Shown piece by piece: positions 1 through 64,000 of a stretch of 64,000 nt of DNA (the stretch's first letter is position 1; every line of letters begins with the position of its first letter). The notes beneath the pieces were generated by a model. It did no database searches, was not told the origin of the DNA, and was given only the letters and a program-made list of their open reading frames with translations. A program made the position numbers and the translations under genes. The stretch is from an uncultured Prochlorococcus sp. GTDB lineage: Bacteria; Cyanobacteriota; Cyanobacteriia; PCC-6307; Cyanobiaceae. The DNA is taken from assembly GCA_902536455.1 (NCBI GenBank), contig CACAXN010000005.1, positions 1-64,000 of the forward strand. The letters are read 5' to 3'.

Positions 1-836
1 TTATAAGATCTTTTATCTGCAGGTGCATTTTCATTAATAAATACTTTTGTTCCAGTAACTATTTCTGCAACTTTATAGGCTAAATCTTTTATTTGAAAAT
101 TCCAACTATTAAATCCAGTATTTATTGCTAAGAATTTACCTCCATTAGACTTATCTCTACCTAAAGCCCACATTATTGCTTGAGCCATATCTCTAACATT
201 TATAAGGGGTCTCCAAGGTAAACCATCACTTAGAACTGTTATTTTTTTTGATGTTACGGCACATGCAACAAAATCATTTAAAACTAAATCTAATCTCAAT
301 CTGCTTGACATCCCACATGCTGTTGCGAATCTAAGAGAAGTAACTGTTATATCACTATTATTCAAATTTTGAAATATATTTTCAGATAATACTTTAGATT
401 TTGCATATGCCGTCAATGGGTTTAATTCATCTGTCTCAGTTCTAGAGTTTCCTTGAGATTGTCCGTAAATACTGCAACTTGAAGCAAAAACAAATTTTTT
501 TACACCTTTCCTAATACATTTTTTTATTAAAGCTACACTAGCCTCATAATTGATATCTTTTGTTTGATTTTCAAATTTGTTTCCAATAGGATCATTTGAT
601 ATAGCTGCTAAATGTACTACAGCATCAATATCTTCAAGTATTTCTTCAGGAAACTCTCTCATGTCTCCAAAAAATTGCTTTTTTAAAAATGTTTCTGGGA
701 AGTAGTCTTTAGTTATACAATGTCCAAAGAATCCAGTATCGAATCCTATAATTTCTGAACTTTTTAAGCTTTTTTTGATTTCATTAACTAATACTGGGCC
801 AACATAACCCATATTTCCAGTAATTAAAATTTTCAT
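1..836 (-). CDS. NAD-dependent epimerase/dehydratase, extended SDR (partial, runs off the left edge)
   Basis: The frame opens with ATG at 836 and stays open to base 1, so the C-terminus is outside the window; it is absent from the ORF track for that reason. Visible are the N-terminal nucleotide-binding stretch MKILITGNMGYVGP, the Rossmann strand VVHLAAISNDP, the serine region FASSCSIYG and the catalytic-type YAKSK (Tyr-x-x-x-Lys). This is the nucleotide-sugar epimerase/dehydratase family, which acts on UDP-, dTDP-, GDP- or CDP-sugars in the cytosol; the substrate cannot be told from sequence alone. It is the last visible gene of a leftward group with the L-2-hydroxyglutarate oxidase-like gene and rfbF, 13 bases downstream of the former, so a role in making a CDP- or UDP-linked surface sugar is an inference. 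Confidence 0.85.
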   Translation of the reverse strand, partial: MKILITGNMGYVGPVLVNEIKKSLKSSEIIGFDTGFFGHCITKDYFPETFLKKQFFGDMREFPEEILEDIDAVVHLAAISNDPIGNKFENQTKDINYEASVALIKKCIRKGVKKFVFASSCSIYGQSQGNSRTETDELNPLTAYAKSKVLSENIFQNLNNSDITVTSLRFATACGMSSRLRLDLVLNDFVACAVTSKKITVLSDGLPWRPLINVRDMAQAIMWALGRDKSNGGKFLAINTGFNSWNFQIKDLAYKVAEIVTGTKVFINENAPADKRSY

Positions 837-849
837 TTAGCAATTTAAT

Positions 850-2076
850 TTAATCGATTATACTGGATTGATTAATAATCAAATCAGCAAACTCAAAACT
901 AGCAGTAAATGCTGGGGAAATAGCATTGAGTATATGAGTCGAATTTGAGGTATTTTTAATAACAAAATCTTTAATCAAACTTTCCTTTTTTATGTCATAG
1001 AGTTGAGGTCTTATTCCAATTTTATTACTTGGAATTAAATCATTGATTTTTAAATCCGGGATGAGTTTTTTTGCTGATTTATAAAACAAAGGTTTGATTC
1101 CATGGAGGGCTTGTTCTAAAGAATATTTTCTAAATCCATTCTCATTCTTTACGAATTGTTTTGCCAGAGTAAAGAAAAATTTAAAACTGTTTACAGTTTC
1201 TATCTTCTCGTAACCTTTATAGTTTTCTCTTCCAAGAGAGGGAATAGCAGTTGGTCCAAGTGAAACATTACCATCGTAAGATGGAGTAACATGAACACCA
1301 AGAAAGGGTACATTTAGATCAGGGACAGGATACAAATTTGTATTAAATACAAAATCAGAATCAGGATTTAAGTTCCAATAAATACCTTTAAAAGGGAAAA
1401 TTAATAAATTCTCAGCAATTCCAAATAGTTTTGCTACTTTGTCGGCGTAAAGTCCAGCACAATTAAAAAGGAATGAGAAATTTGCCTTTCTCGATTCATG
1501 ATTAACTCTAAAAGTAATAACGTTTGTTATTAAATTGACAGCTTCTATTTGAGAATTGAAAATTATTTCAACTCCCATTGAGATTAATTTAGCCTTCAAT
1601 TTATCTATTACTTGCTTGGGATTAATTACAGAAGTTGCAGGACTCCATAATGCTCTTTTCGCAGAACCATCTCCAAATGGCACTAAATTTCTAAATTTCT
1701 TTTGAGAAATTATTTCTATATTCGCACCGTTTTTTTTACCTCTTTCAAACAAAAAGTCTAGTTGAGAATCTAATTTAGGATCTTGTGCAACAATTACTTT
1801 GCCGCATTCATTTATTTCAATATCTTCATCCCTACAAAATTTTTTTAATCTTTTACCTCCATTTATACAAACTTTTGCTTTTATGGAATCAGGTTCATAA
1901 TATATGCCAGCGTGTATTACTCCACTATTCCTGCCTGAAGAATGCATGCCAATATCTTTTTCTTTTTCAAGTAAAACTATTTTATTTTTTGGGTATTTAG
2001 ATTTTAATTGATGAGCAACACATAGGCCTACCATTCCTGCTCCAACGATAAATATATCGTTAATTTTGTTTTGCAT
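850..2076 (-). CDS. lhgO: L-2-hydroxyglutarate oxidase (LhgO/YgaF-like FAD oxidoreductase)
   Basis: A 408-residue FAD-dependent oxidoreductase of the DAO superfamily. The dinucleotide-binding motif VGAGMVGLCVA lies at residues 11-21, and the stretch HSSGRNSGVIHAGIYY, typical of L-2-hydroxyglutarate oxidases, follows near residue 45. Length fits the family (about 400). Known members oxidise L-2-hydroxyglutarate to 2-oxoglutarate and pass electrons to quinone or oxygen. The gene sits in a surface-sugar operon, 23 bases after rfbF and 13 before an epimerase, which is odd for a metabolite-repair enzyme. It may instead oxidise a sugar acid, or supply 2-oxoglutarate for the nearby oxygenase. Family call is firm; the substrate in this setting is uncertain. 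Confidence 0.8.
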   Translation of the reverse strand: MQNKINDIFIVGAGMVGLCVAHQLKSKYPKNKIVLLEKEKDIGMHSSGRNSGVIHAGIYYEPDSIKAKVCINGGKRLKKFCRDEDIEINECGKVIVAQDPKLDSQLDFLFERGKKNGANIEIISQKKFRNLVPFGDGSAKRALWSPATSVINPKQVIDKLKAKLISMGVEIIFNSQIEAVNLITNVITFRVNHESRKANFSFLFNCAGLYADKVAKLFGIAENLLIFPFKGIYWNLNPDSDFVFNTNLYPVPDLNVPFLGVHVTPSYDGNVSLGPTAIPSLGRENYKGYEKIETVNSFKFFFTLAKQFVKNENGFRKYSLEQALHGIKPLFYKSAKKLIPDLKINDLIPSNKIGIRPQLYDIKKESLIKDFVIKNTSNSTHILNAISPAFTASFEFADLIINQSSIID

Positions 2077-2099
2077 CTTAATTCAAATTATAAAATTTT

Positions 2100-2870
2100 T
2101 TACCAGATTTTCCATGGAGCAATACCTTTATCCCACATTTGTTCTAATAATTTTTTATCTCTCAGTGTATCCATTGGCTGCCAAAAGCCATTATGCTTAA
2201 AAGCATATAAACCACCCTCTTCAGCTATTTTTGGTAATGTATCACTTTCCCAGATTATCTCATCATTTGTTATTCTATTTAAAACTTTTTTCTTGCAAAC
2301 AAAAAAACCTCCATTTATCCAAGCATTATCTCCACCAGGTTTCTCTATAAACTTATCAATTCTGTTTCCCGAGGTTTTAATAGCTCCAAATCTTCCTGGA
2401 GGTTTTACTGCAGTTAATGTCACTTCTTGATTAGATTTTATATGAGTTTTTATAAGCTCATCGATATTAACATTTGATAATCCATCACCATAAGTAAAAC
2501 AAAAATTCTTTTCTTTGATAAATTTTTCTACTCTTTTTAATCTCCCACCAGTTTGACTACTATCTCCAGTATCAACAAGCGTTACTTTCCACGGTTCACT
2601 TTTCCTTTGATGAACTTCCATCCTGTTTTCTTGATCCATATGAAAAGTTATATCACTGGTGTGCAAGAAATAATTAGCGAAATATTCTTTAATTAGATAC
2701 CCCTTGTATCCACAACAAATTATAAAATCATTAATACCATAAGCACTATAAATTTTTAGTATGTGCCAAAGAATGGGTCTATCTCCTATCTCAACCATAG
2801 GTTTTGGTTTGAGATATGTTTCTTCTGAAATTCTTGTCCCTAATCCTCCAGCTAAAATAACTAATTGCAT
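2100..2870 (-). CDS. rfbF: glucose-1-phosphate cytidylyltransferase
   Basis: Makes CDP-glucose from glucose 1-phosphate and CTP, the entry point to CDP-linked 3,6-dideoxyhexoses and related surface sugars. The N-terminus MQLVILAGGLGTRI followed by LKPKPMVEIGDRPILWH is the nucleotidyltransferase signature, and CGYKGYLIKEYF is characteristic of RfbF. The ORF track begins four codons earlier (MIYA); I prefer the internal ATG at 2870 because the conserved family sequence starts there. Length (256 residues) matches the family. The usual partner, CDP-glucose 4,6-dehydratase (RfbG), is not present in this window, although the partial epimerase at 1-836 could act on the product or rfbG may lie beyond the left edge. 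Confidence 0.93.
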   Translation of the reverse strand: MQLVILAGGLGTRISEETYLKPKPMVEIGDRPILWHILKIYSAYGINDFIICCGYKGYLIKEYFANYFLHTSDITFHMDQENRMEVHQRKSEPWKVTLVDTGDSSQTGGRLKRVEKFIKEKNFCFTYGDGLSNVNIDELIKTHIKSNQEVTLTAVKPPGRFGAIKTSGNRIDKFIEKPGGDNAWINGGFFVCKKKVLNRITNDEIIWESDTLPKIAEEGGLYAFKHNGFWQPMDTLRDKKLLEQMWDKGIAPWKIW

Positions 2871-2887
2871 AGCGTAAATCAATAAAT

Positions 2888-3634
2888 TTATAATTTTATA
2901 GACATAGCTGATGGACTATATTCTTGTTTATATATTGTAAAATGTGGATCGTTCTCAACGGTTCCTAATTTTTTACTAGAATAATAAAAACTGGAGAATA
3001 AAGTTCTAGCTTTATTTTTTGGACACTTTAGTTTAATAGGCTGTCCATGAAATGATTTACTGTCAGATTGGAATATTATTACTCTATTAAAAAAAGGGTA
3101 AACTGATTTGGTTTCATCTGTTTCCTCATTATGTAAGTCAAGGGCTCCCTCCCATTCTTTTTCCCAATCTTCAGTTAAATAAATTAGAAAATTTAGATTT
3201 CTAAAAAGTTGCAATTTTGCATTCCAATTATAATCAATGTGCATTTTTAAATAGCCACCTGTTTCTGATGCCATTGCTCCTCCTCCCATAAAATAAGGAT
3301 CACCCAGCAATGAGTTTAAACCAGTTAATTCTTCTAAAAACAATATAAAATATCTAGAGTTTGTTAATCTAGCGAAACTTTTAAGATCATCTTCCATGTA
3401 AAATTCATCTTCAAGTCTATGTCTATCAGCATTATCATTTGTGTAATGTGTCCATCCCTGTTTTGAGTTTCTGATCTTCTCTAAATCGAAAGTTTTTGCT
3501 AATGATTTAGCATGATCGTCTGAAAGAAAGTTATCAATTACAACATGAGGAAAGGGACGAGCATTTTTAAAAATATCCTTGTTATTTTTAAGGTGGGATT
3601 TAAGTCTTTCCCTAAAACCAACTTCAAAATCCAT
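2888..3634 (-). CDS. 2-oxoglutarate/Fe(II)-dependent oxygenase (prolyl-4-hydroxylase-like fold)
   Basis: 248 residues. The region after residue 25 (RPFPHVVIDNFLS) is the usual opening of 2OG-Fe(II) oxygenases found in polysaccharide and cyanobacterial clusters. Iron ligands can be placed: His132-x-Asp134 in MHIDYNW and His196 in FHGQP, with Arg210 (KARTLFSSFYY) as the likely 2-oxoglutarate anchor. It should therefore be a catalytically competent cytosolic hydroxylase; its target could be a sugar, a lipid or a protein. It follows the aminotransferase and precedes rfbF in the same leftward run, 17 bases from the latter. The neighbouring LhgO-like gene would yield 2-oxoglutarate, the co-substrate of this enzyme, but a functional link is only a suggestion. 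Confidence 0.8.
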   Translation of the reverse strand: MDFEVGFRERLKSHLKNNKDIFKNARPFPHVVIDNFLSDDHAKSLAKTFDLEKIRNSKQGWTHYTNDNADRHRLEDEFYMEDDLKSFARLTNSRYFILFLEELTGLNSLLGDPYFMGGGAMASETGGYLKMHIDYNWNAKLQLFRNLNFLIYLTEDWEKEWEGALDLHNEETDETKSVYPFFNRVIIFQSDSKSFHGQPIKLKCPKNKARTLFSSFYYSSKKLGTVENDPHFTIYKQEYSPSAMSIKL

Positions 3635-3678
3635 TAAATAATTATATCAATTTGACATTAAGAATAACACACATGAAT

Positions 3679-4788
3679 TCATGGCATATTCTTAATTGTT
3701 GAATGCGTAGTTTCCAATATTTTCAGAACTGGTTTCATATATTCAAAAGGTCCTATGCTGATTAATCCATAATTTTCTAGATCTGAAGCATTTTTTACTA
3801 TTTTGGGATTTGCATAAAGTGAATCTTTTATATAAATTTTATTGGCTAAAAATTGTTTATTAATTAACTCTTTTTTTGGCTTGCTGTCAAAATCTACTAA
3901 AACAAAATTACTCAACCCTGAATTTACCCTGAAGCCTAATTCCTTTATATTTCGAGTAAAAGCATCTCTGCTAGCTACTATCTTTTCATTATACTTGGAT
4001 GTTATATCATAATTATCAAGCAACTTCCGAGCAATAATTGATTGCATTATAGAGGTCTCATATGAAAATCTTTTTTGACTTAATCTTTTGATTAATTCGC
4101 TTTTACCCATCATATAACCAAGCCTTAAACCAGGCATTCCAAATTCTTTTGAAAAAGATCTCATGACAAGTAAATTTGGATAATCCTTGATTAATTTTTT
4201 TGCAGTTTCAATTCCGAATCCATGATATACCTCGTCAATTGCGATCAAAACATCTTTCTCATAACATTTTTTTATGATTATTTCTAATTTTTTAATATCT
4301 AAATTATCCTCTGTGGGCGCATTTGGGTTTGGAATAAAAAGTAAATTCACATTATCAATTGTGTTGATTAGCGAATCATAATTTATTTTAAAATCTTTTA
4401 AGGAATATTCAATATTTACAATATCAGTCTGAAAGCAGTCTGAATAAACATAATACATTCCATAAGTTGGCCCTGGAAGACCAATCTTCATTCCTTTTTG
4501 TGAGAAACATTCGAATATTGATTTAATGCAACCATCAAGACCAGAAGAGATTAATATCTGATCGGAATTAATTTCTTCAAATTTGGCAAGATCAATATAT
4601 AAAGATGTAAGGTCAGGATAAGTAGCTAAGTCTATAGGCGTAATCTCTGATAAAAGATCATTAAAAAAATCTTTATTCCATAGTTCTAATCTCTCGTTTT
4701 TATCGCATCTTATACCTTTTTGTAAATCTCTAGTTTCAGGTCTGTAAATCCTTTTTATAAAATCATGTTTGGAAAAAGCTTGATACAT
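3679..4788 (-). CDS. PLP-dependent class I/II aminotransferase, histidinol-phosphate aminotransferase-like
   Basis: 369 residues, fold type I. Visible PLP-site elements are Asn156 in FIPNPNAPT, Asp185/Tyr188 in AIDEVYHG and the Schiff-base Lys214 in RSFSKEFGMPGLRLGY. The arrangement is that of HisC/CobD-type aminotransferases, and length agrees. A housekeeping HisC would normally lie outside such an island, so this copy more likely transfers an amino group onto or from a precursor of the surface polymer; substrate unknown. It is the first gene of the leftward group (3' to 5': epimerase, lhgO, rfbF, oxygenase, this gene), with a 191-base divergent gap to the next gene where the operon promoter must lie. 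Confidence 0.82.
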   Translation of the reverse strand: MYQAFSKHDFIKRIYRPETRDLQKGIRCDKNERLELWNKDFFNDLLSEITPIDLATYPDLTSLYIDLAKFEEINSDQILISSGLDGCIKSIFECFSQKGMKIGLPGPTYGMYYVYSDCFQTDIVNIEYSLKDFKINYDSLINTIDNVNLLFIPNPNAPTEDNLDIKKLEIIIKKCYEKDVLIAIDEVYHGFGIETAKKLIKDYPNLLVMRSFSKEFGMPGLRLGYMMGKSELIKRLSQKRFSYETSIMQSIIARKLLDNYDITSKYNEKIVASRDAFTRNIKELGFRVNSGLSNFVLVDFDSKPKKELINKQFLANKIYIKDSLYANPKIVKNASDLENYGLISIGPFEYMKPVLKILETTHSTIKNMP

Positions 4789-4947
4789 TTATTTTTTATA
4801 TTTAAAACAATCTTATTTAGAGAAGTGAAAAAGTGAATTAAATTGTAAATTTGTAAGTAATTAAATTAGATTACTTTAAACTAAGTAATTTAAGAATTTA
4901 TTTAATTTTTAAACTTTATTATAAAACTCTTTCATATAGACAAAATT

Positions 4948-4953
4948 TATAAT
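4948..4953 (+). promoter_or_regulatory. candidate -10 box for the CmcI-like gene
   Basis: A perfect TATAAT lies 26 bases before the GTG start at 4980 in an AT-rich divergent gap. No convincing -35 element is seen at the right spacing, so this is a weak call based on one hexamer. Confidence 0.3.
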
Positions 4954-4979
4954 AAAGTTGTAAAAGTTTTTCTAAATGA

Positions 4980-5750
4980 GTGACAATAGATCCATTATTA
5001 TCTTTTAAGAAAGAAACAAAAGAAAGAATACTTTTGCAAGGCAAAAATAAGGAGATTCAAGAATTAGCAAAAAATTTTACAGACTTAAGCCATAAACTAA
5101 AATATTCATATAATTTCTCATGGCTTGGAAGACCAATAATTCAATATCCTCAAGATATAGTAGCTGTTCAAGAAATAATTTATAAAGTCAAGCCTGATTT
5201 AATTATTGAGACAGGAGTTGCGCATGGAGGCTCATTAATTTTATCAGCTTCATTATTAAGTTTGCTAGATGTTATGAGTGGTAAAAATCCAAAGGAATCA
5301 AAATCAAAAGTTATAGGAATTGATATAGATATTAGATCGCATAATAGAAAAGCTTTAGATAATCACCCTTTAAGAAACAAAATACATCTAATAGAAGGAT
5401 CTTCAATATCAGAAGATGTAATAACTCAGGTTAATTCATTCGCTAAAAATTATAAAAATATATTAGTATTTCTTGATTCAAATCATAGTCATAAGCATGT
5501 TATTGAAGAATTAAATGCTTATACTCACTTAGTTTCAAAAGATAGTTATTGCATAGTTTTTGATACTTTAATTGAAAATTTTGAAGATAAAGATTACTTT
5601 AATGATAGACCATGGGGAATAGGAGATAGTCCGATGTCAGCTTTGGAAGAATGGCTTCCAAAGCATCAAGAATTTTTAATTGATAAAGAATTTGATAATA
5701 AATTGTTAATCAGTGTTTCACCAAACGGCTTTTTAAAAAGAATTCATTAG
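4980..5750 (+). CDS. CmcI-like (cephalosporin hydroxylase family) protein
   Basis: 256 residues with the SAM-binding-type motif ETGVAHGGSLILSAS, then VIGIDIDIR, FLDSNHSHKHV and a C-terminal GIGDSPMSALEEWL, which together match the CmcI family. Such proteins have a class I methyltransferase fold; in LPS and O-antigen clusters they are thought to be sugar or small-molecule methyltransferases despite the family name. The start is GTG: the overlapping ATG at 4976 is in another frame and hits a stop within a few codons. The 3' end overlaps the convergent rmlC by four bases. Cytosolic; substrate not determinable. Confidence 0.82.
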   Translation: MTIDPLLSFKKETKERILLQGKNKEIQELAKNFTDLSHKLKYSYNFSWLGRPIIQYPQDIVAVQEIIYKVKPDLIIETGVAHGGSLILSASLLSLLDVMSGKNPKESKSKVIGIDIDIRSHNRKALDNHPLRNKIHLIEGSSISEDVITQVNSFAKNYKNILVFLDSNHSHKHVIEELNAYTHLVSKDSYCIVFDTLIENFEDKDYFNDRPWGIGDSPMSALEEWLPKHQEFLIDKEFDNKLLISVSPNGFLKRIH

Positions 5751-6283
5751 AGAAAAGGGAGATTTAAATCTCTTTCACTTAATTTTGTTATTGGCAAAGG
5801 CCAATTAATATTCAATTTTGGATCGTTCCATCTTATCCCCGTCTCATTTTCTGGAATCCATCTCTCAGAATGAATATAAATTAATTGACTATTTGAGTCC
5901 AAGACTTGGTACCCATGCGCACAACCTTCAGGAATTAAAATAGCATTACCTTTTTCTGAGCTAAGCTCAATACTATGCCATTGCTTATAAGTCTGTGAAT
6001 CTTTTCTTAAATCAACAGCCACATCCCATATTTTACCTTGCAAGCATCTTATGAGTTTGGCCTCTCCTCTTTCTGAGTGTTGGATATGCAGCCCACAAAT
6101 ATTCCCAATTGAATGTCTTAAACTTACATTAATTTGTTTAATACTTCTTTCTGACCATGTTTTTATGTAAGCATCCTCTTGGGATCTATAGGTATTGGTA
6201 AAAACACCTCTATGATCTTTGTATGAATCACTTTTAATTTCATAAACTCCATTAAGGGGTGTTTTGACATATCTCGCAGTCAT
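5747..6283 (-). CDS. rfbC: dTDP-4-dehydrorhamnose 3,5-epimerase family protein
   Basis: 178 residues, cupin fold. Family features are the opening DHRGVFTNTYRS, the catalytic-region histidine in CGLHIQHSERGEAKLIRC, the stretch GKIWDVAVDLR and the pocket PEGCAHGYQVL. Length fits RmlC (about 180). It epimerises C3 and C5 of dTDP-4-keto-6-deoxyglucose on the way to dTDP-L-rhamnose, or acts as a single-position epimerase for another deoxyhexose. Its pathway partners rmlA and rmlB are 24 kb away at 30.2-32.2 kb on the other strand, so the genes are not an operon. Here it faces the CmcI-like gene tail to tail. Confidence 0.9.
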   Translation of the reverse strand: MTARYVKTPLNGVYEIKSDSYKDHRGVFTNTYRSQEDAYIKTWSERSIKQINVSLRHSIGNICGLHIQHSERGEAKLIRCLQGKIWDVAVDLRKDSQTYKQWHSIELSSEKGNAILIPEGCAHGYQVLDSNSQLIYIHSERWIPENETGIRWNDPKLNINWPLPITKLSERDLNLPFL

Positions 6284-6393
6284 TTTTTTATCTTTTCTTT
6301 AAACAATAATACCTATTGATCTATTCCATTAACCAAAAGTTTTTCAAAATAAATTAGAATGTCATGTTATTATTTGATTTTATTAAATTTTAA

Positions 6394-7206
6394 GTGATTC
6401 ATATTATTGGTTCCTCAGGATTCATAGGAAAAGAGATTATGAAAGAATCTAAAGGGAGAAATGATGTAATTTTTTATAGTTCCAAAATAACAATTTCCAC
6501 ACGAAATGTTTTTTATTTTAATTTAAAAGACAGAAAAAGTTGGGGGAATATAAAAATAAAAAAAAATGATAAGTTAATTTTCTTATCATGGAAAAATTTA
6601 CCAAATTTCAATAAAAAATTTCACTTAACAGAAAATCTATTAGATTCAATTTTATTTATGGAATACATTTTATCTAAAGGTTTATCGAAAATTATTGTTG
6701 CAGGAACTTGCTATGAATATGGTTTACAAAATGGAAAACTTTCAGAAGATTATGAGGCAAAGCCATTAAATTGTTATGCATATGCAAAAAATTGTTTAAG
6801 ACAAATATTAGAATCTCTATGTAAGATTGAGAATGTTGATCTTGCATGGTTAAGAATTTTTTATCCATATGGCACTAATCAAAATCCGGATTCTCTTTAT
6901 CCATCGTTAATGAATTCGATTAAAATGGGAGATCAATTTTTCCCAACTAGTCCTGGAGATCAAATAAGAGATTTCATAGCAATTAAGAATGTTGCTAAAT
7001 CTTTTTTGGTAATTGCAGATAACCCAGATGCGAAAGGAATTATTAATATAGGTAGCGGGAAACCTATTTCAGTAAGAAACTTTTTAGAGAAAATCATAAT
7101 AGAAAAAAAATCTGATATAAAACTTAAATTAGGAGTTTATAAAAGAAGAATTGACGAACCTTTTGCCTTTTGGGCAAATATAAAAAAATTAAAAGATTTT
7201 TCATAA
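6394..7206 (+). CDS. NAD(P)-dependent sugar epimerase/dehydratase (extended SDR)
   Basis: 270 residues starting at GTG (6394), since the glycine motif IHIIGSSGFIGKEIM begins at residue 2. The active-site serine region is reduced to VAGTCYEYG and the Tyr-x-x-x-Lys reads YAYAKN with NAYAK-type spacing. LRIFYPYG and GDQIRDFIAIKNVAK are typical of nucleotide-sugar SDRs. The C-terminus is short compared with UDP-glucose 4-epimerases (about 310-340 residues) but similar to CDP-abequose-synthase-like reductases. Given rfbF nearby, reduction of a CDP-4-keto-sugar is one possible role; this is inference. Confidence 0.78.
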   Translation: MIHIIGSSGFIGKEIMKESKGRNDVIFYSSKITISTRNVFYFNLKDRKSWGNIKIKKNDKLIFLSWKNLPNFNKKFHLTENLLDSILFMEYILSKGLSKIIVAGTCYEYGLQNGKLSEDYEAKPLNCYAYAKNCLRQILESLCKIENVDLAWLRIFYPYGTNQNPDSLYPSLMNSIKMGDQFFPTSPGDQIRDFIAIKNVAKSFLVIADNPDAKGIINIGSGKPISVRNFLEKIIIEKKSDIKLKLGVYKRRIDEPFAFWANIKKLKDFS

Positions 7207-7228
7207 TAGAAAAATATGCGTTTCTATT
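7205..7228 (+). terminator. candidate rho-independent terminator after the SDR gene
   Basis: An 8-bp inverted repeat (AATAGAAA / TTTCTATT) with an 8-base loop begins in the stop codon and is followed by TATAATTTTT. The stem has only two G-C pairs, so it is moderate at best. Confidence 0.4.
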
Positions 7229-7298
7229 TATAATTTTTAGATTAGGTATATTTAAGGCTTATCCAGATTATGAGTTTTAAACCTAAACTCAACCAACT

Positions 7299-8351
7299 CT
7301 ATATCTGTTTATTTATAAATTTTTCTATTCTCCTATATTCATTTAAATTTAAACTCATACCTTGTCTAATATAGGAATTTAAAATTTTCTTATTAAAATA
7401 AAAAAAGTATGAATATTTTATAAAATTATAGGCTTTATTTTTGATAATAAAGAAAAAATAAATAAATTTCTTTAAATGTTTGAAATTATTTTTAAACAAC
7501 TTTATAAATAAACTTTTTGTTAAGGTAATTGTTTTTGGCTTACTAATATACTCTTCTAAAGCTAAAACAATATCTTTTTTATTTATGGCATTGTTATTTG
7601 CACAAACTATCTTATCTAAGAATTCCTTTTCTTTTTCTTTTGTTGTAGCTCCTATCCACCAATCTGATATTAATATAGACCTATCTTGAGATTTATTTGT
7701 GCTAGTTAAGACTGCTGGAATGCCCCTATTCCTCATCAGATATATATTATTTAGAACTATCGATCTCCCTAAAGAAGCAATTATAAATTCAATAAATATC
7801 TCCTCAATTGCAAATACTTCTAAATCTATCGAAACTGAAAATACTTTTTTAAGGACATTTGTTCTTACTAAAGAAAAATTATGAGTTGGTTGATAATCTG
7901 AGAAATGCTTAATAACCCTATCAGAGGCTTTCGTGTCACTTAAATGTCTTCCATTGAATGATCCATAAGGAATTAAAACTATTTTTCCAAATATCTTTGT
8001 AAAGCCAATTGCATTCCCAATACATGCAGAATAATCATTATTCATTTCTAAAAAGTGCAAACATTCTTCAAGTGCTGAAGGGAAATAAAAATCATCATCA
8101 CAACTTATACAAGAATATTTTGTAATACTATTATCAACTGAAATTTTGTATCTTTCTTGCAAATTTTTATCGGGTAAGTGTAAATATTTTATGTTTTCAT
8201 ATTTATTTATTAATTCTAAGCATGGTTCTTTAGATCCATCAGCATAAATAACTTTAATATCTCCGACTTCATTCCAGTATTCTGCATTGTTTAATAGTAA
8301 TTTGTGACGATTACATGTTGCACATACAAGAGTTATATTTGTAAGGTTCAT
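7299..8351 (-). CDS. glycosyltransferase, GT-A fold (family 2-like)
   Basis: 350 residues. The start TNITLVCATCNRHKLLLNN is that of GT2-like enzymes, and the nucleotide/metal motif appears as SCDDDFYFPSALEE near residue 97. The C-terminal third is Lys/Phe/Asn rich with no clear membrane helix. It probably adds a sugar to the island glycan from the cytosolic face; donor and acceptor are not predictable. It stands alone on the minus strand between a rightward SDR and a leftward phosphatase, with gaps of about 90 and 170 bases. Confidence 0.75.
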   Translation of the reverse strand: MNLTNITLVCATCNRHKLLLNNAEYWNEVGDIKVIYADGSKEPCLELINKYENIKYLHLPDKNLQERYKISVDNSITKYSCISCDDDFYFPSALEECLHFLEMNNDYSACIGNAIGFTKIFGKIVLIPYGSFNGRHLSDTKASDRVIKHFSDYQPTHNFSLVRTNVLKKVFSVSIDLEVFAIEEIFIEFIIASLGRSIVLNNIYLMRNRGIPAVLTSTNKSQDRSILISDWWIGATTKEKEKEFLDKIVCANNNAINKKDIVLALEEYISKPKTITLTKSLFIKLFKNNFKHLKKFIYFFFIIKNKAYNFIKYSYFFYFNKKILNSYIRQGMSLNLNEYRRIEKFINKQI

Positions 8352-8522
8352 TAATTATTCAATTTTATTATTATTAGGATATTCTTAATTTTTGTAATAT
8401 TAATATTACGATAACATGTTTAAAATCTAAAAAAAATTATGCATATGATTATATTTATTTATTATTTAATGGTATTAATTTGATAAAATATATACTTCAA
8501 ATATTATGTAAAGCTTAAATTC

Positions 8523-9302
8523 CTAATCATGATTTCTAATAAAGAATTGTTTACTGAAATCATTAAAATTATGAAACTTATGTTCAATAACTAACTTATT
8601 GTTTTTGTTAGATAATACAAAAAAACCTCCCTCCTCAAGGAATCCAGCTTTAGGAAATAAATGGTATCCAATTACTCCATTATGTGCTGAAATAATTGTA
8701 TTTTTAGCTTTAGAACTAGGTAGATTAAGAATATAATTCTCTAGGAAGCTAGATCTATCTCCAACTTCATTATATGGTCCTGCATGAACAAATTTTTTCT
8801 CTAACACGTCAAAACCACCAAAAACTAAATCAGCAGTTTGTCTTGCTCTACAACTGGGACTAGAAACTATATAACCAACAGGAAGTTTTGAATATTTAAC
8901 AACCTCTCCCATTGCTTTTGCTTGAATTTTACCTCTTTGATTAAGACAAACAGCGCCTTCAAAGTATTCATCTTCTGCGAATCTAAAGCTATTTGCTTTA
9001 TTACCCTTAATTTCAGATTCTAGCGCATCATACATTTGAACATCTATCCATTTATCTCTCTCCGCATGTCTAAAGAATAGTATATAACCCCCAGACAATA
9101 TTTTTTTTGCCCATACTTTATGTTGTTCATCTTCCTTTCTCTTTAAAGCTAGTTTTGGAGTTACGTAATTTTTACCTTGTGTAACTTTTTTAATATTGTT
9201 AGAAATAAAACCTCTTTCTCTTACGAGATATAAGGATGAAGATAGAGATATAACTAATAGTAAAGAACCAAAAATAAGTTTTTTAAATTTGTCAAAATTC
9301 AT
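8523..9302 (-). CDS. membrane-anchored histidine phosphatase superfamily protein
   Basis: 259 residues. A short hydrophobic segment at residues 9-27 (IFGSLLLVISLSSSLYLV) suggests a signal anchor. The catalytic phosphohistidine motif is FFRHAERDKW (Arg78, His79, Glu81), followed by VSSPSCRARQTADLV and a second histidine in SAHNGVIGYH, so the active site is complete. It resembles the phosphoglycerate-mutase-like branch that includes Ais/PmrG, which removes a phosphate from LPS core heptose. Acting on a phosphorylated surface-glycan intermediate outside the membrane is therefore plausible but unproven. Confidence 0.78.
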   Translation of the reverse strand: MNFDKFKKLIFGSLLLVISLSSSLYLVRERGFISNNIKKVTQGKNYVTPKLALKRKEDEQHKVWAKKILSGGYILFFRHAERDKWIDVQMYDALESEIKGNKANSFRFAEDEYFEGAVCLNQRGKIQAKAMGEVVKYSKLPVGYIVSSPSCRARQTADLVFGGFDVLEKKFVHAGPYNEVGDRSSFLENYILNLPSSKAKNTIISAHNGVIGYHLFPKAGFLEEGGFFVLSNKNNKLVIEHKFHNFNDFSKQFFIRNHD

Positions 9303-9490
9303 AGATTGCTTTATTTATGTTATAAAATTTAAATATAATAGCATGATTATTCTTGATTATTTTTGATAAAAAATATTTTTTTCATCAAAAGTGCAAACAA
9401 TATTTTATTAATAATGATTAGGTTTATAAATATAAAGGATATTTTCCATTTTAAATTAAATTAAAAACTCTAATCGAATAATTAAGAAAT

Positions 9491-10426
9491 TTATTTTGTC
9501 CAAGTAAATTTTAAATTGCCTGGCCCAAACATTAATTTAGAATATTTACTTTTATTTCTGGTTACATGAAATGGAGTTAAGAATCTTCTGAAGTCTTTCC
9601 TCTCATAATAAAATTCAGGGCACCTTTTTATGTTCTTGGCACCATATTTCTTTAAAAGATCAATAACATATTTTTCATTAAGTTTATTATCTAACTTGAT
9701 TGGAACACGTAACTCATCTTGAAAATAATTTATTGTATCTAAAGTTATAAGTTCTAACAGTTTATTAATCAAATCTTCTGTAATTAATTTATCTTTATTA
9801 ATTCCAGTAGATAGAATGCTAAAAAATTCTTTTTTGACTTCTTCTAAATCTAAATTATCTATATAATCTGCAAATTCATTATCTTCTGAATAAGCTTCTC
9901 TAAGAGCCGGATTAATAAAACTATTTAAGACTCCCGTATTACCATAACCAAAGTCAGCATTGCAAATTCCCCCAGGTACAACTACTCTCATCATTTCTTT
10001 AATAGCTAATTCAATATGTTCAAAACTTTCAAGAACCATAAGAACTCCAAAACATGCTGCAAAATCAAAAGTATCAGTCTCAAAAGGTAATTCAATAGCA
10101 TTTCCTGCATGAAAAGAAAAAACATTTAGATTTAACTTATGACTATTTAAAACTTCTTTTAAAAAATTAATCCATTTATCTCCAATATCTAAGCAACTTA
10201 TTGAACTACACCCCATATCATAAAAAGCTTTCTGCAAAACTCCATTATTTCCACAACCAATATCTACTACTTTTTTGCCCTTAAACCATCCTTCTGGAAG
10301 TAAATAGTTTTCACAACTTGAACTATATTTATAATGTTTCAAAAATATATCAGGATTATTTGCATAATTCTTATGATGATTTAAATATAGTTCTCTTGTT
10401 TCCTCTTCAGATTTAGTGAACTTCAT
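9491..10426 (-). CDS. SAM-dependent class I methyltransferase
   Basis: 311 residues. Motif I is VVDIGCGNNG (residues 53-62), followed by CLDIGDKW, the late strand FAACFGVLMVLESFEH and MMRVVVPGGICNADFG, a standard UbiE/Methyltransf_11 layout. The first roughly 40 codons and the leader of this gene are duplicated 7.9 kb to the right at 18.2-18.45 kb as a truncated copy, so this is the intact copy. The methyl acceptor is unknown; a sugar of the surface glycan is the obvious guess from context. Confidence 0.82.
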   Translation of the reverse strand: MKFTKSEEETRELYLNHHKNYANNPDIFLKHYKYSSSCENYLLPEGWFKGKKVVDIGCGNNGVLQKAFYDMGCSSISCLDIGDKWINFLKEVLNSHKLNLNVFSFHAGNAIELPFETDTFDFAACFGVLMVLESFEHIELAIKEMMRVVVPGGICNADFGYGNTGVLNSFINPALREAYSEDNEFADYIDNLDLEEVKKEFFSILSTGINKDKLITEDLINKLLELITLDTINYFQDELRVPIKLDNKLNEKYVIDLLKKYGAKNIKRCPEFYYERKDFRRFLTPFHVTRNKSKYSKLMFGPGNLKFTWTK

Positions 10427-10520
10427 AATAATATATTTTTATTTTAAATTTCAATTCTAAAAATTATATCAGATACTAATAACAAAGAAATTTCATAATA
10501 AAATTACTAAAAATTAATTT
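10307..10520. repeat. left copy of a ~210-bp direct repeat flanking the nonulosonate cassette
   Basis: By eye this segment aligns with 18245-18453 in the same orientation. From GTTTTCACAA to the methyltransferase start codon the two copies differ at only four places in about 118 bases; the leader beyond that shows several substitutions and small indels before similarity is lost near 10520. It comprises codons 1-40 of the methyltransferase and about 90 bases upstream of it. Confidence 0.9.
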
Positions 10521-10660
10521 CCATTTTTAAAAACAACATCAGCAAAATTAGTATTCAACCTTGATCATTTAAAAATAGAATTCCATTAATAATTGTTCAA
10601 GATCTGACAAAAAATTAGAGTAGATTTTTAGAAAATTTAAAATACTTATTTAGATTTTTA

Positions 10661-10779
10661 TTAAAAATCGATGTTATAAAAATTTTTTTTAATAATATTA
10701 TCAAAATTATAATCTTCAAGAATCTTTACTATTTTTGTACTTGCTCCTCCTTCACCATATGGATTAATTGTTTTTTTTT
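10661..10779 (-). other. out-of-frame C-terminal extension of neuC, beyond an A9 tract
   Basis: On the minus strand the neuC frame reads ESIKKNN and stops immediately after a run of nine A (plus-strand T at 10771-10779). Removing one A, or adding two, continues the frame for 36 codons as TINPYGEGGASTKIVKIL and onward to a TAA at 10661-10663. NPYG(D/E)G-x-AS is the conserved C-terminal motif of UDP-GlcNAc 2-epimerases, so this tail clearly belongs to neuC. The cause could be a real frameshift, RNA polymerase or ribosome slippage on A9, or a sequencing error in the homopolymer. Confidence 0.85.
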
Positions 10780-11819
10780 ATTGACTCTTGAAAATCATAT
10801 GAAAGTGCTTTTTTAATAGAATTCATAATTGATTCTTTTTCAGGATGACAATCAATAATAGAATCTGCTTTGATTCTTCCCTTTTGTCTATCTCCAATAT
10901 TAATTGTTGGTTTTTTAAATGAAGGCACTTCAATTATTCCGCTTGATGAGTTTCCTATTACTAAATCTACATGTTGAATGCATGAAAGATATCTTAATTG
11001 GCCTAAGGAGGTGAAGTATTTAGCATTTCTATTTTCTTGCGCAAACTTCTTAATCATCGAAAATAATATTCTTCCATGAGTATCTGAATTAGGCATGGTA
11101 AAAATGAAACCAGTTTCCTTAAATGAAGAAAGAGAATAAAATAATTGATTCATTTGTTCTTCGCTAGTATTAGATTCCAAAGTCACTGGATGAAAAGTGA
11201 TCAGAAAGTTTCTTTTTCTAAGCTTTAAATCTAGAGTCTCCTCTAATTCTTTTTTATCTAGAAGATTAAGTTTTAAAATATTATCAATACCTAAGCCACC
11301 AACATTAAAAACTGTATCAGGCTGCTCGCCTAATTGAATCACCCTTTTTTGATATACATGCGAGGCTACAAAATGAATATGGGACATTTTTGTAATGCTA
11401 TGTCTAATAGCTTCATCTATTGAGCCTTCTGTAGCTTCCCCGCCATGAAGGTGTGCAACTGGTATTCTTGCGACTAAAGCAGCACTTGTTACTGATAAAA
11501 TTTCGTATCTATCTCCAAGGACTAATAAAAGATCTGGCTTTAAATCTTCAAGGGCATCAGCAAAACTTATTAACCCTATACCCATTGACTTTGCAATACT
11601 TGCAGGGGTGTCTGAACTTAATATCATTTCTACTTTTTTATTAACTTTAAAATCATCATCTTCAATTTGTTTAATTGTCAAACCAAATTCAGGAGAGAGG
11701 TGCATACCACAAACGATTAAATTTAAAGTTAATAAATTTGACTTTTTTATCTCCTCCATTACCCATCTAAGCAATCCATATTCGGCTCTTGTGCCTGTAA
11801 CTACACAAATCTTTTTCAT
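10764..11819 (-). CDS. neuC: UDP-N-acetylglucosamine 2-epimerase (hydrolysing), NeuC/LegG type, frame broken near the 3' end
   Basis: Hydrolysing 2-epimerase that releases UDP and yields a ManNAc-type sugar (or its 2,4-diamino analogue in the legionaminate pathway) for condensation by NeuB. Visible are the N-terminal VVTGTRAEYGLLRWV, the stretch LVLGDRYEIL, HLHGGEATEGSIDEAIRHSITK and the UDP-binding region IGNSSSGIIEVPSF. The continuous frame gives 351 residues; the usual length is about 380, and the missing NPYG tail is found in the next frame down to 10661, which would give 385 residues. The start overlaps the neuB stop by four bases (ATGA), so translation is probably coupled. Confidence 0.9.
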   Translation of the reverse strand: MKKICVVTGTRAEYGLLRWVMEEIKKSNLLTLNLIVCGMHLSPEFGLTIKQIEDDDFKVNKKVEMILSSDTPASIAKSMGIGLISFADALEDLKPDLLLVLGDRYEILSVTSAALVARIPVAHLHGGEATEGSIDEAIRHSITKMSHIHFVASHVYQKRVIQLGEQPDTVFNVGGLGIDNILKLNLLDKKELEETLDLKLRKRNFLITFHPVTLESNTSEEQMNQLFYSLSSFKETGFIFTMPNSDTHGRILFSMIKKFAQENRNAKYFTSLGQLRYLSCIQHVDLVIGNSSSGIIEVPSFKKPTINIGDRQKGRIKADSIIDCHPEKESIMNSIKKALSYDFQESIKKNN

Positions 11820-12835
11820 AGGATAATTAAATCGTCTTTATTATATTTTTTTGTAGAGACCTTGCCGATTATTTCATCAATTAACATTGGAGATAAGCCT
11901 GTACCAGGTCTTTTAGTAGTAATATTTTCATAATTAAACTTTTCACCTATTTCAATTTGCCTTGAGGCAATAATAGATTTTCGAACTATAGCCCTAGTTT
12001 TAATCTCACTTATACTAGGGAATTTTCTAGTACTTCCTAGAGCCGTTTCTATATTCCTGATGCTATTAACCATTTTTTTAAATTCAGCTGGCTCTATACT
12101 TGCTTTATGGTCAGGCCCTTCCATTTCTCTATCTAGTGTTAAATGCTTTTCTATTATTCTTCCACCAAGAGCAACTGCTGCAATTGAAACTTCTATTCCA
12201 ATTGTGTGATCAGAGTAACCAACTTCTATGTCAAATGCATTTTTTATGGTTACCATAGATTGAAGATTTACATCTTCCATAGGTGTTGGATACTTAGTAC
12301 TACAATGAAGGACTTTGATTTGGGACTTTTTGCAACCATTAGATATTAAAACATCAATTGCAGTTTCAATCTCACCAAGCGTCGACATTCCAGTGGAGAG
12401 GATAGTGTCTTTTTTAAAACTACCAATTTGCCGTAAATAGGGAAGGTTAGTTATTTCACCGGAAGGTATCTTAAATAATTTCATGTTAAGAGAATTTAAA
12501 ATATTATTGCTTTCAAAATCGAACCCAGTTGACATGAACATTATCTTTTGATCATTAGCATATTGCATAAGTTCTAAATGTTGTTCATAATCGATTTCTA
12601 ATTTTTTGAGCATATCGAATTGGGAAGAAATATTCGGTAAATTCTTTTTTTGATACTCTGCAAGTTCAGCAACTCTAGTAACTATATTTTCTGTTTTAAA
12701 AGTTTGAAACTTTACAGCATCAGCTCCAGCTTTTGCTGCTTCTTTTATTAATCTTTTTGCTAATTTTATATCTCCATTATGATTAACTCCAGCTTCTGCT
12801 ATGACAAAAGTATTAGAAATTTTTTTAAAATTCAT
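11816..12835 (-). CDS. neuB: N-acetylneuraminate/legionaminate synthase (NeuB/LegI)
   Basis: Condenses phosphoenolpyruvate with the ManNAc-type sugar from NeuC to make the nine-carbon nonulosonic acid. The TIM-barrel domain begins FVIAEAGVNHNGD, with KFQTFKTE, STGMSTLGEIE, HCSTKYPTP and EKHLTLDREMEGPDH; the C-terminal SAF antifreeze-like domain is recognised in TTKRPGTGLSP. The ORF track starts 18 codons earlier, inside neuD; the ATG at 12835, one base after the neuD stop, is better because the family sequence starts there. The resulting 339 residues are normal for NeuB. Confidence 0.95.
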   Translation of the reverse strand: MNFKKISNTFVIAEAGVNHNGDIKLAKRLIKEAAKAGADAVKFQTFKTENIVTRVAELAEYQKKNLPNISSQFDMLKKLEIDYEQHLELMQYANDQKIMFMSTGFDFESNNILNSLNMKLFKIPSGEITNLPYLRQIGSFKKDTILSTGMSTLGEIETAIDVLISNGCKKSQIKVLHCSTKYPTPMEDVNLQSMVTIKNAFDIEVGYSDHTIGIEVSIAAVALGGRIIEKHLTLDREMEGPDHKASIEPAEFKKMVNSIRNIETALGSTRKFPSISEIKTRAIVRKSIIASRQIEIGEKFNYENITTKRPGTGLSPMLIDEIIGKVSTKKYNKDDLIIL

Positions 12836-12836
12836 T

Positions 12837-13451
12837 TTATGAGCTTTTATAAATTGTATTAGATGGGATGTTATGCATGACTTTTTCACCAGCAGAAACG
12901 ATCACTCTTTGACCAATATTTATACCTTGTTTAAGGATAGAGCCACTACCTATAAAACTTCCAGATCCAATATGAACATTACCGTTTACTATAGCTCCTG
13001 TTGAAATATGACAATGATCTCCAATTATTGAATCATGCTCAACAATAGAACCTGTATTAATTATGCAATTAAAACCTATTTCTGCTCCGGAATTTATTAT
13101 GGTGTTATGCATAACAATTGTTCCTTTTTTTATAGTTGAATTTGAGGATATAATTGAATTTTTTGATTTTATGGTAGCGATCTTTATAGACATATGTTCA
13201 AGCAAATTAAATAACTTTATCCTAATATTAGGGGATTTTATTTGACCAACACAAACCAAACCATAATCATTTTCTGAAATTAAATCTTTAAGTTGATCAT
13301 CAGATCCAAGTATTTTATATCCCATAAAATCTTCAAAAATTTTATTATTTTTATCAATAATTCCTTTTATTTGATATTTTCCAATGTTTTCAATTATTTC
13401 AATACAAGATTTACAATGTCCGCCAGCCCCAAGCAAAACTATATTTCTCAT
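12837..13451 (-). CDS. neuD: NeuD/LegH-type acyltransferase, left-handed beta-helix
   Basis: 204 residues. The N-terminal Rossmann-like part (IVLLGAGGHCKSCIEII) is followed by hexapeptide repeats, for example SGAEIGFNCIINTGSIVEHDSIIGDHCHISTGAIVNG, which form the acetyl-CoA-dependent transferase helix. Members O-acetylate sialic acid or N-acetylate the 4-amino sugar in the legionaminate and bacillosamine pathways. Next to a LegC-type aminotransferase, N-acetylation of UDP-4-amino-4,6-dideoxy-GlcNAc is the likelier role. The start overlaps the legC stop by four bases and its stop is one base from neuB. Confidence 0.9.
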   Translation of the reverse strand: MRNIVLLGAGGHCKSCIEIIENIGKYQIKGIIDKNNKIFEDFMGYKILGSDDQLKDLISENDYGLVCVGQIKSPNIRIKLFNLLEHMSIKIATIKSKNSIISSNSTIKKGTIVMHNTIINSGAEIGFNCIINTGSIVEHDSIIGDHCHISTGAIVNGNVHIGSGSFIGSGSILKQGINIGQRVIVSAGEKVMHNIPSNTIYKSS

Positions 13452-14605
13452 ACTAAATATGCACTGCTAGGTATATTAATAATACGATTTGAAAGCGATT
13501 GAGCAATAGGTAATGGGGCTTTAGGGCATTCTTTAAACATCTTAAGATTAGGAAGTAAATCCCAAGCTGGTCTTGTCATGATTCCATTATCATTCGTATA
13601 TTCAAGAATTTTTTCCAGTTCATTCTCTAACCCCCTATCTAATATCAGAGTTTGTAACCAATAATTACTTCTGCTAAAAGGTGGCTCTTTGAATAAGCTT
13701 ATTCCATTAAAATTTCTAAAAGCATCTTCATATTTAAAAAAAAGATTTCTTTTTGATTTACAAAAATCATCAATTTTTTTTAATTGCGCACATCCTAAAG
13801 CTGCATTAAGGTTTGGCATTCTGTAGTTGTAACCAACTTGATCATGAATATACCTCCATCGATGAGACAATTTTGCTGTACTTGTAATATGCTTTGCTTT
13901 ATTTGCAAGGTTAATATCGTTTGTAAGGATTACTCCTCCACCTCCAGTAGTAATAATCTTATTGCCATTGAAACTTAGGACTCCAAAATCACCAAAAGTA
14001 CCAGTGTGTCGACCATGGTAAAAACTTCCAAGAGATTCTGCAGCGTCTTCAACAACTGGAATTCCAAAGTTTTTAGCAATATCAATTATTTGAATAATTT
14101 CAGAAGGATGTCCAAAAGTATGCATTGGAACAATCGCCGAAATCTTTCTCCCAGTATTTTTATTAATTAAATTTCCAGCAATTTTTTCACAGTTTTTGTC
14201 AAGCCAATTTCCTAAAGATAAGGGATCTATGCCTAATGTTTTTTCATTGCAATCAACAAAATGCGGAATTGCATTAAGATAACTTATTGCATTTGCAGTA
14301 GCAACGAATGTTAAAGCTGGACAGATTACTTCTTCGCCTTCACCTACTCCAGACAATTTCAAAGCAACGTGTAATGCAGAAGTACCATTAACTACGGCTA
14401 TAGCTCTTTTACTTTTAGTGTAAGTTGCAATTTCATTTTCAAATTGATTTACATATTGGCCCACAGTTGATACGAAAGTAGATTCAATACACTTTTTTAG
14501 GTTTTTGACTTCTTCATCATTAAACCTTGGCTCATGAAGAAATTCTCTTTCGCTCATTAGTACAGATTTTATAATATCGGTTATTTTGATCCCAAAATCT
14601 CTCAT
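13448..14605 (-). CDS. legC: LegC-family sugar aminotransferase (DegT/DnrJ/EryC1/StrS)
   Basis: 385 residues. The sequence FLHEPRFNDEEVKNLKKCI, STFVSTVGQYVNQFE, VVNGTSALHVALKLSGV and PALTFVATANAISYLNA matches the LegC branch closely; the PLP lysine is in SFNGNKIITTGGGG and the conserved aspartate in VVEDAAESLGSFY. In the legionaminic acid pathway LegC aminates the 4-keto group of UDP-4-keto-6-deoxy-GlcNAc made by LegB. Its presence makes the cluster product a 5,7-diamino nonulosonate more likely than plain Neu5Ac. It overlaps neuD by four bases and follows the SDR by 24 bases. Confidence 0.92.
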   Translation of the reverse strand: MRDFGIKITDIIKSVLMSEREFLHEPRFNDEEVKNLKKCIESTFVSTVGQYVNQFENEIATYTKSKRAIAVVNGTSALHVALKLSGVGEGEEVICPALTFVATANAISYLNAIPHFVDCNEKTLGIDPLSLGNWLDKNCEKIAGNLINKNTGRKISAIVPMHTFGHPSEIIQIIDIAKNFGIPVVEDAAESLGSFYHGRHTGTFGDFGVLSFNGNKIITTGGGGVILTNDINLANKAKHITSTAKLSHRWRYIHDQVGYNYRMPNLNAALGCAQLKKIDDFCKSKRNLFFKYEDAFRNFNGISLFKEPPFSRSNYWLQTLILDRGLENELEKILEYTNDNGIMTRPAWDLLPNLKMFKECPKAPLPIAQSLSNRIINIPSSAYLV

Positions 14606-14629
14606 TTTTAAAAAGTATAAGTAAATTAT

Positions 14630-15616
14630 TTAATAAGCTTTTGTTTTAAAAACATTATTTAGATACCAATCATATGTCTTTTTTATACCAATTTCTAAAT
14701 CAGTTTCTCTTATCATACCTATTAATTTTGTAGTCTTTTCCATATTAGGAGCTCTTCGCATTGGAGAGCCAATCGTATTTTTCTCTTTCTTAATAATGAA
14801 TTTTTTACCAACAACTTTCCAACATATTTGAATTAATTCCTCAATAGAGATCTCGGGAGTCTGCACTCCTAAATTTAATGTTTTATTGATACAAGAGTCA
14901 TTAATAATTATTTTTTTTAAAATTTCAATAGCATCATCGATAAAGCAAAAACATCTCGATTGTTGAGACGATGCAACAGACATTACTTCCCCATTATTTG
15001 TTTCATAAGCTTTTTTTAGTTGTTCAGGAATTACATGAGACATCCCCATTCTTGGACCATAAATATTATGAGGTCTGAATATTATATAAGGCAAACCAGA
15101 TTGTATACACATAGTCTCACCGTAAATTTTAGATAACATGTAGCTTGTTCTTTTCCTAGTTAAAGAGTTAATTGATAATGGTGTATTTTCAGGAGTAGGT
15201 ATTTGCATTCCGAAGTTCTCAAGTGTTCCACTATATACTTCACTTGTAGATGCAAATAATAACTTAGATAAGTTTTTCTGAGCTTTTGAAAGTTTTATAA
15301 TATTATTTAGCATTACCACATTATTTTCTAATACGGAGTAAGGATTATTATTGACATGTTTTACACCTATAATTGCAGCTAGATGAATTATATAATCAAA
15401 ATCTTTATCTATTTGCATTACAGATAATAAATCCATGCAATTTACGTTTATAAATTGAACATTTTTTTTTGAAATTAATTTCTTAAGTAATGTATCTTTG
15501 TTACCTCTAATAAAGTTGTCCAAAATAACAACATTGAAATTTTCTTCGGAAAGAGATAATGCTAAAAAATAACCAATAAATCCTGCCCCTCCTGTTATGA
15601 GAACTTTTTTATTCAC
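14630..15616 (-). CDS. NAD-dependent nucleotide-sugar SDR (decarboxylase/epimerase-like)
   Basis: 328 residues, extended SDR. KVLITGGAGFIGYFLA binds NAD; the active-site segment reads FASTSEVYSG and the Tyr-Lys pair lies in YMLSKIYGE. The TSEVY pattern, rather than TDEVYG, resembles UDP-glucuronate decarboxylases more than 4,6-dehydratases. Paired with the upstream dehydrogenase (4-base overlap), it could decarboxylate or otherwise modify the resulting sugar acid. If it instead acts as the LegB-type 4,6-dehydratase that LegC requires, its active site is unusual. The family is clear, the reaction is not. Confidence 0.8.
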   Translation of the reverse strand: MNKKVLITGGAGFIGYFLALSLSEENFNVVILDNFIRGNKDTLLKKLISKKNVQFINVNCMDLLSVMQIDKDFDYIIHLAAIIGVKHVNNNPYSVLENNVVMLNNIIKLSKAQKNLSKLLFASTSEVYSGTLENFGMQIPTPENTPLSINSLTRKRTSYMLSKIYGETMCIQSGLPYIIFRPHNIYGPRMGMSHVIPEQLKKAYETNNGEVMSVASSQQSRCFCFIDDAIEILKKIIINDSCINKTLNLGVQTPEISIEELIQICWKVVGKKFIIKKEKNTIGSPMRRAPNMEKTTKLIGMIRETDLEIGIKKTYDWYLNNVFKTKAY

Positions 15617-17013
15617 AATCCATTCCCAACTCCTACAGATTGTAATTTTACACCATTATTCCTAAATTCATTTCGCTTTTTTTTGTCCCAAATCATAAAG
15701 CCATCAAGAATAACTGCATTTCTGTGTTTTGATAGCCATTTTGAGAGATCTAATTCTTTGTATTGTTTATGAGGCACTGTAAAAATTATGCCATCATAAG
15801 TATTAGGTCTTGGTAAAGTATTCTTTATTCTGATTTTTACTTCATCCCAATAATTTACTAAAGGATCATGACAATCAATATTTCCTCCTTCTTTCTTTAT
15901 CTCTTTAAAAATTAATTCAGCAGGTGAATATCTTGTATCAGCTACATTTTCCCTGTAACTTACACCGCAAATAAGTATATTTTTATTATTAAAACTTCCT
16001 CCTAATAATTCTCTCATTCTATTTACAGCGTGTAGAGGCATTTTTGATAATTCACGCAAGGCAAGTTTAGAAAAAGGGAAATCAAGATTTTCTTTAAGCA
16101 ACTCTTTACTTGCTGCTGGAGTAAATGCTGGGTCTTTAGTTAAACAATATCCACCTATCCCAATTCCCGGATATCTAATATTTTTGTGAGTTGGCCTTAT
16201 TTGGATAGCTTGAATAACTTCAAATAAATCTATCCCCACTTTTTCTGCATATCTCGTCCACTCTGCAATAAAAGCAATATTGACTGTTCTATAAGTGTTT
16301 TCTAATAATTTGGATGTTTCAGATGCAAGTGTTGATGATAATTTTGTTAAAGGATACTTTTTTGTATTAATAACTTTACTTAAAAATTTTTCGCAAGCCA
16401 ATGCAGATTCTTCATTAATACCTGAATATACGCGCCAAAAATTAATTATTGAATCATAATATTTCTCTCCAGGCATAACTCTCTCGTAGGAATGGGCTAA
16501 TTTGATTTTTTTTGGATCTAATCCTCTTTTAATAAAACATTCTCTAAGTATTGGCAAAACAATTTCACTGCATGTACCAGGAGGAACAGTAGTTTCTATA
16601 ATAACAAGACATTTTTCGTTTATGAAATTACCAATTGTATTTATAGCTTTCTTAAAGCCATCTAATTCTAATTTTGGCTCATCATTTTTAAATGGCATAT
16701 CAAGATGAATATCTACAACGACAATTTGAGCATTTTTAAATTCACTATTATCTGCAGATGCTCTAAAACTTTTATTCTTAATAGCTTTTTTTAAAAATTT
16801 ATTTAACTTTGGGTCAGTATTCCCAAATGGAAACATACCTGAATTTAATGCATTAATCCTATTAATTCCAATGGGACTTTTTAAATCTATTCCAACTACT
16901 TCAAAGTAATTTTTCTCTTGATGATCTAATGCATTTGATACAGCAATTGCCATGGCAGAACCAACAAAACCTAAACCTTGTATACATACTTTTTGCTTAT
17001 TATATTTTTTCAT
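15613..17013 (-). CDS. UDP-sugar 6-dehydrogenase (UDP-glucose/GDP-mannose dehydrogenase family)
   Basis: 466 residues. The NAD-binding motif is IQGLGFVGSAMA (residues 11-22), the central domain carries TTVPPGTCSEIV and LLENTYRTVNIAF, and the catalytic cysteine is Cys290 in GIGGYCLTKDP. It oxidises C6 of a UDP-hexose to the uronic acid in two NAD-dependent steps; UDP-ManNAc, UDP-GlcNAc or UDP-glucose are all possible. The family is not part of known sialic or legionaminic acid routes, so it probably makes another sugar for the same glycan. It overlaps neuA by four bases and the SDR by four bases. Confidence 0.9.
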   Translation of the reverse strand: MKKYNKQKVCIQGLGFVGSAMAIAVSNALDHQEKNYFEVVGIDLKSPIGINRINALNSGMFPFGNTDPKLNKFLKKAIKNKSFRASADNSEFKNAQIVVVDIHLDMPFKNDEPKLELDGFKKAINTIGNFINEKCLVIIETTVPPGTCSEIVLPILRECFIKRGLDPKKIKLAHSYERVMPGEKYYDSIINFWRVYSGINEESALACEKFLSKVINTKKYPLTKLSSTLASETSKLLENTYRTVNIAFIAEWTRYAEKVGIDLFEVIQAIQIRPTHKNIRYPGIGIGGYCLTKDPAFTPAASKELLKENLDFPFSKLALRELSKMPLHAVNRMRELLGGSFNNKNILICGVSYRENVADTRYSPAELIFKEIKKEGGNIDCHDPLVNYWDEVKIRIKNTLPRPNTYDGIIFTVPHKQYKELDLSKWLSKHRNAVILDGFMIWDKKKRNEFRNNGVKLQSVGVGNGL

Positions 17014-17699
17014 TTATTTATATTTTTATCGTATTTTATTTTAAGCTTTAATTCTGCTAACATCCAGTCATCCATATCATCAATATCGATCGATCTTTCT
17101 TTTGGCATAATATAGCCAAGAGTTTCAGAATTAATAAATTTTTTTTCTCTTTTATAAAATTCTGCATTACCTAAATATAAAGCACCGTTAATTACAAAAA
17201 CTTCAGATAAATCTTGCCTTCTAGTGACTTTTTCTTTATTGAAAATAGGTTGAATTATTTGTTTACTGTTTAACTCGTACATCCATGATGGATGTTTTGT
17301 GACTTTAGATATAGAGATACAGGATTCTGCATTATGCTTATGTTGTAATTCAATTATATTAAGAATATCATTAATTTCTCTAAGAGGAGATGTTGGTTGT
17401 AGGTATAAAATTTTTTTTGTCTCTGGAATCTTTTCCAGTAAATGCAGAATATTTGAAATTGCTGGACTCTCATCTAATGCAATTTTTTTTGGCCTTAAGA
17501 ATGGAACTTCAGCTCCATAATCTACTGAAACGTTTGCTATCTCATCATCGTCAGTTGAGACTATCACTCTATCAAGAGTTTTTGTTTCTAGTGCTTGTCT
17601 GATTGTCCAAGCTATGAGTGGTTTACCAAAAATTTCTTTGATATTTTTTCTTTTAATACCTTTTGAACCCCCTCGAGCAGGGATTAAACCTATTAGCAT
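17010..17699 (-). CDS. neuA: acylneuraminate (nonulosonate) cytidylyltransferase
   Basis: 229 residues. Activates the nonulosonic acid with CTP to CMP-NulO. The signature IPARGGSKGIKRKNI at residues 6-20 is diagnostic, followed by DRVIVSTDDDEIANV, PFLRPKKIA and LQPTSPLRE. It heads the seven-gene leftward operon neuA to neuC, in which consecutive genes overlap or lie within 25 bases. No sialyltransferase is in the operon itself; the best candidate in the window is the C-terminal half of the protein at 40073-41602. LegF and PseF are related, so the exact sugar is open. Confidence 0.93.
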   Translation of the reverse strand: MLIGLIPARGGSKGIKRKNIKEIFGKPLIAWTIRQALETKTLDRVIVSTDDDEIANVSVDYGAEVPFLRPKKIALDESPAISNILHLLEKIPETKKILYLQPTSPLREINDILNIIELQHKHNAESCISISKVTKHPSWMYELNSKQIIQPIFNKEKVTRRQDLSEVFVINGALYLGNAEFYKREKKFINSETLGYIMPKERSIDIDDMDDWMLAELKLKIKYDKNINK

Positions 17700-17706
17700 G
17701 ATGTAG

Positions 17707-17712
17707 ATTATA
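17707..17712 (-). promoter_or_regulatory. candidate -10 box for the neuA operon
   Basis: Read on the minus strand, TATAAT lies seven bases upstream of the neuA ATG. Transcription would then start at or next to the start codon, giving a leaderless or nearly leaderless mRNA. No good -35 hexamer is seen. It lies between neuA and the integrase remnant. Confidence 0.3.
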
Positions 17713-17778
17713 ATATTAGATTATCAATTTTAAATCCTATTTTATGTTGAATCAATGTTTTCATAGTTAAAAAAATAT

Positions 17779-18252
17779 TTAACCGCATATCTCTGCGTGT
17801 GCAAGTGCGTACTTTTCTGCATTATTTTTATTAGCTAATTGAATACGTTTTTTATTTTCAATATTGTTTGACCAAGCTCCATAGTATTGCAGATGAGTTT
17901 GTAAATCATGCCCCATTAAATCAGCCAAAACTCTATATGGAATAGCTGGGATAGTTTCCATTGATGCTCTCCATGCAAAAGAATGTCTAAATCCATAAGG
18001 AACATAAGCAGGATTTTTAGTTTTCAATTCTTTCCAGAACCAGAATATATTTAACGTTTTTCCAAAAAATTCTCCGATTAATTTATAACCTTTTTCATCA
18101 TCTGATTTTGCAATAGCTCTATTAATGACATCAGGAAATTTAATTTTTTTAGATTCTAAATCTGCAATTATTTTTTCTCCTTCCAATGGCAAGTTAGGTA
18201 AATTTAAAGGTTCAACAATTCTTGTATGCGGTTCTTCAAGCATTGTTTTCAC
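17779..18252 (-). pseudogene. C-terminal fragment of a tyrosine recombinase (integrase)
   Basis: 157 codons encoding the end of a catalytic domain: YGFRHSFAWRA supplies the conserved His and an Arg (Arg-His-x-x-x-x-Arg-like), LADLMGHDLQTHLQYYGAW supplies the second His and the Tyr nucleophile region. The N-terminal half, including the first catalytic arginine and the core-binding domain, is missing. The reading frame continues to a GTG at 18252, but bases 18245 onward belong to the methyltransferase-leader repeat, so the true break is at about 18244. It is therefore a scar of a mobile element, not a working integrase. It lies directly upstream of neuA on the same strand. Confidence 0.85.
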
Positions 18253-18364
18253 AATTTGAACTATATTTATAATGTTTCAAAAATATATCAGGATTATTTG
18301 CATAATTCTTATGATGATTTAAATATAGATCTCTTGTTTCTTCTTCAGATTTTGTGAACTTCAT
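18236..18364 (-). pseudogene. truncated duplicate of the methyltransferase 5' end
   Basis: ATG at 18364 opens MKFTKSEEETRDLYLNHH, identical to the protein at 9491-10426 except for a few residues (for example Asp for Glu at position 12) over about 40 codons. The frame then runs into the integrase segment as ENNA and stops at 18236. This fixes the junction between duplicated methyltransferase DNA and recombinase DNA at about base 18244/18245. Confidence 0.88.
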
Positions 18365-18453
18365 AATTCTATATTTTTATTTAAATTTTTATTTTAAAAA
18401 TTATATCAGATACTAATAAAAAGTAATTTCATAATAAAATTCTAAAATTAATC
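18245..18453. repeat. right copy of the ~210-bp direct repeat flanking the nonulosonate cassette
   Basis: Matches 10307-10520 in the same orientation, covering the first 40 methyltransferase codons and roughly 90 bases of leader. Coding-part similarity is near 97% by eye; the leader part is lower, with small indels. The distance between copies is about 7.9 kb and the whole neuA-neuC operon plus the integrase fragment lies between them. Confidence 0.9.
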
Positions 18454-18758
18454 AATCTTTCCAAAATAAAGAAAAAGTCTAAGATGAAGCTCAAGGACTT
18501 GAGAAGAGATTATTAGAGAATTATAATTTTTTTAAAATGCATGATTCCTCAAAAAAAGGGGGCAACCTTTTTGAACCAAGCTAGCTAACAATTATAGCTA
18601 AATTTATTATTGAAAAAAATCAACCACTATTGGAAATTTACCTTTGTCAAAATTACTTTACAAAAGTTGACCATTTAATAACCGAAAAATAAATATTTTA
18701 TTAATCACTAATGATAAAATATCATTATTCAAATTAATTAATAAAAATATAAAAACAA
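18454..18758. other. gap between the right repeat and the GT-C gene
   Basis: No convincing gene. On the plus strand, bases 18483-18580 form a stop-free stretch reading DEAQGLEKRLLENYNFF and onward to a TAG, which has protein-like composition and may be a decayed gene end. An imperfect hairpin (AAAAAGG ... CCTTTTT) lies near 18556-18573. The last 100 bases are extremely AT-rich and presumably hold the promoter of the next gene. Confidence 0.4.
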
Positions 18759-20429
18759 ATGATATTTAAATTACGAAATGAATATAAAAATATTTTAAAT
18801 TTAGCAACTTTCTTTTTTTTAATAATATTTTTTATAAGATTTTTAGGAGAACTTTCAAGTGGTAACAATTATAGTTGGGATACAGATCATGAAATGTATT
18901 TTGGAGCTAGGCTTCTCCATGGTGAGCTTCTTTATACAAAGGAAATTCATGATAAGCTACCTTTAGTTCAATATATTTTTGCTTTACCTGCTTATTTTAA
19001 AAGCGTAAGTATTTGGACATTATTTTCAAGTTTGATTTCTATATTTGCATCATTCTCTTTAAGGAATATTTTAAGAAAAATTATTCCAGAATCATGTCCT
19101 AAAGTAGATTTAAATAATATAAATTTTATTTCAAACTTATGTGGCTCTTTTTATCTCTTCGCCATTTCAAATTTAAGTGGATCATTACATATGATCAACC
19201 ATTTTGCTGCTAGTTGTTATTTATTATCATTTACTTCGATTTTAAGTTATTCATATAAATCAAAAAGGAAATCAAAGATATTACAGTTTTTTATTTCCTT
19301 GATTTTTGCATCAATAGCCATTTCATTTAGGCCTTATTACGCTCCATCTTTAGTTTTATTCGGTATATGGATACCACTTAGACAATATGAATATATTAAT
19401 TTATATTCAAAAATTAAAAATGTTAAACCTAAAATTAATAAGACAAAACCTTTAGTACATTTTTGCAAAAAGTTTTTATCTTGGGTAATACTACTTTTGA
19501 TTTTTTTTATTATTCTTAACGCAACGCCATATTTTCCAAATAATCTTAATTTTTTGATTGATGGAATAAGGCATAATTCCACTTCTCTTCAATCCAAAAA
19601 CATATTCTCGATAATAATCGCCCAGTTTTTTTATCTACCTTTTGGATTTACTACATTTACCATTTCAGCTTCAACATTAATTTTTTCTTCTTATTCAACA
19701 TTTACTTTTTTAAAAGAGTACTTTAAAAATAACATAGTAAAAAATGATATTTACAGGTTTGATATATTCTTTATAGGATTCTTATCCCCATTACTTCTTG
19801 AATTAGCGATATTAAATAAGCATTTTTGGGATCATTACTATCAATTATTTCTTCCTTTTATTTCATTTTCACTTGCATTTTTATTATCTTTTTTAGTTAT
19901 AAAATTACCTTTGATAATTAATCTTCAAAGGATTAATAAATATACAATTAATTTTTTTTTAGTATTTTTAATTGCAATTTCTTCTCTCGAAGTCAAAAAT
20001 TCCGCAAAGTCTTTCTCAAACTATAAAAAAATACATCCTATGGAAATTCAAGTAAATGATATTAGAAAATATATCAATCAGAGAGAAAAAAATAATCTAG
20101 GAAAAGACTTCCTGCATATTTCTAATATGTATGTTCATTGGAAATTAGATGAAAGTAGATATGGTTTCCCACATGCTGCAAATATTGGACATATTACTGA
20201 GAATAAATGGACTAACTTAAAAAAATTTTATGATTTTGAACTTCCAAAAAATAAAGATGATATTTGTAAAAAGATAAATGATTCAGGAATATCCATCATA
20301 TTTACAGATAAAAAATCAGGGTCAATAGAAAACTGTTTTAATAATAAAGATTCAAATTATATAAGCTTAGATTCTAATAAATTTAATTCTAAAGAATTAA
20401 AAGCATTTAGTATAAAAGATAAAAAATAA
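18759..20429 (+). CDS. GT-C fold membrane glycosyltransferase (ArnT/PMT-like)
   Basis: 556 residues with many hydrophobic helices (about ten), starting at residues 16-32. The extracytoplasmic loop after the first helix contains NYSWDTDHEMYFGARLLHGELLYTKEIHDKLPLVQY, the typical PMT/GT39 layout with an acidic motif and the HDKLPL element. The soluble C-terminal tail of about 130 residues is Lys/Asn rich. Such enzymes take a sugar from a lipid phosphate carrier outside the membrane and add it to a glycan, lipid or protein. Genes for the carrier-loading GT2 and a GtrA-like flippase follow within 6 kb, which supports this. The stop codon sits inside an A-rich tandem repeat. Confidence 0.78.
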   Translation: MIFKLRNEYKNILNLATFFFLIIFFIRFLGELSSGNNYSWDTDHEMYFGARLLHGELLYTKEIHDKLPLVQYIFALPAYFKSVSIWTLFSSLISIFASFSLRNILRKIIPESCPKVDLNNINFISNLCGSFYLFAISNLSGSLHMINHFAASCYLLSFTSILSYSYKSKRKSKILQFFISLIFASIAISFRPYYAPSLVLFGIWIPLRQYEYINLYSKIKNVKPKINKTKPLVHFCKKFLSWVILLLIFFIILNATPYFPNNLNFLIDGIRHNSTSLQSKNIFSIIIAQFFYLPFGFTTFTISASTLIFSSYSTFTFLKEYFKNNIVKNDIYRFDIFFIGFLSPLLLELAILNKHFWDHYYQLFLPFISFSLAFLLSFLVIKLPLIINLQRINKYTINFFLVFLIAISSLEVKNSAKSFSNYKKIHPMEIQVNDIRKYINQREKNNLGKDFLHISNMYVHWKLDESRYGFPHAANIGHITENKWTNLKKFYDFELPKNKDDICKKINDSGISIIFTDKKSGSIENCFNNKDSNYISLDSNKFNSKELKAFSIKDKK

Positions 20430-20479
20430 AAAATAAAAAATAAAAAATAAAAAAATAAAAAAATAAAAAAATAAAAAAA
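20420..20479. repeat. TAAAAAA/TAAAAAAA tandem microsatellite at the GT-C gene end
   Basis: Four units of seven bases (TAAAAAA) followed by four units of eight (TAAAAAAA). The GT-C stop codon (20427-20429) lies in the second unit. Because the unit lengths are not multiples of three, every frame meets TAA quickly, so slippage could alter only a few lysines. Confidence 0.95.
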
Positions 20480-20764
20480 TAATTATTTTTAAGTTTGTAT
20501 GGAGGATAGGAATATATCTAATAATTACTCTAGAGGTTTTAGCTATCGCCAAATCAATTCTAATAATCGCTATTGAAGATTTTAATAGCGGACTATAAAC
20601 TATCAGTTAACTTATTTGAAAATCTCTGATGTTAACTTTTAGAGATATCTAAAAAAAATTATCTGAAACTTTGTCTGGAGATCAATATAGAAAGAATTGA
20701 AATAATTACTAAAAATCTTATACCTAATATAATCTAAAATTGTTATGTTCTCCTTAAATTTTAT
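20480..20764. other. gap between the GT-C gene and the GT2 gene
   Basis: No ORF of note. A 7-bp inverted repeat (CGCTATT at 20568-20574, AATAGCG at 20584-20590, 9-base loop) is present without a following T-run, so it is not called a terminator. The region is AT-rich up to the ATG at 20765. Confidence 0.45.
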
Positions 20765-21487
20765 ATGAAAGGAAAAATCGAAATTGCTATACCAGTTTTA
20801 AATGAAGAGACTCATTTAGAAAAACAAATATTAAAAATATTATTTTTTATAAATGAAAAATTAGCTGACTATAATGTTTCACTTGTTATTGCAGATAATG
20901 GTTCCACTGACAAGACCACTGAAATTGCAAAGAAATTGTCATTAAATGAAAAAATTAGATTCATTTCTACTAAAGAAAAAGGAGTTGGTAGAGCACTAAA
21001 AAAAGCTTGGACTTCTAGCACTGCAGATATAGTAGGATATATGGATTTAGATTTAGCTACGGACATTAATTCATTACAAAAAGCTTTAGATAAATTACTT
21101 TATGAAAATTATGTAATTGTGAATGGTTCTAGATACTTACCTTCATCAAAAATTATAAACAGGAAACTGCATAGGGGGATAATTAGTAGAATGTTTAATT
21201 CATTTCTCAAAATTTTATTCTTTTCTAAAATAACAGATGGGATGATAGGTTTTAAATTTATGCAAAAAAAATTTCTCCCTATGATTTTGAATAATGGAGC
21301 TGTAAGCCATGGATGGATATTTTGTTCAGAATTTTTAATTGTTGGAGAGTATCTTAATTTACCTATTAAAGAAATTTCTGTTAGGTGGGAGGATGATAAA
21401 AGTTCTAAAGTAAAAATATTTAAATTAACAATAGAGTATCTAAGAGCTTTGATAAAACTTAAAATTAAATTGATGAAAAAAAATTAA
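20765..21487 (+). CDS. glycosyltransferase family 2, dolichol-phosphate-mannose-synthase-like
   Basis: 240 residues. KIEIAIPVLNEETHLEKQI, VIADNGSTDKTTEIA, KGVGRALKKAW and the metal-binding GYMDLDLATDIN (DxD) form a complete GT-A active site of the DPM1 type. There is no C-terminal membrane helix, so it should be a cytosolic, peripherally attached enzyme that loads a sugar onto undecaprenyl phosphate. The GT-C protein upstream is a natural user of such a donor. The stop is five bases from the next start. Confidence 0.85.
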   Translation: MKGKIEIAIPVLNEETHLEKQILKILFFINEKLADYNVSLVIADNGSTDKTTEIAKKLSLNEKIRFISTKEKGVGRALKKAWTSSTADIVGYMDLDLATDINSLQKALDKLLYENYVIVNGSRYLPSSKIINRKLHRGIISRMFNSFLKILFFSKITDGMIGFKFMQKKFLPMILNNGAVSHGWIFCSEFLIVGEYLNLPIKEISVRWEDDKSSKVKIFKLTIEYLRALIKLKIKLMKKN

Positions 21488-21492
21488 AAAAT

Positions 21493-22362
21493 ATGCAAAA
21501 TAAAAAAAAAGATATCATCTTAGGCACAGCACTATGGGGTTGGGGTATTGAAAAAAAAAGGGCTTTTAAAATACTTGATAATTTTGTAGAAAATAATTAT
21601 TTAACTATAGATGTCGCCACTAACTATCCTATTTCAGGCGATGAACAGCAATATGGTCAATCTATTGATTGGTTGAGGGAATGGAAGAATTTTAATCAGG
21701 AAATAAAATTAAATATCATTTGCAAGGTTGGTTCATTAGAAAATACTAAAACTCCAAAATGCAGATTAAGCAAGCCCTTTTTGTATCTATCTAAAGAAAT
21801 AATACTTCAAAAATTACAAGACTCATTAAGTTGCATAATGGTTCACTGGGATAACAGATCAGATAAAAAAGATATTCTTGAAACAATAGAGTTTTTTGAA
21901 GATGCCTACAATGATGGCTTTGAAATAGGGCTATCAGGAATTAAGTATCCAGAAATTTATTTTGAAAACTCAAAAAAACTTTTAGATAAATGGATAATTC
22001 AAATAAAAGAGAATATTCTTAATAATAAAATGAGAAAATACTATCAAGAATATTTTCCAAATTCTCATTATCAGGCTTATGGAATAAACCTTGGAGGAAT
22101 TAAATTATCTAATACTGAAGTTTGTTTATCAACAAAACTAAGAGGTATAAATATACCAAACTCTATAAAAGAAGAAATTATGTGTATATTTAAAAAAAAT
22201 AGTATTAATCCAATGCCCAATTCAATTTATGATTTTCTGCTCGGATCAATCTATTTAAGAGAGGGTATATCATCATTGATAATAAGTCCTAGTGACACAA
22301 ATCAATTATCAAAATCAATTGACTATATTAGAAAAATTGAAAAAAGCAATAATTATTTTTAA
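21493..22362 (+). CDS. aldo/keto reductase family protein
   Basis: 289 residues. The start DIILGTALWGWGIEKKRAF is the AKR opening; the tetrad can be placed as Asp in TIDVATNYP with its Tyr, Lys in NIICKVG and His in CIMVHWDN. AKRs reduce or oxidise carbonyl/alcohol groups with NAD(P)H. Being between a lipid-carrier GT2 and an FAD oxidoreductase, with 5- and 7-base gaps, it probably modifies a sugar or its precursor in the same pathway; this is inference. The C-terminal half is divergent from classical AKRs. Confidence 0.75.
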   Translation: MQNKKKDIILGTALWGWGIEKKRAFKILDNFVENNYLTIDVATNYPISGDEQQYGQSIDWLREWKNFNQEIKLNIICKVGSLENTKTPKCRLSKPFLYLSKEIILQKLQDSLSCIMVHWDNRSDKKDILETIEFFEDAYNDGFEIGLSGIKYPEIYFENSKKLLDKWIIQIKENILNNKMRKYYQEYFPNSHYQAYGINLGGIKLSNTEVCLSTKLRGINIPNSIKEEIMCIFKKNSINPMPNSIYDFLLGSIYLREGISSLIISPSDTNQLSKSIDYIRKIEKSNNYF

Positions 22363-22369
22363 TTTCTAA

Positions 22370-23440
22370 ATGGAGAAATATGATTTCATAGTAGTAGGTG
22401 CTGGCTTATTTGGGATTTATGCCTCTTTAGATTTAAATAAAAAAGGTTACAAAGTATTGTTAATAGATAAAGAAAAATTTCCCTATAAAAAAGCAAGCAT
22501 TGTAAATCAGGCTAGAGTTCATAGAGGATATCATTATCCAAGATCAGTTACTACAGCATTAGCATCAAATGATTTTAGTGAGAGATTTATTAAAGATCAT
22601 TCAAATTTTATAAATAATAAATTTTCACATTTTTATGGTATTGATAGATTTGGGAGTCTTACTAATGCAGAAGAGTTTGTACGTTTTGCAGACTTTTTAG
22701 GATTAGATTATAAAGAAACAAGAATTACTCCACCATTTTCTAAGCAAAGACTCGAGGCTTTATTTAAAGTTCAAGAATATAGTTTTGATCCTTTCCTATT
22801 TAGAGAATTTTACTTGAATATTTTAAATCAAACTAAAATAGAAAAAAGATATTCAACATTTATAAAATCTGCAGAAAAAGGCGTAAATACTTGGAAGTTA
22901 AAGCTGATAAACTTTGATAAAGATGAAATTTTTGTCGAGTGTACAAATTTAATAAATTCTACCTACGCCTCAATAAATGAAATAAACCAAATCTTTAAAT
23001 TTAAAAGAATTGAAGTAGTTACTCAACTTTCTGAAATTTTATTTATTAATTGTGAAGAACTTATTTCAAAAGCTTTAACAGTTATGGATGGACCATATAT
23101 ATCAACAATGCCATATGGTTTTTCAGGACTACATAGTTTAACTTCTGTTGTATATACACATCACAATAATTTTTCTGATTTCGAAAAAGAAAATAATGCT
23201 CTTCTCACTACTAAATCCAACAAAGAAAAAATGCTTAAACAACTAAGAAATTATTTTTTAAACAATCTTAAAATAGTTAATCATGGGTCTTTATTTACTT
23301 TTAAAACAAAACTAAAAAGTAGTCATATTAATGACGCAAGACCAACTAATATTTATAAATTATCTGATAGTCCTGGATTCTATCAACTTTTTTCAGGTAA
23401 AATATCCTCAATATACGAATTTGAGAATTTATGGATATAA
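22370..23440 (+). CDS. FAD-dependent oxidoreductase (DAO-like)
   Basis: 356 residues. The FAD-binding motif is FIVVGAGLFGIYASLDL with KVLLIDKE as the ribose-binding acidic end. The stretch NQARVHRGYHYPRS near residue 48 is conserved in a group of polysaccharide-cluster oxidoreductases. The C-terminus retains YKLSDSPGFYQLFSGKISSIYE, the second FAD contact. Substrate unknown; together with the preceding aldo/keto reductase it may convert a sugar alcohol/ketone pair. Its end overlaps the next start by ten bases, which fits one transcript. Confidence 0.75.
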   Translation: MEKYDFIVVGAGLFGIYASLDLNKKGYKVLLIDKEKFPYKKASIVNQARVHRGYHYPRSVTTALASNDFSERFIKDHSNFINNKFSHFYGIDRFGSLTNAEEFVRFADFLGLDYKETRITPPFSKQRLEALFKVQEYSFDPFLFREFYLNILNQTKIEKRYSTFIKSAEKGVNTWKLKLINFDKDEIFVECTNLINSTYASINEINQIFKFKRIEVVTQLSEILFINCEELISKALTVMDGPYISTMPYGFSGLHSLTSVVYTHHNNFSDFEKENNALLTTKSNKEKMLKQLRNYFLNNLKIVNHGSLFTFKTKLKSSHINDARPTNIYKLSDSPGFYQLFSGKISSIYEFENLWI

Positions 23441-24411
23441 ATCGTAGTAATATTATTCTTCAAGATTTTTCTTCATTTTTGTTCCCATGTGAAAGTAAAT
23501 CTTCTATAGATTATTTGAACTCCTATCTAAATCATAATAAAAACCAATTTCTTGATTTATTCAAAGATATAGAAATAATTATTGTTATCCCAATAAGAAT
23601 TGAAGAATACCTTCAAAAAAAACTGAAACTAAATAGTGAGTTAAAAAACTTTTGCTATGTATTAACAATAGCTAATTGGGAGAGTTGGGATATATCAATT
23701 TTTACTGGAATAAGCAGAGCTAATGGAGACTACACATATATCTTGGATCCATATCAACCTTCTGATTTTGTCAACATCTTAAAAGAAATAAATCTATATA
23801 AAAATAGTTATGACATTTTTCTTTTTCAACAAAAACATTCTCAAGTAAAATTCAAGAATAAATTATCTAGTTTAATTTTGTATTCAAGTTTTAGGCTATT
23901 TGCTAATATTCCAATCTCTCCATTAGACCGTAAGGAGATAATATTTTCTAGGAGGGCTTTAAATACTATCTTACGAAATGCCAGAAAGAATATCTTACTT
24001 TTAGAGCTGGCCTACAAGTCTTCATATCCTTATAAAAAAATATCAATAAAAAGCAATTATGCCCAAAAATTAAAAAATGAAAACTCTTATCAAAGAAGAA
24101 TTAAATGGTCTATGTTTATGAGATTAAGCGATCTACCTACAAAAATCTCGTCAATTTCTACCTTAATACTTTTTATTTTCGTAATTTTTACAAGTACTAA
24201 TGCATTACTTGTAAAACTTTTTAGTACAACAATTTTTCTCACTAAATCAACAGCAGTTCCTGGCTGGGCTTACATAGTTATAGTATTCTCAACAATATTG
24301 CTACTTTTAAATATTTCTATTTATGCAATTCAGAAATCCCTAATGGTGATTTATGATGAAATCTCAAATAAAAGTTTTGATGTCAATTCATATAAAAGAA
24401 TTGAAAATTAA
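23431..24411 (+). CDS. GtrB-like polyprenyl-phosphate glycosyltransferase with C-terminal membrane helices
   Basis: 326 residues. The N-terminal half resembles a degenerate GT2 domain: IIIVIPIRIEEYL replaces the usual nucleotide-binding start, and RANGDYTYILDPYQPSD stands where AxGDxxxxxDxDLQ is expected, so the metal-binding DxD is incomplete. Two C-terminal hydrophobic segments (ISTLILFIFVIFTSTNA and GWAYIVIVFSTILLLLNIS) match the GtrB membrane anchor. The following GtrA-like gene supports a carrier-glycosylation role, but the altered motif leaves activity uncertain. Confidence 0.68.
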   Translation: MDINRSNIILQDFSSFLFPCESKSSIDYLNSYLNHNKNQFLDLFKDIEIIIVIPIRIEEYLQKKLKLNSELKNFCYVLTIANWESWDISIFTGISRANGDYTYILDPYQPSDFVNILKEINLYKNSYDIFLFQQKHSQVKFKNKLSSLILYSSFRLFANIPISPLDRKEIIFSRRALNTILRNARKNILLLELAYKSSYPYKKISIKSNYAQKLKNENSYQRRIKWSMFMRLSDLPTKISSISTLILFIFVIFTSTNALLVKLFSTTIFLTKSTAVPGWAYIVIVFSTILLLLNISIYAIQKSLMVIYDEISNKSFDVNSYKRIEN

Positions 24412-24820
24412 TTTTAGAAAGTTTTTTTTTAAACAAAAAGTTAGTCTGCTTAATTCTGACTTGATTATCGCAAAGAGAGTATTAATTGCGGGAATTATTA
24501 ATACAATTATAGGTCCATCAATCTTATTAATACTGATTTATTTATCTAATGATTTGGTAAGAAGCTATTTTATTATGCAATTTTTTATGTTTTTCTTTAA
24601 AGGATTTATTTATAAAAAAATTGTATTTAAAGATATAAGATCTAAAAAATCCTATTTAATTCCATTTTTTCTAGTGATATCTGGATCAATATATGCAGGT
24701 TTAATACAGGGTCTAAATTTACCTCAAATATATAAGGCAATAATTCTTTTAGTAGTTCTTACTCTCTCTAACTCATTTATCGCAATATTTGGATCAAGAT
24801 TTATTAAAGGTAAAGAATAA
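24353..24820 (+). CDS. GtrA-like membrane protein (putative lipid-linked sugar flippase)
   Basis: 155 residues with four hydrophobic segments, in the order and size of the GtrA family: VLIAGIINTIIGPSILLILIYL, then a second helix, a short basic loop with the FKGFIYKKIVFKD element, and two further helices. GtrA proteins are thought to flip undecaprenyl-phosphate-linked sugar outward. The ORF-track start overlaps the previous gene by 59 bases; a later in-frame ATG at 24380 (MSIHIKEL) is equally possible. Forms the last gene of the 18.7-24.8 kb module. Confidence 0.72.
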   Translation: MMKSQIKVLMSIHIKELKINFRKFFFKQKVSLLNSDLIIAKRVLIAGIINTIIGPSILLILIYLSNDLVRSYFIMQFFMFFFKGFIYKKIVFKDIRSKKSYLIPFFLVISGSIYAGLIQGLNLPQIYKAIILLVVLTLSNSFIAIFGSRFIKGKE

Positions 24821-24929
24821 AAAATAATTATTTATTATTTAATTTTTAAATATTTATGAGAAAATAATTAACCTTAAAAATTTTTATAGTTAAAATTTTA
24901 TAATAAATATTAATTATAGTTTTGAAATT

Positions 24930-25028
24930 ATGAATATTTCAAGGAAAAAATTGCTCCAAAATATTTATAATTTATTAAAAAAAATAAAACATCTTTTTAG
25001 GCCGATTTATATACCTTTATTTGCTTAA
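24930..25028 (+). CDS. possible 32-residue basic peptide
   Basis: ATG at 24930 reads MNISRKKLLQNIYNLLKKIK and ends RPIYIPLFA at a TAA. Basic and helix-like, but it could be chance in AT-rich DNA. Its stop is immediately followed by the ATG of the next small frame. No family recognised. Confidence 0.25.
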   Translation: MNISRKKLLQNIYNLLKKIKHLFRPIYIPLFA

Positions 25029-25139
25029 ATGACAAATATTTATGTTTTTTTTCATGATAAAAGATTATTTAAAGTAATTAAAGTTAAAGAATCTGGAAAA
25101 TTGTTATTCAAAATTTATGGCGTTGGTCACCCAAATTGA
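25029..25139 (+). CDS. possible 36-residue small protein
   Basis: MTNIYVFFHDKRLFKVIKVK, then GKLLFKIYGVGHPN, stop TGA at 25137. The alternating hydrophobic and basic pattern looks more protein-like than the surrounding sequence. The TGA overlaps an ATG (TGATG) that opens a 15-codon frame. It lies about 150 bases from tRNA-Ala. No function can be assigned. Confidence 0.35.
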   Translation: MTNIYVFFHDKRLFKVIKVKESGKLLFKIYGVGHPN

Positions 25140-25284
25140 TGTTTTGGCAACTGCAAAAATTAAAAACACTTCTGAGAGCATTTTAGAGAGCAGAATTGAA
25201 AAAACAATCGCGGACAAGCACTGACAAAAGTAATGTTATTACTAAACAATACCTGAAAACCCTTGATATTAATAGAAAACCTAA

Positions 25285-25357
25285 TGGAGCCAAGCGGACT
25301 CGAACCGCTGACCCCCTGCATGCCATGCAGGTGCTCTACCAGCTGAGCTATGGCCCC
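25285..25357 (-). tRNA. tRNA-Ala, anticodon GGC
   Basis: The minus strand folds as a complete 73-nt tRNA: acceptor GGGGCCA with TGGCTCC plus discriminator A, D arm GCTC/GAGC with loop AGCTGGTA, anticodon stem CCTGC/GCAGG with loop ATGGCAT (anticodon GGC), five-base variable loop and T arm AGCGG-TTCGAGT-CCGCT. CCA is not encoded. It reads GCC/GCU codons. tRNA genes are the usual integration sites for elements in this lineage, and this one lies inside the variable island. Confidence 0.97.
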
Positions 25358-25721
25358 TTATCGCAAAACAACAGTTACATAAATCTAAAGATTTATTTCG
25401 TAACGTCCGTAATTACTATAATACTTTATAGCCTTTTATTATTAAAATCTGAACATTAAAATGCAACTAGAGATTTACAAGTTTTAGAATGCATTCTGTG
25501 GCTTTTCTAAAGCAATTCCGCACCTACTTGAAAAATCATAAAGAAAAATCGAAGTTTAATTTTATGTAATTTTAGACAAGCATAGGGATTAGAATTATAT
25601 TCAAATGTATTAAGTATGCTTTATGGAGACGAGGAATACATTATTAAAATTTAAAATTTGATATTTTAGTATTAATATTACAAATAATCTACACTAAAAT
25701 TTATTAGTCTCAACTTATCTT
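25358..25721. other. gap upstream of tRNA-Ala and the methyltransferase
   Basis: No gene seen. On the minus strand a TATAGT hexamer about 60 bases before the tRNA may be its -10 element, and a perfect 8-bp inverted repeat (ATAAATCT-AA-AGATTTAT, 25379-25396) lies between it and the tRNA. The long frame 25196-25459 in the ORF track crosses the tRNA and is spurious. Confidence 0.45.
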
Positions 25722-26780
25722 ATGGATAAAAGTTTTTTCGAGAGAATATTAAAAGTATTCAAAAATAATTTAGACACCAATTATGATCATATTAAGCATA
25801 AGTCAAAACATTGGAAAAGTTACTATGATAATTTTAATTTCATAGAAGGAAATTTAAATAATTTTAGATCAAAAAATTTTTCAACTAGCAAATTATCTGA
25901 AGGTTTTGATGATGCAAGGGAATTTAATTTTAGTACTTTTAGTGAGATAGAGAAAAAAGTTTCTTATGAGTTTTTGTATGAAAGATTAGAGTCTTGTAAT
26001 ATAGGTAATAGTGATTACACCTATAAGCATAGAGATAAATACGTAAATTATAACAACTTAATTCATATTGTTTGGTTAAAAGAAATAATAAGCAAATTGA
26101 AAATAATGCCGAATGTAAATAAAAACTCTAAGGAAAAAATTGTTTGTGAAATTGGAGCAGGTTACGGTAGTTTTATATCTTTAATTATTGCTGAAGTTAA
26201 TTGTAAAATTTTACTTATCGATTTACCTGAAGCTAATATTGCAAGTTCATTTTATTTAAAAGAAAAATATCCAAATAAAAGATTTTATTTGTTTGATAAC
26301 TATATTGAAGATAATAAAAGATTGCCTGCAAATGTTTTTTCAAATTATGACATAGTAATCTTACCTCCAGAGTGCAACTTTGGGGATGATTTTCAAATTT
26401 CATTTTTTATAAATACTAGATCAATGATGGAAATGAATATGAGTGCAATAAATTTTTATTTCAAATTTATTCAAAAAAATCTAGTTAAAGATGGATATTT
26501 CCTAAATATTAATAGATATGAAAAAAGGAGTGTTGGTGAACCTATTAGAATAAGTGAATATCCTTATGATAAAAATTGGAATGTAGAAATATCTAAGAAA
26601 TCATTCGCGCAGCCTAGGGTTCACTTTTTATTAACTAAAAGAACTGATAAACCTAATAAATGTATTAGTGATGAATTAATTCGAATTAAAGAATTAGGCT
26701 CAGAATATTTAATATCAGATCTAAATTTTAAATTTATCAAGCTCAAAAAGATCTTTAAAAAACTTCTCCTAAATAGATAG
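25722..26780 (+). CDS. putative sugar O-methyltransferase (NanM-type)
   Basis: 352 residues. The central part NLIHIVWLKEIIS, VCEIGAGYGSFISLI (SAM motif I), LLIDLPEANIASSFYL and ILPPECNF matches the family of putative sugar O-methyltransferases often next to polysaccharide and nonulosonate genes. The N-terminal 90 residues are variable. It should methylate a sugar hydroxyl in the cytosol, probably on a lipid-linked or nucleotide sugar. It faces the SDR at 26867 tail to tail with an 86-base gap. Confidence 0.78.
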   Translation: MDKSFFERILKVFKNNLDTNYDHIKHKSKHWKSYYDNFNFIEGNLNNFRSKNFSTSKLSEGFDDAREFNFSTFSEIEKKVSYEFLYERLESCNIGNSDYTYKHRDKYVNYNNLIHIVWLKEIISKLKIMPNVNKNSKEKIVCEIGAGYGSFISLIIAEVNCKILLIDLPEANIASSFYLKEKYPNKRFYLFDNYIEDNKRLPANVFSNYDIVILPPECNFGDDFQISFFINTRSMMEMNMSAINFYFKFIQKNLVKDGYFLNINRYEKRSVGEPIRISEYPYDKNWNVEISKKSFAQPRVHFLLTKRTDKPNKCISDELIRIKELGSEYLISDLNFKFIKLKKIFKKLLLNR

Positions 26781-26866
26781 TTCCCACAGGTTTAAAACAT
26801 AGCAAAAAATATAAATATTTTATAAAAATTTTGGAAATTCTATAATTGATATTAAAAAAATCTTTA

Positions 26867-27784
26867 TTAATTAAGATTTTTATTAACCAAAGTACTGTAG
26901 AGATAATTAATACCTGATTCAAAACTTGTCGGCTGTTTGCCTTTAAGAGCAATTTTCATATCACTATTGTAAATTTTATCTTCCCTGAGTCTTAAAATTT
27001 GCTCACCTTTAATAGGAGATTTATTCTTCATTATAAATTCCATTGTTGATGAAATTAAGTAAAGTGGATAATAAGGTAAATCTAAAAATCTTACATTTTT
27101 TCCTACAGTCAAAGAAATAACTTTACAAATATCTCTTAAGCTGATTTTATCTGGTCCTGGACAATTCCAAAATGTTCTTGTTGTTAAATTACTCTCGTAA
27201 AAATCTAATAATAAATTAAAAATAATTGCTGATATATCTTTATAAAAGACAGGTTGAAAAAGTGATGAACCTCCATTCAAAATTGGTATTGGAAATCCTC
27301 TCATTATATTAATCACAAGTTTATGTAAATTTTTATCATATGGACTTCCATAAATCATTGTTGGTCTTATCAAATTATAAGTTAAATCTGAATCAAAAAG
27401 TAATTTTTCAGAATATTTATAATTAGCAGAGCAAGTTTCATATTTAGAAAAAACTCCAGTGGTTCCAACAATAATTAAATGTGGTGAAATTTTTAAATGA
27501 TTAATGGCGTCTAAAATATTTTCAGAATATAAAATTTGAGCGATATGTATTATTAAATCAGGTTTAGATATTTTTAAAGCTTTTATTAAGTCTTCTTTTA
27601 ATTTGCAATTTCCTCTTATTAGACAATTGGCTAACGAGTATGAAGGCAAATTAAAAGTATTTATCTCTTCTGATTTTATTAATGAGAAGATTTTTATTTT
27701 TGGCAATCTTATTAAATTTGTATTGATTAACTTAGAGAGCTCAATACCTATGAGACCATTTAAACCAGTAATAAGAATATTCAT
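26867..27784 (-). CDS. NAD-dependent epimerase/reductase (extended SDR)
   Basis: 305 residues. ILITGLNGLIGIELSKLI binds the cofactor; LIRPTMIYGSPYDK and PVFYKDISAIIFNLL are standard for the family. The expected Tyr-x-x-x-Lys appears as NYKYSEKLL, where the lysine position four after the first Tyr is Glu, so the catalytic pair is altered or shifted. The active serine region reads VGTTGVFSKY. It could be a reductase acting late on a lipid-linked sugar, as in some O-antigen clusters next to GT4 enzymes. It is the last gene of a leftward trio with two GT4s. Confidence 0.72.
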   Translation of the reverse strand: MNILITGLNGLIGIELSKLINTNLIRLPKIKIFSLIKSEEINTFNLPSYSLANCLIRGNCKLKEDLIKALKISKPDLIIHIAQILYSENILDAINHLKISPHLIIVGTTGVFSKYETCSANYKYSEKLLFDSDLTYNLIRPTMIYGSPYDKNLHKLVINIMRGFPIPILNGGSSLFQPVFYKDISAIIFNLLLDFYESNLTTRTFWNCPGPDKISLRDICKVISLTVGKNVRFLDLPYYPLYLISSTMEFIMKNKSPIKGEQILRLREDKIYNSDMKIALKGKQPTSFESGINYLYSTLVNKNLN

Positions 27785-27786
27785 AA

Positions 27787-28911
27787 CTAATTTCTGATTA
27801 AATATTTCTGATATACTTCAAAAGTTTTTTTATTGAACAATTTTTTATTAAATAATTTTTTATATAATAATTTTGAATTTGTGCCAAATTCATATCTTAA
27901 TGATTTGTTTTCAGATAAATGTTGTAAAAATAATTTTATATGCTGGGGACTTTTAATAGGAACAAGGTAGCCGTTAAAACCATGACTAACAACATCGGAA
28001 CAACCACCAATATTAGTTGTAACTATTGGCAAACTAAAATTCATGGAGTCAAGCAGAGTAATAGGTAATCCCTCCCAATTAGATGAAAGGATATAAACAT
28101 CAGCATCCTGATAAAATTTTTGCAAATCAATTTGAAACCCAACAAACTTAACTTTATGATCTATAGACAAATCTTTTGCTAATTTTTTTGCTTTAGAGCT
28201 TAATATTCCATCTCCCACATAAACTAATTGCCAATTCAAATCCTTTGTTAGTTGAGATAAACCAAGAAATAAACTTTCGTAATCTTTTTGATAGTCAAGT
28301 CTTGCAATAGTTAAGAAAGAAATCCTATCATTTGTATTATTTTTTACCTTTTTGGATGGTTGATCAGGAAATGCTGAACAATTAGGAATAGCAGTGATTC
28401 TTGAGATTTTAAACCCCACTTTTTTTGCTAACTGCTTATCGTTAAAACTATCTGTGATTATGTCTTCAGAGATGAATTGTAAAAAGTATTCTATTAAAAA
28501 ATAAAAAATTCTTATAAAAATATTTGTTTTTATTGAAAATGACCATCCATGTATTGTAAAAATTGTGGGAATTTTTAAAATAAAGCCTGCGATCCTTCCT
28601 AATATTCCTGATTTGCTTGAATGTATACATATTATTTTTGGTTGAACTTTTTTCAAAACAAAAATTAATTCTAATAAAGCCTTTAAATCATATTTAAAAT
28701 CAACTTTAACTTTTAAATTTTTTATGATTTTAAAATCAATTTTTAAACTTTTTAATTTTCTTAAAAATTTCTTTTCTGTACTGTCTCCTACAAGAATTAA
28801 AGTATTTAAATTTTTTGAATTTGTATAAAGAACTAGATCAATAATATGATTATGAACGCCTCCTACAGTATCTGATCTTGTCACTAGCTGTACCAAGTCA
28901 TATTTTTTCAT
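27787..28911 (-). CDS. glycosyltransferase family 4
   Basis: 374 residues, GT-B fold. The N-terminal glycine-rich element is SDTVGGVHNHIIDLV, and the donor-binding C-terminal domain shows TIARLDYQKDYESL, the ADVYILSSNWEGLPITLLDSM (E-x7-E type) motif and NGYLVP. Retaining transfer of a nucleotide sugar to a lipid-linked oligosaccharide is the expected activity. A hydrophobic stretch in the middle (IFIRIFYFLIEYFLQFI) suggests membrane association. Two bases separate it from the SDR downstream. Confidence 0.88.
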   Translation of the reverse strand: MKKYDLVQLVTRSDTVGGVHNHIIDLVLYTNSKNLNTLILVGDSTEKKFLRKLKSLKIDFKIIKNLKVKVDFKYDLKALLELIFVLKKVQPKIICIHSSKSGILGRIAGFILKIPTIFTIHGWSFSIKTNIFIRIFYFLIEYFLQFISEDIITDSFNDKQLAKKVGFKISRITAIPNCSAFPDQPSKKVKNNTNDRISFLTIARLDYQKDYESLFLGLSQLTKDLNWQLVYVGDGILSSKAKKLAKDLSIDHKVKFVGFQIDLQKFYQDADVYILSSNWEGLPITLLDSMNFSLPIVTTNIGGCSDVVSHGFNGYLVPIKSPQHIKLFLQHLSENKSLRYEFGTNSKLLYKKLFNKKLFNKKTFEVYQKYLIRN

Positions 28912-28919
28912 TATTAGTA

Positions 28920-30032
28920 TTAGAAATTTTTATAAAGATATTCATAATTCAATATCATCTCATCTAAAGAAAACATTTTTGATATGTGTCTGTAACAATT
29001 TAAGCGCAGTTTTTTATATTTTGAATGGTTCCAAAAAATTATATTAGCTTTTTGGAGATCTTTTATAATTGAATTAACCGAGAAATCGTTTGTGACCCAA
29101 CCATATTTTCCTACCATTTCTAATGTGTTGCCAACTGGTGTAGTGATGCAAGGTGTACCTTGTCTCATTGACTCAACTAATACATTTGGTGAGGCTTCTG
29201 ACCTAGAAAATAAAAGTGTATAATTACTTTCTCTATAAAGAGAATCAATATCATCATGGGTTTCATAGAGTTTATATTCACATCTTATTTTTGAAAGACT
29301 TTTAATCAAAAATTTATTTTTTTTAGAACATCCTGAACCTACAAAAGTAATAGTATATTTAAAATTAAGTTTTTTTAAAACTTTCAGTAAAGTCAGATGA
29401 CCTTTCTCAGGACTAAATCTTGCAACATACAATAATTTCAAGATCTTATTTTGCGAACTTAATGTTAGTTTTTCTTCTTCTATTTTATTAATTAAAAATC
29501 CATTATTTATAACGAATCTACGCTTTCCTAAAATAGATCTAATAAATTTATATTTATAAATTGAATAAGAATTAGCTATATGTACTATTTTTTTTCTTGT
29601 GATGAAAGGCAATAATAATGTTAAGAAAATAATAATTTGACTTTGCATTGATTGAAAAATAAAAAAGCTATTTCTATGAGAAAAGAATATTGAACTTTTT
29701 TTGTGAATAAAAAATGAAATAATATATGCTGTTAAGTTTCCCTTAGGCAACCAGCCTTGAAAAATAATTTTCTTATCTGTATTACCAACCTTTTCTTTGA
29801 TAATTCCTATTAATTTTTTAAAGGAAGTTAATTTATTTTCTAAATTATAAACTAACTCTATCGAATCACTTTTAAGGGATGATATAAATTTTTTATTTGG
29901 ATTAAATACAACCATTATTAAAGAATAACTTTTTAAATTATTAGCAAGCTTGATAAGCTGTTTCTCAGCTCCACCTTGTGCACCACTCCCTGAAATGAGT
30001 ATGAGTATATTTTTTGTATTTCTTGAATTCAT
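28920..30032 (-). CDS. glycosyltransferase family 4
   Basis: 370 residues, GT-B fold. GSGAQGGAEKQLIKLANNL is the glycine-rich N-terminal loop, LYVARFSPEKGHLTLLKVL opens the donor domain and YTLLFSRSEASPNVLVESM is the E-x7-E active site. A hydrophobic loop (IIIFLTLLLPFI) may touch the membrane. It is the first gene of the leftward trio, eight bases upstream of the other GT4. Only 208 bases separate it from the divergent rmlA, so both promoters lie there. Confidence 0.88.
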   Translation of the reverse strand: MNSRNTKNILILISGSGAQGGAEKQLIKLANNLKSYSLIMVVFNPNKKFISSLKSDSIELVYNLENKLTSFKKLIGIIKEKVGNTDKKIIFQGWLPKGNLTAYIISFFIHKKSSIFFSHRNSFFIFQSMQSQIIIFLTLLLPFITRKKIVHIANSYSIYKYKFIRSILGKRRFVINNGFLINKIEEEKLTLSSQNKILKLLYVARFSPEKGHLTLLKVLKKLNFKYTITFVGSGCSKKNKFLIKSLSKIRCEYKLYETHDDIDSLYRESNYTLLFSRSEASPNVLVESMRQGTPCITTPVGNTLEMVGKYGWVTNDFSVNSIIKDLQKANIIFWNHSKYKKLRLNCYRHISKMFSLDEMILNYEYLYKNF

Positions 30033-30240
30033 ACTAAAAGGTGGTCAAAGATCTTTATTTTAAATCTCTTGTAATTCAAAAATTTTAAAACTATATTTTA
30101 TTTTAAATATAATTATATTTTTAGAATAATATTGTGACTTATTACTAAAACTATTATGATAGCTATTTAATGATTCTATTTTTATTATATTAGCAGTATT
30201 TTAATTAAAGAATAAATTACTATCTTTTTAGTTTTGCAGA

Positions 30241-31119
30241 ATGTATAGAAAAGGCATTATTCTCGCAGGCGGAACTGGGTCAAGACTATATCCTCTAACC
30301 CAAGTTGTTAACAAACAGCTATTACCTATCTATGATAAACCAATGATTTACTATCCACTTAGCACACTTATGCTAATGGGGGTAAGAGAAGTTTTAGTAA
30401 TTACAACTATTTATGATTTTGAACTTTATCAAAAATTACTTAAAAATGGCAATCAATGGGGAATTAAAATTGCTTATCAAATACAAGAGCAACCAAATGG
30501 TTTGGCAGAATCTTTCTTAATCGGAAAAGATTTTATAAAAGATAATTCGGTTGTACTCATACTTGGAGATAATCTTTTTTATGGGGACCAACTGCCTAGT
30601 ATGCTTAAGGATTTATCAAACAAAGAAGGTGCTTCAATCCTTGCTTGTCCTGTAAGTGATCCTGAAAGATATGGAGTCGTTGAATTCAACTCTGAAAAAA
30701 AAGTAATAAATATTGTTGAGAAACCTAAAAACCCAAAAAGTAATTATGTAGTAACTGGTATTTATTTTTATGATTCAACAGTTGTCGAAAGATCAAGTAG
30801 ACTAAAACCTTCTCAAAGAGGAGAATTAGAAATTACAGATTTAAATAAATCTTATCTAGATGATAATCTTTTAAATGTAAAACTTATGAGTAGGGGAATG
30901 GCTTGGTTAGATACCGGCACACATGAATCTCTTCATGAAGCTTCTAGTTTTATTAAAACTATTGAAAATAGACAAGGTTTGAAGATAGGCAGTCCTGAAG
31001 AAATAGCCTGGCGTAATAAATGGATAACTGACCAACAGCTTGAGAATCTATCAAAAGATTTAAATAAAAGTAGCTATGGAGAATATTTAATTAAGCTTCT
31101 AGAAGGTAAAATTTTATAG
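30241..31119 (+). CDS. rfbA: glucose-1-phosphate thymidylyltransferase
   Basis: 292 residues, normal RmlA length. MYRKGIILAGGTGSRLYPLT is the nucleotidyltransferase signature, with KQLLPIYDKPMIYYPL, LGDNLFYGD (metal-binding Asp) and GMAWLDTGTHESL. Makes dTDP-glucose from dTTP and glucose 1-phosphate, the entry to dTDP-6-deoxyhexoses. It is followed after 15 bases by rmlB. The higher conservation of this protein contrasts with its neighbours. Confidence 0.97.
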   Translation: MYRKGIILAGGTGSRLYPLTQVVNKQLLPIYDKPMIYYPLSTLMLMGVREVLVITTIYDFELYQKLLKNGNQWGIKIAYQIQEQPNGLAESFLIGKDFIKDNSVVLILGDNLFYGDQLPSMLKDLSNKEGASILACPVSDPERYGVVEFNSEKKVINIVEKPKNPKSNYVVTGIYFYDSTVVERSSRLKPSQRGELEITDLNKSYLDDNLLNVKLMSRGMAWLDTGTHESLHEASSFIKTIENRQGLKIGSPEEIAWRNKWITDQQLENLSKDLNKSSYGEYLIKLLEGKIL

Positions 31120-31134
31120 GATATTTAAATAGTA

Positions 31135-32175
31135 ATGATTTCTTTTAATAGAAAATACTATAACAATAAAAAAATTCTAGTTACTGGTGGAGCAGGTTTT
31201 ATTGCAAGTCATTTTATTAATTCTCTTTTGAAGGGTAGTCAAGCAATTATTTTTAATTTGGATAAATTAGGTTATGCGAGCGATCTTAATAGAGTTACAG
31301 GAATTAAAAACAACTCTAATTATAAATTTATTAATTTAGATCTTGTTGATAAAAATAAAATTAAAGAACTATTACCAAATATTCAACCTGATTTAATAGT
31401 ACATTTTGCGGCAGAAAGTCATGTTGATAAATCAATATTAAATCCTGAAATATTTATAGAAAGTAATATATTAGGTACTTTTAATCTTCTTGAATCGATT
31501 AGAAATTTACTAAATTTATACGATAGTAAAAAAAGAAAAAATTTTAAATTTTTGCATATAAGTACAGATGAAGTTTATGGATCACTTGGAAAAGATGGTT
31601 TTTTTTCTGAAAAAACATCTTATGATCCTAGATCGCCTTATTCTGCTTCTAAAGCATCTAGCGATCATTTAGTTAGTGCTTGGGGAAATACATATAGTAT
31701 CCCAGTTATTAAGACTAATTGCTCTAATAATTATGGCCCTTGGCAGTTCCCAGAAAAATTAATACCAGTGGTCATTGGTAATATAATTAAAAATCAAAAA
31801 ATACCCATATATGGAGATGGTACAAATATAAGAGACTGGTTATTTGTTGATGATCACATAAATGCTATTTTACTTGTCCTAGAGAAAGGAGAATTAGGAA
31901 ATACTTATTGTATTGGAGGAAATAATGAAATAAGTAATATTAAATTAGTTGAAATTATCTGCAATGAAATTAATAAATTAAACGCAAAGAATATTACCTT
32001 TGAGAAATTAATTGAATTTGTACCTGACAGATTAGGCCATGATAAAAGATATGCAATAGACTCTTCAAAAATTAAAAATGAATTAGGTTGGGAGCCTAAA
32101 TTCACCTTTAAGGAGGGTATTAAAATAACTGTAGAATGGTATGTTAAAAATCTCGGTAAGTTTATGGAAATTTAG
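31135..32175 (+). CDS. rfbB: dTDP-glucose 4,6-dehydratase
   Basis: 346 residues. ILVTGGAGFIASHFI binds NAD; HFAAESHVDKS, the catalytic STDEVYGSLG (Asp-Glu pair of dehydratases) and YSASKASSDHLV are all intact, as is RDWLFVDDH. Converts dTDP-glucose to dTDP-4-keto-6-deoxyglucose, the branch point to rhamnose, fucosamine and other deoxy sugars. It is in a rightward run with rmlA and an SDR; rmlC is at 5.7 kb. No clear RmlD was recognised in the window. Confidence 0.97.
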   Translation: MISFNRKYYNNKKILVTGGAGFIASHFINSLLKGSQAIIFNLDKLGYASDLNRVTGIKNNSNYKFINLDLVDKNKIKELLPNIQPDLIVHFAAESHVDKSILNPEIFIESNILGTFNLLESIRNLLNLYDSKKRKNFKFLHISTDEVYGSLGKDGFFSEKTSYDPRSPYSASKASSDHLVSAWGNTYSIPVIKTNCSNNYGPWQFPEKLIPVVIGNIIKNQKIPIYGDGTNIRDWLFVDDHINAILLVLEKGELGNTYCIGGNNEISNIKLVEIICNEINKLNAKNITFEKLIEFVPDRLGHDKRYAIDSSKIKNELGWEPKFTFKEGIKITVEWYVKNLGKFMEI

Positions 32176-32186
32176 AAAAAATCATA

Positions 32187-33116
32187 ATGATTAATTATGT
32201 TATTTTTGGATCAAATTCTTTTATTGGAAGTAATTTTGTTAGTAGTTGCATAAATAAAGAATGTTTAATATTAATTTCTAAAAAGGGAAATTTAATTCAA
32301 AGAAATAAAATTAAAAAATCTATAAATTTTAATTTAAGTGAGTTTCATGAGAATGAAATAATTAAAACTTTAAGTTTGGAAATAATAAATAATTTAAAAT
32401 ATAATAAAACTATATTTATGCTTTTTTCTTGGCATAATAAAGAAAATATTAAGGGCATTGGAAATTATGATTCCTTATGCACCGAAAATAATAATATTAT
32501 TTTAAATTTTATAAAAATTTGTTTATTAGTCAGTCCAGAACAAGTTATTTTTGCTTCTAGTGCAGGAGGAATATATGATCAGAATTCCCAATTACCTTCA
32601 CAAGAAAGTGATGAACCTGTTCCATATTCTAGATATGGATATGAAAAATTAATAGCTGAAAATTATTTAAAAAAAGAACTTAATAATAATTTATTAATTC
32701 TCCGAATATCTTCAATTTATGGTTATATTTCTAAAGACTCTTGGCAAGGAGTTCTATGTAAATGGCTTATTTTGTTGAAATCAGGAAATGAAATAGAACT
32801 TTATAATTCTAAAAATTCTTATGTTAATTTTATTTCTATAAAGCAAGTATTAAATGCAATTTCTTTATCAGTAAATAAAAAATTATTTGGAACATTTAAT
32901 ATTGGATCTAAAGAAAGTACAAAATTAAATGATATAATTGAATCTATTAAAAAATTATCAACTAAAGAAGTAAAGATAAAAAATAATGATTGTCATCTTA
33001 GAAGCTTTTTATTAAATACAGAAAAATTCTCTAGATCAACAAATATTAGTTTCCCTAATGAATGTTTGATTGATTTAAAGAAAATAAAAAAAATAATTGA
33101 TAAAGATGAATTTTGA
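32187..33116 (+). CDS. NAD-dependent epimerase/reductase (extended SDR)
   Basis: 309 residues. VIFGSNSFIGSNFVSS binds the cofactor, FASSAGGIYDQ contains the active serine and YGYEKLIAENYL gives Tyr-x-x-x-Lys, followed by LRISSIYGY. The second half is Asn/Lys rich and diverged. Its place 11 bases after rmlB suggests reduction or epimerisation of dTDP-4-keto-6-deoxyglucose, in effect the RmlD step or a variant such as 6-deoxytalose or fucose formation; this is inference from position. Confidence 0.78.
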   Translation: MINYVIFGSNSFIGSNFVSSCINKECLILISKKGNLIQRNKIKKSINFNLSEFHENEIIKTLSLEIINNLKYNKTIFMLFSWHNKENIKGIGNYDSLCTENNNIILNFIKICLLVSPEQVIFASSAGGIYDQNSQLPSQESDEPVPYSRYGYEKLIAENYLKKELNNNLLILRISSIYGYISKDSWQGVLCKWLILLKSGNEIELYNSKNSYVNFISIKQVLNAISLSVNKKLFGTFNIGSKESTKLNDIIESIKKLSTKEVKIKNNDCHLRSFLLNTEKFSRSTNISFPNECLIDLKKIKKIIDKDEF

Positions 33117-33708
33117 TATTATGTAGTTTTATATACTTAAATTTTCAAAACACAAGAATTAAAAACTGACTATTTATTTTATTATTTAATAATAAATAGA
33201 AAAAAAATATTTAAAGATCTTAAAATTTATAATCAATAGTCAAAAATAATTCATATTAAAAATATATGAAAATATCCATTTTTGAAAACAAGTCTCCTTT
33301 TAGGAAAATCAAAAATTTTATTAATTTTTAAATTATTGTTTTAGATAGTCTAATTTTATTATTTAAACAATTTTAAGATTTTTATTATATATTTTTTATT
33401 TTGCTTTATTTAATTCAAATCTTTATAATTTTTTTGACTTTAAATCTCCACTTAAAGAAAAAAATTTATTTAATGTTTTTATAATCATTTAACTGATTTC
33501 CATGCCATTTAGGTTCCCAATCCAAGCTTTCATAATTAGAAATTCTTAGAGTATTTTTGCTGAAGACCAATTAAAAATGGCAAATATATTAGATATGATG
33601 TTTATTTTGAATAAGTTGATTCGGTAAAAAATTAAAATTAACAAAAAAATTACCATAATTAAATTATAAATTTCGTTAATATATCTATATAGAAGAAGAA
33701 TTGAATTA
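33117..33708. other. 592-base gap without a clear gene
   Basis: Extremely AT-rich. The only protein-like patch is on the minus strand at 33466-33570, where 35 codons read through NYESLDWEPKWHGNQ to a TAA, with a stop just upstream; it looks like the tail of a lost gene. No RNA gene, repeat or hairpin with a T-run was recognised. The promoter of the following hydroxylase presumably lies at its right end. Confidence 0.4.
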
Positions 33709-34800
33709 ATGAAAAGTTCAAATCAATTTAAAAAATCGTATTTATTTGCCTCAAAAGACTTTTCATGGATAATAGTCTTAACAATATTTGTTCTGTTTGC
33801 TTTTTCTATAGATTCTCAATTCTTCCCAGACTTAGCTGATATATTAAACTCAAAAATTTTCAATTATTTTCAATATAAAAGTGGTGATAATAGTATACAG
33901 TCTAAACTTTTGTTCATTTTTTCGATAAACGTTATACCATTTCTATTTATTTGTATATGGGAAATTTTAATTAATTTCCCAAATATTAATAAAAACCTTA
34001 GAAATACAAGCGTTGGGAGGTTAGTTAAATCCGAAGGTTATAATTTTGCTGATATTATTTATTTTTCTTTATATTTTGTTCTTAAAGAATTACCACTTAT
34101 AGTTGGTTTCTTAACCCTAGGTATATCTAGATTCGGTTCTTTTTTATCAAATTGGTTTCATACAATTGTAGAGAAATTAGTTCCAACCAATATCTCAGAG
34201 TTCAGTATTATTTTTATTATTATAGGGTTTTTGATTGGAGATCTAGCGGCCTATTGGTCACATAGAATTGCTCATCGTATTCCAATAATTTGGGACCAGC
34301 ATGAATTTCATCATTCTGCAACTGAGATGACTATTTTCAACAAAGATAGGGCCTCATTACTTGAGGGAGCTTTAACCTCACCAATAGTATTTCCTTTATC
34401 AACTATATCTGCTTTATTGATTAATGAAAGCCTTATACAGGGACATTTTCTACCTCTATTGATAACCATTGTTTTGTTGACTTTTGAAAAATTTTGCGAC
34501 ATGGTTGGTCATAGTTCTATTTGTGTAATTTTCCCAAAACCTTTATCTTATATTTACATGAGCCCTTCTCTTCATTGGATCCATCATTCAAATAATATAG
34601 AACATTTTGATAAAAACTTTGGACAAAGATTCCCTTTCTGGGACAAGATTTTTGGAACATATTTAGATGAATCCCATATTAAAAATATTGATGGCTTTGG
34701 AGTGTCAAATACTACTTACAATAATTTCAATCCTTTTTACGCTTTTGCTTGTTTACCAGTACTAAAATTAATCCAAAGATTTAAATTTATATACACTTAA
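33709..34800 (+). CDS. sterol desaturase/fatty acid hydroxylase family membrane protein
   Basis: 363 residues with about six hydrophobic segments. The three histidine boxes of the family are intact: HRIAH (inside WSHRIAHRIP), HEFHH (DQHEFHHSATEM) and HWIHHSNN near the C-terminus, which bind a di-iron centre. FPFWDKIFGTY is also typical. Members hydroxylate or desaturate lipids or carotenoids in the membrane. In an LPS island, hydroxylation of a lipid A or lipid carrier chain is possible, but the substrate is not predictable. It faces kdsB tail to tail. Confidence 0.85.
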   Translation: MKSSNQFKKSYLFASKDFSWIIVLTIFVLFAFSIDSQFFPDLADILNSKIFNYFQYKSGDNSIQSKLLFIFSINVIPFLFICIWEILINFPNINKNLRNTSVGRLVKSEGYNFADIIYFSLYFVLKELPLIVGFLTLGISRFGSFLSNWFHTIVEKLVPTNISEFSIIFIIIGFLIGDLAAYWSHRIAHRIPIIWDQHEFHHSATEMTIFNKDRASLLEGALTSPIVFPLSTISALLINESLIQGHFLPLLITIVLLTFEKFCDMVGHSSICVIFPKPLSYIYMSPSLHWIHHSNNIEHFDKNFGQRFPFWDKIFGTYLDESHIKNIDGFGVSNTTYNNFNPFYAFACLPVLKLIQRFKFIYT

Positions 34801-34847
34801 TTTGATATAAATTACTTTTATAAATGATTGAAACCAAAAACATTTAA

Positions 34848-35615
34848 TTAATAATTAAGTACCTTTTTAATTAATTTTTGTTGAATAATATTCTCTTCAA
34901 TATATTTATAAACTTTATCTTGATCGCCTGGTTCATTAACTGATGGCAAAGTAGGTTCAACATTAACAGAAAATAAATCATAACCATAAGAAATAGTCTT
35001 CAACTGCTCAATTGATTCACTTATTTCTAAATTAGTTTGTTTTAATTTGCATAGAGTTAGTAACACTTCCCTCTTAAATGCTATTAAACCTAGAATTTTT
35101 CTGATGTAACCCAGACTATTTATATCTTCTAAAAAGGAAGGAGATCTTCTAAAGCAAAAAAGAATTTTATTCTTATCACCTACTGCACATTTAACAAAAG
35201 AATGTTTATTTAAATCTTCATTATTTAAAAGTTTGGATGTTGCATTCCAACTATCTAAATTGGGATTTTCCTTTATAGCTTTTACCATAGACTCTAGATG
35301 TTCTGGCAACATTAATGGTTCATCTCCTTGAATTATTACAACATGAGAAGCTTCTATTTCTTCAACTGCTTCAGCCACTCGAGATGTCCCAGAGATATGA
35401 TTATTTTTTGTTCTTATAACTTCGCCATTACATGAATTAACTATAGATGCAATTTTCTCGTCACCTGTAGCAACAATTACTCTATCAAAGACACCCGATA
35501 ATAAAGCCCTTCTTCTCACATGCTCAATCATTTCAAGTCCATAAAATTTTAAAAGTACTTTTTCTTCTAGTCTCACAGACGCTAAATGTGCAGGAATGAG
35601 AGCAACAATCTTCAT
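34848..35615 (-). CDS. kdsB: 3-deoxy-manno-octulosonate cytidylyltransferase-like (KdsB)
   Basis: Activates Kdo or a related 2-keto-3-deoxy sugar with CTP. Seen are IVALIPAHLASVRLEEKVL (family PAR-x-x-S-x-RLPGKPL, here altered at several positions), IVATGDEKIA, HISGTSRVAEAVEE and VIIQGDEPLM. The ORF track starts 11 codons earlier; the ATG at 35615 is right because it overlaps the upstream stop by four bases (ATGA) and begins the family sequence. 255 residues fits KdsB. The changed nucleotide-binding loop hints at a Kdo-like rather than standard substrate. Last gene of the leftward kds operon. Confidence 0.88.
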   Translation of the reverse strand: MKIVALIPAHLASVRLEEKVLLKFYGLEMIEHVRRRALLSGVFDRVIVATGDEKIASIVNSCNGEVIRTKNNHISGTSRVAEAVEEIEASHVVIIQGDEPLMLPEHLESMVKAIKENPNLDSWNATSKLLNNEDLNKHSFVKCAVGDKNKILFCFRRSPSFLEDINSLGYIRKILGLIAFKREVLLTLCKLKQTNLEISESIEQLKTISYGYDLFSVNVEPTLPSVNEPGDQDKVYKYIEENIIQQKLIKKVLNY

Positions 35616-36361
35616 TGAGGGAAAACACCACAATCTAAATTTATACATTGACCTGTAATTGCAGATGATTCTGCTGAAGCTAAAAACAAGACCATTTTTG
35701 CAACTTCATCTGCAATTGGCAGTCTTCCTAACGCTGATTGTGAGTTTCTGAACTTATTTAAAAAATCGTCTGGATCTGGGAATCCTGGTGCAGACTTTTC
35801 ATTTAGCGCCTTCATTAAGCCTTCAGTTTTTACAAGGACAGGGCAAATAGCATTCACTCTTATTCCTTTTGGGCCTAGTTCTTTTGCTAATGACTGAGTC
35901 AATCCATTCATCCCAAATTTAGTCGCAACGTAAGCGCTATTATTTGAACTCCCCCTTTTGCCAGCAATACTTGAAATATTAACTATAGAAGAGCCTTTTT
36001 CTAAAAAAGGAGCCGCAGACTGACAACCCCAAAAAGCCCCAAATAAGTTAACTTCAAAAATCCTTTGAATGAAAGATTCAGAAATATTTTCAATTGAGCG
36101 CCATTCAGAAAAACCTGCATTGTTCACATATAAATCAATACAATTAAAATTTTTTAGAGAAGTTTTTACTAATAAATCATGGAACTTAGGATCTGAAACA
36201 TCTCCCTTAACAAAAATCAAATTATCAGTATTACCGTCAAAAATTAATTCGCTCCTTCCACCAACGACAACAGAAAATCCATTGTTTAGCAAATGCTTAG
36301 TAATTGCTAATCCTATTCCTTTATTACCTCCAGTAATTATTGCATTTTTATTTTTGTTCAT
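35612..36361 (-). CDS. classical short-chain dehydrogenase/reductase
   Basis: 249 residues from the ATG at 36361; the upstream track start (MYDDID) lies in the previous gene's end. NAIITGGNKGIGLAI binds NAD(P), YVNNAGFSEW is the NNAG motif, SSIAGKRGSSNNSAYVATKFG contains the catalytic Ser, Tyr and Lys, and the tail ITGQCINLDCGV is typical. Oxidoreductase of a hydroxyl or keto group. It lies between another SDR and kdsB in one operon, so it probably modifies a 3-deoxy-ulosonic acid or its precursor. Confidence 0.85.
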   Translation of the reverse strand: MNKNKNAIITGGNKGIGLAITKHLLNNGFSVVVGGRSELIFDGNTDNLIFVKGDVSDPKFHDLLVKTSLKNFNCIDLYVNNAGFSEWRSIENISESFIQRIFEVNLFGAFWGCQSAAPFLEKGSSIVNISSIAGKRGSSNNSAYVATKFGMNGLTQSLAKELGPKGIRVNAICPVLVKTEGLMKALNEKSAPGFPDPDDFLNKFRNSQSALGRLPIADEVAKMVLFLASAESSAITGQCINLDCGVFPQ

Positions 36362-36363
36362 AT

Positions 36364-37152
36364 CTATATCGTCATACAAGAAAAACCACCATCAATTGCG
36401 ATTTCTGCTCCCGTAACAAAAGAGGAAGATTCAGAAGCCAACCATATAGAGCATCCAATTAATTCATCTGGAATACCGTATCTATTCATAGGTGTATGGT
36501 TAAGAATATCACTCTCTCTTTGTGGTGTTATGAAATTTCTTTTATTCCATTCTGTGGGGAAAAACCCTGGCCTTATTGCATTAACTCTGACTCCGTAGGG
36601 AGCCCACTCTCTAGCAAGATTCATAGTTAGATTTTTTATCCCTGCTTTTGCAACTGAATAAGCAAACGCTTTCGATAAGGGAGGTCCAGCTGAAGCAGAT
36701 GAAATATTAATAATAGAACCGTTTCCCTTCTCTACCATATGAACACCAAATACTTGGCAACAAAGCATAGTTCCAGTAACCTGCGAAGATAAAACATCAT
36801 TCCATTTCTCTTTTTCTATTTTAAAAAAAGGAGTTGGATCATTTATACCTGCTCCATTAATTAAAATGTCTACTGAATCATATCTTTCAATAATCTTTTT
36901 ATATGCTTCTTCAATACTTTTCTTATCACAAACATCAATTCCATATGAAAAAAATTTTTTACTTGTGATTGTTTCTATTTCTTTAGTTTTTAGTTCCGCG
37001 TTTGCAGGTCTTAAATCTAAAATCGCTAGTTCAGCGCCTGCATTTGCAAGTCCCTCCGCCATTTTGCTACAAAGATATCCTCCTCCACCTATAACAACCG
37101 CTACTTTTCCATTTAATCCAAATGTTTTATCCAGAAAATTTTTTACTTCCAT
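36364..37152 (-). CDS. classical short-chain dehydrogenase/reductase
   Basis: 262 residues. GKVAVVIGGGGYLCSKMAEGL is the cofactor motif, slightly unusual in having GGGGYLC for GGxxGIG; ILINGAGIND, ISSASAGPPLSKAFAYSVAKAG (Ser-Tyr-Lys) and FVTGAEIAIDGGF are standard. It is related to gluconate or 2-keto-3-deoxy-acid dehydrogenases. Two bases separate it from the second SDR and nine from the aldolase upstream. Two SDRs plus an aldolase next to kdsA/B/C suggest a modified ulosonic acid. Confidence 0.83.
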   Translation of the reverse strand: MEVKNFLDKTFGLNGKVAVVIGGGGYLCSKMAEGLANAGAELAILDLRPANAELKTKEIETITSKKFFSYGIDVCDKKSIEEAYKKIIERYDSVDILINGAGINDPTPFFKIEKEKWNDVLSSQVTGTMLCCQVFGVHMVEKGNGSIINISSASAGPPLSKAFAYSVAKAGIKNLTMNLAREWAPYGVRVNAIRPGFFPTEWNKRNFITPQRESDILNHTPMNRYGIPDELIGCSIWLASESSSFVTGAEIAIDGGFSCMTI

Positions 37153-37161
37153 AAATCCTTA

Positions 37162-37938
37162 TTATTTATTAGACAATATAATTCTTTTCATATCTAGAGC
37201 CCAATTTCTAAGAATAAACAAATCTGAAGACAAAATAATAAATGTATAACCATCGTTAAATAACTTATTTATAGTATTACTTTCAACTACTGATACCTGA
37301 GTCCCACAACTTTTATTATGCTTTTGACAAGCTTCAACAATTTTTTTACAAGCGTCTAAAACAATTGGGTGATCAACTTGACCAGGAAAACCATAAGAAC
37401 CAGAGAGGTCATATGGTCCAATCATAATCCCGTCAAGATCATCATTAGATACAATCTCATTAATATTATCAACGCCTTCTTTAGATTCAATCTGAGCAAT
37501 AAATATTGAATTTGCATTCCAAGCTTCTAAATACTCATCAAATGCAAGTCCATAGCCATGAGCCCTGTTAACACCGTATGTTCTTCTACCTAAAGGAGGA
37601 AACTTTAGATAACTCAGTATTTTTTCTACATCAGAATTACTATTTATCATTTGAACAATTAATCCATCAGCACCAGAATCTAAAAGTGGTTTAAAAAAAT
37701 CATTACTATGAGAAACTGGTCTTGGTAGACATGCTGTTCCATAAGCTTGAGCTCTGGCCATCAAGGATTGCGCAGAATCCAGACTAATTGGTGCATGCTC
37801 CATATCAATTCCTATAAAATCTAATCCAATCATTGAAAAAATTTCTGTAATGCCTGGATGATCAAACGAAATCCATCCCGCAAAAATTCTTTCTCTATTT
37901 CGTAACTTTATTTTTAAATTTTTTAAATTAACCGCCAT
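37162..37938 (-). CDS. HpcH/HpaI-type class II aldolase
   Basis: 258 residues. FAGWISFDHPGITEIFSMIGLDFIGIDMEHAP, LPRPVSH (for the usual VRVP), DSGADGLIVQMINS, RRTYGVNRAHGYG, IAQIESKEGVDNINEI and MIGPYDLSGSYG follow the HpaI/2-keto-3-deoxy-rhamnonate aldolase family, including the Glu and Asp that bind the metal. These enzymes make or break pyruvate-aldehyde bonds in 2-keto-3-deoxy acids. Placed among kds genes it could form or remove an ulosonic acid; the physiological direction is unknown. Cytosolic. Confidence 0.87.
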   Translation of the reverse strand: MAVNLKNLKIKLRNRERIFAGWISFDHPGITEIFSMIGLDFIGIDMEHAPISLDSAQSLMARAQAYGTACLPRPVSHSNDFFKPLLDSGADGLIVQMINSNSDVEKILSYLKFPPLGRRTYGVNRAHGYGLAFDEYLEAWNANSIFIAQIESKEGVDNINEIVSNDDLDGIMIGPYDLSGSYGFPGQVDHPIVLDACKKIVEACQKHNKSCGTQVSVVESNTINKLFNDGYTFIILSSDLFILRNWALDMKRIILSNK

Positions 37939-37967
37939 TAAATATATTTAAAAAAACTTTAAGAATT

Positions 37968-38390
37968 TTATATTAGAGCTTTGACGACAGGATGTAAATG
38001 AACAAGTCCAATAATTTTACAGTTAACATCAGTAACTGGTAAATCCCATATTTTCTTACTTTCCATTAAATCAAACGCCCTTGTAAGTTTTTCTGAAGGA
38101 TCAATTGATATGAATTTTTTTCTAGAAACATCTATCGTATCTTCCATAAATAATTGACCTAATGGTTTTTGCTCTTTCAAAAGCAATCTACGAAAATCTC
38201 CATCTGTAAAAACTCCAGTTAGAACATTTTTTGGATTTACAATACACGCTATACCAAGTTTGAATTGATTCATTTTCTCAAGAGTTTCTTTTAAAATAAG
38301 TTTCTCTTGAACTATGGGAAAACTTTCAAGATTAAGCATAATATCTTTTACAAGGATATTATTATCTTTTGTGAACATTATCTTCACCAT
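37968..38390 (-). CDS. CBS-domain pair resembling the C-terminal half of KdsD/KpsF
   Basis: 140 residues forming two CBS motifs: VKDIML...LKETLEKMNQFKLGIACIVN...LTGVFTDGDFRRLL and TIDVSRKKFISIDP...LTRAFDLMESKKIWDLPVTD...IIGLVHLHPVV. In arabinose-5-phosphate isomerases (KdsD/KpsF) such a pair follows an N-terminal SIS isomerase domain; that domain is missing here and no SIS gene is seen in the window. The frame starts 29 bases inside kdsA (or 17 from the ATG at 38378). It may be a regulatory subunit, or a split-off remnant. Kdo synthesis would need an isomerase elsewhere in the genome. Confidence 0.78.
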   Translation of the reverse strand: MVKIMFTKDNNILVKDIMLNLESFPIVQEKLILKETLEKMNQFKLGIACIVNPKNVLTGVFTDGDFRRLLLKEQKPLGQLFMEDTIDVSRKKFISIDPSEKLTRAFDLMESKKIWDLPVTDVNCKIIGLVHLHPVVKALI

Positions 38391-39234
38391 AAATATTTTG
38401 AAGTTCCATTTTTAAATTATGAAATGCCTTTGCATGTGTCAAAATAACCTCTAAATATTCTAAGTCAAGAACAGTATTAGAATCTGATAATGCTTTTGGA
38501 GGATCATCATGAACTTCCATAAATAATGCATTAATTCCGCAAGCTGCAGCGGCTCTCACTAGGTTAGGAATATACTCTCTTTGACCACCAGAAATATTTC
38601 CCATAGATGTTGGCAATTGAATTGAGTGCGTAGCGTCAAAACATACAGGATAACCTGTTGATTTCATTATTGGCAAACAAGTCATGTCATTCACGAGTTG
38701 ATTGTATCCAAAAAATGTACCCCTATCAGCCAACAAAATCTCATTGCATCCAAAAGACTCTAATTTTCTAACAGAATTTTTCATATTCCATGGACTCATA
38801 AATTGGCCTTTTTTTAGATGAATAGGTCTTCCTGTTTCAGCCGCTGCTCTCAGAATTGAAGTTTGTCTGCATAAATAAGCTGGGACTTGGACAAAATCAC
38901 AAACTTTGCCAGTATCTTTAGCCCATTCCACTTCAGAAAAATCAGAAATTACTGGTATATTAAATTCTTCTCTAACTTCACTAAGTATTTTTAGACCTCC
39001 TTCTATACCTACACCATGAAAGCTATCGGGCGCTGAACGGCAATCCTTGTCATAACAGGACTTAAAAATCCAGGGAATTTTTAATTTTGAGCATATTTTG
39101 TCTATCAAATTGGCCATCTTAAAACTATGTTCTTTAGATTCAATTGCACAAGGACCACCAATAAAAACTAAAGGTTTGTTTTCTCCTATACAAACTTTTT
39201 TAACATTTCCATAACCTACATTAATTTCCTTCAT
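38362..39234 (-). CDS. kdsA: 3-deoxy-8-phosphooctulonate synthase (KdsA)
   Basis: 290 residues. VFIGGPCAIES, FKSCYDKDCRSAPDSFHGVGIEGGLKIL, PAYLCRQTSIL, HLKKGQFMSPWNM, LADRGTFFGYNQLVNDM and FDATHSIQLP follow the family from end to end. It joins phosphoenolpyruvate and arabinose 5-phosphate to Kdo-8-phosphate. Kdo is generally not found in classical cyanobacterial LPS, so its presence in this island is notable. It could also make another 2-keto-3-deoxy sugar phosphate. The gene is followed by the overlapping CBS protein and preceded, after about 105 bases, by kdsC. Confidence 0.95.
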   Translation of the reverse strand: MKEINVGYGNVKKVCIGENKPLVFIGGPCAIESKEHSFKMANLIDKICSKLKIPWIFKSCYDKDCRSAPDSFHGVGIEGGLKILSEVREEFNIPVISDFSEVEWAKDTGKVCDFVQVPAYLCRQTSILRAAAETGRPIHLKKGQFMSPWNMKNSVRKLESFGCNEILLADRGTFFGYNQLVNDMTCLPIMKSTGYPVCFDATHSIQLPTSMGNISGGQREYIPNLVRAAAACGINALFMEVHDDPPKALSDSNTVLDLEYLEVILTHAKAFHNLKMELQNIYGEDNVHKR

Positions 39235-39339
39235 TTAAATATATATTGATTTAATTAATGATTATTTAAAAATATATTATAAGAAGCATTACTAAGTAAA
39301 ACATCACTTAATAAAGTCTAAATATGATTTTCTAATTTA

Positions 39340-39885
39340 TTAATTAGAAGTTTCAAATGGTTCTAAAGGATTAATTTGTAAAGAAGTAAGCAATTTATCT
39401 GTAAATTCTCTCACAAAACCTTTCCCTCCTGGTTTCAAACCCACCCAACAGGCTTTGTCCTTACAAGCATAATGAGCATCAGAGGGCGTCAGAAACATTC
39501 CTACTAAGGGGATAACTGGCAGATCGTTTATATCATCTCCTAAAAATACAGTTTCTAATTTACTTAAATTCAACTCTTCTTGAATTTCCTTAATAGCAAG
39601 TAATTTATTTTTTACTTTAGTTTTTACATAATGAACATCTAATGATTGAGCTCTTTTTATTATGGCTTGTCTATCACCTCCAGATATCCAAGCAATTTTA
39701 AAATTATATTTTTGCAATAGCCTAATTGCCATACCATCCTTCACATCAAATTTAATTGATTGGTTCCCATTATCATCAATATAAATACTTCCATCGGTAA
39801 GTACACCATCGACATCCATACAAATAAGTTTTAAATAAGAGCACCTTTTTTTAAAAATTTCTTTCTTATTTTCAGCATTAATCAC
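39340..39885 (-). CDS. kdsC: 3-deoxy-manno-octulosonate-8-phosphatase (KdsC), HAD superfamily
   Basis: 181 residues. LICMDVDGVLTDGSIYID carries the HAD nucleophile Asp and general acid Asp; IAWISGGDRQAII supplies motif II, VKNKLLAIKE the lysine and FLGDDINDLPVI the metal-binding motif III. Removes phosphate from Kdo-8-phosphate. It is the first gene of the leftward kds operon (kdsC, kdsA, CBS, aldolase, two SDRs, kdsB). The 187-base gap upstream is shared with the divergent fusion gene and must contain the promoter. Confidence 0.92.
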   Translation of the reverse strand: MINAENKKEIFKKRCSYLKLICMDVDGVLTDGSIYIDDNGNQSIKFDVKDGMAIRLLQKYNFKIAWISGGDRQAIIKRAQSLDVHYVKTKVKNKLLAIKEIQEELNLSKLETVFLGDDINDLPVIPLVGMFLTPSDAHYACKDKACWVGLKPGGKGFVREFTDKLLTSLQINPLEPFETSN

Positions 39886-40072
39886 TTTCTTAAAGTTCGA
39901 ATATTTTTGATATTATACTTAAAAGATTTCGCTATTAAATTTAAATATCTTTACTGAGATTTAAAAACAAGTTAAAAATAATATTAGTAATATTTGACTT
40001 AATTTTAAAATTATGATGATTAAACACTAAAATAAAAAACAATAAAAATGTTTAATCAAGAATTTTGAATCT

Positions 40073-41602
40073 ATGTTCAAAATAGAACAGTATCCATTCA
40101 AACATATTGTAGAGGACAATTTCCTAAAAAACGAAGATTTTGTGAAAATCAAAAATCGACTTCGTAAGTTAATAGACAATTCTAAATTTGAAAATAACAA
40201 AAGTGGTGTTATTTATAATCAAGCTAGAATTAGTTTCCCAGACAAAAAGGTTATAAGAGAATCATCAATATTGTCTAATAAAGAACTTCTTGATTTTTAT
40301 TCGCGATATGTCCCAAAGATGTTGAATCATTTGAAAATAATTTCGCCTAATAAGATTAATTTATTTGACACTTTTTCTTTTCAAGTAAGTAGAACTGATA
40401 AAAATATCACTTACCCTATACACGACGACTCATCGGAAAAGTTACTAAGCATAGTAATTTATCTAAGCCCACAGAATAACATTGGTACATATCTCTATCT
40501 TCCAAAATCGAATAAACCAGACAAATTAGTCGATTGGAGACCAAATAGATATCTTGCCTTCTCAAGAATAGAAGGCAAGACAAGACATTCATATCAAGGC
40601 AATAAATTAGAAAATAGATATACAATAATTTTGAATATTTTAACCTCAAAGAAAAATTATGCTCGCTGGATAGAACCAGGATATAAAGGTAAATTAGAAG
40701 CAACAAAAATATATTTAAAAGAAGTATGTTTTAAATTAAAGGAAATCTATTCATATATGATTTATAGTAAAAATTTAATCAATTCAACATCTAAGCACTT
40801 TTTACTAAGGAAATTAAACAAAAGAACTTCGTCAATAAATCGCAAGCATATAATAAATACACTTAATGATTTAAGAATAAATAAAAAAACTGATGAACTT
40901 AATTTTATAGGTTCAGGAAAATCTGCTTTGAAAGCTATTAATAAACTTGGAAATAATGATGTTATTATAGGTGGCAATTTTTCCTGCCTTCTCCCTATCT
41001 ATCACGACATTTACTTTACTGAATGGTGCGGAAAGCAGCATTATAAAATCCTTCCAAAAGTAAGAGAGATTTACTCTAAAAGATCAAAATTCATGAATCA
41101 CTTGATCATGAAAAATCTATCCAGTAAATTTAATTCTTTGCCATTAGATCAAAAATATTCACTGACTAGTAAATATCTTTATGAAGCTTCTATTCCAATT
41201 ATTTCAGAAAAGCAATTGCGTTTTTTTATTAAACAAAGTTTAAATAATAAAAATAAGTTTATTTGTCAGTCTTCTTCTTCAACAATAACTGCTATTTTTT
41301 TGGCTTATCTAGGTGGATTTAAAAAAATAAATCTATACGGAGTTGACTTTGGAGGAGGATATTTTTGGGATTCTGAAGAATTCAAAACAAACACATCTGA
41401 CATAATGATGATGCCAGATTCTCCCATAAGAGGATATAAATATGGATCAGTTAACCTTTATCCAAAACCCAAATCATCAATTCCTTCTAATCATGCAACT
41501 GAGTTAGCTATTATTCCTGTAAGCAAAATTATTGATACTTTAAAAGTGTATTTCAAAGATCATGGATTTGTAATTAACAATATTTCCCAGAAAAATAAAT
41601 AA
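40073..41602 (+). CDS. two-domain protein: 2OG-Fe(II) oxygenase-like domain fused to a sialyltransferase-like (GT42/DUF115-type) domain
   Basis: 509 residues. The first 200 have the outline of a 2OG-Fe(II) oxygenase: His117-x-Asp119 in YPIHDDSSEK, His172 in TRHSYQG and Arg182 in ENRYTIILNI. After a basic linker, residues 275-500 look like a Rossmann-type glycosyltransferase: LNFIGSGKSALKAI, VIIGGNFSCLLPIY, DIYFTEWCG, then CQSSSSTITAIFLAYLGGFKKINLYGVDFGGGYFWD. This order resembles Campylobacter Cst-type sialyltransferases (GT42) and DUF115 proteins. If right, it could transfer the CMP-nonulosonate or CMP-Kdo made in the island. The resemblance is judged by eye. It ends 41 bases before lexA, tail to tail, at the island edge. 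Confidence 0.6.
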   Translation: MFKIEQYPFKHIVEDNFLKNEDFVKIKNRLRKLIDNSKFENNKSGVIYNQARISFPDKKVIRESSILSNKELLDFYSRYVPKMLNHLKIISPNKINLFDTFSFQVSRTDKNITYPIHDDSSEKLLSIVIYLSPQNNIGTYLYLPKSNKPDKLVDWRPNRYLAFSRIEGKTRHSYQGNKLENRYTIILNILTSKKNYARWIEPGYKGKLEATKIYLKEVCFKLKEIYSYMIYSKNLINSTSKHFLLRKLNKRTSSINRKHIINTLNDLRINKKTDELNFIGSGKSALKAINKLGNNDVIIGGNFSCLLPIYHDIYFTEWCGKQHYKILPKVREIYSKRSKFMNHLIMKNLSSKFNSLPLDQKYSLTSKYLYEASIPIISEKQLRFFIKQSLNNKNKFICQSSSSTITAIFLAYLGGFKKINLYGVDFGGGYFWDSEEFKTNTSDIMMMPDSPIRGYKYGSVNLYPKPKSSIPSNHATELAIIPVSKIIDTLKVYFKDHGFVINNISQKNK

Positions 41603-41620
41603 TTTTCATTATATTGATTA

Positions 41621-41645
41621 AAAGTTATTAAACTTTAAAATTTTT
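41621..41645 (+). terminator. weak candidate terminator between the fusion gene and lexA
   Basis: A 6-bp stem (AAAGTT / AACTTT) with a 4-base loop at 41621-41636 is followed by AAAATTTTTA. AT-rich and short, so only a weak candidate; it is placed between two convergent genes. Confidence 0.25.
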
Positions 41646-42261
41646 ATAGTTTTCTCCAAACAGCTAAAAGTTTGCCTTGCAAAACAACTTCTTCAGGATT
41701 AAGAACAATTGGATCGTATGAAACATTAGCAGCTTCCAAGAAAACTTTTCCATTCCTTTTAAAAAAGTATTTCAAAGTTGTTCCCGAACCAGCTACCATC
41801 GCACTTACAATTGTTCCATTCCTTAGAGTGCATGAATCTTTAATTGGCTCCATCAAAACCATATCTCCATCTGCAATACATGCATCTATCATGGAATCTC
41901 CATTCACTGTAAGAGCAAAAACATTTTTCTTTTTTAAAACATCAGAAATATCTAAATTCTCCTGAACATCTGAATAAGTTTCAATTAAGCCACCAGCTGC
42001 GACTGAACCCATTATTGGGACCCCTTCTATAATTTGATCAACAATTTGCATAGTTCTAGCTTTGCCTTCTTGCCAAGATATATATCCTTTTTCTTGTAAG
42101 TGTTTTAAACGACTTTGAATTGGAGCGGGAGATTTAAGACCCATGGCTTTCATCATTTGCCTAATCGAAGGACTGTGTTGGAAGTCTCTCATGTAGTCCT
42201 TTATCCATGCATAAAGCTCATTTTGAGCATCCGTAAGATTATTGCCCTCAAAAGTTGCCAT
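41644..42261 (-). CDS. lexA: LexA repressor
   Basis: 205 residues. The N-terminal winged-helix DNA-binding domain ends near residue 75 (FQHSPSIRQMMKAMGLKSPAPIQSRLKHLQEKGYI), and the C-terminal S24 peptidase domain has the Ala89-Gly90 cleavage site (SVAAGGLIE), Ser123 (NGDSMIDACIADGD) and Lys164 (TTLKYFF). All elements for RecA-stimulated self-cleavage are present, so it should be an SOS-type repressor. Two LexA-like boxes lie directly before its start codon, pointing to autoregulation. First gene on the core side of the island. Confidence 0.95.
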   Translation of the reverse strand: MATFEGNNLTDAQNELYAWIKDYMRDFQHSPSIRQMMKAMGLKSPAPIQSRLKHLQEKGYISWQEGKARTMQIVDQIIEGVPIMGSVAAGGLIETYSDVQENLDISDVLKKKNVFALTVNGDSMIDACIADGDMVLMEPIKDSCTLRNGTIVSAMVAGSGTTLKYFFKRNGKVFLEAANVSYDPIVLNPEEVVLQGKLLAVWRKL

Positions 42262-42262
42262 A

Positions 42263-42292
42263 AAAACATTTGTACTCTAATACATTTGTACC
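42263..42292 (-). promoter_or_regulatory. two tandem LexA-type operator boxes before lexA
   Basis: On the minus strand AGTACAAATGTTTT (42263-42276) and GGTACAAATGTATT (42279-42292) each match 12 of 14 positions of the cyanobacterial box AGTACWNWTGTACT. They share the exact 10-mer GTACAAATGT and are spaced 16 bases apart. The nearer one ends two bases before the ATG, so bound LexA would cover the start region. Confidence 0.65.
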
Positions 42293-42318
42293 TATTAAAA
42301 AGGTAAATAGCAATCTTT

Positions 42319-43248
42319 TCATGAAAGAAGGCATGAGAGGAGAGCTTGTTGAGCATGCAGCCTATTTTCTGCTTGTTTAAAAATTCTATTTTTTTTACTT
42401 TCAAATACTTCATCAGTTATCTCTTTAGATCTGTATGCTGGGAGACAATGAAGGACAATTGCATCTTTTTCAGCCTTGCTTACTAAATCATTATTAAGAG
42501 TAAATCCATTAAAATCTTTATCTTTCTCTGCCTTTTTATTTTCTTCCCCCATAGATGACCAAACATCTGTATAAAGAACGTTTGCACCTAAAACAGCTTG
42601 ATTAAGATCATTAGTAATTTTTAATAAATTTTTATTTTTATATATTTCGTAAGCTTTTTTAATAACCACTGAGTTAGGTTCATAGCCTCTAGGGCATGCA
42701 ATTCTAACTTCTACTCCTAGTAATGCTCCACATAAAATAAGTGAATTTGCGACATTATTACCATCACCTACAAATGTTAAAATAACATCTCTAAAATCAA
42801 GAAATTCCTCTTTGATTGTTAAAAAATCAGCTAAGGCCTGGCATGGATGTTCTAAATCTGTAAGCGCATTTATAACTGGCTTAGTAGACCATTTTGCATA
42901 TTCTTCCAAATCTGAATGATCAAACGTTCTAATTGCAATAATATCGCAATATCTACTCAGAACTCTTGCAGTATCTTTAATTAGCTCTCCTCTTCCTATT
43001 TGTGATGTTGTAGGATTAAGGTCAATAGTTGTTCCACCTAGTTTAGACATCGCAACTTGAAAACTAACTCTCGTACGTGTTGAAGACTTATCAAAAATTA
43101 AACCTAAAACTTTATTACCAAGATCAATATTTATTTTTTTGTTTTTAAAATCACTAGCAAGCTCTAAAATATGCAAAACTTCTTCAGTGGTTATATCCAA
43201 GCTTGATAGGAAATTTTTTTTAGCAAGCTTTTTGGGTTTTAGCATCAA
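42319..43248 (-). CDS. argF: ornithine carbamoyltransferase
   Basis: 309 residues. The carbamoyl-phosphate site SSTRTRVSFQVAM, the HPCQALADF motif and the ornithine-site HCLPAYR are intact. Catalyses citrulline formation in arginine synthesis as a cytosolic trimer. It lies between ftsH and lexA on the same strand, 25 bases after ftsH ... argF being downstream of lexA's promoter side only; the 57-base gap to lexA carries the LexA boxes. No regulatory Arg box was recognised. Confidence 0.96.
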   Translation of the reverse strand: MMLKPKKLAKKNFLSSLDITTEEVLHILELASDFKNKKINIDLGNKVLGLIFDKSSTRTRVSFQVAMSKLGGTTIDLNPTTSQIGRGELIKDTARVLSRYCDIIAIRTFDHSDLEEYAKWSTKPVINALTDLEHPCQALADFLTIKEEFLDFRDVILTFVGDGNNVANSLILCGALLGVEVRIACPRGYEPNSVVIKKAYEIYKNKNLLKITNDLNQAVLGANVLYTDVWSSMGEENKKAEKDKDFNGFTLNNDLVSKAEKDAIVLHCLPAYRSKEITDEVFESKKNRIFKQAENRLHAQQALLSCLLS

Positions 43249-43273
43249 TATTTCTAGATAGATCTAGATTGTA

Positions 43274-45136
43274 CTATGCGGGCATCTTACTCTCTGCCAA
43301 GAGCGTTTTAAGATCTTCCCCTTCTATAACTTCTTCTTGAAGAATTTTTTGAGAAATAGATTCAAGAAGAGATAAATTATTCCTCAAAATATTAAGTGCA
43401 GTTTCATGAGCATCATCAACTAAATCTCTAACCTCTTTATCTATTGCTTGAGCAGTAGCATCACTAACAGATCTCCTAGGATTATTACCATTACCTAGGA
43501 ACTGGCCACCACCTTGTTTATCGTAAGCAAGCGGGCCAAGAATATCACTCATTCCGAATGTCCCAACCATTTGTTCAGCAATATCGGTTGCTCTTTGTAA
43601 GTCATTAGAAGCACCTGTAGTTATTTTGCCAAAAACTACTTCTTCAGCAGATCTTCCTCCAAGAAGTGTAGCTATTTGCCCTTTTAATTCTTCTTTTGAA
43701 TTTAAGAATCTTTCTTCAGTTGGCAATTGAAGAGTATAACCAAGTGCACTCATACCTCTTGGTACAATTGAAATCTTCGCAACTTTTGAACCTCCAGGCA
43801 TAAGATGACCAACAATTGCATGACCAACTTCATGGTAAGCGACAACTTTTTTCTCATCATCTTGAAGAACTCTACTCTTCTTCTCAAGTCCAGCAACTAC
43901 TCTTTCGATAGCTTCACTTAAATCTTGTTGTTCAACACTTTTTCTCTTAGCTCGGGCTGCTAGCAAAGCTGCTTCATTAACCATATTTGCCAAATCTGCG
44001 CCAGCGAATCCGCTTGTTGCTTGAGCAATAGAATCTAAATCTATCGATTCAGCAAGTTTAACTTTTTTTGTATATATTTCTAAAATTGTTTTTCTTCCAG
44101 ATAAATCAGGCCTATCAACTAAAACTTGCCTATCAAATCTGCCTGGCCTTAATAGAGCTGCATCAAGAACCTCTGGTTGGTTTGTAGCAGCAAGTACTAT
44201 TACTGGTTTATCTGCTGAAGCAAAACCATCCATCTCAGTAAGAAGTTGATTAAGAGTTTGTTCTCTCTCATCATTTCCACCAACAACTCCCATAGATCCC
44301 GAGCGACTTTTACCTATAGCATCCAACTCGTCTATAAAAATGATACATGGTGCTTTCTTTTTTGCTTGTTCAAATAAATCCCTTACCCTAGCTGCACCTG
44401 CACCTACAAAAAGTTCAACAAATTCAGAACCTGAAATTATGAAAAAAGGAACTTCCGCCTCGCCAGCAACAGCCTTGGAAAGCAGAGTTTTTCCTGTGCC
44501 AGGAGGTCCCACAAGAAGTACACCTTTGGGTATTCGAGCTCCAATATCAGTATATCTTTCCGGTTTCTTTAAAAAATCAACTATCTCCGTTAATTCATCT
44601 TTAGCTTCATCAACGCCAGCAACATCAGCAAATGTAACTTTTGATTCGTCGTCGGGGACATAAACTTTAGCTTTACTCTTAGTAAAACTTAGAGCTCCCT
44701 GGGCACCTCCGCCCCCCATACTTCTTCTAGCAAAGAACTGTAAAACAAGTATAAAAATCAAAGGAGGAACAACCCAGCTCAAAATTGTTGAAAAGAAATT
44801 AGGTTTCTTAGGAGGTGCAGCAGCAAATTCAACACCTTTACTCTCTAACCTTTGAGGAAGATCCATATCAAAAATTGGAGTAGTTGCTAAAACTGAGGGT
44901 GCCCCTTCTTCTGCACCATTTAACTCATATCTAATCTGTTCTTGTGTGATATATGCTCGTTTAACTTCTCCATCATTAACTTGGTCTATAAATAAAGAGT
45001 AAGGAACCCTAGGAATTTGCATATTTTGGTTTGGGAAAAGGCTACTAAATAAAAGTAATGCTCCAACTCCTATCAAAATAATATTTACAATTCCAAATTT
45101 TCTATTAGGTTGATTATCATCTTGTCTTATTGGCAT
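43274..45136 (-). CDS. ftsH: ATP-dependent zinc metalloprotease FtsH
   Basis: 620 residues from the ATG at 45136; the ORF track extends 32 codons upstream without family similarity. Two membrane helices (residues 15-33 and about 115-136) flank a lumenal or periplasmic domain. The AAA+ domain has Walker A GPPGTGKT (210-217), Walker B IIFIDELD and the second region of homology [11 protein letters not shown]; the zinc site is HEVGH (435-439). Membrane protease of thylakoid and plasma membrane proteins, including damaged D1 in photosystem II repair in the family. Cyanobacteria carry several FtsH copies; I do not assign which one. Confidence 0.96.
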
Positions 45137-45247
45137 GGTTATAAACATTTTGAACTTATTATAAACTAAACGAAGAGTTTCCGTATCTGTATTGTTTTTT
45201 TTGGGTGAGAACCGTACGGTACTTTGACCCATAAAATTTGTATTAAA

Positions 45248-46342
45248 TTAATTTTTAAATGAACTCTTAACGCATATATCATCGCCAATCAAACTAAAAT
45301 TAAAATCACTTAATTTGATAATTTCCTGCATTTCTTGAAATCCAAAATCACCAAAGGGATTCATACTATTTTCTCCCCCTAAGATTTTTGGAGCAATAAA
45401 AGTAATAATTTTTTGAATACAATTAGATTTGATTGCAGCGGTAGCCAAACTAGGGCCACATTCCCAAAGAACTTTATTACACCCTCTTTTAGCAAGTATT
45501 TTTGAAATCAACTCTGGATTATCCGATGATACCTTTTCAACGTCCACACATTTCGGAATTCTTGAAAGGTAACTTTCATTCGCTGTAGAAGAATCATAAA
45601 TAACTAAAGTTTTTGCCTTACTACAATCCCAAAGATTAGATTTTGAAGGTAGATCTAAACTTTTTGTAAAAACAACTCGCAAAGGCTCAGGATTTTTGGA
45701 ACCTCTAGTAGTCAAAAGTGGGTTATCTCTTCTTAATGTGTTTCCGCCAATGATTATTGCATCAAATTCTGCTCTAAAAGAATGAACTAATAACCTTGAT
45801 TTATCATTAGTAATCCATTTACTTTTCCCATTTTTTAAAGCTATTCTTCCATCTATACTCATTGCCCATTTAAGAACACCAAATGCCTTTTTAGTAGTAT
45901 GCCTATGAATGAAAGCCTTATTTAGATCTAAGGATTCTTTCTCACATAATCCTAAGTGAACTTGTATTCCAGCTTCTTTTAGAAGCTTAATACCTTTACC
46001 AGAGACTCTTTTATCAGGGTCTTCGATAGATACATATACCTTTTTTAACCCAGAGGATATCACCTTATCTACACATGGAGGTGTTTTACCTTGATGGCAA
46101 CAAGGTTCAAGATTCACATACATTGTTCCACCTTTAGCATCCTTTTTTAAATTATTAAAAGCCATTGCCTCTGCATGAGGCATCCCTGCCTTGAAATGAA
46201 ACCCTTCTGAAATAAGGCTTCCATTCTCATCAAGTATCACTGCTCCCACTCTAGGGTTAGGACTCGTTGTATTTTTGCCTAATGAAGCCAAAAAAATTGC
46301 TCGTTTCATCCATTTTGTGTGGCTTACATTTTTTCCAGACAT
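45248..46342 (-). CDS. ribD: bifunctional riboflavin biosynthesis protein RibD (deaminase and reductase)
   Basis: 364 residues. The N-terminal cytidine-deaminase-like domain has the zinc motif HAEAMAFNNL with LEPCCHQGKTPPCVD; the C-terminal reductase domain has VLKWAMSIDGRIALKNGKSKWI, IIGGNTLRRDNPLLTTR and LWECGPSLATAAI. It performs the second and third steps of riboflavin synthesis. Leftward, downstream of the DUF3122 gene by 13 bases and 111 bases before the ftsH start. Confidence 0.96.
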   Translation of the reverse strand: MSGKNVSHTKWMKRAIFLASLGKNTTSPNPRVGAVILDENGSLISEGFHFKAGMPHAEAMAFNNLKKDAKGGTMYVNLEPCCHQGKTPPCVDKVISSGLKKVYVSIEDPDKRVSGKGIKLLKEAGIQVHLGLCEKESLDLNKAFIHRHTTKKAFGVLKWAMSIDGRIALKNGKSKWITNDKSRLLVHSFRAEFDAIIIGGNTLRRDNPLLTTRGSKNPEPLRVVFTKSLDLPSKSNLWDCSKAKTLVIYDSSTANESYLSRIPKCVDVEKVSSDNPELISKILAKRGCNKVLWECGPSLATAAIKSNCIQKIITFIAPKILGGENSMNPFGDFGFQEMQEIIKLSDFNFSLIGDDICVKSSFKN

Positions 46343-46355
46343 CTCAAAATTAGGA

Positions 46356-46856
46356 TTAGTTTATTGATCTCCACTCTTTGACAACAAAGGGAGGAACTGG
46401 TAATTCAGAAAAAACTCCTGACAAAGATAATCTTAATGGTCTATTTTTATCTAAATTTTCAATCAACTCATCAAGATCAAATTCAGCAGCAGCTTGTCTT
46501 CCATCGTTTGCTAGCTCCTCATTAAGTAGTGTTTTATCATTTAAAAACCACTTTTTTCTCCCTGATTCAACCCTCAAATCGGTAGGATGATCAATCCTAA
46601 GATTTCCTGGATATCCTATTACTCTCAAAATCAATTTATTTTCAAATAAAGGCGATTTATAAGCTACTAATTGCCAAGTTTCAAAGTCTAAGTCCCTTAA
46701 GAACTCACTACTAGCATTTATTAATTCCCCATTTATTTCTGTCTCTGCAACCTCTGCAAATACTTTTAATGGGTTAAAAACAAATGCTAGTAGTAAAAGT
46801 AAAGGTAATATACCTTTTAAAAAGATATTTTTATTTGATTTTGTAATTTTCTTCAT
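46356..46856 (-). CDS. DUF3122 family secreted protein
   Basis: 166 residues. A signal peptide is evident (basic start, hydrophobic ILPLLLLLAFVFNPL, likely cleavage after VFA). The mature part, with ETWQLVAYKSPLFENKLILRVIGYPG and a C-terminal LPVPPFVVKEW, matches the cyanobacterial DUF3122 family, which has no established function. Expected in the periplasm or thylakoid lumen. The start overlaps the preceding small gene by 26 bases. Confidence 0.8.
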   Translation of the reverse strand: MKKITKSNKNIFLKGILPLLLLLAFVFNPLKVFAEVAETEINGELINASSEFLRDLDFETWQLVAYKSPLFENKLILRVIGYPGNLRIDHPTDLRVESGRKKWFLNDKTLLNEELANDGRQAAAEFDLDELIENLDKNRPLRLSLSGVFSELPVPPFVVKEWRSIN

Positions 46857-47082
46857 TTTCAGAATCCATCAGGGCATCTAAAGTTACAGCTGTTCTTACA
46901 ATAGCTTGGTATCTTTTGATTATTTTACGATTTTTTTCAATCACTCGAGATAGATTCAAAGTGTCTTTTTCAGAATAGCTAGATGTTAAACCGCTAGAAT
47001 CTTCCTCGATAAACTCAAATTCAATATCTTTGTTAATGAGAGTTAACAATAAATCATGTAATCTCTTTCTCCTTTCAGACAA
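46831..47082 (-). CDS. conserved small hypothetical protein
   Basis: 83 residues, charged and probably helical (MSERRKRLHDLLLTLINKD, then NRKIIKRYQAIVRTAVTLDALMDSE). No ATG exists in a usable place, so TTG at 47082 is the likely start; no clear ribosome binding site precedes it. It overlaps the DUF3122 gene by 26 bases in another frame, consistent with an operon. I do not recognise the family; its conserved surroundings suggest a true gene. Confidence 0.65.
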   Translation of the reverse strand: MSERRKRLHDLLLTLINKDIEFEFIEEDSSGLTSSYSEKDTLNLSRVIEKNRKIIKRYQAIVRTAVTLDALMDSENEENYKIK

Positions 47083-47165
47083 TTAATTTACTATGATGAC
47101 TTAATCAATAATAAGATAATTTAATAAAAGATTCAAACAGCTCAATTACTTTTCATTAAATATTG

Positions 47166-48440
47166 ATGACCGAAGTTATTAGAAAAATTCATGTAGTAGG
47201 TATTAATTCATATTTATTTGGAGATTTACTTCCCAAATTACAAGATTTATTTATAGCAACAGAAAATATCGCAGTTCCCTTTTCATATGTAGAAGAAATT
47301 AAATCATGGAGCGTGAATGGTTTAGAAAAACAAAAATCATTTTTTTCTAGCAATAGTAATAACGAACTTATTAACTGGCTTAGATCTCAAAAAACTGATG
47401 TTATTTTAATTACGAGAGGAGATCCACTTTGGTTTGGGATTGGAAGAATACTACTAGAAAATTTTTCCAAAGATGAATTAAGTTTCTACCCTTCAAATAC
47501 TTGTATTCAATTAGCATTTAGCAAGTTAAAAATCCCATGGCAAAATACTGTTAATGTAAGTATTCACGGGAGAGATTCTACTAAGTTATTTGAGGCTCTT
47601 AAAGGGAGGCCTTCAAGTTTGGCTATTATTACAGATTCAAATAACAAAAGTTTAGAAATAATCAAAAAAAACTTATCAGAATTAAATCTCATTGACTTCT
47701 ATGATTTTTGGCTCTGTGAAGAAATAGGCTTCGATAATGAAAAAATAAGAAAACTAAATCTTAAAGAGTCATTACCCTCTGATATATCAAGTTTGAATAT
47801 TGTTGTTCTTACAAAAACAATGGGAAATTACTCAAATAACAATATTCCTCTTTTTGGAATCAGTGACCATAATTTTAAAACTTTTGATGATAGACCAAAT
47901 TTATTAACCAAGAGGGAGGTTCGCATTCAAATCTTAGCTGATCTAGAGCTCCCTAAAAATGGTGTTATCTGGGATATAGGAGCAGGTTGTGGGTCAATTG
48001 GTTTGGAGGCATTAAAATTAAGGCCTAATTTAGATTTGTTTTGTATCGACAAAAGGATTGGCTCAAAAGCATTAATACTAGAAAACTCAAAAAGGCTTGG
48101 AGTTAAACCAAAATTTATTTTTGAAGAAGACATTAACAATACCTTGAATAAGAGAAATTTGAGTTCTTTTGAAAAACCTAATAGAGTCGTAATTGGAGGA
48201 TGTGATAAAAAAACTAAACTTCAAATTATTAATAGCCTTGATAAGGTTATGAGTATTGGAGATATTATCGTTATCCCAATAATTGAAATTCAAACCATAA
48301 AAGAATTGAAAGAGGAATTAGAAGATAAACACTTTAAAATAAATTTAAATTTAATTCAGACTTATAAAAGCTTAAGTATCTCTGAGGGAATAAGGTTAGA
48401 ACCAAATAATCCTGTTTTTTTATTAAAAGGAAAAAAATAA
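47166..48440 (+). CDS. cobL: precorrin-6Y C5,15-methyltransferase (CbiE/CbiT fusion)
   Basis: 424 residues from the ATG at 47166; the preceding TTG is less likely. The N-terminal half is CbiE-like (IRKIHVVGINSYLFGDL, ITRGDPLWFGIGRIL, YPSNTCIQLAFSKL), and the C-terminal half is a CbiT SAM methyltransferase (REVRIQILADLELPKNGVIWDIGAGCGSIGLEAL). It methylates C5 and C15 and decarboxylates the corrin ring in cobalamin synthesis, consistent with B12 (pseudocobalamin) production in this lineage. It converges with nadK with 13 bases between. Confidence 0.93.
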   Translation: MTEVIRKIHVVGINSYLFGDLLPKLQDLFIATENIAVPFSYVEEIKSWSVNGLEKQKSFFSSNSNNELINWLRSQKTDVILITRGDPLWFGIGRILLENFSKDELSFYPSNTCIQLAFSKLKIPWQNTVNVSIHGRDSTKLFEALKGRPSSLAIITDSNNKSLEIIKKNLSELNLIDFYDFWLCEEIGFDNEKIRKLNLKESLPSDISSLNIVVLTKTMGNYSNNNIPLFGISDHNFKTFDDRPNLLTKREVRIQILADLELPKNGVIWDIGAGCGSIGLEALKLRPNLDLFCIDKRIGSKALILENSKRLGVKPKFIFEEDINNTLNKRNLSSFEKPNRVVIGGCDKKTKLQIINSLDKVMSIGDIIVIPIIEIQTIKELKEELEDKHFKINLNLIQTYKSLSISEGIRLEPNNPVFLLKGKK

Positions 48441-48453
48441 ATTTTAATAATTA

Positions 48454-49362
48454 TTATTTGTTTGGTTTGGCCACGTGGGGCAAACCCCAACCTAGTTTAT
48501 TTCTTAGAACTTGGAAAAATTCATGATCTTCAAGTCTAATAAACTTTACTGAATGTTTACTCTTTCTAATTAAAACTCTATCTTCAGGCCAAACATAACA
48601 ACCAGCATTCCCATCAACAACCATCACTAATCTTTCAGGAGTTGCAGGGAACACAGTAACCGGCTCGGAATCATTAAAAACTAGTGCCCTTGATGCCAAT
48701 GAATGAGGAGCAATTGGAGTTAATTGCACTACTGGACAATCAGGTGTGATGACAGGTCCTCCTGCACTTAAAGAATATGCAGTAGATCCAGTTGGAGTAG
48801 ATAAAATTACTCCATCAGCTGAAATATCCACAGGAGCATGTCGCCCTATTGAAATCTCAAAATGACACATACTTGTTAAAGGTTCTCTATGAAGGGCCAT
48901 CTCATTAAGGCAAAGAGACTCCCATCTCCTTTGATCATTTCTCATCACACTAATAATAAAACAAGTTCTTTCTTCAATCTCCCAATTTCCATCGATGATT
49001 TTATCAATAGCTTCATCTAAATTAGATAAATAAGCTTCCGCTAGAAATCCTAAATGACCAGTATTTATTGTAAGAATTGGAATTTTAGCAGGTGCTGTTT
49101 GCCTCGCAGCAGAAAGTACAGTCCCATCTCCGCCAAGAACAATTGCAAATTCCATGGAGGAATCAAACCCCTCGGGCACACAATTCATATATCCCAAAGG
49201 ACGAACATGTTGATCGGGATTAGCGAATCCAACCATTCCACCAGAGCTGCTAACTCTTACAACCTCATAATTGGATTTTTCCAATTTTAGCTGCAAAGAA
49301 CTTGCAGTTTGCACAGCAAGTTCTTTTCCATCATTAACGATTAGTCCTGCTTTACGTACCAA
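48454..49362 (-). CDS. nadK: NAD kinase
   Basis: 302 residues. [13 protein letters not shown] is the GGDGT active site, with [21 protein letters not shown] and the nucleotide-binding [17 protein letters not shown]. Phosphorylates NAD to NADP, the cofactor of photosynthetic electron transfer. The start appears to be TTG (49362, reading [11 protein letters not shown]); no ATG or GTG fits the family start. The following promoter region before pheS's end is short (71 bases). Confidence 0.95.
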
Positions 49363-49433
49363 TCAAAAAATTAAAACTATAACTATCTTAGACTAATTTG
49401 TTTGACAATCCTAATTTAAAAATTCAATATTTT

Positions 49434-50441
49434 TTAGAACTGCTCTAAGAATCTTAGATCATTTGTATAAAATTTTCTGATGTCATCAATTTGATGTCTC
49501 ACCATACAAAATCTTTCAACTCCTAAACCGGCTGCAAAACCAGTCCATTTTTCAGAATCTATTCCTAATTTTTCTAAGACCTTAGGATCTACCATCCCGC
49601 AGCCCATTACTTCTAACCATTTACCTTTCCATTGAACGTCTACTTCTGCCGAAGGTTCGGTAAATGGAAAATAACTAGCCCTGAATCTTACGGGGATATC
49701 TCCAAAAAAAGTCTTTAAAAAAGTAAGAACCGTTCCTCTTAAGTGACTAAAATTAATATTTTGATCGATACATAAAACCTCAACCTGATTAAATACAGGA
49801 GAGTGAGTAGCATCTACAGCATCTCTCCTATACACTCTACCCGGAGCAATAATTCTTACTGGAGGAGGGTTATTTTCTAAGTATCTTATCTGAACCGGAG
49901 AAGTATGAGTCCTTAGAAGAAGACTTTCATCTAAGTAGAAAGTATCCTGCATATCTCTTGCAGGATGATTTTTAGGTATATTAAGCGACTCAAAATTATA
50001 AAAATCAGTTTCTATTTCAGGGCCACTCTCAACCGAGTACCCTAAACCACAAAAAATATCTATTATTTCATCTTGAGTTGAAATTAAAGGATGTTTACTT
50101 CCAGGGGGTGTTCCAACTGAAGGAATAGTTACATCAATTTTTTCGTTTTTAATTTGCTCATCTAAGGCTTCACTATTAAGTTGCTTTTTTCTCTTTGTTA
50201 TTAGATCTTGCAAATTTGTCTTTATTAAATTTGCCTTCTGACCAACAATTGGTCTATCACTAACAGATAATTGACCCATTGTTTTCAAAATAATTGACAA
50301 ATCACCTTTTTTTCCTATTAAGGAAACTCTCAGTTGATCGAGTTCTTCATCAGTATTAGCATTATCTATATTCTTTTTTGCTTTTTGGGAAAGATTATTT
50401 AGTTTTTCCTCAATTTGACTTAATGATTCAATTTGACTCAC
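49434..50441 (-). CDS. pheS: phenylalanyl-tRNA synthetase alpha subunit
   Basis: 335 residues. The N-terminal coiled coil (residues 1-85) contacts tRNA. Class II motif 2 is [20 protein letters not shown] and motif 3 [21 protein letters not shown]; the Phe-binding region is [12 protein letters not shown]. With PheT (elsewhere) it charges tRNA-Phe. Divergent from surE, with 68 bases between for both promoters. Confidence 0.97.
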
Positions 50442-50509
50442 TGATATAGTAAAAATAAGTATTACTTTATTTTACTTAAATATCGTCCATAAATAAAACT
50501 TGTTGATTA

Positions 50510-51319
50510 ATGGAACCGTTAAATATATTAATTAGTAATGATGATGGTGTTTTTGCAGAAGGAATAAGGGCATTAGCAAAATCAGCGCAAAAAAGAGGAC
50601 ATAAGGTTACCGTAGTTTGTCCTGACCAAGAAAGATCAGCTACTGGCCATGGCCTTACTTTGCAATCTCCACTAAGAGTGGAAAGAGCTGACGAATTATT
50701 TGGGAGAGGTATCACAGCTTGGGGATGTTCGGGTACACCTGCTGATTGCGTCAAATTAGCACTTTCTGAGCTCTTGGATAATAAACCTGATCTAGTTCTT
50801 TCTGGAATAAATCACGGTCCAAATTTAGGGACAGATATTTTTTGTTCAGGCACTGTTGCAGCAGCAATGGAAGGCACTTTAGAAAATGTTCCTTCTATGG
50901 CAATAAGTGTTGCAAGTTTTAAATGGAAGAATTTTGAATTTGCCGGAGAAATTGCAATTAACATTGCTGAACAAGCAATTAAAGATAGTTGGCCACCTTC
51001 ACTTCTTTTAAATCTGAATATCCCCCCCTGCGAGAGAGATAAAATAAAGGAATTATCTTGGACAAGATTATCAATCCGGAAATATAAAAATCAATTTTCG
51101 AAAAGGGAGGACCCAAGGGGTGATGATTATTATTGGTTGGCAGGTGAGGTGGTTTTAGATCTTAAATCAAAAGGTTATGGTCCAAAGAATTGGCCCAGTG
51201 ACGTATCTCAAATACAAGAAAATAAAATATCGCTTACGCCAGTACAACCAGATTTATTTTGGAGAGGTAGTTTAGATTTATTACCTAAAATTAATAATTC
51301 ATTTGTAAAGCCTTCTTAA
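50510..51319 (+). CDS. surE: 5'/3'-nucleotidase SurE
   Basis: 269 residues. [18 protein letters not shown] carries the metal-binding Asp-Asp pair, then [28 protein letters not shown] and [25 protein letters not shown]. It dephosphorylates nucleoside monophosphates and some polyphosphate. The start at 50510 begins the family sequence. Its 3' end overlaps the DUF3611 gene on the other strand by 21 bases. Confidence 0.96.
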
Positions 51320-51832
51320 AAGCCATAAAGAAAAGCAAAGCCCAAAAAAATGAGCAGCAATAACTTGTGTGTTACTTAGCACAGATAAAATCTCAAGCCC
51401 AGTAATTGGAATATCAGATGCAGCCGTTATTAACTGTCCAGTCGTTTGCGAGGATGCTTGTATAAATAGTGCACCCATAAGTGCCTGATATCCAATTAAT
51501 CCAAACAAAATTCCTAACAAATCAACTACTAGACCCCTTTTTATTAATTTACTTGTTTGTCCTCTTGAAGGCCTAGCGTTGCTCGCAATTGCTCTACCAG
51601 TTCTAACTATTAACCAACCTTGCCATAGACTAAAAAGTAGTAAAATCAAGGATATAGTTGTAAGCGAAAGTCCAGGAGTTAAACCAAGCTGTCCTTCGCT
51701 ATTATTTACAACATTTGAAAAAAGCAAAACAGCTGCAACTACAACACCTAAAATGGATTGAAACCAAAAGCGTATCCATCCAATGCGCCGCATTCCAAAT
51801 GAAAGCGACTGAAAATCAATTTTGTCAGACAT
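51299..51832 (-). CDS. DUF3611 family membrane protein
   Basis: 177 residues with four hydrophobic helices ([62 protein letters not shown] and [16 protein letters not shown]). [15 protein letters not shown] at the start is typical of the cyanobacterial/plastid DUF3611 family, of unknown function in membranes. It overlaps the end of surE and is divergent from ribF, 68 bases away. Confidence 0.83.
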
Positions 51833-51900
51833 TCATTTGATTGAATAAACTATAATCTATTCAAATTTGCCATCAAAATCATAAAATTGCACGTAATCTT

Positions 51901-52824
51901 TTGATCTCTTTAATATCGCCATCTGAAGTTAAGAACCCTACTTCAATAGCTGTTGGAAGTTTTGATGGCCTTCATGCTGGCCACAGAAAATTAATAAAAA
52001 GTGTTGTTGAAGAGAATAAATACACCCCAACTATTGCGAGCTTCTGGCCTCATCCCAGAGAAGTTCTATACCAAGAGACGCGTCTTAGACTTGATCTCCC
52101 TGATGAAAAACTACATATTCTTGAAGATCTCGGAATTGAACAATTAGTTCTGATTCCCTTTGATAGGGAACTATCTAAATTAAGCGCAGAAAGGTTTGTA
52201 AAAGATATTTTAATAAATCAATTACAAGCAAAAAAAATTTCTGTAGGTGCTAATTTCAAATTTGGTTTTAAAAGAAGTGGAGATATAAATACCATAAAAA
52301 ATATGATTAAAGATACGAATATAAAACTAAAAATCACTCCAATTTTTGAAGACGAAGAAGGTAGGATCAGTAGTAGCAGAATAAGAGACTTATTAGAGAA
52401 AGGTGATCTGAAAAATGCTTTCAAAATTCTTAAAAGGCCTTATATTTTTAATGGAAAGGTTGTTAAAGGTAAAGGTATTGGAAAAGGTATAGGATGGCCC
52501 ACCGCAAATCTTGAAATAGATGGCAGAAAATTCTTACCCGGAGAAGGTGTCTACGCAGCTTGGACAACAATAGAAAATTCCAACCAGAAAATTGAATCTA
52601 TTATGAATCTTGGCTCGCAACCAACAATTAATCCTTTATTACCATCTGCAGTTGAAGTTCATCTCATCAACAAAGATATTAATCTCTATGGTTCAAATTT
52701 ATTTGTAGAACCAGTTGAAAAGCTGAGATCTCAAATCCAGTTCGAGAATATAGATCAACTTTCTAATCAAATTAAAAAAGATAGAAATAATGCCTTAAAA
52801 ATTTTTAATAACTACAAACAATAA
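51901..52824 (+). CDS. ribF: bifunctional riboflavin kinase/FAD synthetase
   Basis: 307 residues starting at TTG 51901; no ATG or GTG is available before the conserved AVGSFDGLHAGHRKLI, the nucleotidyl-transferase HxGH motif. RISSSRIRDLLEKGDL continues the FAD synthetase domain, and the C-terminal kinase has GKGIGWPTANLEI, LPGEGVYAAW and NLGSQPTINP. Makes FMN and FAD. The 8-base gap to thiE suggests co-transcription. Confidence 0.95.
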   Translation: MISLISPSEVKNPTSIAVGSFDGLHAGHRKLIKSVVEENKYTPTIASFWPHPREVLYQETRLRLDLPDEKLHILEDLGIEQLVLIPFDRELSKLSAERFVKDILINQLQAKKISVGANFKFGFKRSGDINTIKNMIKDTNIKLKITPIFEDEEGRISSSRIRDLLEKGDLKNAFKILKRPYIFNGKVVKGKGIGKGIGWPTANLEIDGRKFLPGEGVYAAWTTIENSNQKIESIMNLGSQPTINPLLPSAVEVHLINKDINLYGSNLFVEPVEKLRSQIQFENIDQLSNQIKKDRNNALKIFNNYKQ

Positions 52825-52831
52825 ATTACAA

Positions 52832-53887
52832 ATGCAGAATTCCAATAATAGAAATGAGGAAGATTTACGGGTATATCAGATTATTGACGCAAATCTTGAT
52901 AGAGCGCGAGAAGGCTTAAGGGTTCTTGAAGATTGGGCCAGATTTGGTTTTGGCAAAAATGATTTTGTTGCCAAGATAAAAAATTATCGACAAATTTTAG
53001 GAAAGAATCATTTAGGAATTTATAAACAATCAAGGAATCAGATTGAGGACCAATGCAAAGGATTAACTCATCAAGAGCAAAGCAACAGAAAAACACCTGA
53101 GCAAATAATAAGTTCAAATGCAGGCAGAGTTCAAGAAGCTTTAAGAGTTATAGAAGAATTCTCGAGACTACATAATCAGGAGCTTTCAAAAATTGCTTCT
53201 GAAATTAGATATGAAATTTATACTTTAGAGATTGACCTATTAAATTTGAGCAATAGCAATGGATTGGAGGAAATATTAAAAGAAAACGATTTATATATCA
53301 TCACAGATCCAAAAGAAAATTTATTAGAAATAATAGAGGATATATTAATTGCAGGAGTAAAAATTATTCAACATAGATTTAAAACTGGAACTGATAAAGA
53401 TAATCTTGAAGAAGCAATCCATATTAAAAATCTATGTAAAAGATATAATTCATTATTCATAATTAACGATAGGATTGATATAGCTCTAGCATCGAATGCA
53501 GATGGGATTCATCTCGGACAAGATGATATAGACTTAAAAACCGCGAGAAAATTATTAGGTAATTCAAAAATTATCGGTATAAGTGCAAATAATGAAATTG
53601 ATATTTCTGATGCTCTTAAAAAGGGTTGTGATTACATAGGAATAGGACCTGTATTTGAAACTGCTACGAAAAAAGACAAAAAACCTTTGGGTATTGAAAA
53701 GATCAAAACCTTAACAAAAGATTTAAATATTCCATGGTTTGCTATCGGGGGAGTTACCAAAAAAAATATTTCGTATTTAAAAAGCAATGGTTTTCAGAAA
53801 GTTGCATTAGTTTCGGAACTAATGAATTCTGAAGATCCTAAAGAAGACGCTATTATTATTTTAAAAAAGTTATCTCATGAAAATTAA
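52832..53887 (+). CDS. thiE: thiamine phosphate synthase (two-domain cyanobacterial type)
   Basis: 351 residues, longer than the usual 210 because of an N-terminal helical domain of about 140 residues (IDANLDRAREGLRVLEDWARF, NAGRVQEALRVIEEFSRL) found in cyanobacterial ThiE. The C-terminal TIM barrel has YIITDPKENL, GVKIIQHRFKTG, FIINDRIDIALASNADGIHLGQDD and GIGPVFETATKK. Joins the thiazole and pyrimidine phosphates to thiamine phosphate. Its last ten bases overlap thiS, supporting one transcript from ribF to thiS. Confidence 0.96.
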   Translation: MQNSNNRNEEDLRVYQIIDANLDRAREGLRVLEDWARFGFGKNDFVAKIKNYRQILGKNHLGIYKQSRNQIEDQCKGLTHQEQSNRKTPEQIISSNAGRVQEALRVIEEFSRLHNQELSKIASEIRYEIYTLEIDLLNLSNSNGLEEILKENDLYIITDPKENLLEIIEDILIAGVKIIQHRFKTGTDKDNLEEAIHIKNLCKRYNSLFIINDRIDIALASNADGIHLGQDDIDLKTARKLLGNSKIIGISANNEIDISDALKKGCDYIGIGPVFETATKKDKKPLGIEKIKTLTKDLNIPWFAIGGVTKKNISYLKSNGFQKVALVSELMNSEDPKEDAIIILKKLSHEN

Positions 53888-54086
53888 GGTAAATGGAGAA
53901 GAAAAAAAAATAGACCTTGATCAAGAAAATGCCCTATTATCTTCTGCACTTAATTTAATGGGATATAAACCCAATACAATTGTCGTCGAGTTAAATCATT
54001 TAATTATTAATTCAATAAAATGGAGGGAAGTGAAACTTAAAGATGGGGATAATTTAGAAATCGTCTCTATAGTTGGTGGGGGTTAG
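53877..54086 (+). CDS. thiS: sulfur carrier protein ThiS
   Basis: 69 residues, ubiquitin-like fold, opening MKIKVNGEEKKI and ending IVSIVGGG, whose terminal Gly-Gly is adenylated and thiocarboxylated to supply sulfur for the thiazole ring. Overlaps thiE by eleven bases. No TPP riboswitch is seen directly in front of the thi genes in this window. Confidence 0.94.
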   Translation: MKIKVNGEEKKIDLDQENALLSSALNLMGYKPNTIVVELNHLIINSIKWREVKLKDGDNLEIVSIVGGG

Positions 54087-54199
54087 AAGATAAAATTTTT
54101 TTTAAATTCAAAATCTTCATAATATTTTAAGTTTAAGCGTGAAACATTAACCTAATTTTTCCTGTTTTCGTTTTATATTTTTAATGCATATTCAAATTA

Positions 54200-54367
54200 A
54201 TGAAAGAAAAAATTCATAGTAATTCAAGAACCCTTAAATGGGAGCAAAATGGGGAGTTGGCCCAAAATGATCTCTCAGAATTAATTGAAAGATTAAAAAA
54301 TGTAGAAAGTGAACATACCTCTTCAGAGCTGTCCAGATTAGGTACAAAATCAGAAATAAAAGATTAA
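54200..54367 (+). CDS. 55-residue hypothetical protein
   Basis: ATG at 54200 reads MKEKIHSNSRTLKWEQNGEL, then an amphipathic helix LSELIERLKNVESEHTSSEL, TAA at 54365. Too short for the ORF track. The charged helical composition and position in a compact core region argue for a genuine small gene; no family recognised. Confidence 0.5.
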   Translation: MKEKIHSNSRTLKWEQNGELAQNDLSELIERLKNVESEHTSSELSRLGTKSEIKD

Positions 54368-54434
54368 ATTTGTTACTTGGATCTTGTTTTTTTAAGAATT
54401 TGTACCAAATTATAGTTACTTAATAAAAAAATAA

Positions 54435-54566
54435 ATGCTTAAAAGATTTCCAGAGTGGGTAAATACAGAAGTCGTAATCAAGGCAATAAAAATGAGAGAA
54501 GAAGGAATTCTTTCAAAACAACTAAATTTATGGATAGAAAACTTATTAGAAATTGAAAAAAAGTGA
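54435..54566 (+). CDS. 43-residue hypothetical protein
   Basis: ATG at 54435 reads MLKRFPEWVNTEVVIKAIKM, followed by REEGILSKQLNLWIENLLEI, TGA at 54564. Tryptophan-containing and helix-like, so more protein-like than chance AT-rich frames. It ends four bases before the convergent larB stop. Function unknown. Confidence 0.5.
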   Translation: MLKRFPEWVNTEVVIKAIKMREEGILSKQLNLWIENLLEIEKK

Positions 54567-54570
54567 GGAT

Positions 54571-55227
54571 TTAAGAAATAATTTTAACAATTCTTAGAGC
54601 TGCCATTGCTGCTCCATAACCATTATCTATATTCATAACTGCAATCCCTGGAGAACAACTTGACAACATACTATTTAAAGCAGTTTTTCCATCCTTGCTA
54701 ACCCCGTAGCCTACTGAGACAGGTACTGCAATTATCGGTTGCGCCAACAATCCTCCCACAACAGTTGCCAAGGCTCCTTCCATTCCAGCACAAACTATTA
54801 ATACATCATATTTATTAATTTCTTCTAACTGACTCATTAAGCGATGAAGTCCTGCGACTCCAACATCTATAAAAGATTGACAATTTACTCCATAAATTTC
54901 AAGCGCTAATTTTGCTTCAAGTGTTACGGCCAAATCACTTGAACCTCCAGAGATTAAGGCAACTTTTTTATTTGTATTTAGTATATTTAAATTTTCACCA
55001 ATTATTAGACATTTTGCTTCTTCGTAAAATCGCGCATCACCATACAAACTTAAAAGATTATTAGCTTTTTCATTATTAATCCTTGTAACGAAAACGACCT
55101 CATTTTTATCTAATACATTTTCAATTACTCTCTTTAATTGATCGATACTCTTATCTTGACCCCAAATTGCTTCAACCAGTCCAATCCTCTCTCTTCTTTG
55201 AAAATCAAACCTTATATCTAAATTCAT
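54571..55227 (-). CDS. larB: LarB family protein (nickel-pincer cofactor synthesis type)
   Basis: 218 residues. DFQRRERIGLVEAIWGQDKS, VALISGGSSDLAVTLEA, VAGLHRLMSQLEEI, VCAGMEGALATVVGGL and VPVSVGYGVSKDG match LarB, a PurE-like carboxylase/hydrolase that acts on nicotinate adenine dinucleotide in nickel-pincer nucleotide synthesis. The partners LarC and LarE are not in the window, so a different use is possible. Overlaps the upstream gene by four bases, in an ispF-led operon. Confidence 0.87.
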   Translation of the reverse strand: MNLDIRFDFQRRERIGLVEAIWGQDKSIDQLKRVIENVLDKNEVVFVTRINNEKANNLLSLYGDARFYEEAKCLIIGENLNILNTNKKVALISGGSSDLAVTLEAKLALEIYGVNCQSFIDVGVAGLHRLMSQLEEINKYDVLIVCAGMEGALATVVGGLLAQPIIAVPVSVGYGVSKDGKTALNSMLSSCSPGIAVMNIDNGYGAAMAALRIVKIIS

Positions 55228-55664
55228 ACCTGCTTATCTAACTCTCCCTCATAAATCAACTCAAAAGGATTTTTACTCACATTTAAAGCATTTTTAACAT
55301 TATCCTCAAACTTTCCTTGGACTATATCTACTTCTGACATTGGAATACTTTTCCATAATTTCTTACTTTTCCAATTTACCAATATTAAAGCTTCTTCTTT
55401 TCCTTCATCCCAAAAAAGTTGTCTACCCAAGAAACCATCTTGAGAAGATAACCATGGATCCCATATCTCTTTTTCAGCATTCAACCATGCTTTTTTTGCA
55501 ACAGCAGGGACTTTAAGTCTTAATTCTTCTATAACCATTTCACTTTGATAATTATCCATAGTAAGAGCTTCTAAGTAGGGAATATCGGATTGAAAAATTA
55601 AAACTACTAAGAAGATTAATATTATACAAAATTGCTTTAATTTTCTTTTTAAATTTAATTTCAT
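55224..55664 (-). CDS. conserved cyanobacterial hypothetical protein (TIGR03792-like), membrane-anchored
   Basis: 146 residues. A hydrophobic segment at residues 12-24 ([13 protein letters not shown]) suggests a signal anchor. The mature part [43 protein letters not shown] and [17 protein letters not shown] is the pattern of the uncharacterised cyanobacterial family TIGR03792. Overlaps both neighbours by four bases (ATGA), so it is translated with ispF and larB. Function unknown. Confidence 0.72.
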
Positions 55665-56161
55665 TGTTTCTCAAGTAAAACTACAGAATGGCAACTTATA
55701 CCCTCTTCTCTTCCTTCTGGGCCCAATCTTTCATTTGTAGTTGCTTTAATCCCAATTAAATTTTCATCAATATTTAATATCTCAGAAATATTTTTTTTCA
55801 TTAATTTTGTATAAGACATTATTTTTGGCCTCTCAGCGATAAGAACACTATCAATATTGTTTATTTCCCAATCATCTTTCCTTATCAAGTCAATTACTTT
55901 TGATAACAAAAACAAGCTATCAGCATTTTTCCATTTTTCATCAGATGGAGGGAAATATTTTCCTATATCGCCAAGCGAAAGTGCCCCCAATAATGCATCC
56001 ATTATTGAATGAGTTAAAACATCAGCATCACTATGACCATCCAACCCTAAATTATCAGGATGAGGCAATTTTACACCTCCAATAATTAGATCTCTACCAT
56101 TCACTAACCTGTGAATATCATATCCATTACCAATTCGCAACTGGGGAGATTTTCTAGTCAT
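55661..56161 (-). CDS. ispF: 2-C-methyl-D-erythritol 2,4-cyclodiphosphate synthase
   Basis: 166 residues. [13 protein letters not shown] has the zinc-binding Asp-x-His, with [33 protein letters not shown] and [16 protein letters not shown]. Fifth step of the MEP isoprenoid pathway feeding carotenoids, chlorophyll phytol and quinones. First gene of a leftward operon with the TIGR03792-like gene and larB. Confidence 0.97.
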
Positions 56162-56331
56162 ACTTATGAACTTGGAGAATAATCAAACCACATGTAACTA
56201 ATCTATAACTACAGATGGATAATCTAATTAATAATACAAACTTCTAACAGTAATATTTTACCAACCAAAGAAAAAAAATCCTACATTATCAGTTCAAAGA
56301 AATTTTTTATTTAAGCTAAGTTATCAAATTT

Positions 56332-57078
56332 TTAGTTCAAAAGTTTTCTCCTTACAAATTTATTTGTCAAGGCAGTAAATTTTGGTTCTCTTTTGAACTG
56401 TCTTTGATATAAGTTCGTATTTAAAAACCATTTTCTTGAAGGATTTAACTGCATCATGATTAGGTTAGTTTTATTACCATCTTTTGGAACGCCTGCTTTG
56501 TGTGAACAGACGTTCAATTTGCATAAAAAAATATCTCCTAAATCTCCGACTAAATATTGTATTTTTTGCTTAATATCGATTAATTCTAAAGGTCCATCAT
56601 TCATCCCAATTTCAGACATTGGAATAAATATTTTTAACATATTTCTGCTATTTGGTTTATCTAAATGATAGTGATTAGCATACCAAGCTTGGTCTATATC
56701 TTCTTGCGTGATAGGAAAATTCTGGTAAGCCCCAAAAAAATCAATACTATATTTAAATCCAGTCAGTGAAGTTAAGAATTTACAAAATTGTTTATCAAAA
56801 ATCAATTTAATAATTGAGTTCAAATTTTCTTGACTTAAAATAAATTTTTTTTGATATTTATTTGAATTAAAACTCAACTCGTAATCATTTAAAACAAAAT
56901 CAAACCTTAGTTTTGAAATATTTAGTTCACTTTTACTTGTAATTTTAAGAAATCCATCTCTTTCAAAAGGAAGTTTAGATTTGATATTTCCTCTTAAAAA
57001 ATAATTTTCTAAACTTGTGCATACTTGAGAGTAAAAAAGACAAGCAATTTCATAGATTTGTTTATAAAAAAAATTCAT
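56332..57078 (-). CDS. phytanoyl-CoA dioxygenase-like 2OG-Fe(II) enzyme
   Basis: 248 residues. The likely iron ligands are His138-x-Asp140 in NHYHLDKPN and His193 in CSHKAGVPKDG; FIPMSEIGMNDGPLELI and VGDLGDIFLCKLNVCSHKAG follow the PhyH family. The arginine that normally binds 2-oxoglutarate is replaced by or shifted to Lys203 (GNKTNLIMMQL). Target unknown. It is flanked by 170 and 144 bases of non-coding DNA between ispF and trmD, and its AT-rich, Asn/Lys-rich composition resembles island genes, so it may be an accessory insertion. Confidence 0.7.
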   Translation of the reverse strand: MNFFYKQIYEIACLFYSQVCTSLENYFLRGNIKSKLPFERDGFLKITSKSELNISKLRFDFVLNDYELSFNSNKYQKKFILSQENLNSIIKLIFDKQFCKFLTSLTGFKYSIDFFGAYQNFPITQEDIDQAWYANHYHLDKPNSRNMLKIFIPMSEIGMNDGPLELIDIKQKIQYLVGDLGDIFLCKLNVCSHKAGVPKDGNKTNLIMMQLNPSRKWFLNTNLYQRQFKREPKFTALTNKFVRRKLLN

Positions 57079-57222
57079 AAAACGTTAATAACCAATCATC
57101 AACATTTAAGTTTAAATAATTATCTGTAAATGATTTGTAATTTGTAATTTCATTTTTGTTTTGTTGCACTTGGTCAGTAAAATATTTGCAGCTCAAACTT
57201 TATCATAAAAACCTTGCTTTAA

Positions 57223-58005
57223 TTACCAATCAGGGTAAACATCATATTCATTACCTTTATTTAATTCTATAAATTGATTTGATTCATTTATTATGCCATC
57301 AATTTGTGGTGATTCTTTATGGTTTGCATTTGAAATCAAGTCACTTCTTCTCTCTAGTGTTCTTTCGATACTTTTTTGCCTCCTCCACAAATTAATCTCT
57401 TCATGATTACCGCTCACTAAAATATCTGGAACTTTCATATCTTTAAAAGTTAACGGCCTCGTATATTGAGGATATTCTAATAAGGAAGAATTATGACTCT
57501 CATCGACTAGTGAGTCTGGATCACCAAGAGTTCCTGGTAATAATCTAGTCAAACCGTTAATTATTGATATAGCGGGTATTTCACCTCCAGAAAGTACATA
57601 ATCGCCTATCGATATCTCTTCATCAGCTAAACATCTAATCCTTTCATCAAAACCTTCATATTGACCACAAATAATTATAATTTGATCCAAAATGGACCAT
57701 CTCGCAAGATCCTTTTGCTTTAAGACTTTACCCTGTGGGGTCATCAGCAAAGTTTTACTTTTAGGTAACTTTCTTATTGATTCATATGCCTTATAAATTG
57801 GTTCAGGTTTTAATACCATACCTGCTCCTCCTCCATAAGGCTTATCGTCTACTTGTCTATAAGAGCCTTCTCCAAATTCTCTTAAATCATGTAATTTCAT
57901 ATCAATTAAATTCTTATCTAAAGCCCTTGTTATTACTCCTAAATTATTTATTAATTCAAAAGCTTTGGGGAACAAAGTAATTACATCAAAATTAAAACTA
58001 CTCAT
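57223..58005 (-). CDS. trmD: tRNA (guanine-N1)-methyltransferase TrmD
   Basis: 260 residues. [58 protein letters not shown] and [12 protein letters not shown] form the knotted SPOUT fold and SAM site. It methylates G37 in tRNAs with CNG/G36G37 anticodon loops, preventing frameshifts. Starts on the base after the era stop, so it is in one operon with era. Confidence 0.97.
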
Positions 58006-58917
58006 CTAGAAATCTTCCTCATAACCAAACTCAATTAATCTTGATTCTTTTTTTCTCCAATTTGGAACAACTTTCACAAACAACTCTAGGTGAACTGGGC
58101 CATCAATTAATTTTGACATATTTAATCTTGCTGACTGACCAATCATTTTTAACATTGACCCTTTCTTTCCAATAAGAATGCCTTTTTGAGTTGATCTTTC
58201 AACAATAATAGTCGCCAAAATAGCTGTAAAAACTTTGCCATTTTTTCTTTTCATTTCCTCTCTCTTTTCTATCTTTACTGCGACACTATGAGGTACCTCT
58301 TCTCTTGTATTTTTTAATACCTGTTCTCTTACTAAATCACCTAATAAATTATCTAATGGTTGGTCACAAATCGTCTCTTCGTCATAAAGTTTTGGTCCCT
58401 CTGGAAGAAAGTTAAGTACCATATCGACTAGTTCAGAACATCCTTCTCCTTGAGAGGCACTTACAATTTGAAAGTTTCTATTAATTCCGAAAAATCTTCT
58501 ATATTGATCTAATCGTAAATTCCTAAATTCTTTATTAACCAAATCCCACTTATTTAATGCAACAATAAACTCAGTTTTATTTGTGATTAGAAAGTTCAAA
58601 ATATATTCATCACCTCTACCAGGTTCTTCACTTGAATCAATTACAAAAATTATCATATCAACTCCATTAATTGCAGATTTTGCGTTTTTTACTAATATCT
58701 CTCCAAGTCGATGATGAGGTTTATGAACACCAGGCGTATCAACAAAAATTATTTGCCCATTGTCTTTAGTAAGTATTCCTTTTAATTTATTTCTAGTAGT
58801 TTGCGCTATTGGCGAAGTAATTGTTATTTTTTCTCCAATCAATTTATTTATTAAAGTAGATTTACCGACATTTGGCCTTCCTAGTAAAGTTACAAACCCA
58901 GATCTATAATTGGCCAA
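58006..58917 (-). CDS. era: GTPase Era
   Basis: 303 residues. G1 GRPNVGKSTLINKL, G2 region ITSPIAQTTRNK, G3 FVDTPGVHKP, G4 ALNKWDLV and G5 VSASQGEGC are present, with the C-terminal KH domain (ILIGKKGSMLKMIGQSARLNM). It binds 16S rRNA and assists 30S assembly. The start is TTG at 58917, because an in-frame stop lies three codons upstream and no ATG is available. Confidence 0.97.
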   Translation of the reverse strand: MANYRSGFVTLLGRPNVGKSTLINKLIGEKITITSPIAQTTRNKLKGILTKDNGQIIFVDTPGVHKPHHRLGEILVKNAKSAINGVDMIIFVIDSSEEPGRGDEYILNFLITNKTEFIVALNKWDLVNKEFRNLRLDQYRRFFGINRNFQIVSASQGEGCSELVDMVLNFLPEGPKLYDEETICDQPLDNLLGDLVREQVLKNTREEVPHSVAVKIEKREEMKRKNGKVFTAILATIIVERSTQKGILIGKKGSMLKMIGQSARLNMSKLIDGPVHLELFVKVVPNWRKKESRLIEFGYEEDF

Positions 58918-58955
58918 AGACTTTTAATGCATCAATAATAAAATTCTGATCAAAA

Positions 58956-59483
58956 ATGGAAAAAAAAACCATAAATTTAAAAGTAGCTTCGTTCACGCAA
59001 GCAATAAACATATCCGCACAATGGTGCAAAGAGTGGGGTGAAGATTTACTCAGCGAAGAGGTTTTAGCAGATAGAATCGCAGAGCTAACAAAAACAAGAA
59101 ATGGACTCAGAGGTTTTTTTGCATACGCTTTATCAGATAAAGATTGTTTTTTATTAGATAAACTTCCTTTTTCACTAATTTACAAACTCAACGAAGGTGG
59201 TGATGCTGTAACAGACATAGTATTAAAAAATTTAATAATGAGTTCCGCTCAAATCATTACTCATCGAAGGGATAATAATCATGAATATGAGATAACATCG
59301 GAAAACATTTCAGATAGATGTAAAGCTATTTTAAGACTGCTAGAAACTAAGTCAGTTACAAAGTCTGTAAATCAAGTCCTTAGAGACTTAGATGATATGG
59401 GCAATAGTTTTGATAATTCAGTAAAGTATGATTCAGAGCAAAAGGAATTTATAAAAAAACAAATTCTTGATATCGCCCAATAA
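58956..59483 (+). CDS. conserved cyanobacterial hypothetical protein
   Basis: 175 residues, mostly helical and charged (INLKVASFTQAINISAQWCKEWGEDLLSEEVLADRIAELTKT). No catalytic motif or membrane segment is seen. ATG at 58956, divergent from era with 38 bases between, and terminated by the hairpin at 59485. I do not recognise the family; such a gene next to era/BI-1 looks like part of the picocyanobacterial core. Confidence 0.7.
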   Translation: MEKKTINLKVASFTQAINISAQWCKEWGEDLLSEEVLADRIAELTKTRNGLRGFFAYALSDKDCFLLDKLPFSLIYKLNEGGDAVTDIVLKNLIMSSAQIITHRRDNNHEYEITSENISDRCKAILRLLETKSVTKSVNQVLRDLDDMGNSFDNSVKYDSEQKEFIKKQILDIAQ

Positions 59484-59484
59484 A

Positions 59485-59508
59485 AAAGCGTAGACAAATC
59501 TACGCTTT
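59485..59508 (-). terminator. strong hairpin terminator between convergent genes
   Basis: A perfect 10-bp inverted repeat AAAGCGTAGA/TCTACGCTTT with a 4-base loop. On the minus strand it is followed by TTTTTTA, so it should terminate the BI-1-like gene; on the plus strand it begins two bases after the preceding stop, with a weaker T-tract, so it may work in both directions. Confidence 0.85.
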
Positions 59509-59534
59509 GGGTTAGTTATTTAATTAATATTTTT

Positions 59535-60272
59535 TTAGTCTCTTCTTCCTCCGCCTTGGAGTGCAATCATTAATCTCAATATAAAAACAAAAAGATTTAT
59601 GTAAGTTAGATACATACCTAAAGCCCCTGCAAGGTATTGATCATCATTATATCTTCTTGGCATTGTATAGAAATCAACGAAAGACATCGCAACAAATAAG
59701 ACAGTTCCAAATCCTGCAATTATCAATTCGAGTCCTGAACCTCCAAAAACTCCTGGGGCAAAGAATCCTCCAATTAATTGAACAAACATTGCTATAAGCA
59801 GTCCTATCAACCCAAGACCAACTACCCCACTTAGTGCTTGACCGACGCTGTCACTCATTCTTTGTCCAGTGTATGAGGCGATAACAAAAGTTATACCTGT
59901 AGCTAAGGCAGCTGTTCCAACCGAACCAATCCCAATTGTTCCTATCGCCAAAGCAACTATTCCACTCAAGGTGAATCCAGTTAACAAGCTAAAACCTGTT
60001 AACAAAGGCAAAGCTTTCGCATTATTTGCATTATTTGCGGCGCTTGTGGCTATAAAAAACAAAACCAATTCTGCAATTAAAGCAACTATTGATAGAGGCT
60101 GGAAAAGCCCAGGATTTGTGGCTATGAGTGAGATACCTGCTAAAACTCCTAAAGAGGTTAGTACCATACCTCCACCTACATAGGGCAGAGCTTTTTGAAC
60201 AACATTAGGTCCAACTATTGAACTAGTTTGTGCTTCACGAATAGCTTGATTGAAATTACTACTTGCTGGCAT
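59535..60272 (-). CDS. Bax inhibitor-1/YccA family membrane protein
   Basis: 245 residues with about seven hydrophobic helices (for example ALPYVGGGMVLTSLGVLAGISLIA, VALIAELVLFFIATSAA, YLTYINLFVFILRLMIAL). The order and the C-terminal LAGALGMYLTYINLFVFILRLM match the BI-1/TMBIM family; in bacteria YccA-like members interact with FtsH or conduct calcium or protons. It lies downstream of phoH by 73 bases and ends at the strong hairpin. Confidence 0.87.
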   Translation of the reverse strand: MPASSNFNQAIREAQTSSIVGPNVVQKALPYVGGGMVLTSLGVLAGISLIATNPGLFQPLSIVALIAELVLFFIATSAANNANNAKALPLLTGFSLLTGFTLSGIVALAIGTIGIGSVGTAALATGITFVIASYTGQRMSDSVGQALSGVVGLGLIGLLIAMFVQLIGGFFAPGVFGGSGLELIIAGFGTVLFVAMSFVDFYTMPRRYNDDQYLAGALGMYLTYINLFVFILRLMIALQGGGRRD

Positions 60273-60345
60273 TTTTTTTATTAATTATGAACTTATTCTA
60301 CTTGATTTTTAAAATTTCAGGGTACGGATCTCCAGAGTTATAAAG

Positions 60346-61302
60346 TTATTGATAAGCCTCAATAATTTTCTGAACTAAGGGATGACGAACTACATCTTCA
60401 ACAGTTAGGTAACAAAATTTTATCCCTTCAGTTTCAGAGAATATTCTTGATGCTTCTACAAGACCGCTTTCCTGATCTTTTTTTAAATCAATTTGAGTAA
60501 TATCTCCGTTTACAACCATTTTTGATCTTTCACCTAATCTTGTTAAAAACATTCTCATTTGAGAGCAAGTTGTGTTTTGTGCTTCATCTAAAATAACCAA
60601 AGAGTTATCCAAGGTTCTGCCTCTCATAAATGCTAATGGTGCAACTTCAATAATTCCTTTATCTATAAAAGAATTTGTTCTATCAAATCCGAAAATACTA
60701 TGTAAAGAATCAAACAAAGGTCTTAAATATGGATCAACTTTTTGTTGCAAATCTCCAGGCAAGAATCCCAAACTTTCGCCAGCTTCTACAGCTGGTCTGG
60801 TTAGAACAATTTTCTCTATTTTTTTCTCGTTCAATAGTCTTGCTGCACAAACAGTTGCCAAGAATGTCTTACCAGTTCCCGCTGGACCAATTGCAAAGGT
60901 AAGATCAAAGTTTTCAATTGATTCAACATATTCTTTTTGTCTTATAGTTCTTGGTCTTAAGTATCTTCCTTCCTTGGAACGAGCAAGAACTTTTTTCCCA
61001 AGTTCAGCATGTGAAGATGACTCTCCCATATTTAAAGAACTTAAAGCTGCTTTGAGATCGACCTCTGGAACTTCTAATCCTTGTTCCCAAATGGGTCTTG
61101 TCAGCTCTACTAATGCTGAAGCTCTCTCAATATTGGATATAGCGCCGTTCATCTCAAGTTGTAGACCCCTAATAGTTAAAGAAACTCCGGTTAAGGATTC
61201 AAACTTTTTTAAGAAAGAATTACCGGGTCCAGATAATGCAGTAGCAGCATCAGAACTTGGCAGATCAATTGTGAAGTGACCAATCTTGGAAACTTCTTTC
61301 AT
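60346..61302 (-). CDS. phoH: PhoH-like ATPase
   Basis: 318 residues. Walker A AIGPAGTGKTFLA, Walker B NSLVILDEAQNTT and TRPAVEAGESLGFLPGDLQQKVDPYLRPLFD are the PhoH family core, preceded by a KH-like region at residues 30-75. RNA-related ATPase with suspected helicase or RNase-linked activity. It is leftward and 37 bases after rpsP. Confidence 0.95.
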   Translation of the reverse strand: MKEVSKIGHFTIDLPSSDAATALSGPGNSFLKKFESLTGVSLTIRGLQLEMNGAISNIERASALVELTRPIWEQGLEVPEVDLKAALSSLNMGESSSHAELGKKVLARSKEGRYLRPRTIRQKEYVESIENFDLTFAIGPAGTGKTFLATVCAARLLNEKKIEKIVLTRPAVEAGESLGFLPGDLQQKVDPYLRPLFDSLHSIFGFDRTNSFIDKGIIEVAPLAFMRGRTLDNSLVILDEAQNTTCSQMRMFLTRLGERSKMVVNGDITQIDLKKDQESGLVEASRIFSETEGIKFCYLTVEDVVRHPLVQKIIEAYQ

Positions 61303-61338
61303 TTAGTTATTTTATAAGAATAAAAATATATCAAATCA

Positions 61339-61704
61339 CTAGCTTTCGGCTTCATCACTAACGCTTTCAGCTTTACCACTATCATTTTTTTCGTCCTGAG
61401 TTTTACCTTTTGCTACTTTTTCTTTTTCTAACTTTGCTTTACCAATAGCAATAGATGGTCTTTCTTTTTTTTCTAATAAACCCCCCTTTTCTAATAAAGT
61501 CCTTACTACATCAGTCGGCTGCGCACCCTCTGTAAGTCTTTTTCTTAAAGAATCGGTGTCAAGCCTAGTTTCTTTAGTTCTTGGGTTATAAAAACCTAGT
61601 TCTTGTAGAGGTCTACCATCTCTTCTGGAAGTACTATTGCATGCAACAATTCTGAAACTTGCCTCTTTTTTCTTTCCAAAGCGCTTAAGGCGCAATTTAA
61701 TCAT
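61339..61704 (-). CDS. rpsP: 30S ribosomal protein S16
   Basis: 121 residues. [20 protein letters not shown] and [20 protein letters not shown] are conserved. The acidic/basic C-terminal tail ([29 protein letters not shown]) is longer than in most bacteria (about 80-90 residues) but such tails occur in cyanobacteria. 54 bases downstream of ffh. Confidence 0.97.
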
Positions 61705-61758
61705 CTTAAATTAATGTGTTTTCAATAATAATAACATTTAAAGGTAAAAATTTAGAAA

Positions 61759-63201
61759 CTATAAATCGGCAAAACCTTTTCTTTTTTTATTATTTTTTTG
61801 TTTTTTCATTGGTTTATTACCACTCATTCCTCCCATTCCTGGCATTCCTCCCATTCCTGGCATTCCTCCCATTCCTGGCATTCCTCCCATCCCTGGCATT
61901 CCTCCATTCGACATTTGTTTCATGAAACCTCTCATTCTTTGAAAATCAGCTAATACTTTATCAACATCTTTTGCTTTATACCCACTACCCTGAGCGATCC
62001 TTTGCCTTCTTGAAGGTTGAGCAGCAAGAACCTCAGGTTTTTGTTTCTCCTCAAGAGTCATTGAGGAGATCATAGATTCTATTTTTTTAAGTTGATCTTC
62101 TCCATCTTTTATCATCCCATCATCAATTTTATTCATTCCAGGTATTAATTTTATCAACCCCCCAAGTGACCCCATTCTTTTAATTAATCTCATTTGCTTA
62201 ACAAAATCATTAAAGTCAAAAGTTGCTTCTTGAAGTTTCTTTTGCATTGATTCCGCATCAGCAAGCTCAACTTCTTTTTGAGCTTTTTCAACAAGTGTCA
62301 ATACATCTCCCATTCCTAAAATTCTGCTAGCCATTCTCTCTGGATGAAATGGTTGCAATGCCTCTATTTTTTCTCCTACACCAATAAATTTAATAGGCTT
62401 ACCGCTTATTTTCCTAATTGATAAGGCAGCTCCTCCTCTTGAGTCACCATCCAGCTTGGTTAGTATCGCCCCAGAAATGCCTACTTTTTCATGAAATGAC
62501 TTTGTTAAGTCGGCAGCTTCTTGACCAATCATAGAATCTACAACGAGTAAAACTTCATCAGGTTTGGAAACTTCTTTTATCCGAACCATTTCACTCATCA
62601 TTGATTCATCAATTTGCAATCTACCTGCAGTATCAATAATGATCGAGTTAAAATTATTTTCACTTGCATAATTCAATGCATCCTTTGCTATGTCTTCTGG
62701 CTTGCTATTTTTTTCTTTCGCAGAAAAAACTTCCAATTCATATTGATTTCCTAATGTTTTGAGTTGTTCTACAGCTGCTGGTCGATAAATATCTGCTGCC
62801 ACCAAAAGAACTTTTTTTTCTTTTTCCTTTAAATAGAGGCCTAATTTCCCTGTAGCAGTTGTTTTACCAGCACCCTGAAGTCCAGCCATTAAAATAACTG
62901 TGGGTATGTCTTTATTTTCATTCAATGGAGAATTTTCGTTCCCCATAATATTTATCAATTCTTTATTTACAATTTCTATAAATTTTTGACCCGGATTTAT
63001 ACCTCTTACTACATCTTCTCCGATAGCTTTATCTTTGACTTCTGATATAAACTCCTTTACTACAGATAAACTAACATCTGCATCAAGTAATGCTCTTTTA
63101 ACCTGATTTAAGGCTTCGTTAATATTATTTTCACTAATTTTCGCTTCGCCTCTTAAACCCTTAACTGCGTCTTCAAAGCGTGAAGAGAGTTCATCAAACA
63201 T
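61759..63201 (-). CDS. ffh: signal recognition particle protein Ffh (SRP54)
   Basis: 480 residues. N domain (SSRFEDAVKGLRG), GTPase G domain with GLQGAGKTTATGKLGLYL, DTAGRLQIDE and TKLDGDSRGGAALS, and the Met-rich M domain with QMRLIKRMGSLGGLIKLIPG and SRRQRIAQGSGYK. Targets nascent membrane proteins together with 4.5S RNA and FtsY. The C-terminus has a run of MPGMGG repeats before the basic tail KKQKNNKKRKGFADL. Confidence 0.97.
   Translation of the reverse strand: MFDELSSRFEDAVKGLRGEAKISENNINEALNQVKRALLDADVSLSVVKEFISEVKDKAIGEDVVRGINPGQKFIEIVNKELINIMGNENSPLNENKDIPTVILMAGLQGAGKTTATGKLGLYLKEKEKKVLLVAADIYRPAAVEQLKTLGNQYELEVFSAKEKNSKPEDIAKDALNYASENNFNSIIIDTAGRLQIDESMMSEMVRIKEVSKPDEVLLVVDSMIGQEAADLTKSFHEKVGISGAILTKLDGDSRGGAALSIRKISGKPIKFIGVGEKIEALQPFHPERMASRILGMGDVLTLVEKAQKEVELADAESMQKKLQEATFDFNDFVKQMRLIKRMGSLGGLIKLIPGMNKIDDGMIKDGEDQLKKIESMISSMTLEEKQKPEVLAAQPSRRQRIAQGSGYKAKDVDKVLADFQRMRGFMKQMSNGGMPGMGGMPGMGGMPGMGGMPGMGGMSGNKPMKKQKNNKKRKGFADL
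61825..61896. repeat. four 18-bp tandem repeats in ffh encoding MPGMGG
   Basis: The plus-strand unit CATTCCTCCCATTCCTGG occurs four times in tandem, three exact and one with a single change, followed by a partial unit. As 18 is a multiple of three, changes in copy number only lengthen or shorten the Met-Gly-Pro tail of Ffh. Confidence 0.95.
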
Positions 63202-63248
63202 TATTAAAAAGTAATTTTATTTATTATAGATGATCTCGAAGTTTATAC

Positions 63249-64000
63249 TTACAAACCACTAACAAAATCAACCAATTTCCACGATTTATCAGAGAAACCC
63301 AAAATATATTTCACTTTCAAGGGGGTCAATGAAGTTTCACTAACAAATTCGCCTGATTTTTTTATTATTCTCTCAAGATAATTTAATTCTGCTAAAACAA
63401 CTATTCTAGATGAAGTTTGTGATAACAAATCTATTTTCCGTATTTGAGAATTAATTTCTTTATAAATTCCTTTCTTTATATCATTCTGTCTTTCTTCAAT
63501 TGTTCTATCAATCAAACCACTTCGAACAATCATTGAGATATTAATTGTACCCTTTCCACTTAAATAATTACTTTTACTTGATAGCCATATATTAAGTAAT
63601 TTCGAAATATCTTCTAATGAGGGAGAGGCTTTTGAAATTTCATTAATTTCTGAGGAATTCTTTATAGATGAATCCTTAGTAAAAGAGTTCAATTCATTAG
63701 ACGGTTTTTTAATTTCTTGAATAATATCTTTATCAATAAGCTTTTGATTTTTATCTACATCTATTAGAGATTCATCATAAACAGCTTTATCCGGAACTGA
63801 TTTTTTAAGATTACTTCTTAAAAATCCAATGCCAATACCCAAAATAAATAAAATCAAAAACGAATATAAATAGATTAAATAAGGTGACTTATTAATACTC
63901 TCTTTGTCCTTCAAGAATTCACCAAAAATATACTTAAATTCTGCAATTTTTTCTGCTAGATACTTATAAGCTTCTATTGGTTTATTCTTTAAAATTTCCT
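63249..64000 (-). CDS. ARC6/Ftn2-like protein, C-terminal part with IMS domain (partial, runs off the right edge)
   Basis: The ORF track begins at a TTG (63914), but the frame is open to base 64000 (reading EILKNKPIEAYKYLAEKIAEF), so the true start is outside. A membrane helix lies at YLIYLYSFLILFILGIGIGF, followed by a Ser/Lys/Asn-rich linker and a C-terminal domain (LLNIWLSSKSNYLSG...RIVVLAELNYLERI...TPLKVKYILGFSDKSWKLVDFVSG) resembling the IMS/DUF4101 domain of ARC6/Ftn2 (ZipN), the cyanobacterial FtsZ-anchoring division protein. The DnaJ-like N-terminus would be beyond the window, so the call rests on the C-terminal domain only. Confidence 0.6.
   Translation of the reverse strand, partial: EILKNKPIEAYKYLAEKIAEFKYIFGEFLKDKESINKSPYLIYLYSFLILFILGIGIGFLRSNLKKSVPDKAVYDESLIDVDKNQKLIDKDIIQEIKKPSNELNSFTKDSSIKNSSEINEISKASPSLEDISKLLNIWLSSKSNYLSGKGTINISMIVRSGLIDRTIEERQNDIKKGIYKEINSQIRKIDLLSQTSSRIVVLAELNYLERIIKKSGEFVSETSLTPLKVKYILGFSDKSWKLVDFVSGL

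Follow-up and report, generated by a model that had tools for sequence, protein, structure and literature searches.

LH3 combines a 2-oxoglutarate (2OG) oxygenase with a glycosyltransferase, and the Kdo dioxygenase KdoO depends on Fe(II) and 2OG for its activity. In mimivirus, a 2OG hydroxylase is likewise joined to a glycosyltransferase in the lysyl hydroxylase-glucosyltransferase L230 (PMC9546862), and KdoO is known as the dioxygenase which modifies Kdo in the LPS of Burkholderia (PMC5462993). Among transferases using CMP-activated sugars, His188 of the GT42 enzyme CstII has been assigned the role of catalytic base (PMC4202792), and transferases of the Maf type can use CMP-Kdo (PMC11339370). 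The LPS of marine Synechococcus analysed so far is free of Kdo (PMC4515613). Here, we describe a gene of Prochlorococcus, P0001, in which a 2OG-Fe(II) oxygenase is fused to a GT42/DUF115-like transferase, and on balance we lean slightly towards reading its product as a two-headed (bifunctional) surface-glycan enzyme, which would transfer a CMP-activated Kdo-like sugar and add a hydroxyl to the product or else to the acceptor.

The fusion gene and its oxygenase half

P0001 occupies 40073..41602 on the + strand of the window, by which we mean the whole 64,000-nucleotide stretch of DNA analysed. The initial annotation had proposed a gene here, and 40073-41602 is indeed a single uninterrupted frame of 509 aa, the opposite strand of which is full of stops. 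The genome carrying it is 63% complete in 41 contigs, and it is the only one, itself incomplete, in which the fused form was found. The join lies within residues 212-226 (40706..40750, +), at which homology to a separate oxygenase gene gives way to homology to a separate transferase gene.

The N-terminal half, residues 1-216 (40073..40720, +), was assigned to the 2OG-Fe(II) oxygenases through a fold match, a profile and the separate homologue gene. The HxD iron motif is formed by His117 and Asp119 (40421..40429, +), followed by the distal His172 (40586-40588) and the 2OG-binding Arg182 (40616-40618), both within 40586..40618 on the same strand. These four residues had been named at exactly these positions in the initial annotation, and they are invariant in all aligned homologues (those of Prochlorococcus sp. 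AG-424-P18 and of the genome G771, and two viral proteins). In a profile search, phrog_274 matches residues 11-195 with an E-value of 2e-5; its library label, "DNA endonuclease V", was not relied on. The Pfam model 2OG-FeII_Oxy_3, which represents one subfamily and does not define the 2OG-Fe(II) oxygenase superfamily, scored 18.1 against a curated cut-off of 27 bits and thus stays below it. The jelly roll, whose presence had been set beforehand as a test, is found in a structure model built with three homologues (pLDDT 76, pTM 0.75), and Foldseek matched this model to solved oxygenases, the best being PolD (E 8e-9) and the next mostly prolyl hydroxylases of the HIF type, with TM-scores of about 0.5. 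By domain identity, the N-terminal half is a 2OG-Fe(II) oxygenase, with a double-stranded beta-helix, an iron triad and a 2OG-binding Arg. Elsewhere in the window, a 248-aa protein at 56332-57078 (-) has no Pfam match, and by eye it carries an HxD (YHLD) and SHKAG; it is possibly a phytanoyl-type oxygenase.

The transferase-like half and its distant relatives

Profile comparison, motifs and a separate homologue gene all point to a GT42/DUF115-like domain in residues 220-505 (40730..41587, +). Comparison with CstII (GT42) gave 57% with an E-value of 1e-4, and comparison with three cyanobacterial DUF115 proteins gave 63% with an E-value of 7e-5, the match spanning 32-39 columns in most comparisons and 87 in one. 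Among the controls, none of 64 unrelated proteins of the window exceeded 3.4% and none of 200 shuffles of the CstII sequence exceeded 2.8%; the CstII sequence used agrees with PDB entry 2x61 without mismatch. In both comparisons the core motif is in register, which bears out the SxxST... pattern of GT42/DUF115 type noticed earlier in this half. The core motif SSSST...GFKKINLYGVDFGGGY, located by profile comparison and alignment, covers residues 400-430 (41270..41362, +), and its part SSSST...LAYLGGFKKINLYGVDF (residues 400-426) recurs with hardly a changed letter in the homologue from AG-424-P18. In the alignment, GSGKS (residues 280-284; 40910..40924, +) sits where GT42/DUF115 proteins have their GNGPS loop, and Ser402/403 and Tyr430 stand at or near the places of Ser132 and Tyr162 of CstII. 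In a joint alignment, GSGKS, Asn302, Ser402/403, Asp425, Tyr430 and His474 all fall at or near GT42/DUF115 motif places. His474, which lies in SNHATE (41492..41494, +) and is conserved, is by its position a candidate for the catalytic base of the putative transferase.

Searches with family models gave a more distant picture. The DUF115 model MptE-like (PF01973) matched the C-terminal half with an E-value of 0.0037 and 17.5 bits against a cut-off of 34.6; the GT42 model CST-I (PF06002) is absent among the Pfam matches of P0001 up to an E-value of 10, and Glycos_transf_N (GT30, KdtA/WaaA) is absent among its Pfam matches. No curated family cut-off was reached by this half in the model searches, and for the GT42, DUF115 and 2OG families together the profile searches returned the matches to 2OG-FeII_Oxy_3 and MptE-like but nothing above a cut-off. 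The structure model of the C-terminal half is too poor for use (pLDDT 36) and a fold search with it returned nothing below an E-value of 1, and because of this the Rossmann-type, GT-A-like fold of GT42 is, for this half, one that we infer. The initial annotation's fusion of an oxygenase-like with a sialyltransferase-like domain is thus borne out in part, for the N-terminal jelly roll and for the C-terminal motif and profile. Judged by its sequence, the C-terminal half is probably a divergent GT42/DUF115-like transferase of an acidic surface sugar.

Two distant relatives of the transferase were found, one (28% identity, E 2e-5) at locus L033 with a CMP-sugar synthetase and the other at locus L032 with a CMP-sugar synthetase and NeuB, both loci being of the CMP-nonulosonate type. 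Plain protein searches of genome contigs, viral contigs, plasmids and phages returned weak phage oxygenases only, a search of 386 cyanobacteria returned chance frames only, GT42 and DUF115 family-model searches among relatives added nothing close, and when viral sequences were scanned with profiles of the transferase and the oxygenase, no close copy came up. In phages, the top matches to the oxygenase half are weak (E 0.3 and 1) and adjoin phage genes annotated as KdsA and KdsB; the hypothetical proteins next to these phage oxygenases are by eye not GT42-like. In cyanophage S-SCSM2R (L038:16919-21337), KdsB and KdsA lie next to two 2OG oxygenases. We treat this phage neighbourhood of oxygenase, KdsA and KdsB as a lead only.

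The two halves as separate genes in a relative

In Prochlorococcus sp. AG-424-P18, both halves are present as two separate genes, a homologue reached only through a DNA pattern search for the core motif GFKKINLYGVDF. The oxygenase gene (L026:6195-6920) encodes 241 aa with 62% identity to the N-terminal half, and the transferase gene (L026:9971-10861), on the same strand, encodes 296 aa with 65% identity to residues 220-505. The pair thus resembles P0001 in both domains and in its site, where lexA and the ornithine carbamoyltransferase gene are again its neighbours; it differs in consisting of two genes of like orientation, and the stretch of about 3 kb that separates them contains an HMGL-like aldolase, a KdsB-type CMP-sugar synthetase and a HAD phosphatase. 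The lexA-type repressor gene (41644..42261, -), convergent with P0001, is the conserved neighbour by which the site is recognised in AG-424-P18 as well as in a third genome, G771, where a contig end carries an oxygenase homologue of 34% identity not far from this lexA. There (L025:7706-9983), the oxygenase adjoins a 584-aa protein that is by eye an FAD-dependent flavoprotein. A close copy of either half occurs in only two of the 266 genomes of the genus, that of P0001 and AG-424-P18. Divergence from the AG-424-P18 copies is similar for the oxygenase half (dN 0.30) and the transferase half (dN 0.27), and pN/pS values of 0.33 and 0.32 show that both are under purifying selection. The closeness of the separate genes in AG-424-P18, about 3 kb from each other, suggests that a single surface glycan is the target of both halves; it may be one bearing a hydroxylated Kdo-like sugar. 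The best explanation of the fusion is that it joins two genes which, in the relative, are held apart and flank a CMP-ulosonate cassette.

Sugar cassettes around the gene

Directly upstream of P0001, and divergent from it, lies a block of genes on the - strand (34848-39885). It begins, across a 187-bp spacer, with a KdsC-type phosphatase (39340..39885; TIGR01670, 131.9 against a cut-off of 106.95), followed by the Kdo-8-phosphate synthase KdsA (38362..39234; TIGR01362, 326.7 against a cut-off of 314). Family-model matches identify the next four genes as a CBS-domain protein similar to the C-terminal part of KdsD (37968..38390), an HpcH/HpaI (GarL-like) aldolase (37162..37938), a mannonate-oxidoreductase-like SDR oxidoreductase (36364..37152) and another SDR oxidoreductase (35612..36379), all on the - strand. 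The protein at 37968-38390 (-) consists of CBS only, without the SIS isomerase domain of KdsD. The block ends with a KdsB-type CMP-ulosonate synthetase (34848..35648, -), and since its score does not reach the cut-off of the kdsB equivalog model, the sugar made may be other than Kdo. A KdsB-type synthetase adjoins the oxygenase-transferase pair in both genomes, and the remaining cassette genes differ. In AG-424-P18, a 522-aa HMGL-like aldolase (L018:10645-12213) adjoins a KdsB-type synthetase, and together they may lead to another CMP-ulosonic acid.

The window further contains a nonulosonate cluster of the legionaminate type (10764-17699, -) with NeuC, NeuB, NeuD, LegC, a LegB-like protein, an NDP-sugar dehydrogenase and a PseF-like synthetase. 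The initial annotation took P0001 for the missing transferase of both the CMP-nonulosonate and the CMP-Kdo-type sugars. The second part is favoured by the CMP-Kdo-type cassette directly upstream and by the search for a KdtA/WaaA-type domain, which found none in the P0001 genome (63% complete) or in AG-424-P18 (incomplete). The separate genes of AG-424-P18 tie the enzyme to the adjoining KdsB-type cassette and not to the nonulosonate cluster, which lies about 22 kb away from P0001.

Possible function and origin of the fusion

The donor, the acceptor and the order of the steps are what we infer from this setting. The adjacent cassette containing kdsA, kdsC and kdsB would make a CMP-activated 3-deoxy-ulosonic acid, a Kdo-like sugar. 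The C-terminal half, as a GT42/DUF115-like inverting transferase with His474 as its likely base, would move the Kdo-like residue from CMP onto a surface glycan or protein, and the N-terminal half would use Fe(II) and 2-oxoglutarate to hydroxylate the same product after transfer. By analogy with KdoO acting on Burkholderia LPS, the newly placed Kdo-like residue would be the most likely target, and the acceptor a less likely one. We favour this reading because both halves have separate, syntenic and similarly diverged copies in one relative, a KdsB-type synthetase stands beside the pair in both genomes despite their differing cassettes, the oxygenase half has a jelly roll and conserved HxD/H/R residues, the profile match of the other half is far above its controls, its two distant relatives adjoin CMP-sugar synthetases in nonulosonate-type loci, and KdtA/WaaA was not matched in either genome. 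What counts against it is a C-terminal half with neither a cut-off match nor a usable model, whose profile match spans 32-39 columns in most comparisons, a KdsB that stays below its equivalog cut-off, and a fusion found in one incomplete genome.

The persistence of the pair alongside differing sugar cassettes disfavours an oxygenase strictly matched to a single sugar, and it keeps alive another reading, in which the oxygenase acts on the acceptor and the new hydroxyl is where the transferase attaches its sugar, in the way that lysine is modified by LH3 and mimivirus L230. A shared acceptor would fit a pair retained while its donor cassette was swapped, L230 is a proven architecture with such logic (PMC9546862), and most of the nearest folds of the N-terminal half are prolyl hydroxylases. 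However, the fold with the lowest E-value, PolD, does not belong to a prolyl hydroxylase, the nearest precedent in bacterial glycans is the hydroxylation of Kdo by KdoO (PMC5462993), and an acceptor protein or peptide is not evident near P0001; we consider this reading unlikely, though deserving some weight. The fusion may instead be an artefact of amplification or assembly, a deletion chimera of two neighbouring genes. Its occurrence in one fragmentary genome would agree with this, as would the arrangement in the relative, whose same-direction genes are placed as a deletion join requires. Yet the join preserves the frame and nearly whole domains, deletion alone leaves unexplained why a different cassette flanks the oxygenase on its outer side, and contamination at family level was detected in just one single-cell genome of a marine survey, although such a survey is blind to small rearrangements (PMC11247762); we regard an artefact as improbable. 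The least probable of these alternatives is that the halves are functionally unrelated and were joined, with neutral effect, when the island was rearranged. Such islands undergo frequent reshuffling and the fusion is rare, both of which suit such an origin, but the similar purifying selection on both halves speaks against it, and so does the fact that they travel together in the only two genomes with close copies.

For the bifunctional enzyme that we prefer, the fusion and its separate-gene counterpart indicate which oxygenase partners which transferase. A Kdo-type cassette stands here beside a dedicated fused enzyme despite the Kdo-free LPS of the marine Synechococcus analysed, and the surface glycans of such a cell plausibly face phages and grazers.

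Comparison with known systems

LH3 and mimivirus L230 resemble P0001 in carrying a 2OG oxygenase and a glycosyltransferase on one polypeptide; they differ in their domain order, their collagen substrate, their UDP-sugar donor and a transferase of an unrelated family. The earlier view that a protein which both hydroxylates and transfers a sugar would be new was too strong, since LH3 and mimivirus L230 (PMC9546862) precede it; such proteins already exist, and what is new in P0001 is the pairing of these two families, together with the gene-pair evidence. That oxygenase and CMP-ulosonate transferase function as a single unit, a two-headed glycan enzyme of a new class, which would make a Kdo-like sugar in hydroxylated form in a lineage with marine relatives whose LPS core is free of Kdo, is a suggestion that we make with considerable doubt. 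KdoO is also a dioxygenase that hydroxylates Kdo (PMC5462993), but it is free-standing and acts on the LPS core, and its likeness to P0001 is one of description. With GT42 (CstI/CstII) and DUF115/Maf (PF01973), P0001 shares the glycine-rich first motif, the Ser-rich segment, the placement of Tyr and His in the alignment, the core motif G-x-x-x-I-x-L-x-G-V/I-D and, through its two distant relatives, an association with loci of the CMP-nonulosonate type. Unlike these families, P0001 lies below every family cut-off, has GSGKS in place of GNGPS, is fused to an oxygenase, and has a KdsB-type enzyme as its nearest synthetase.
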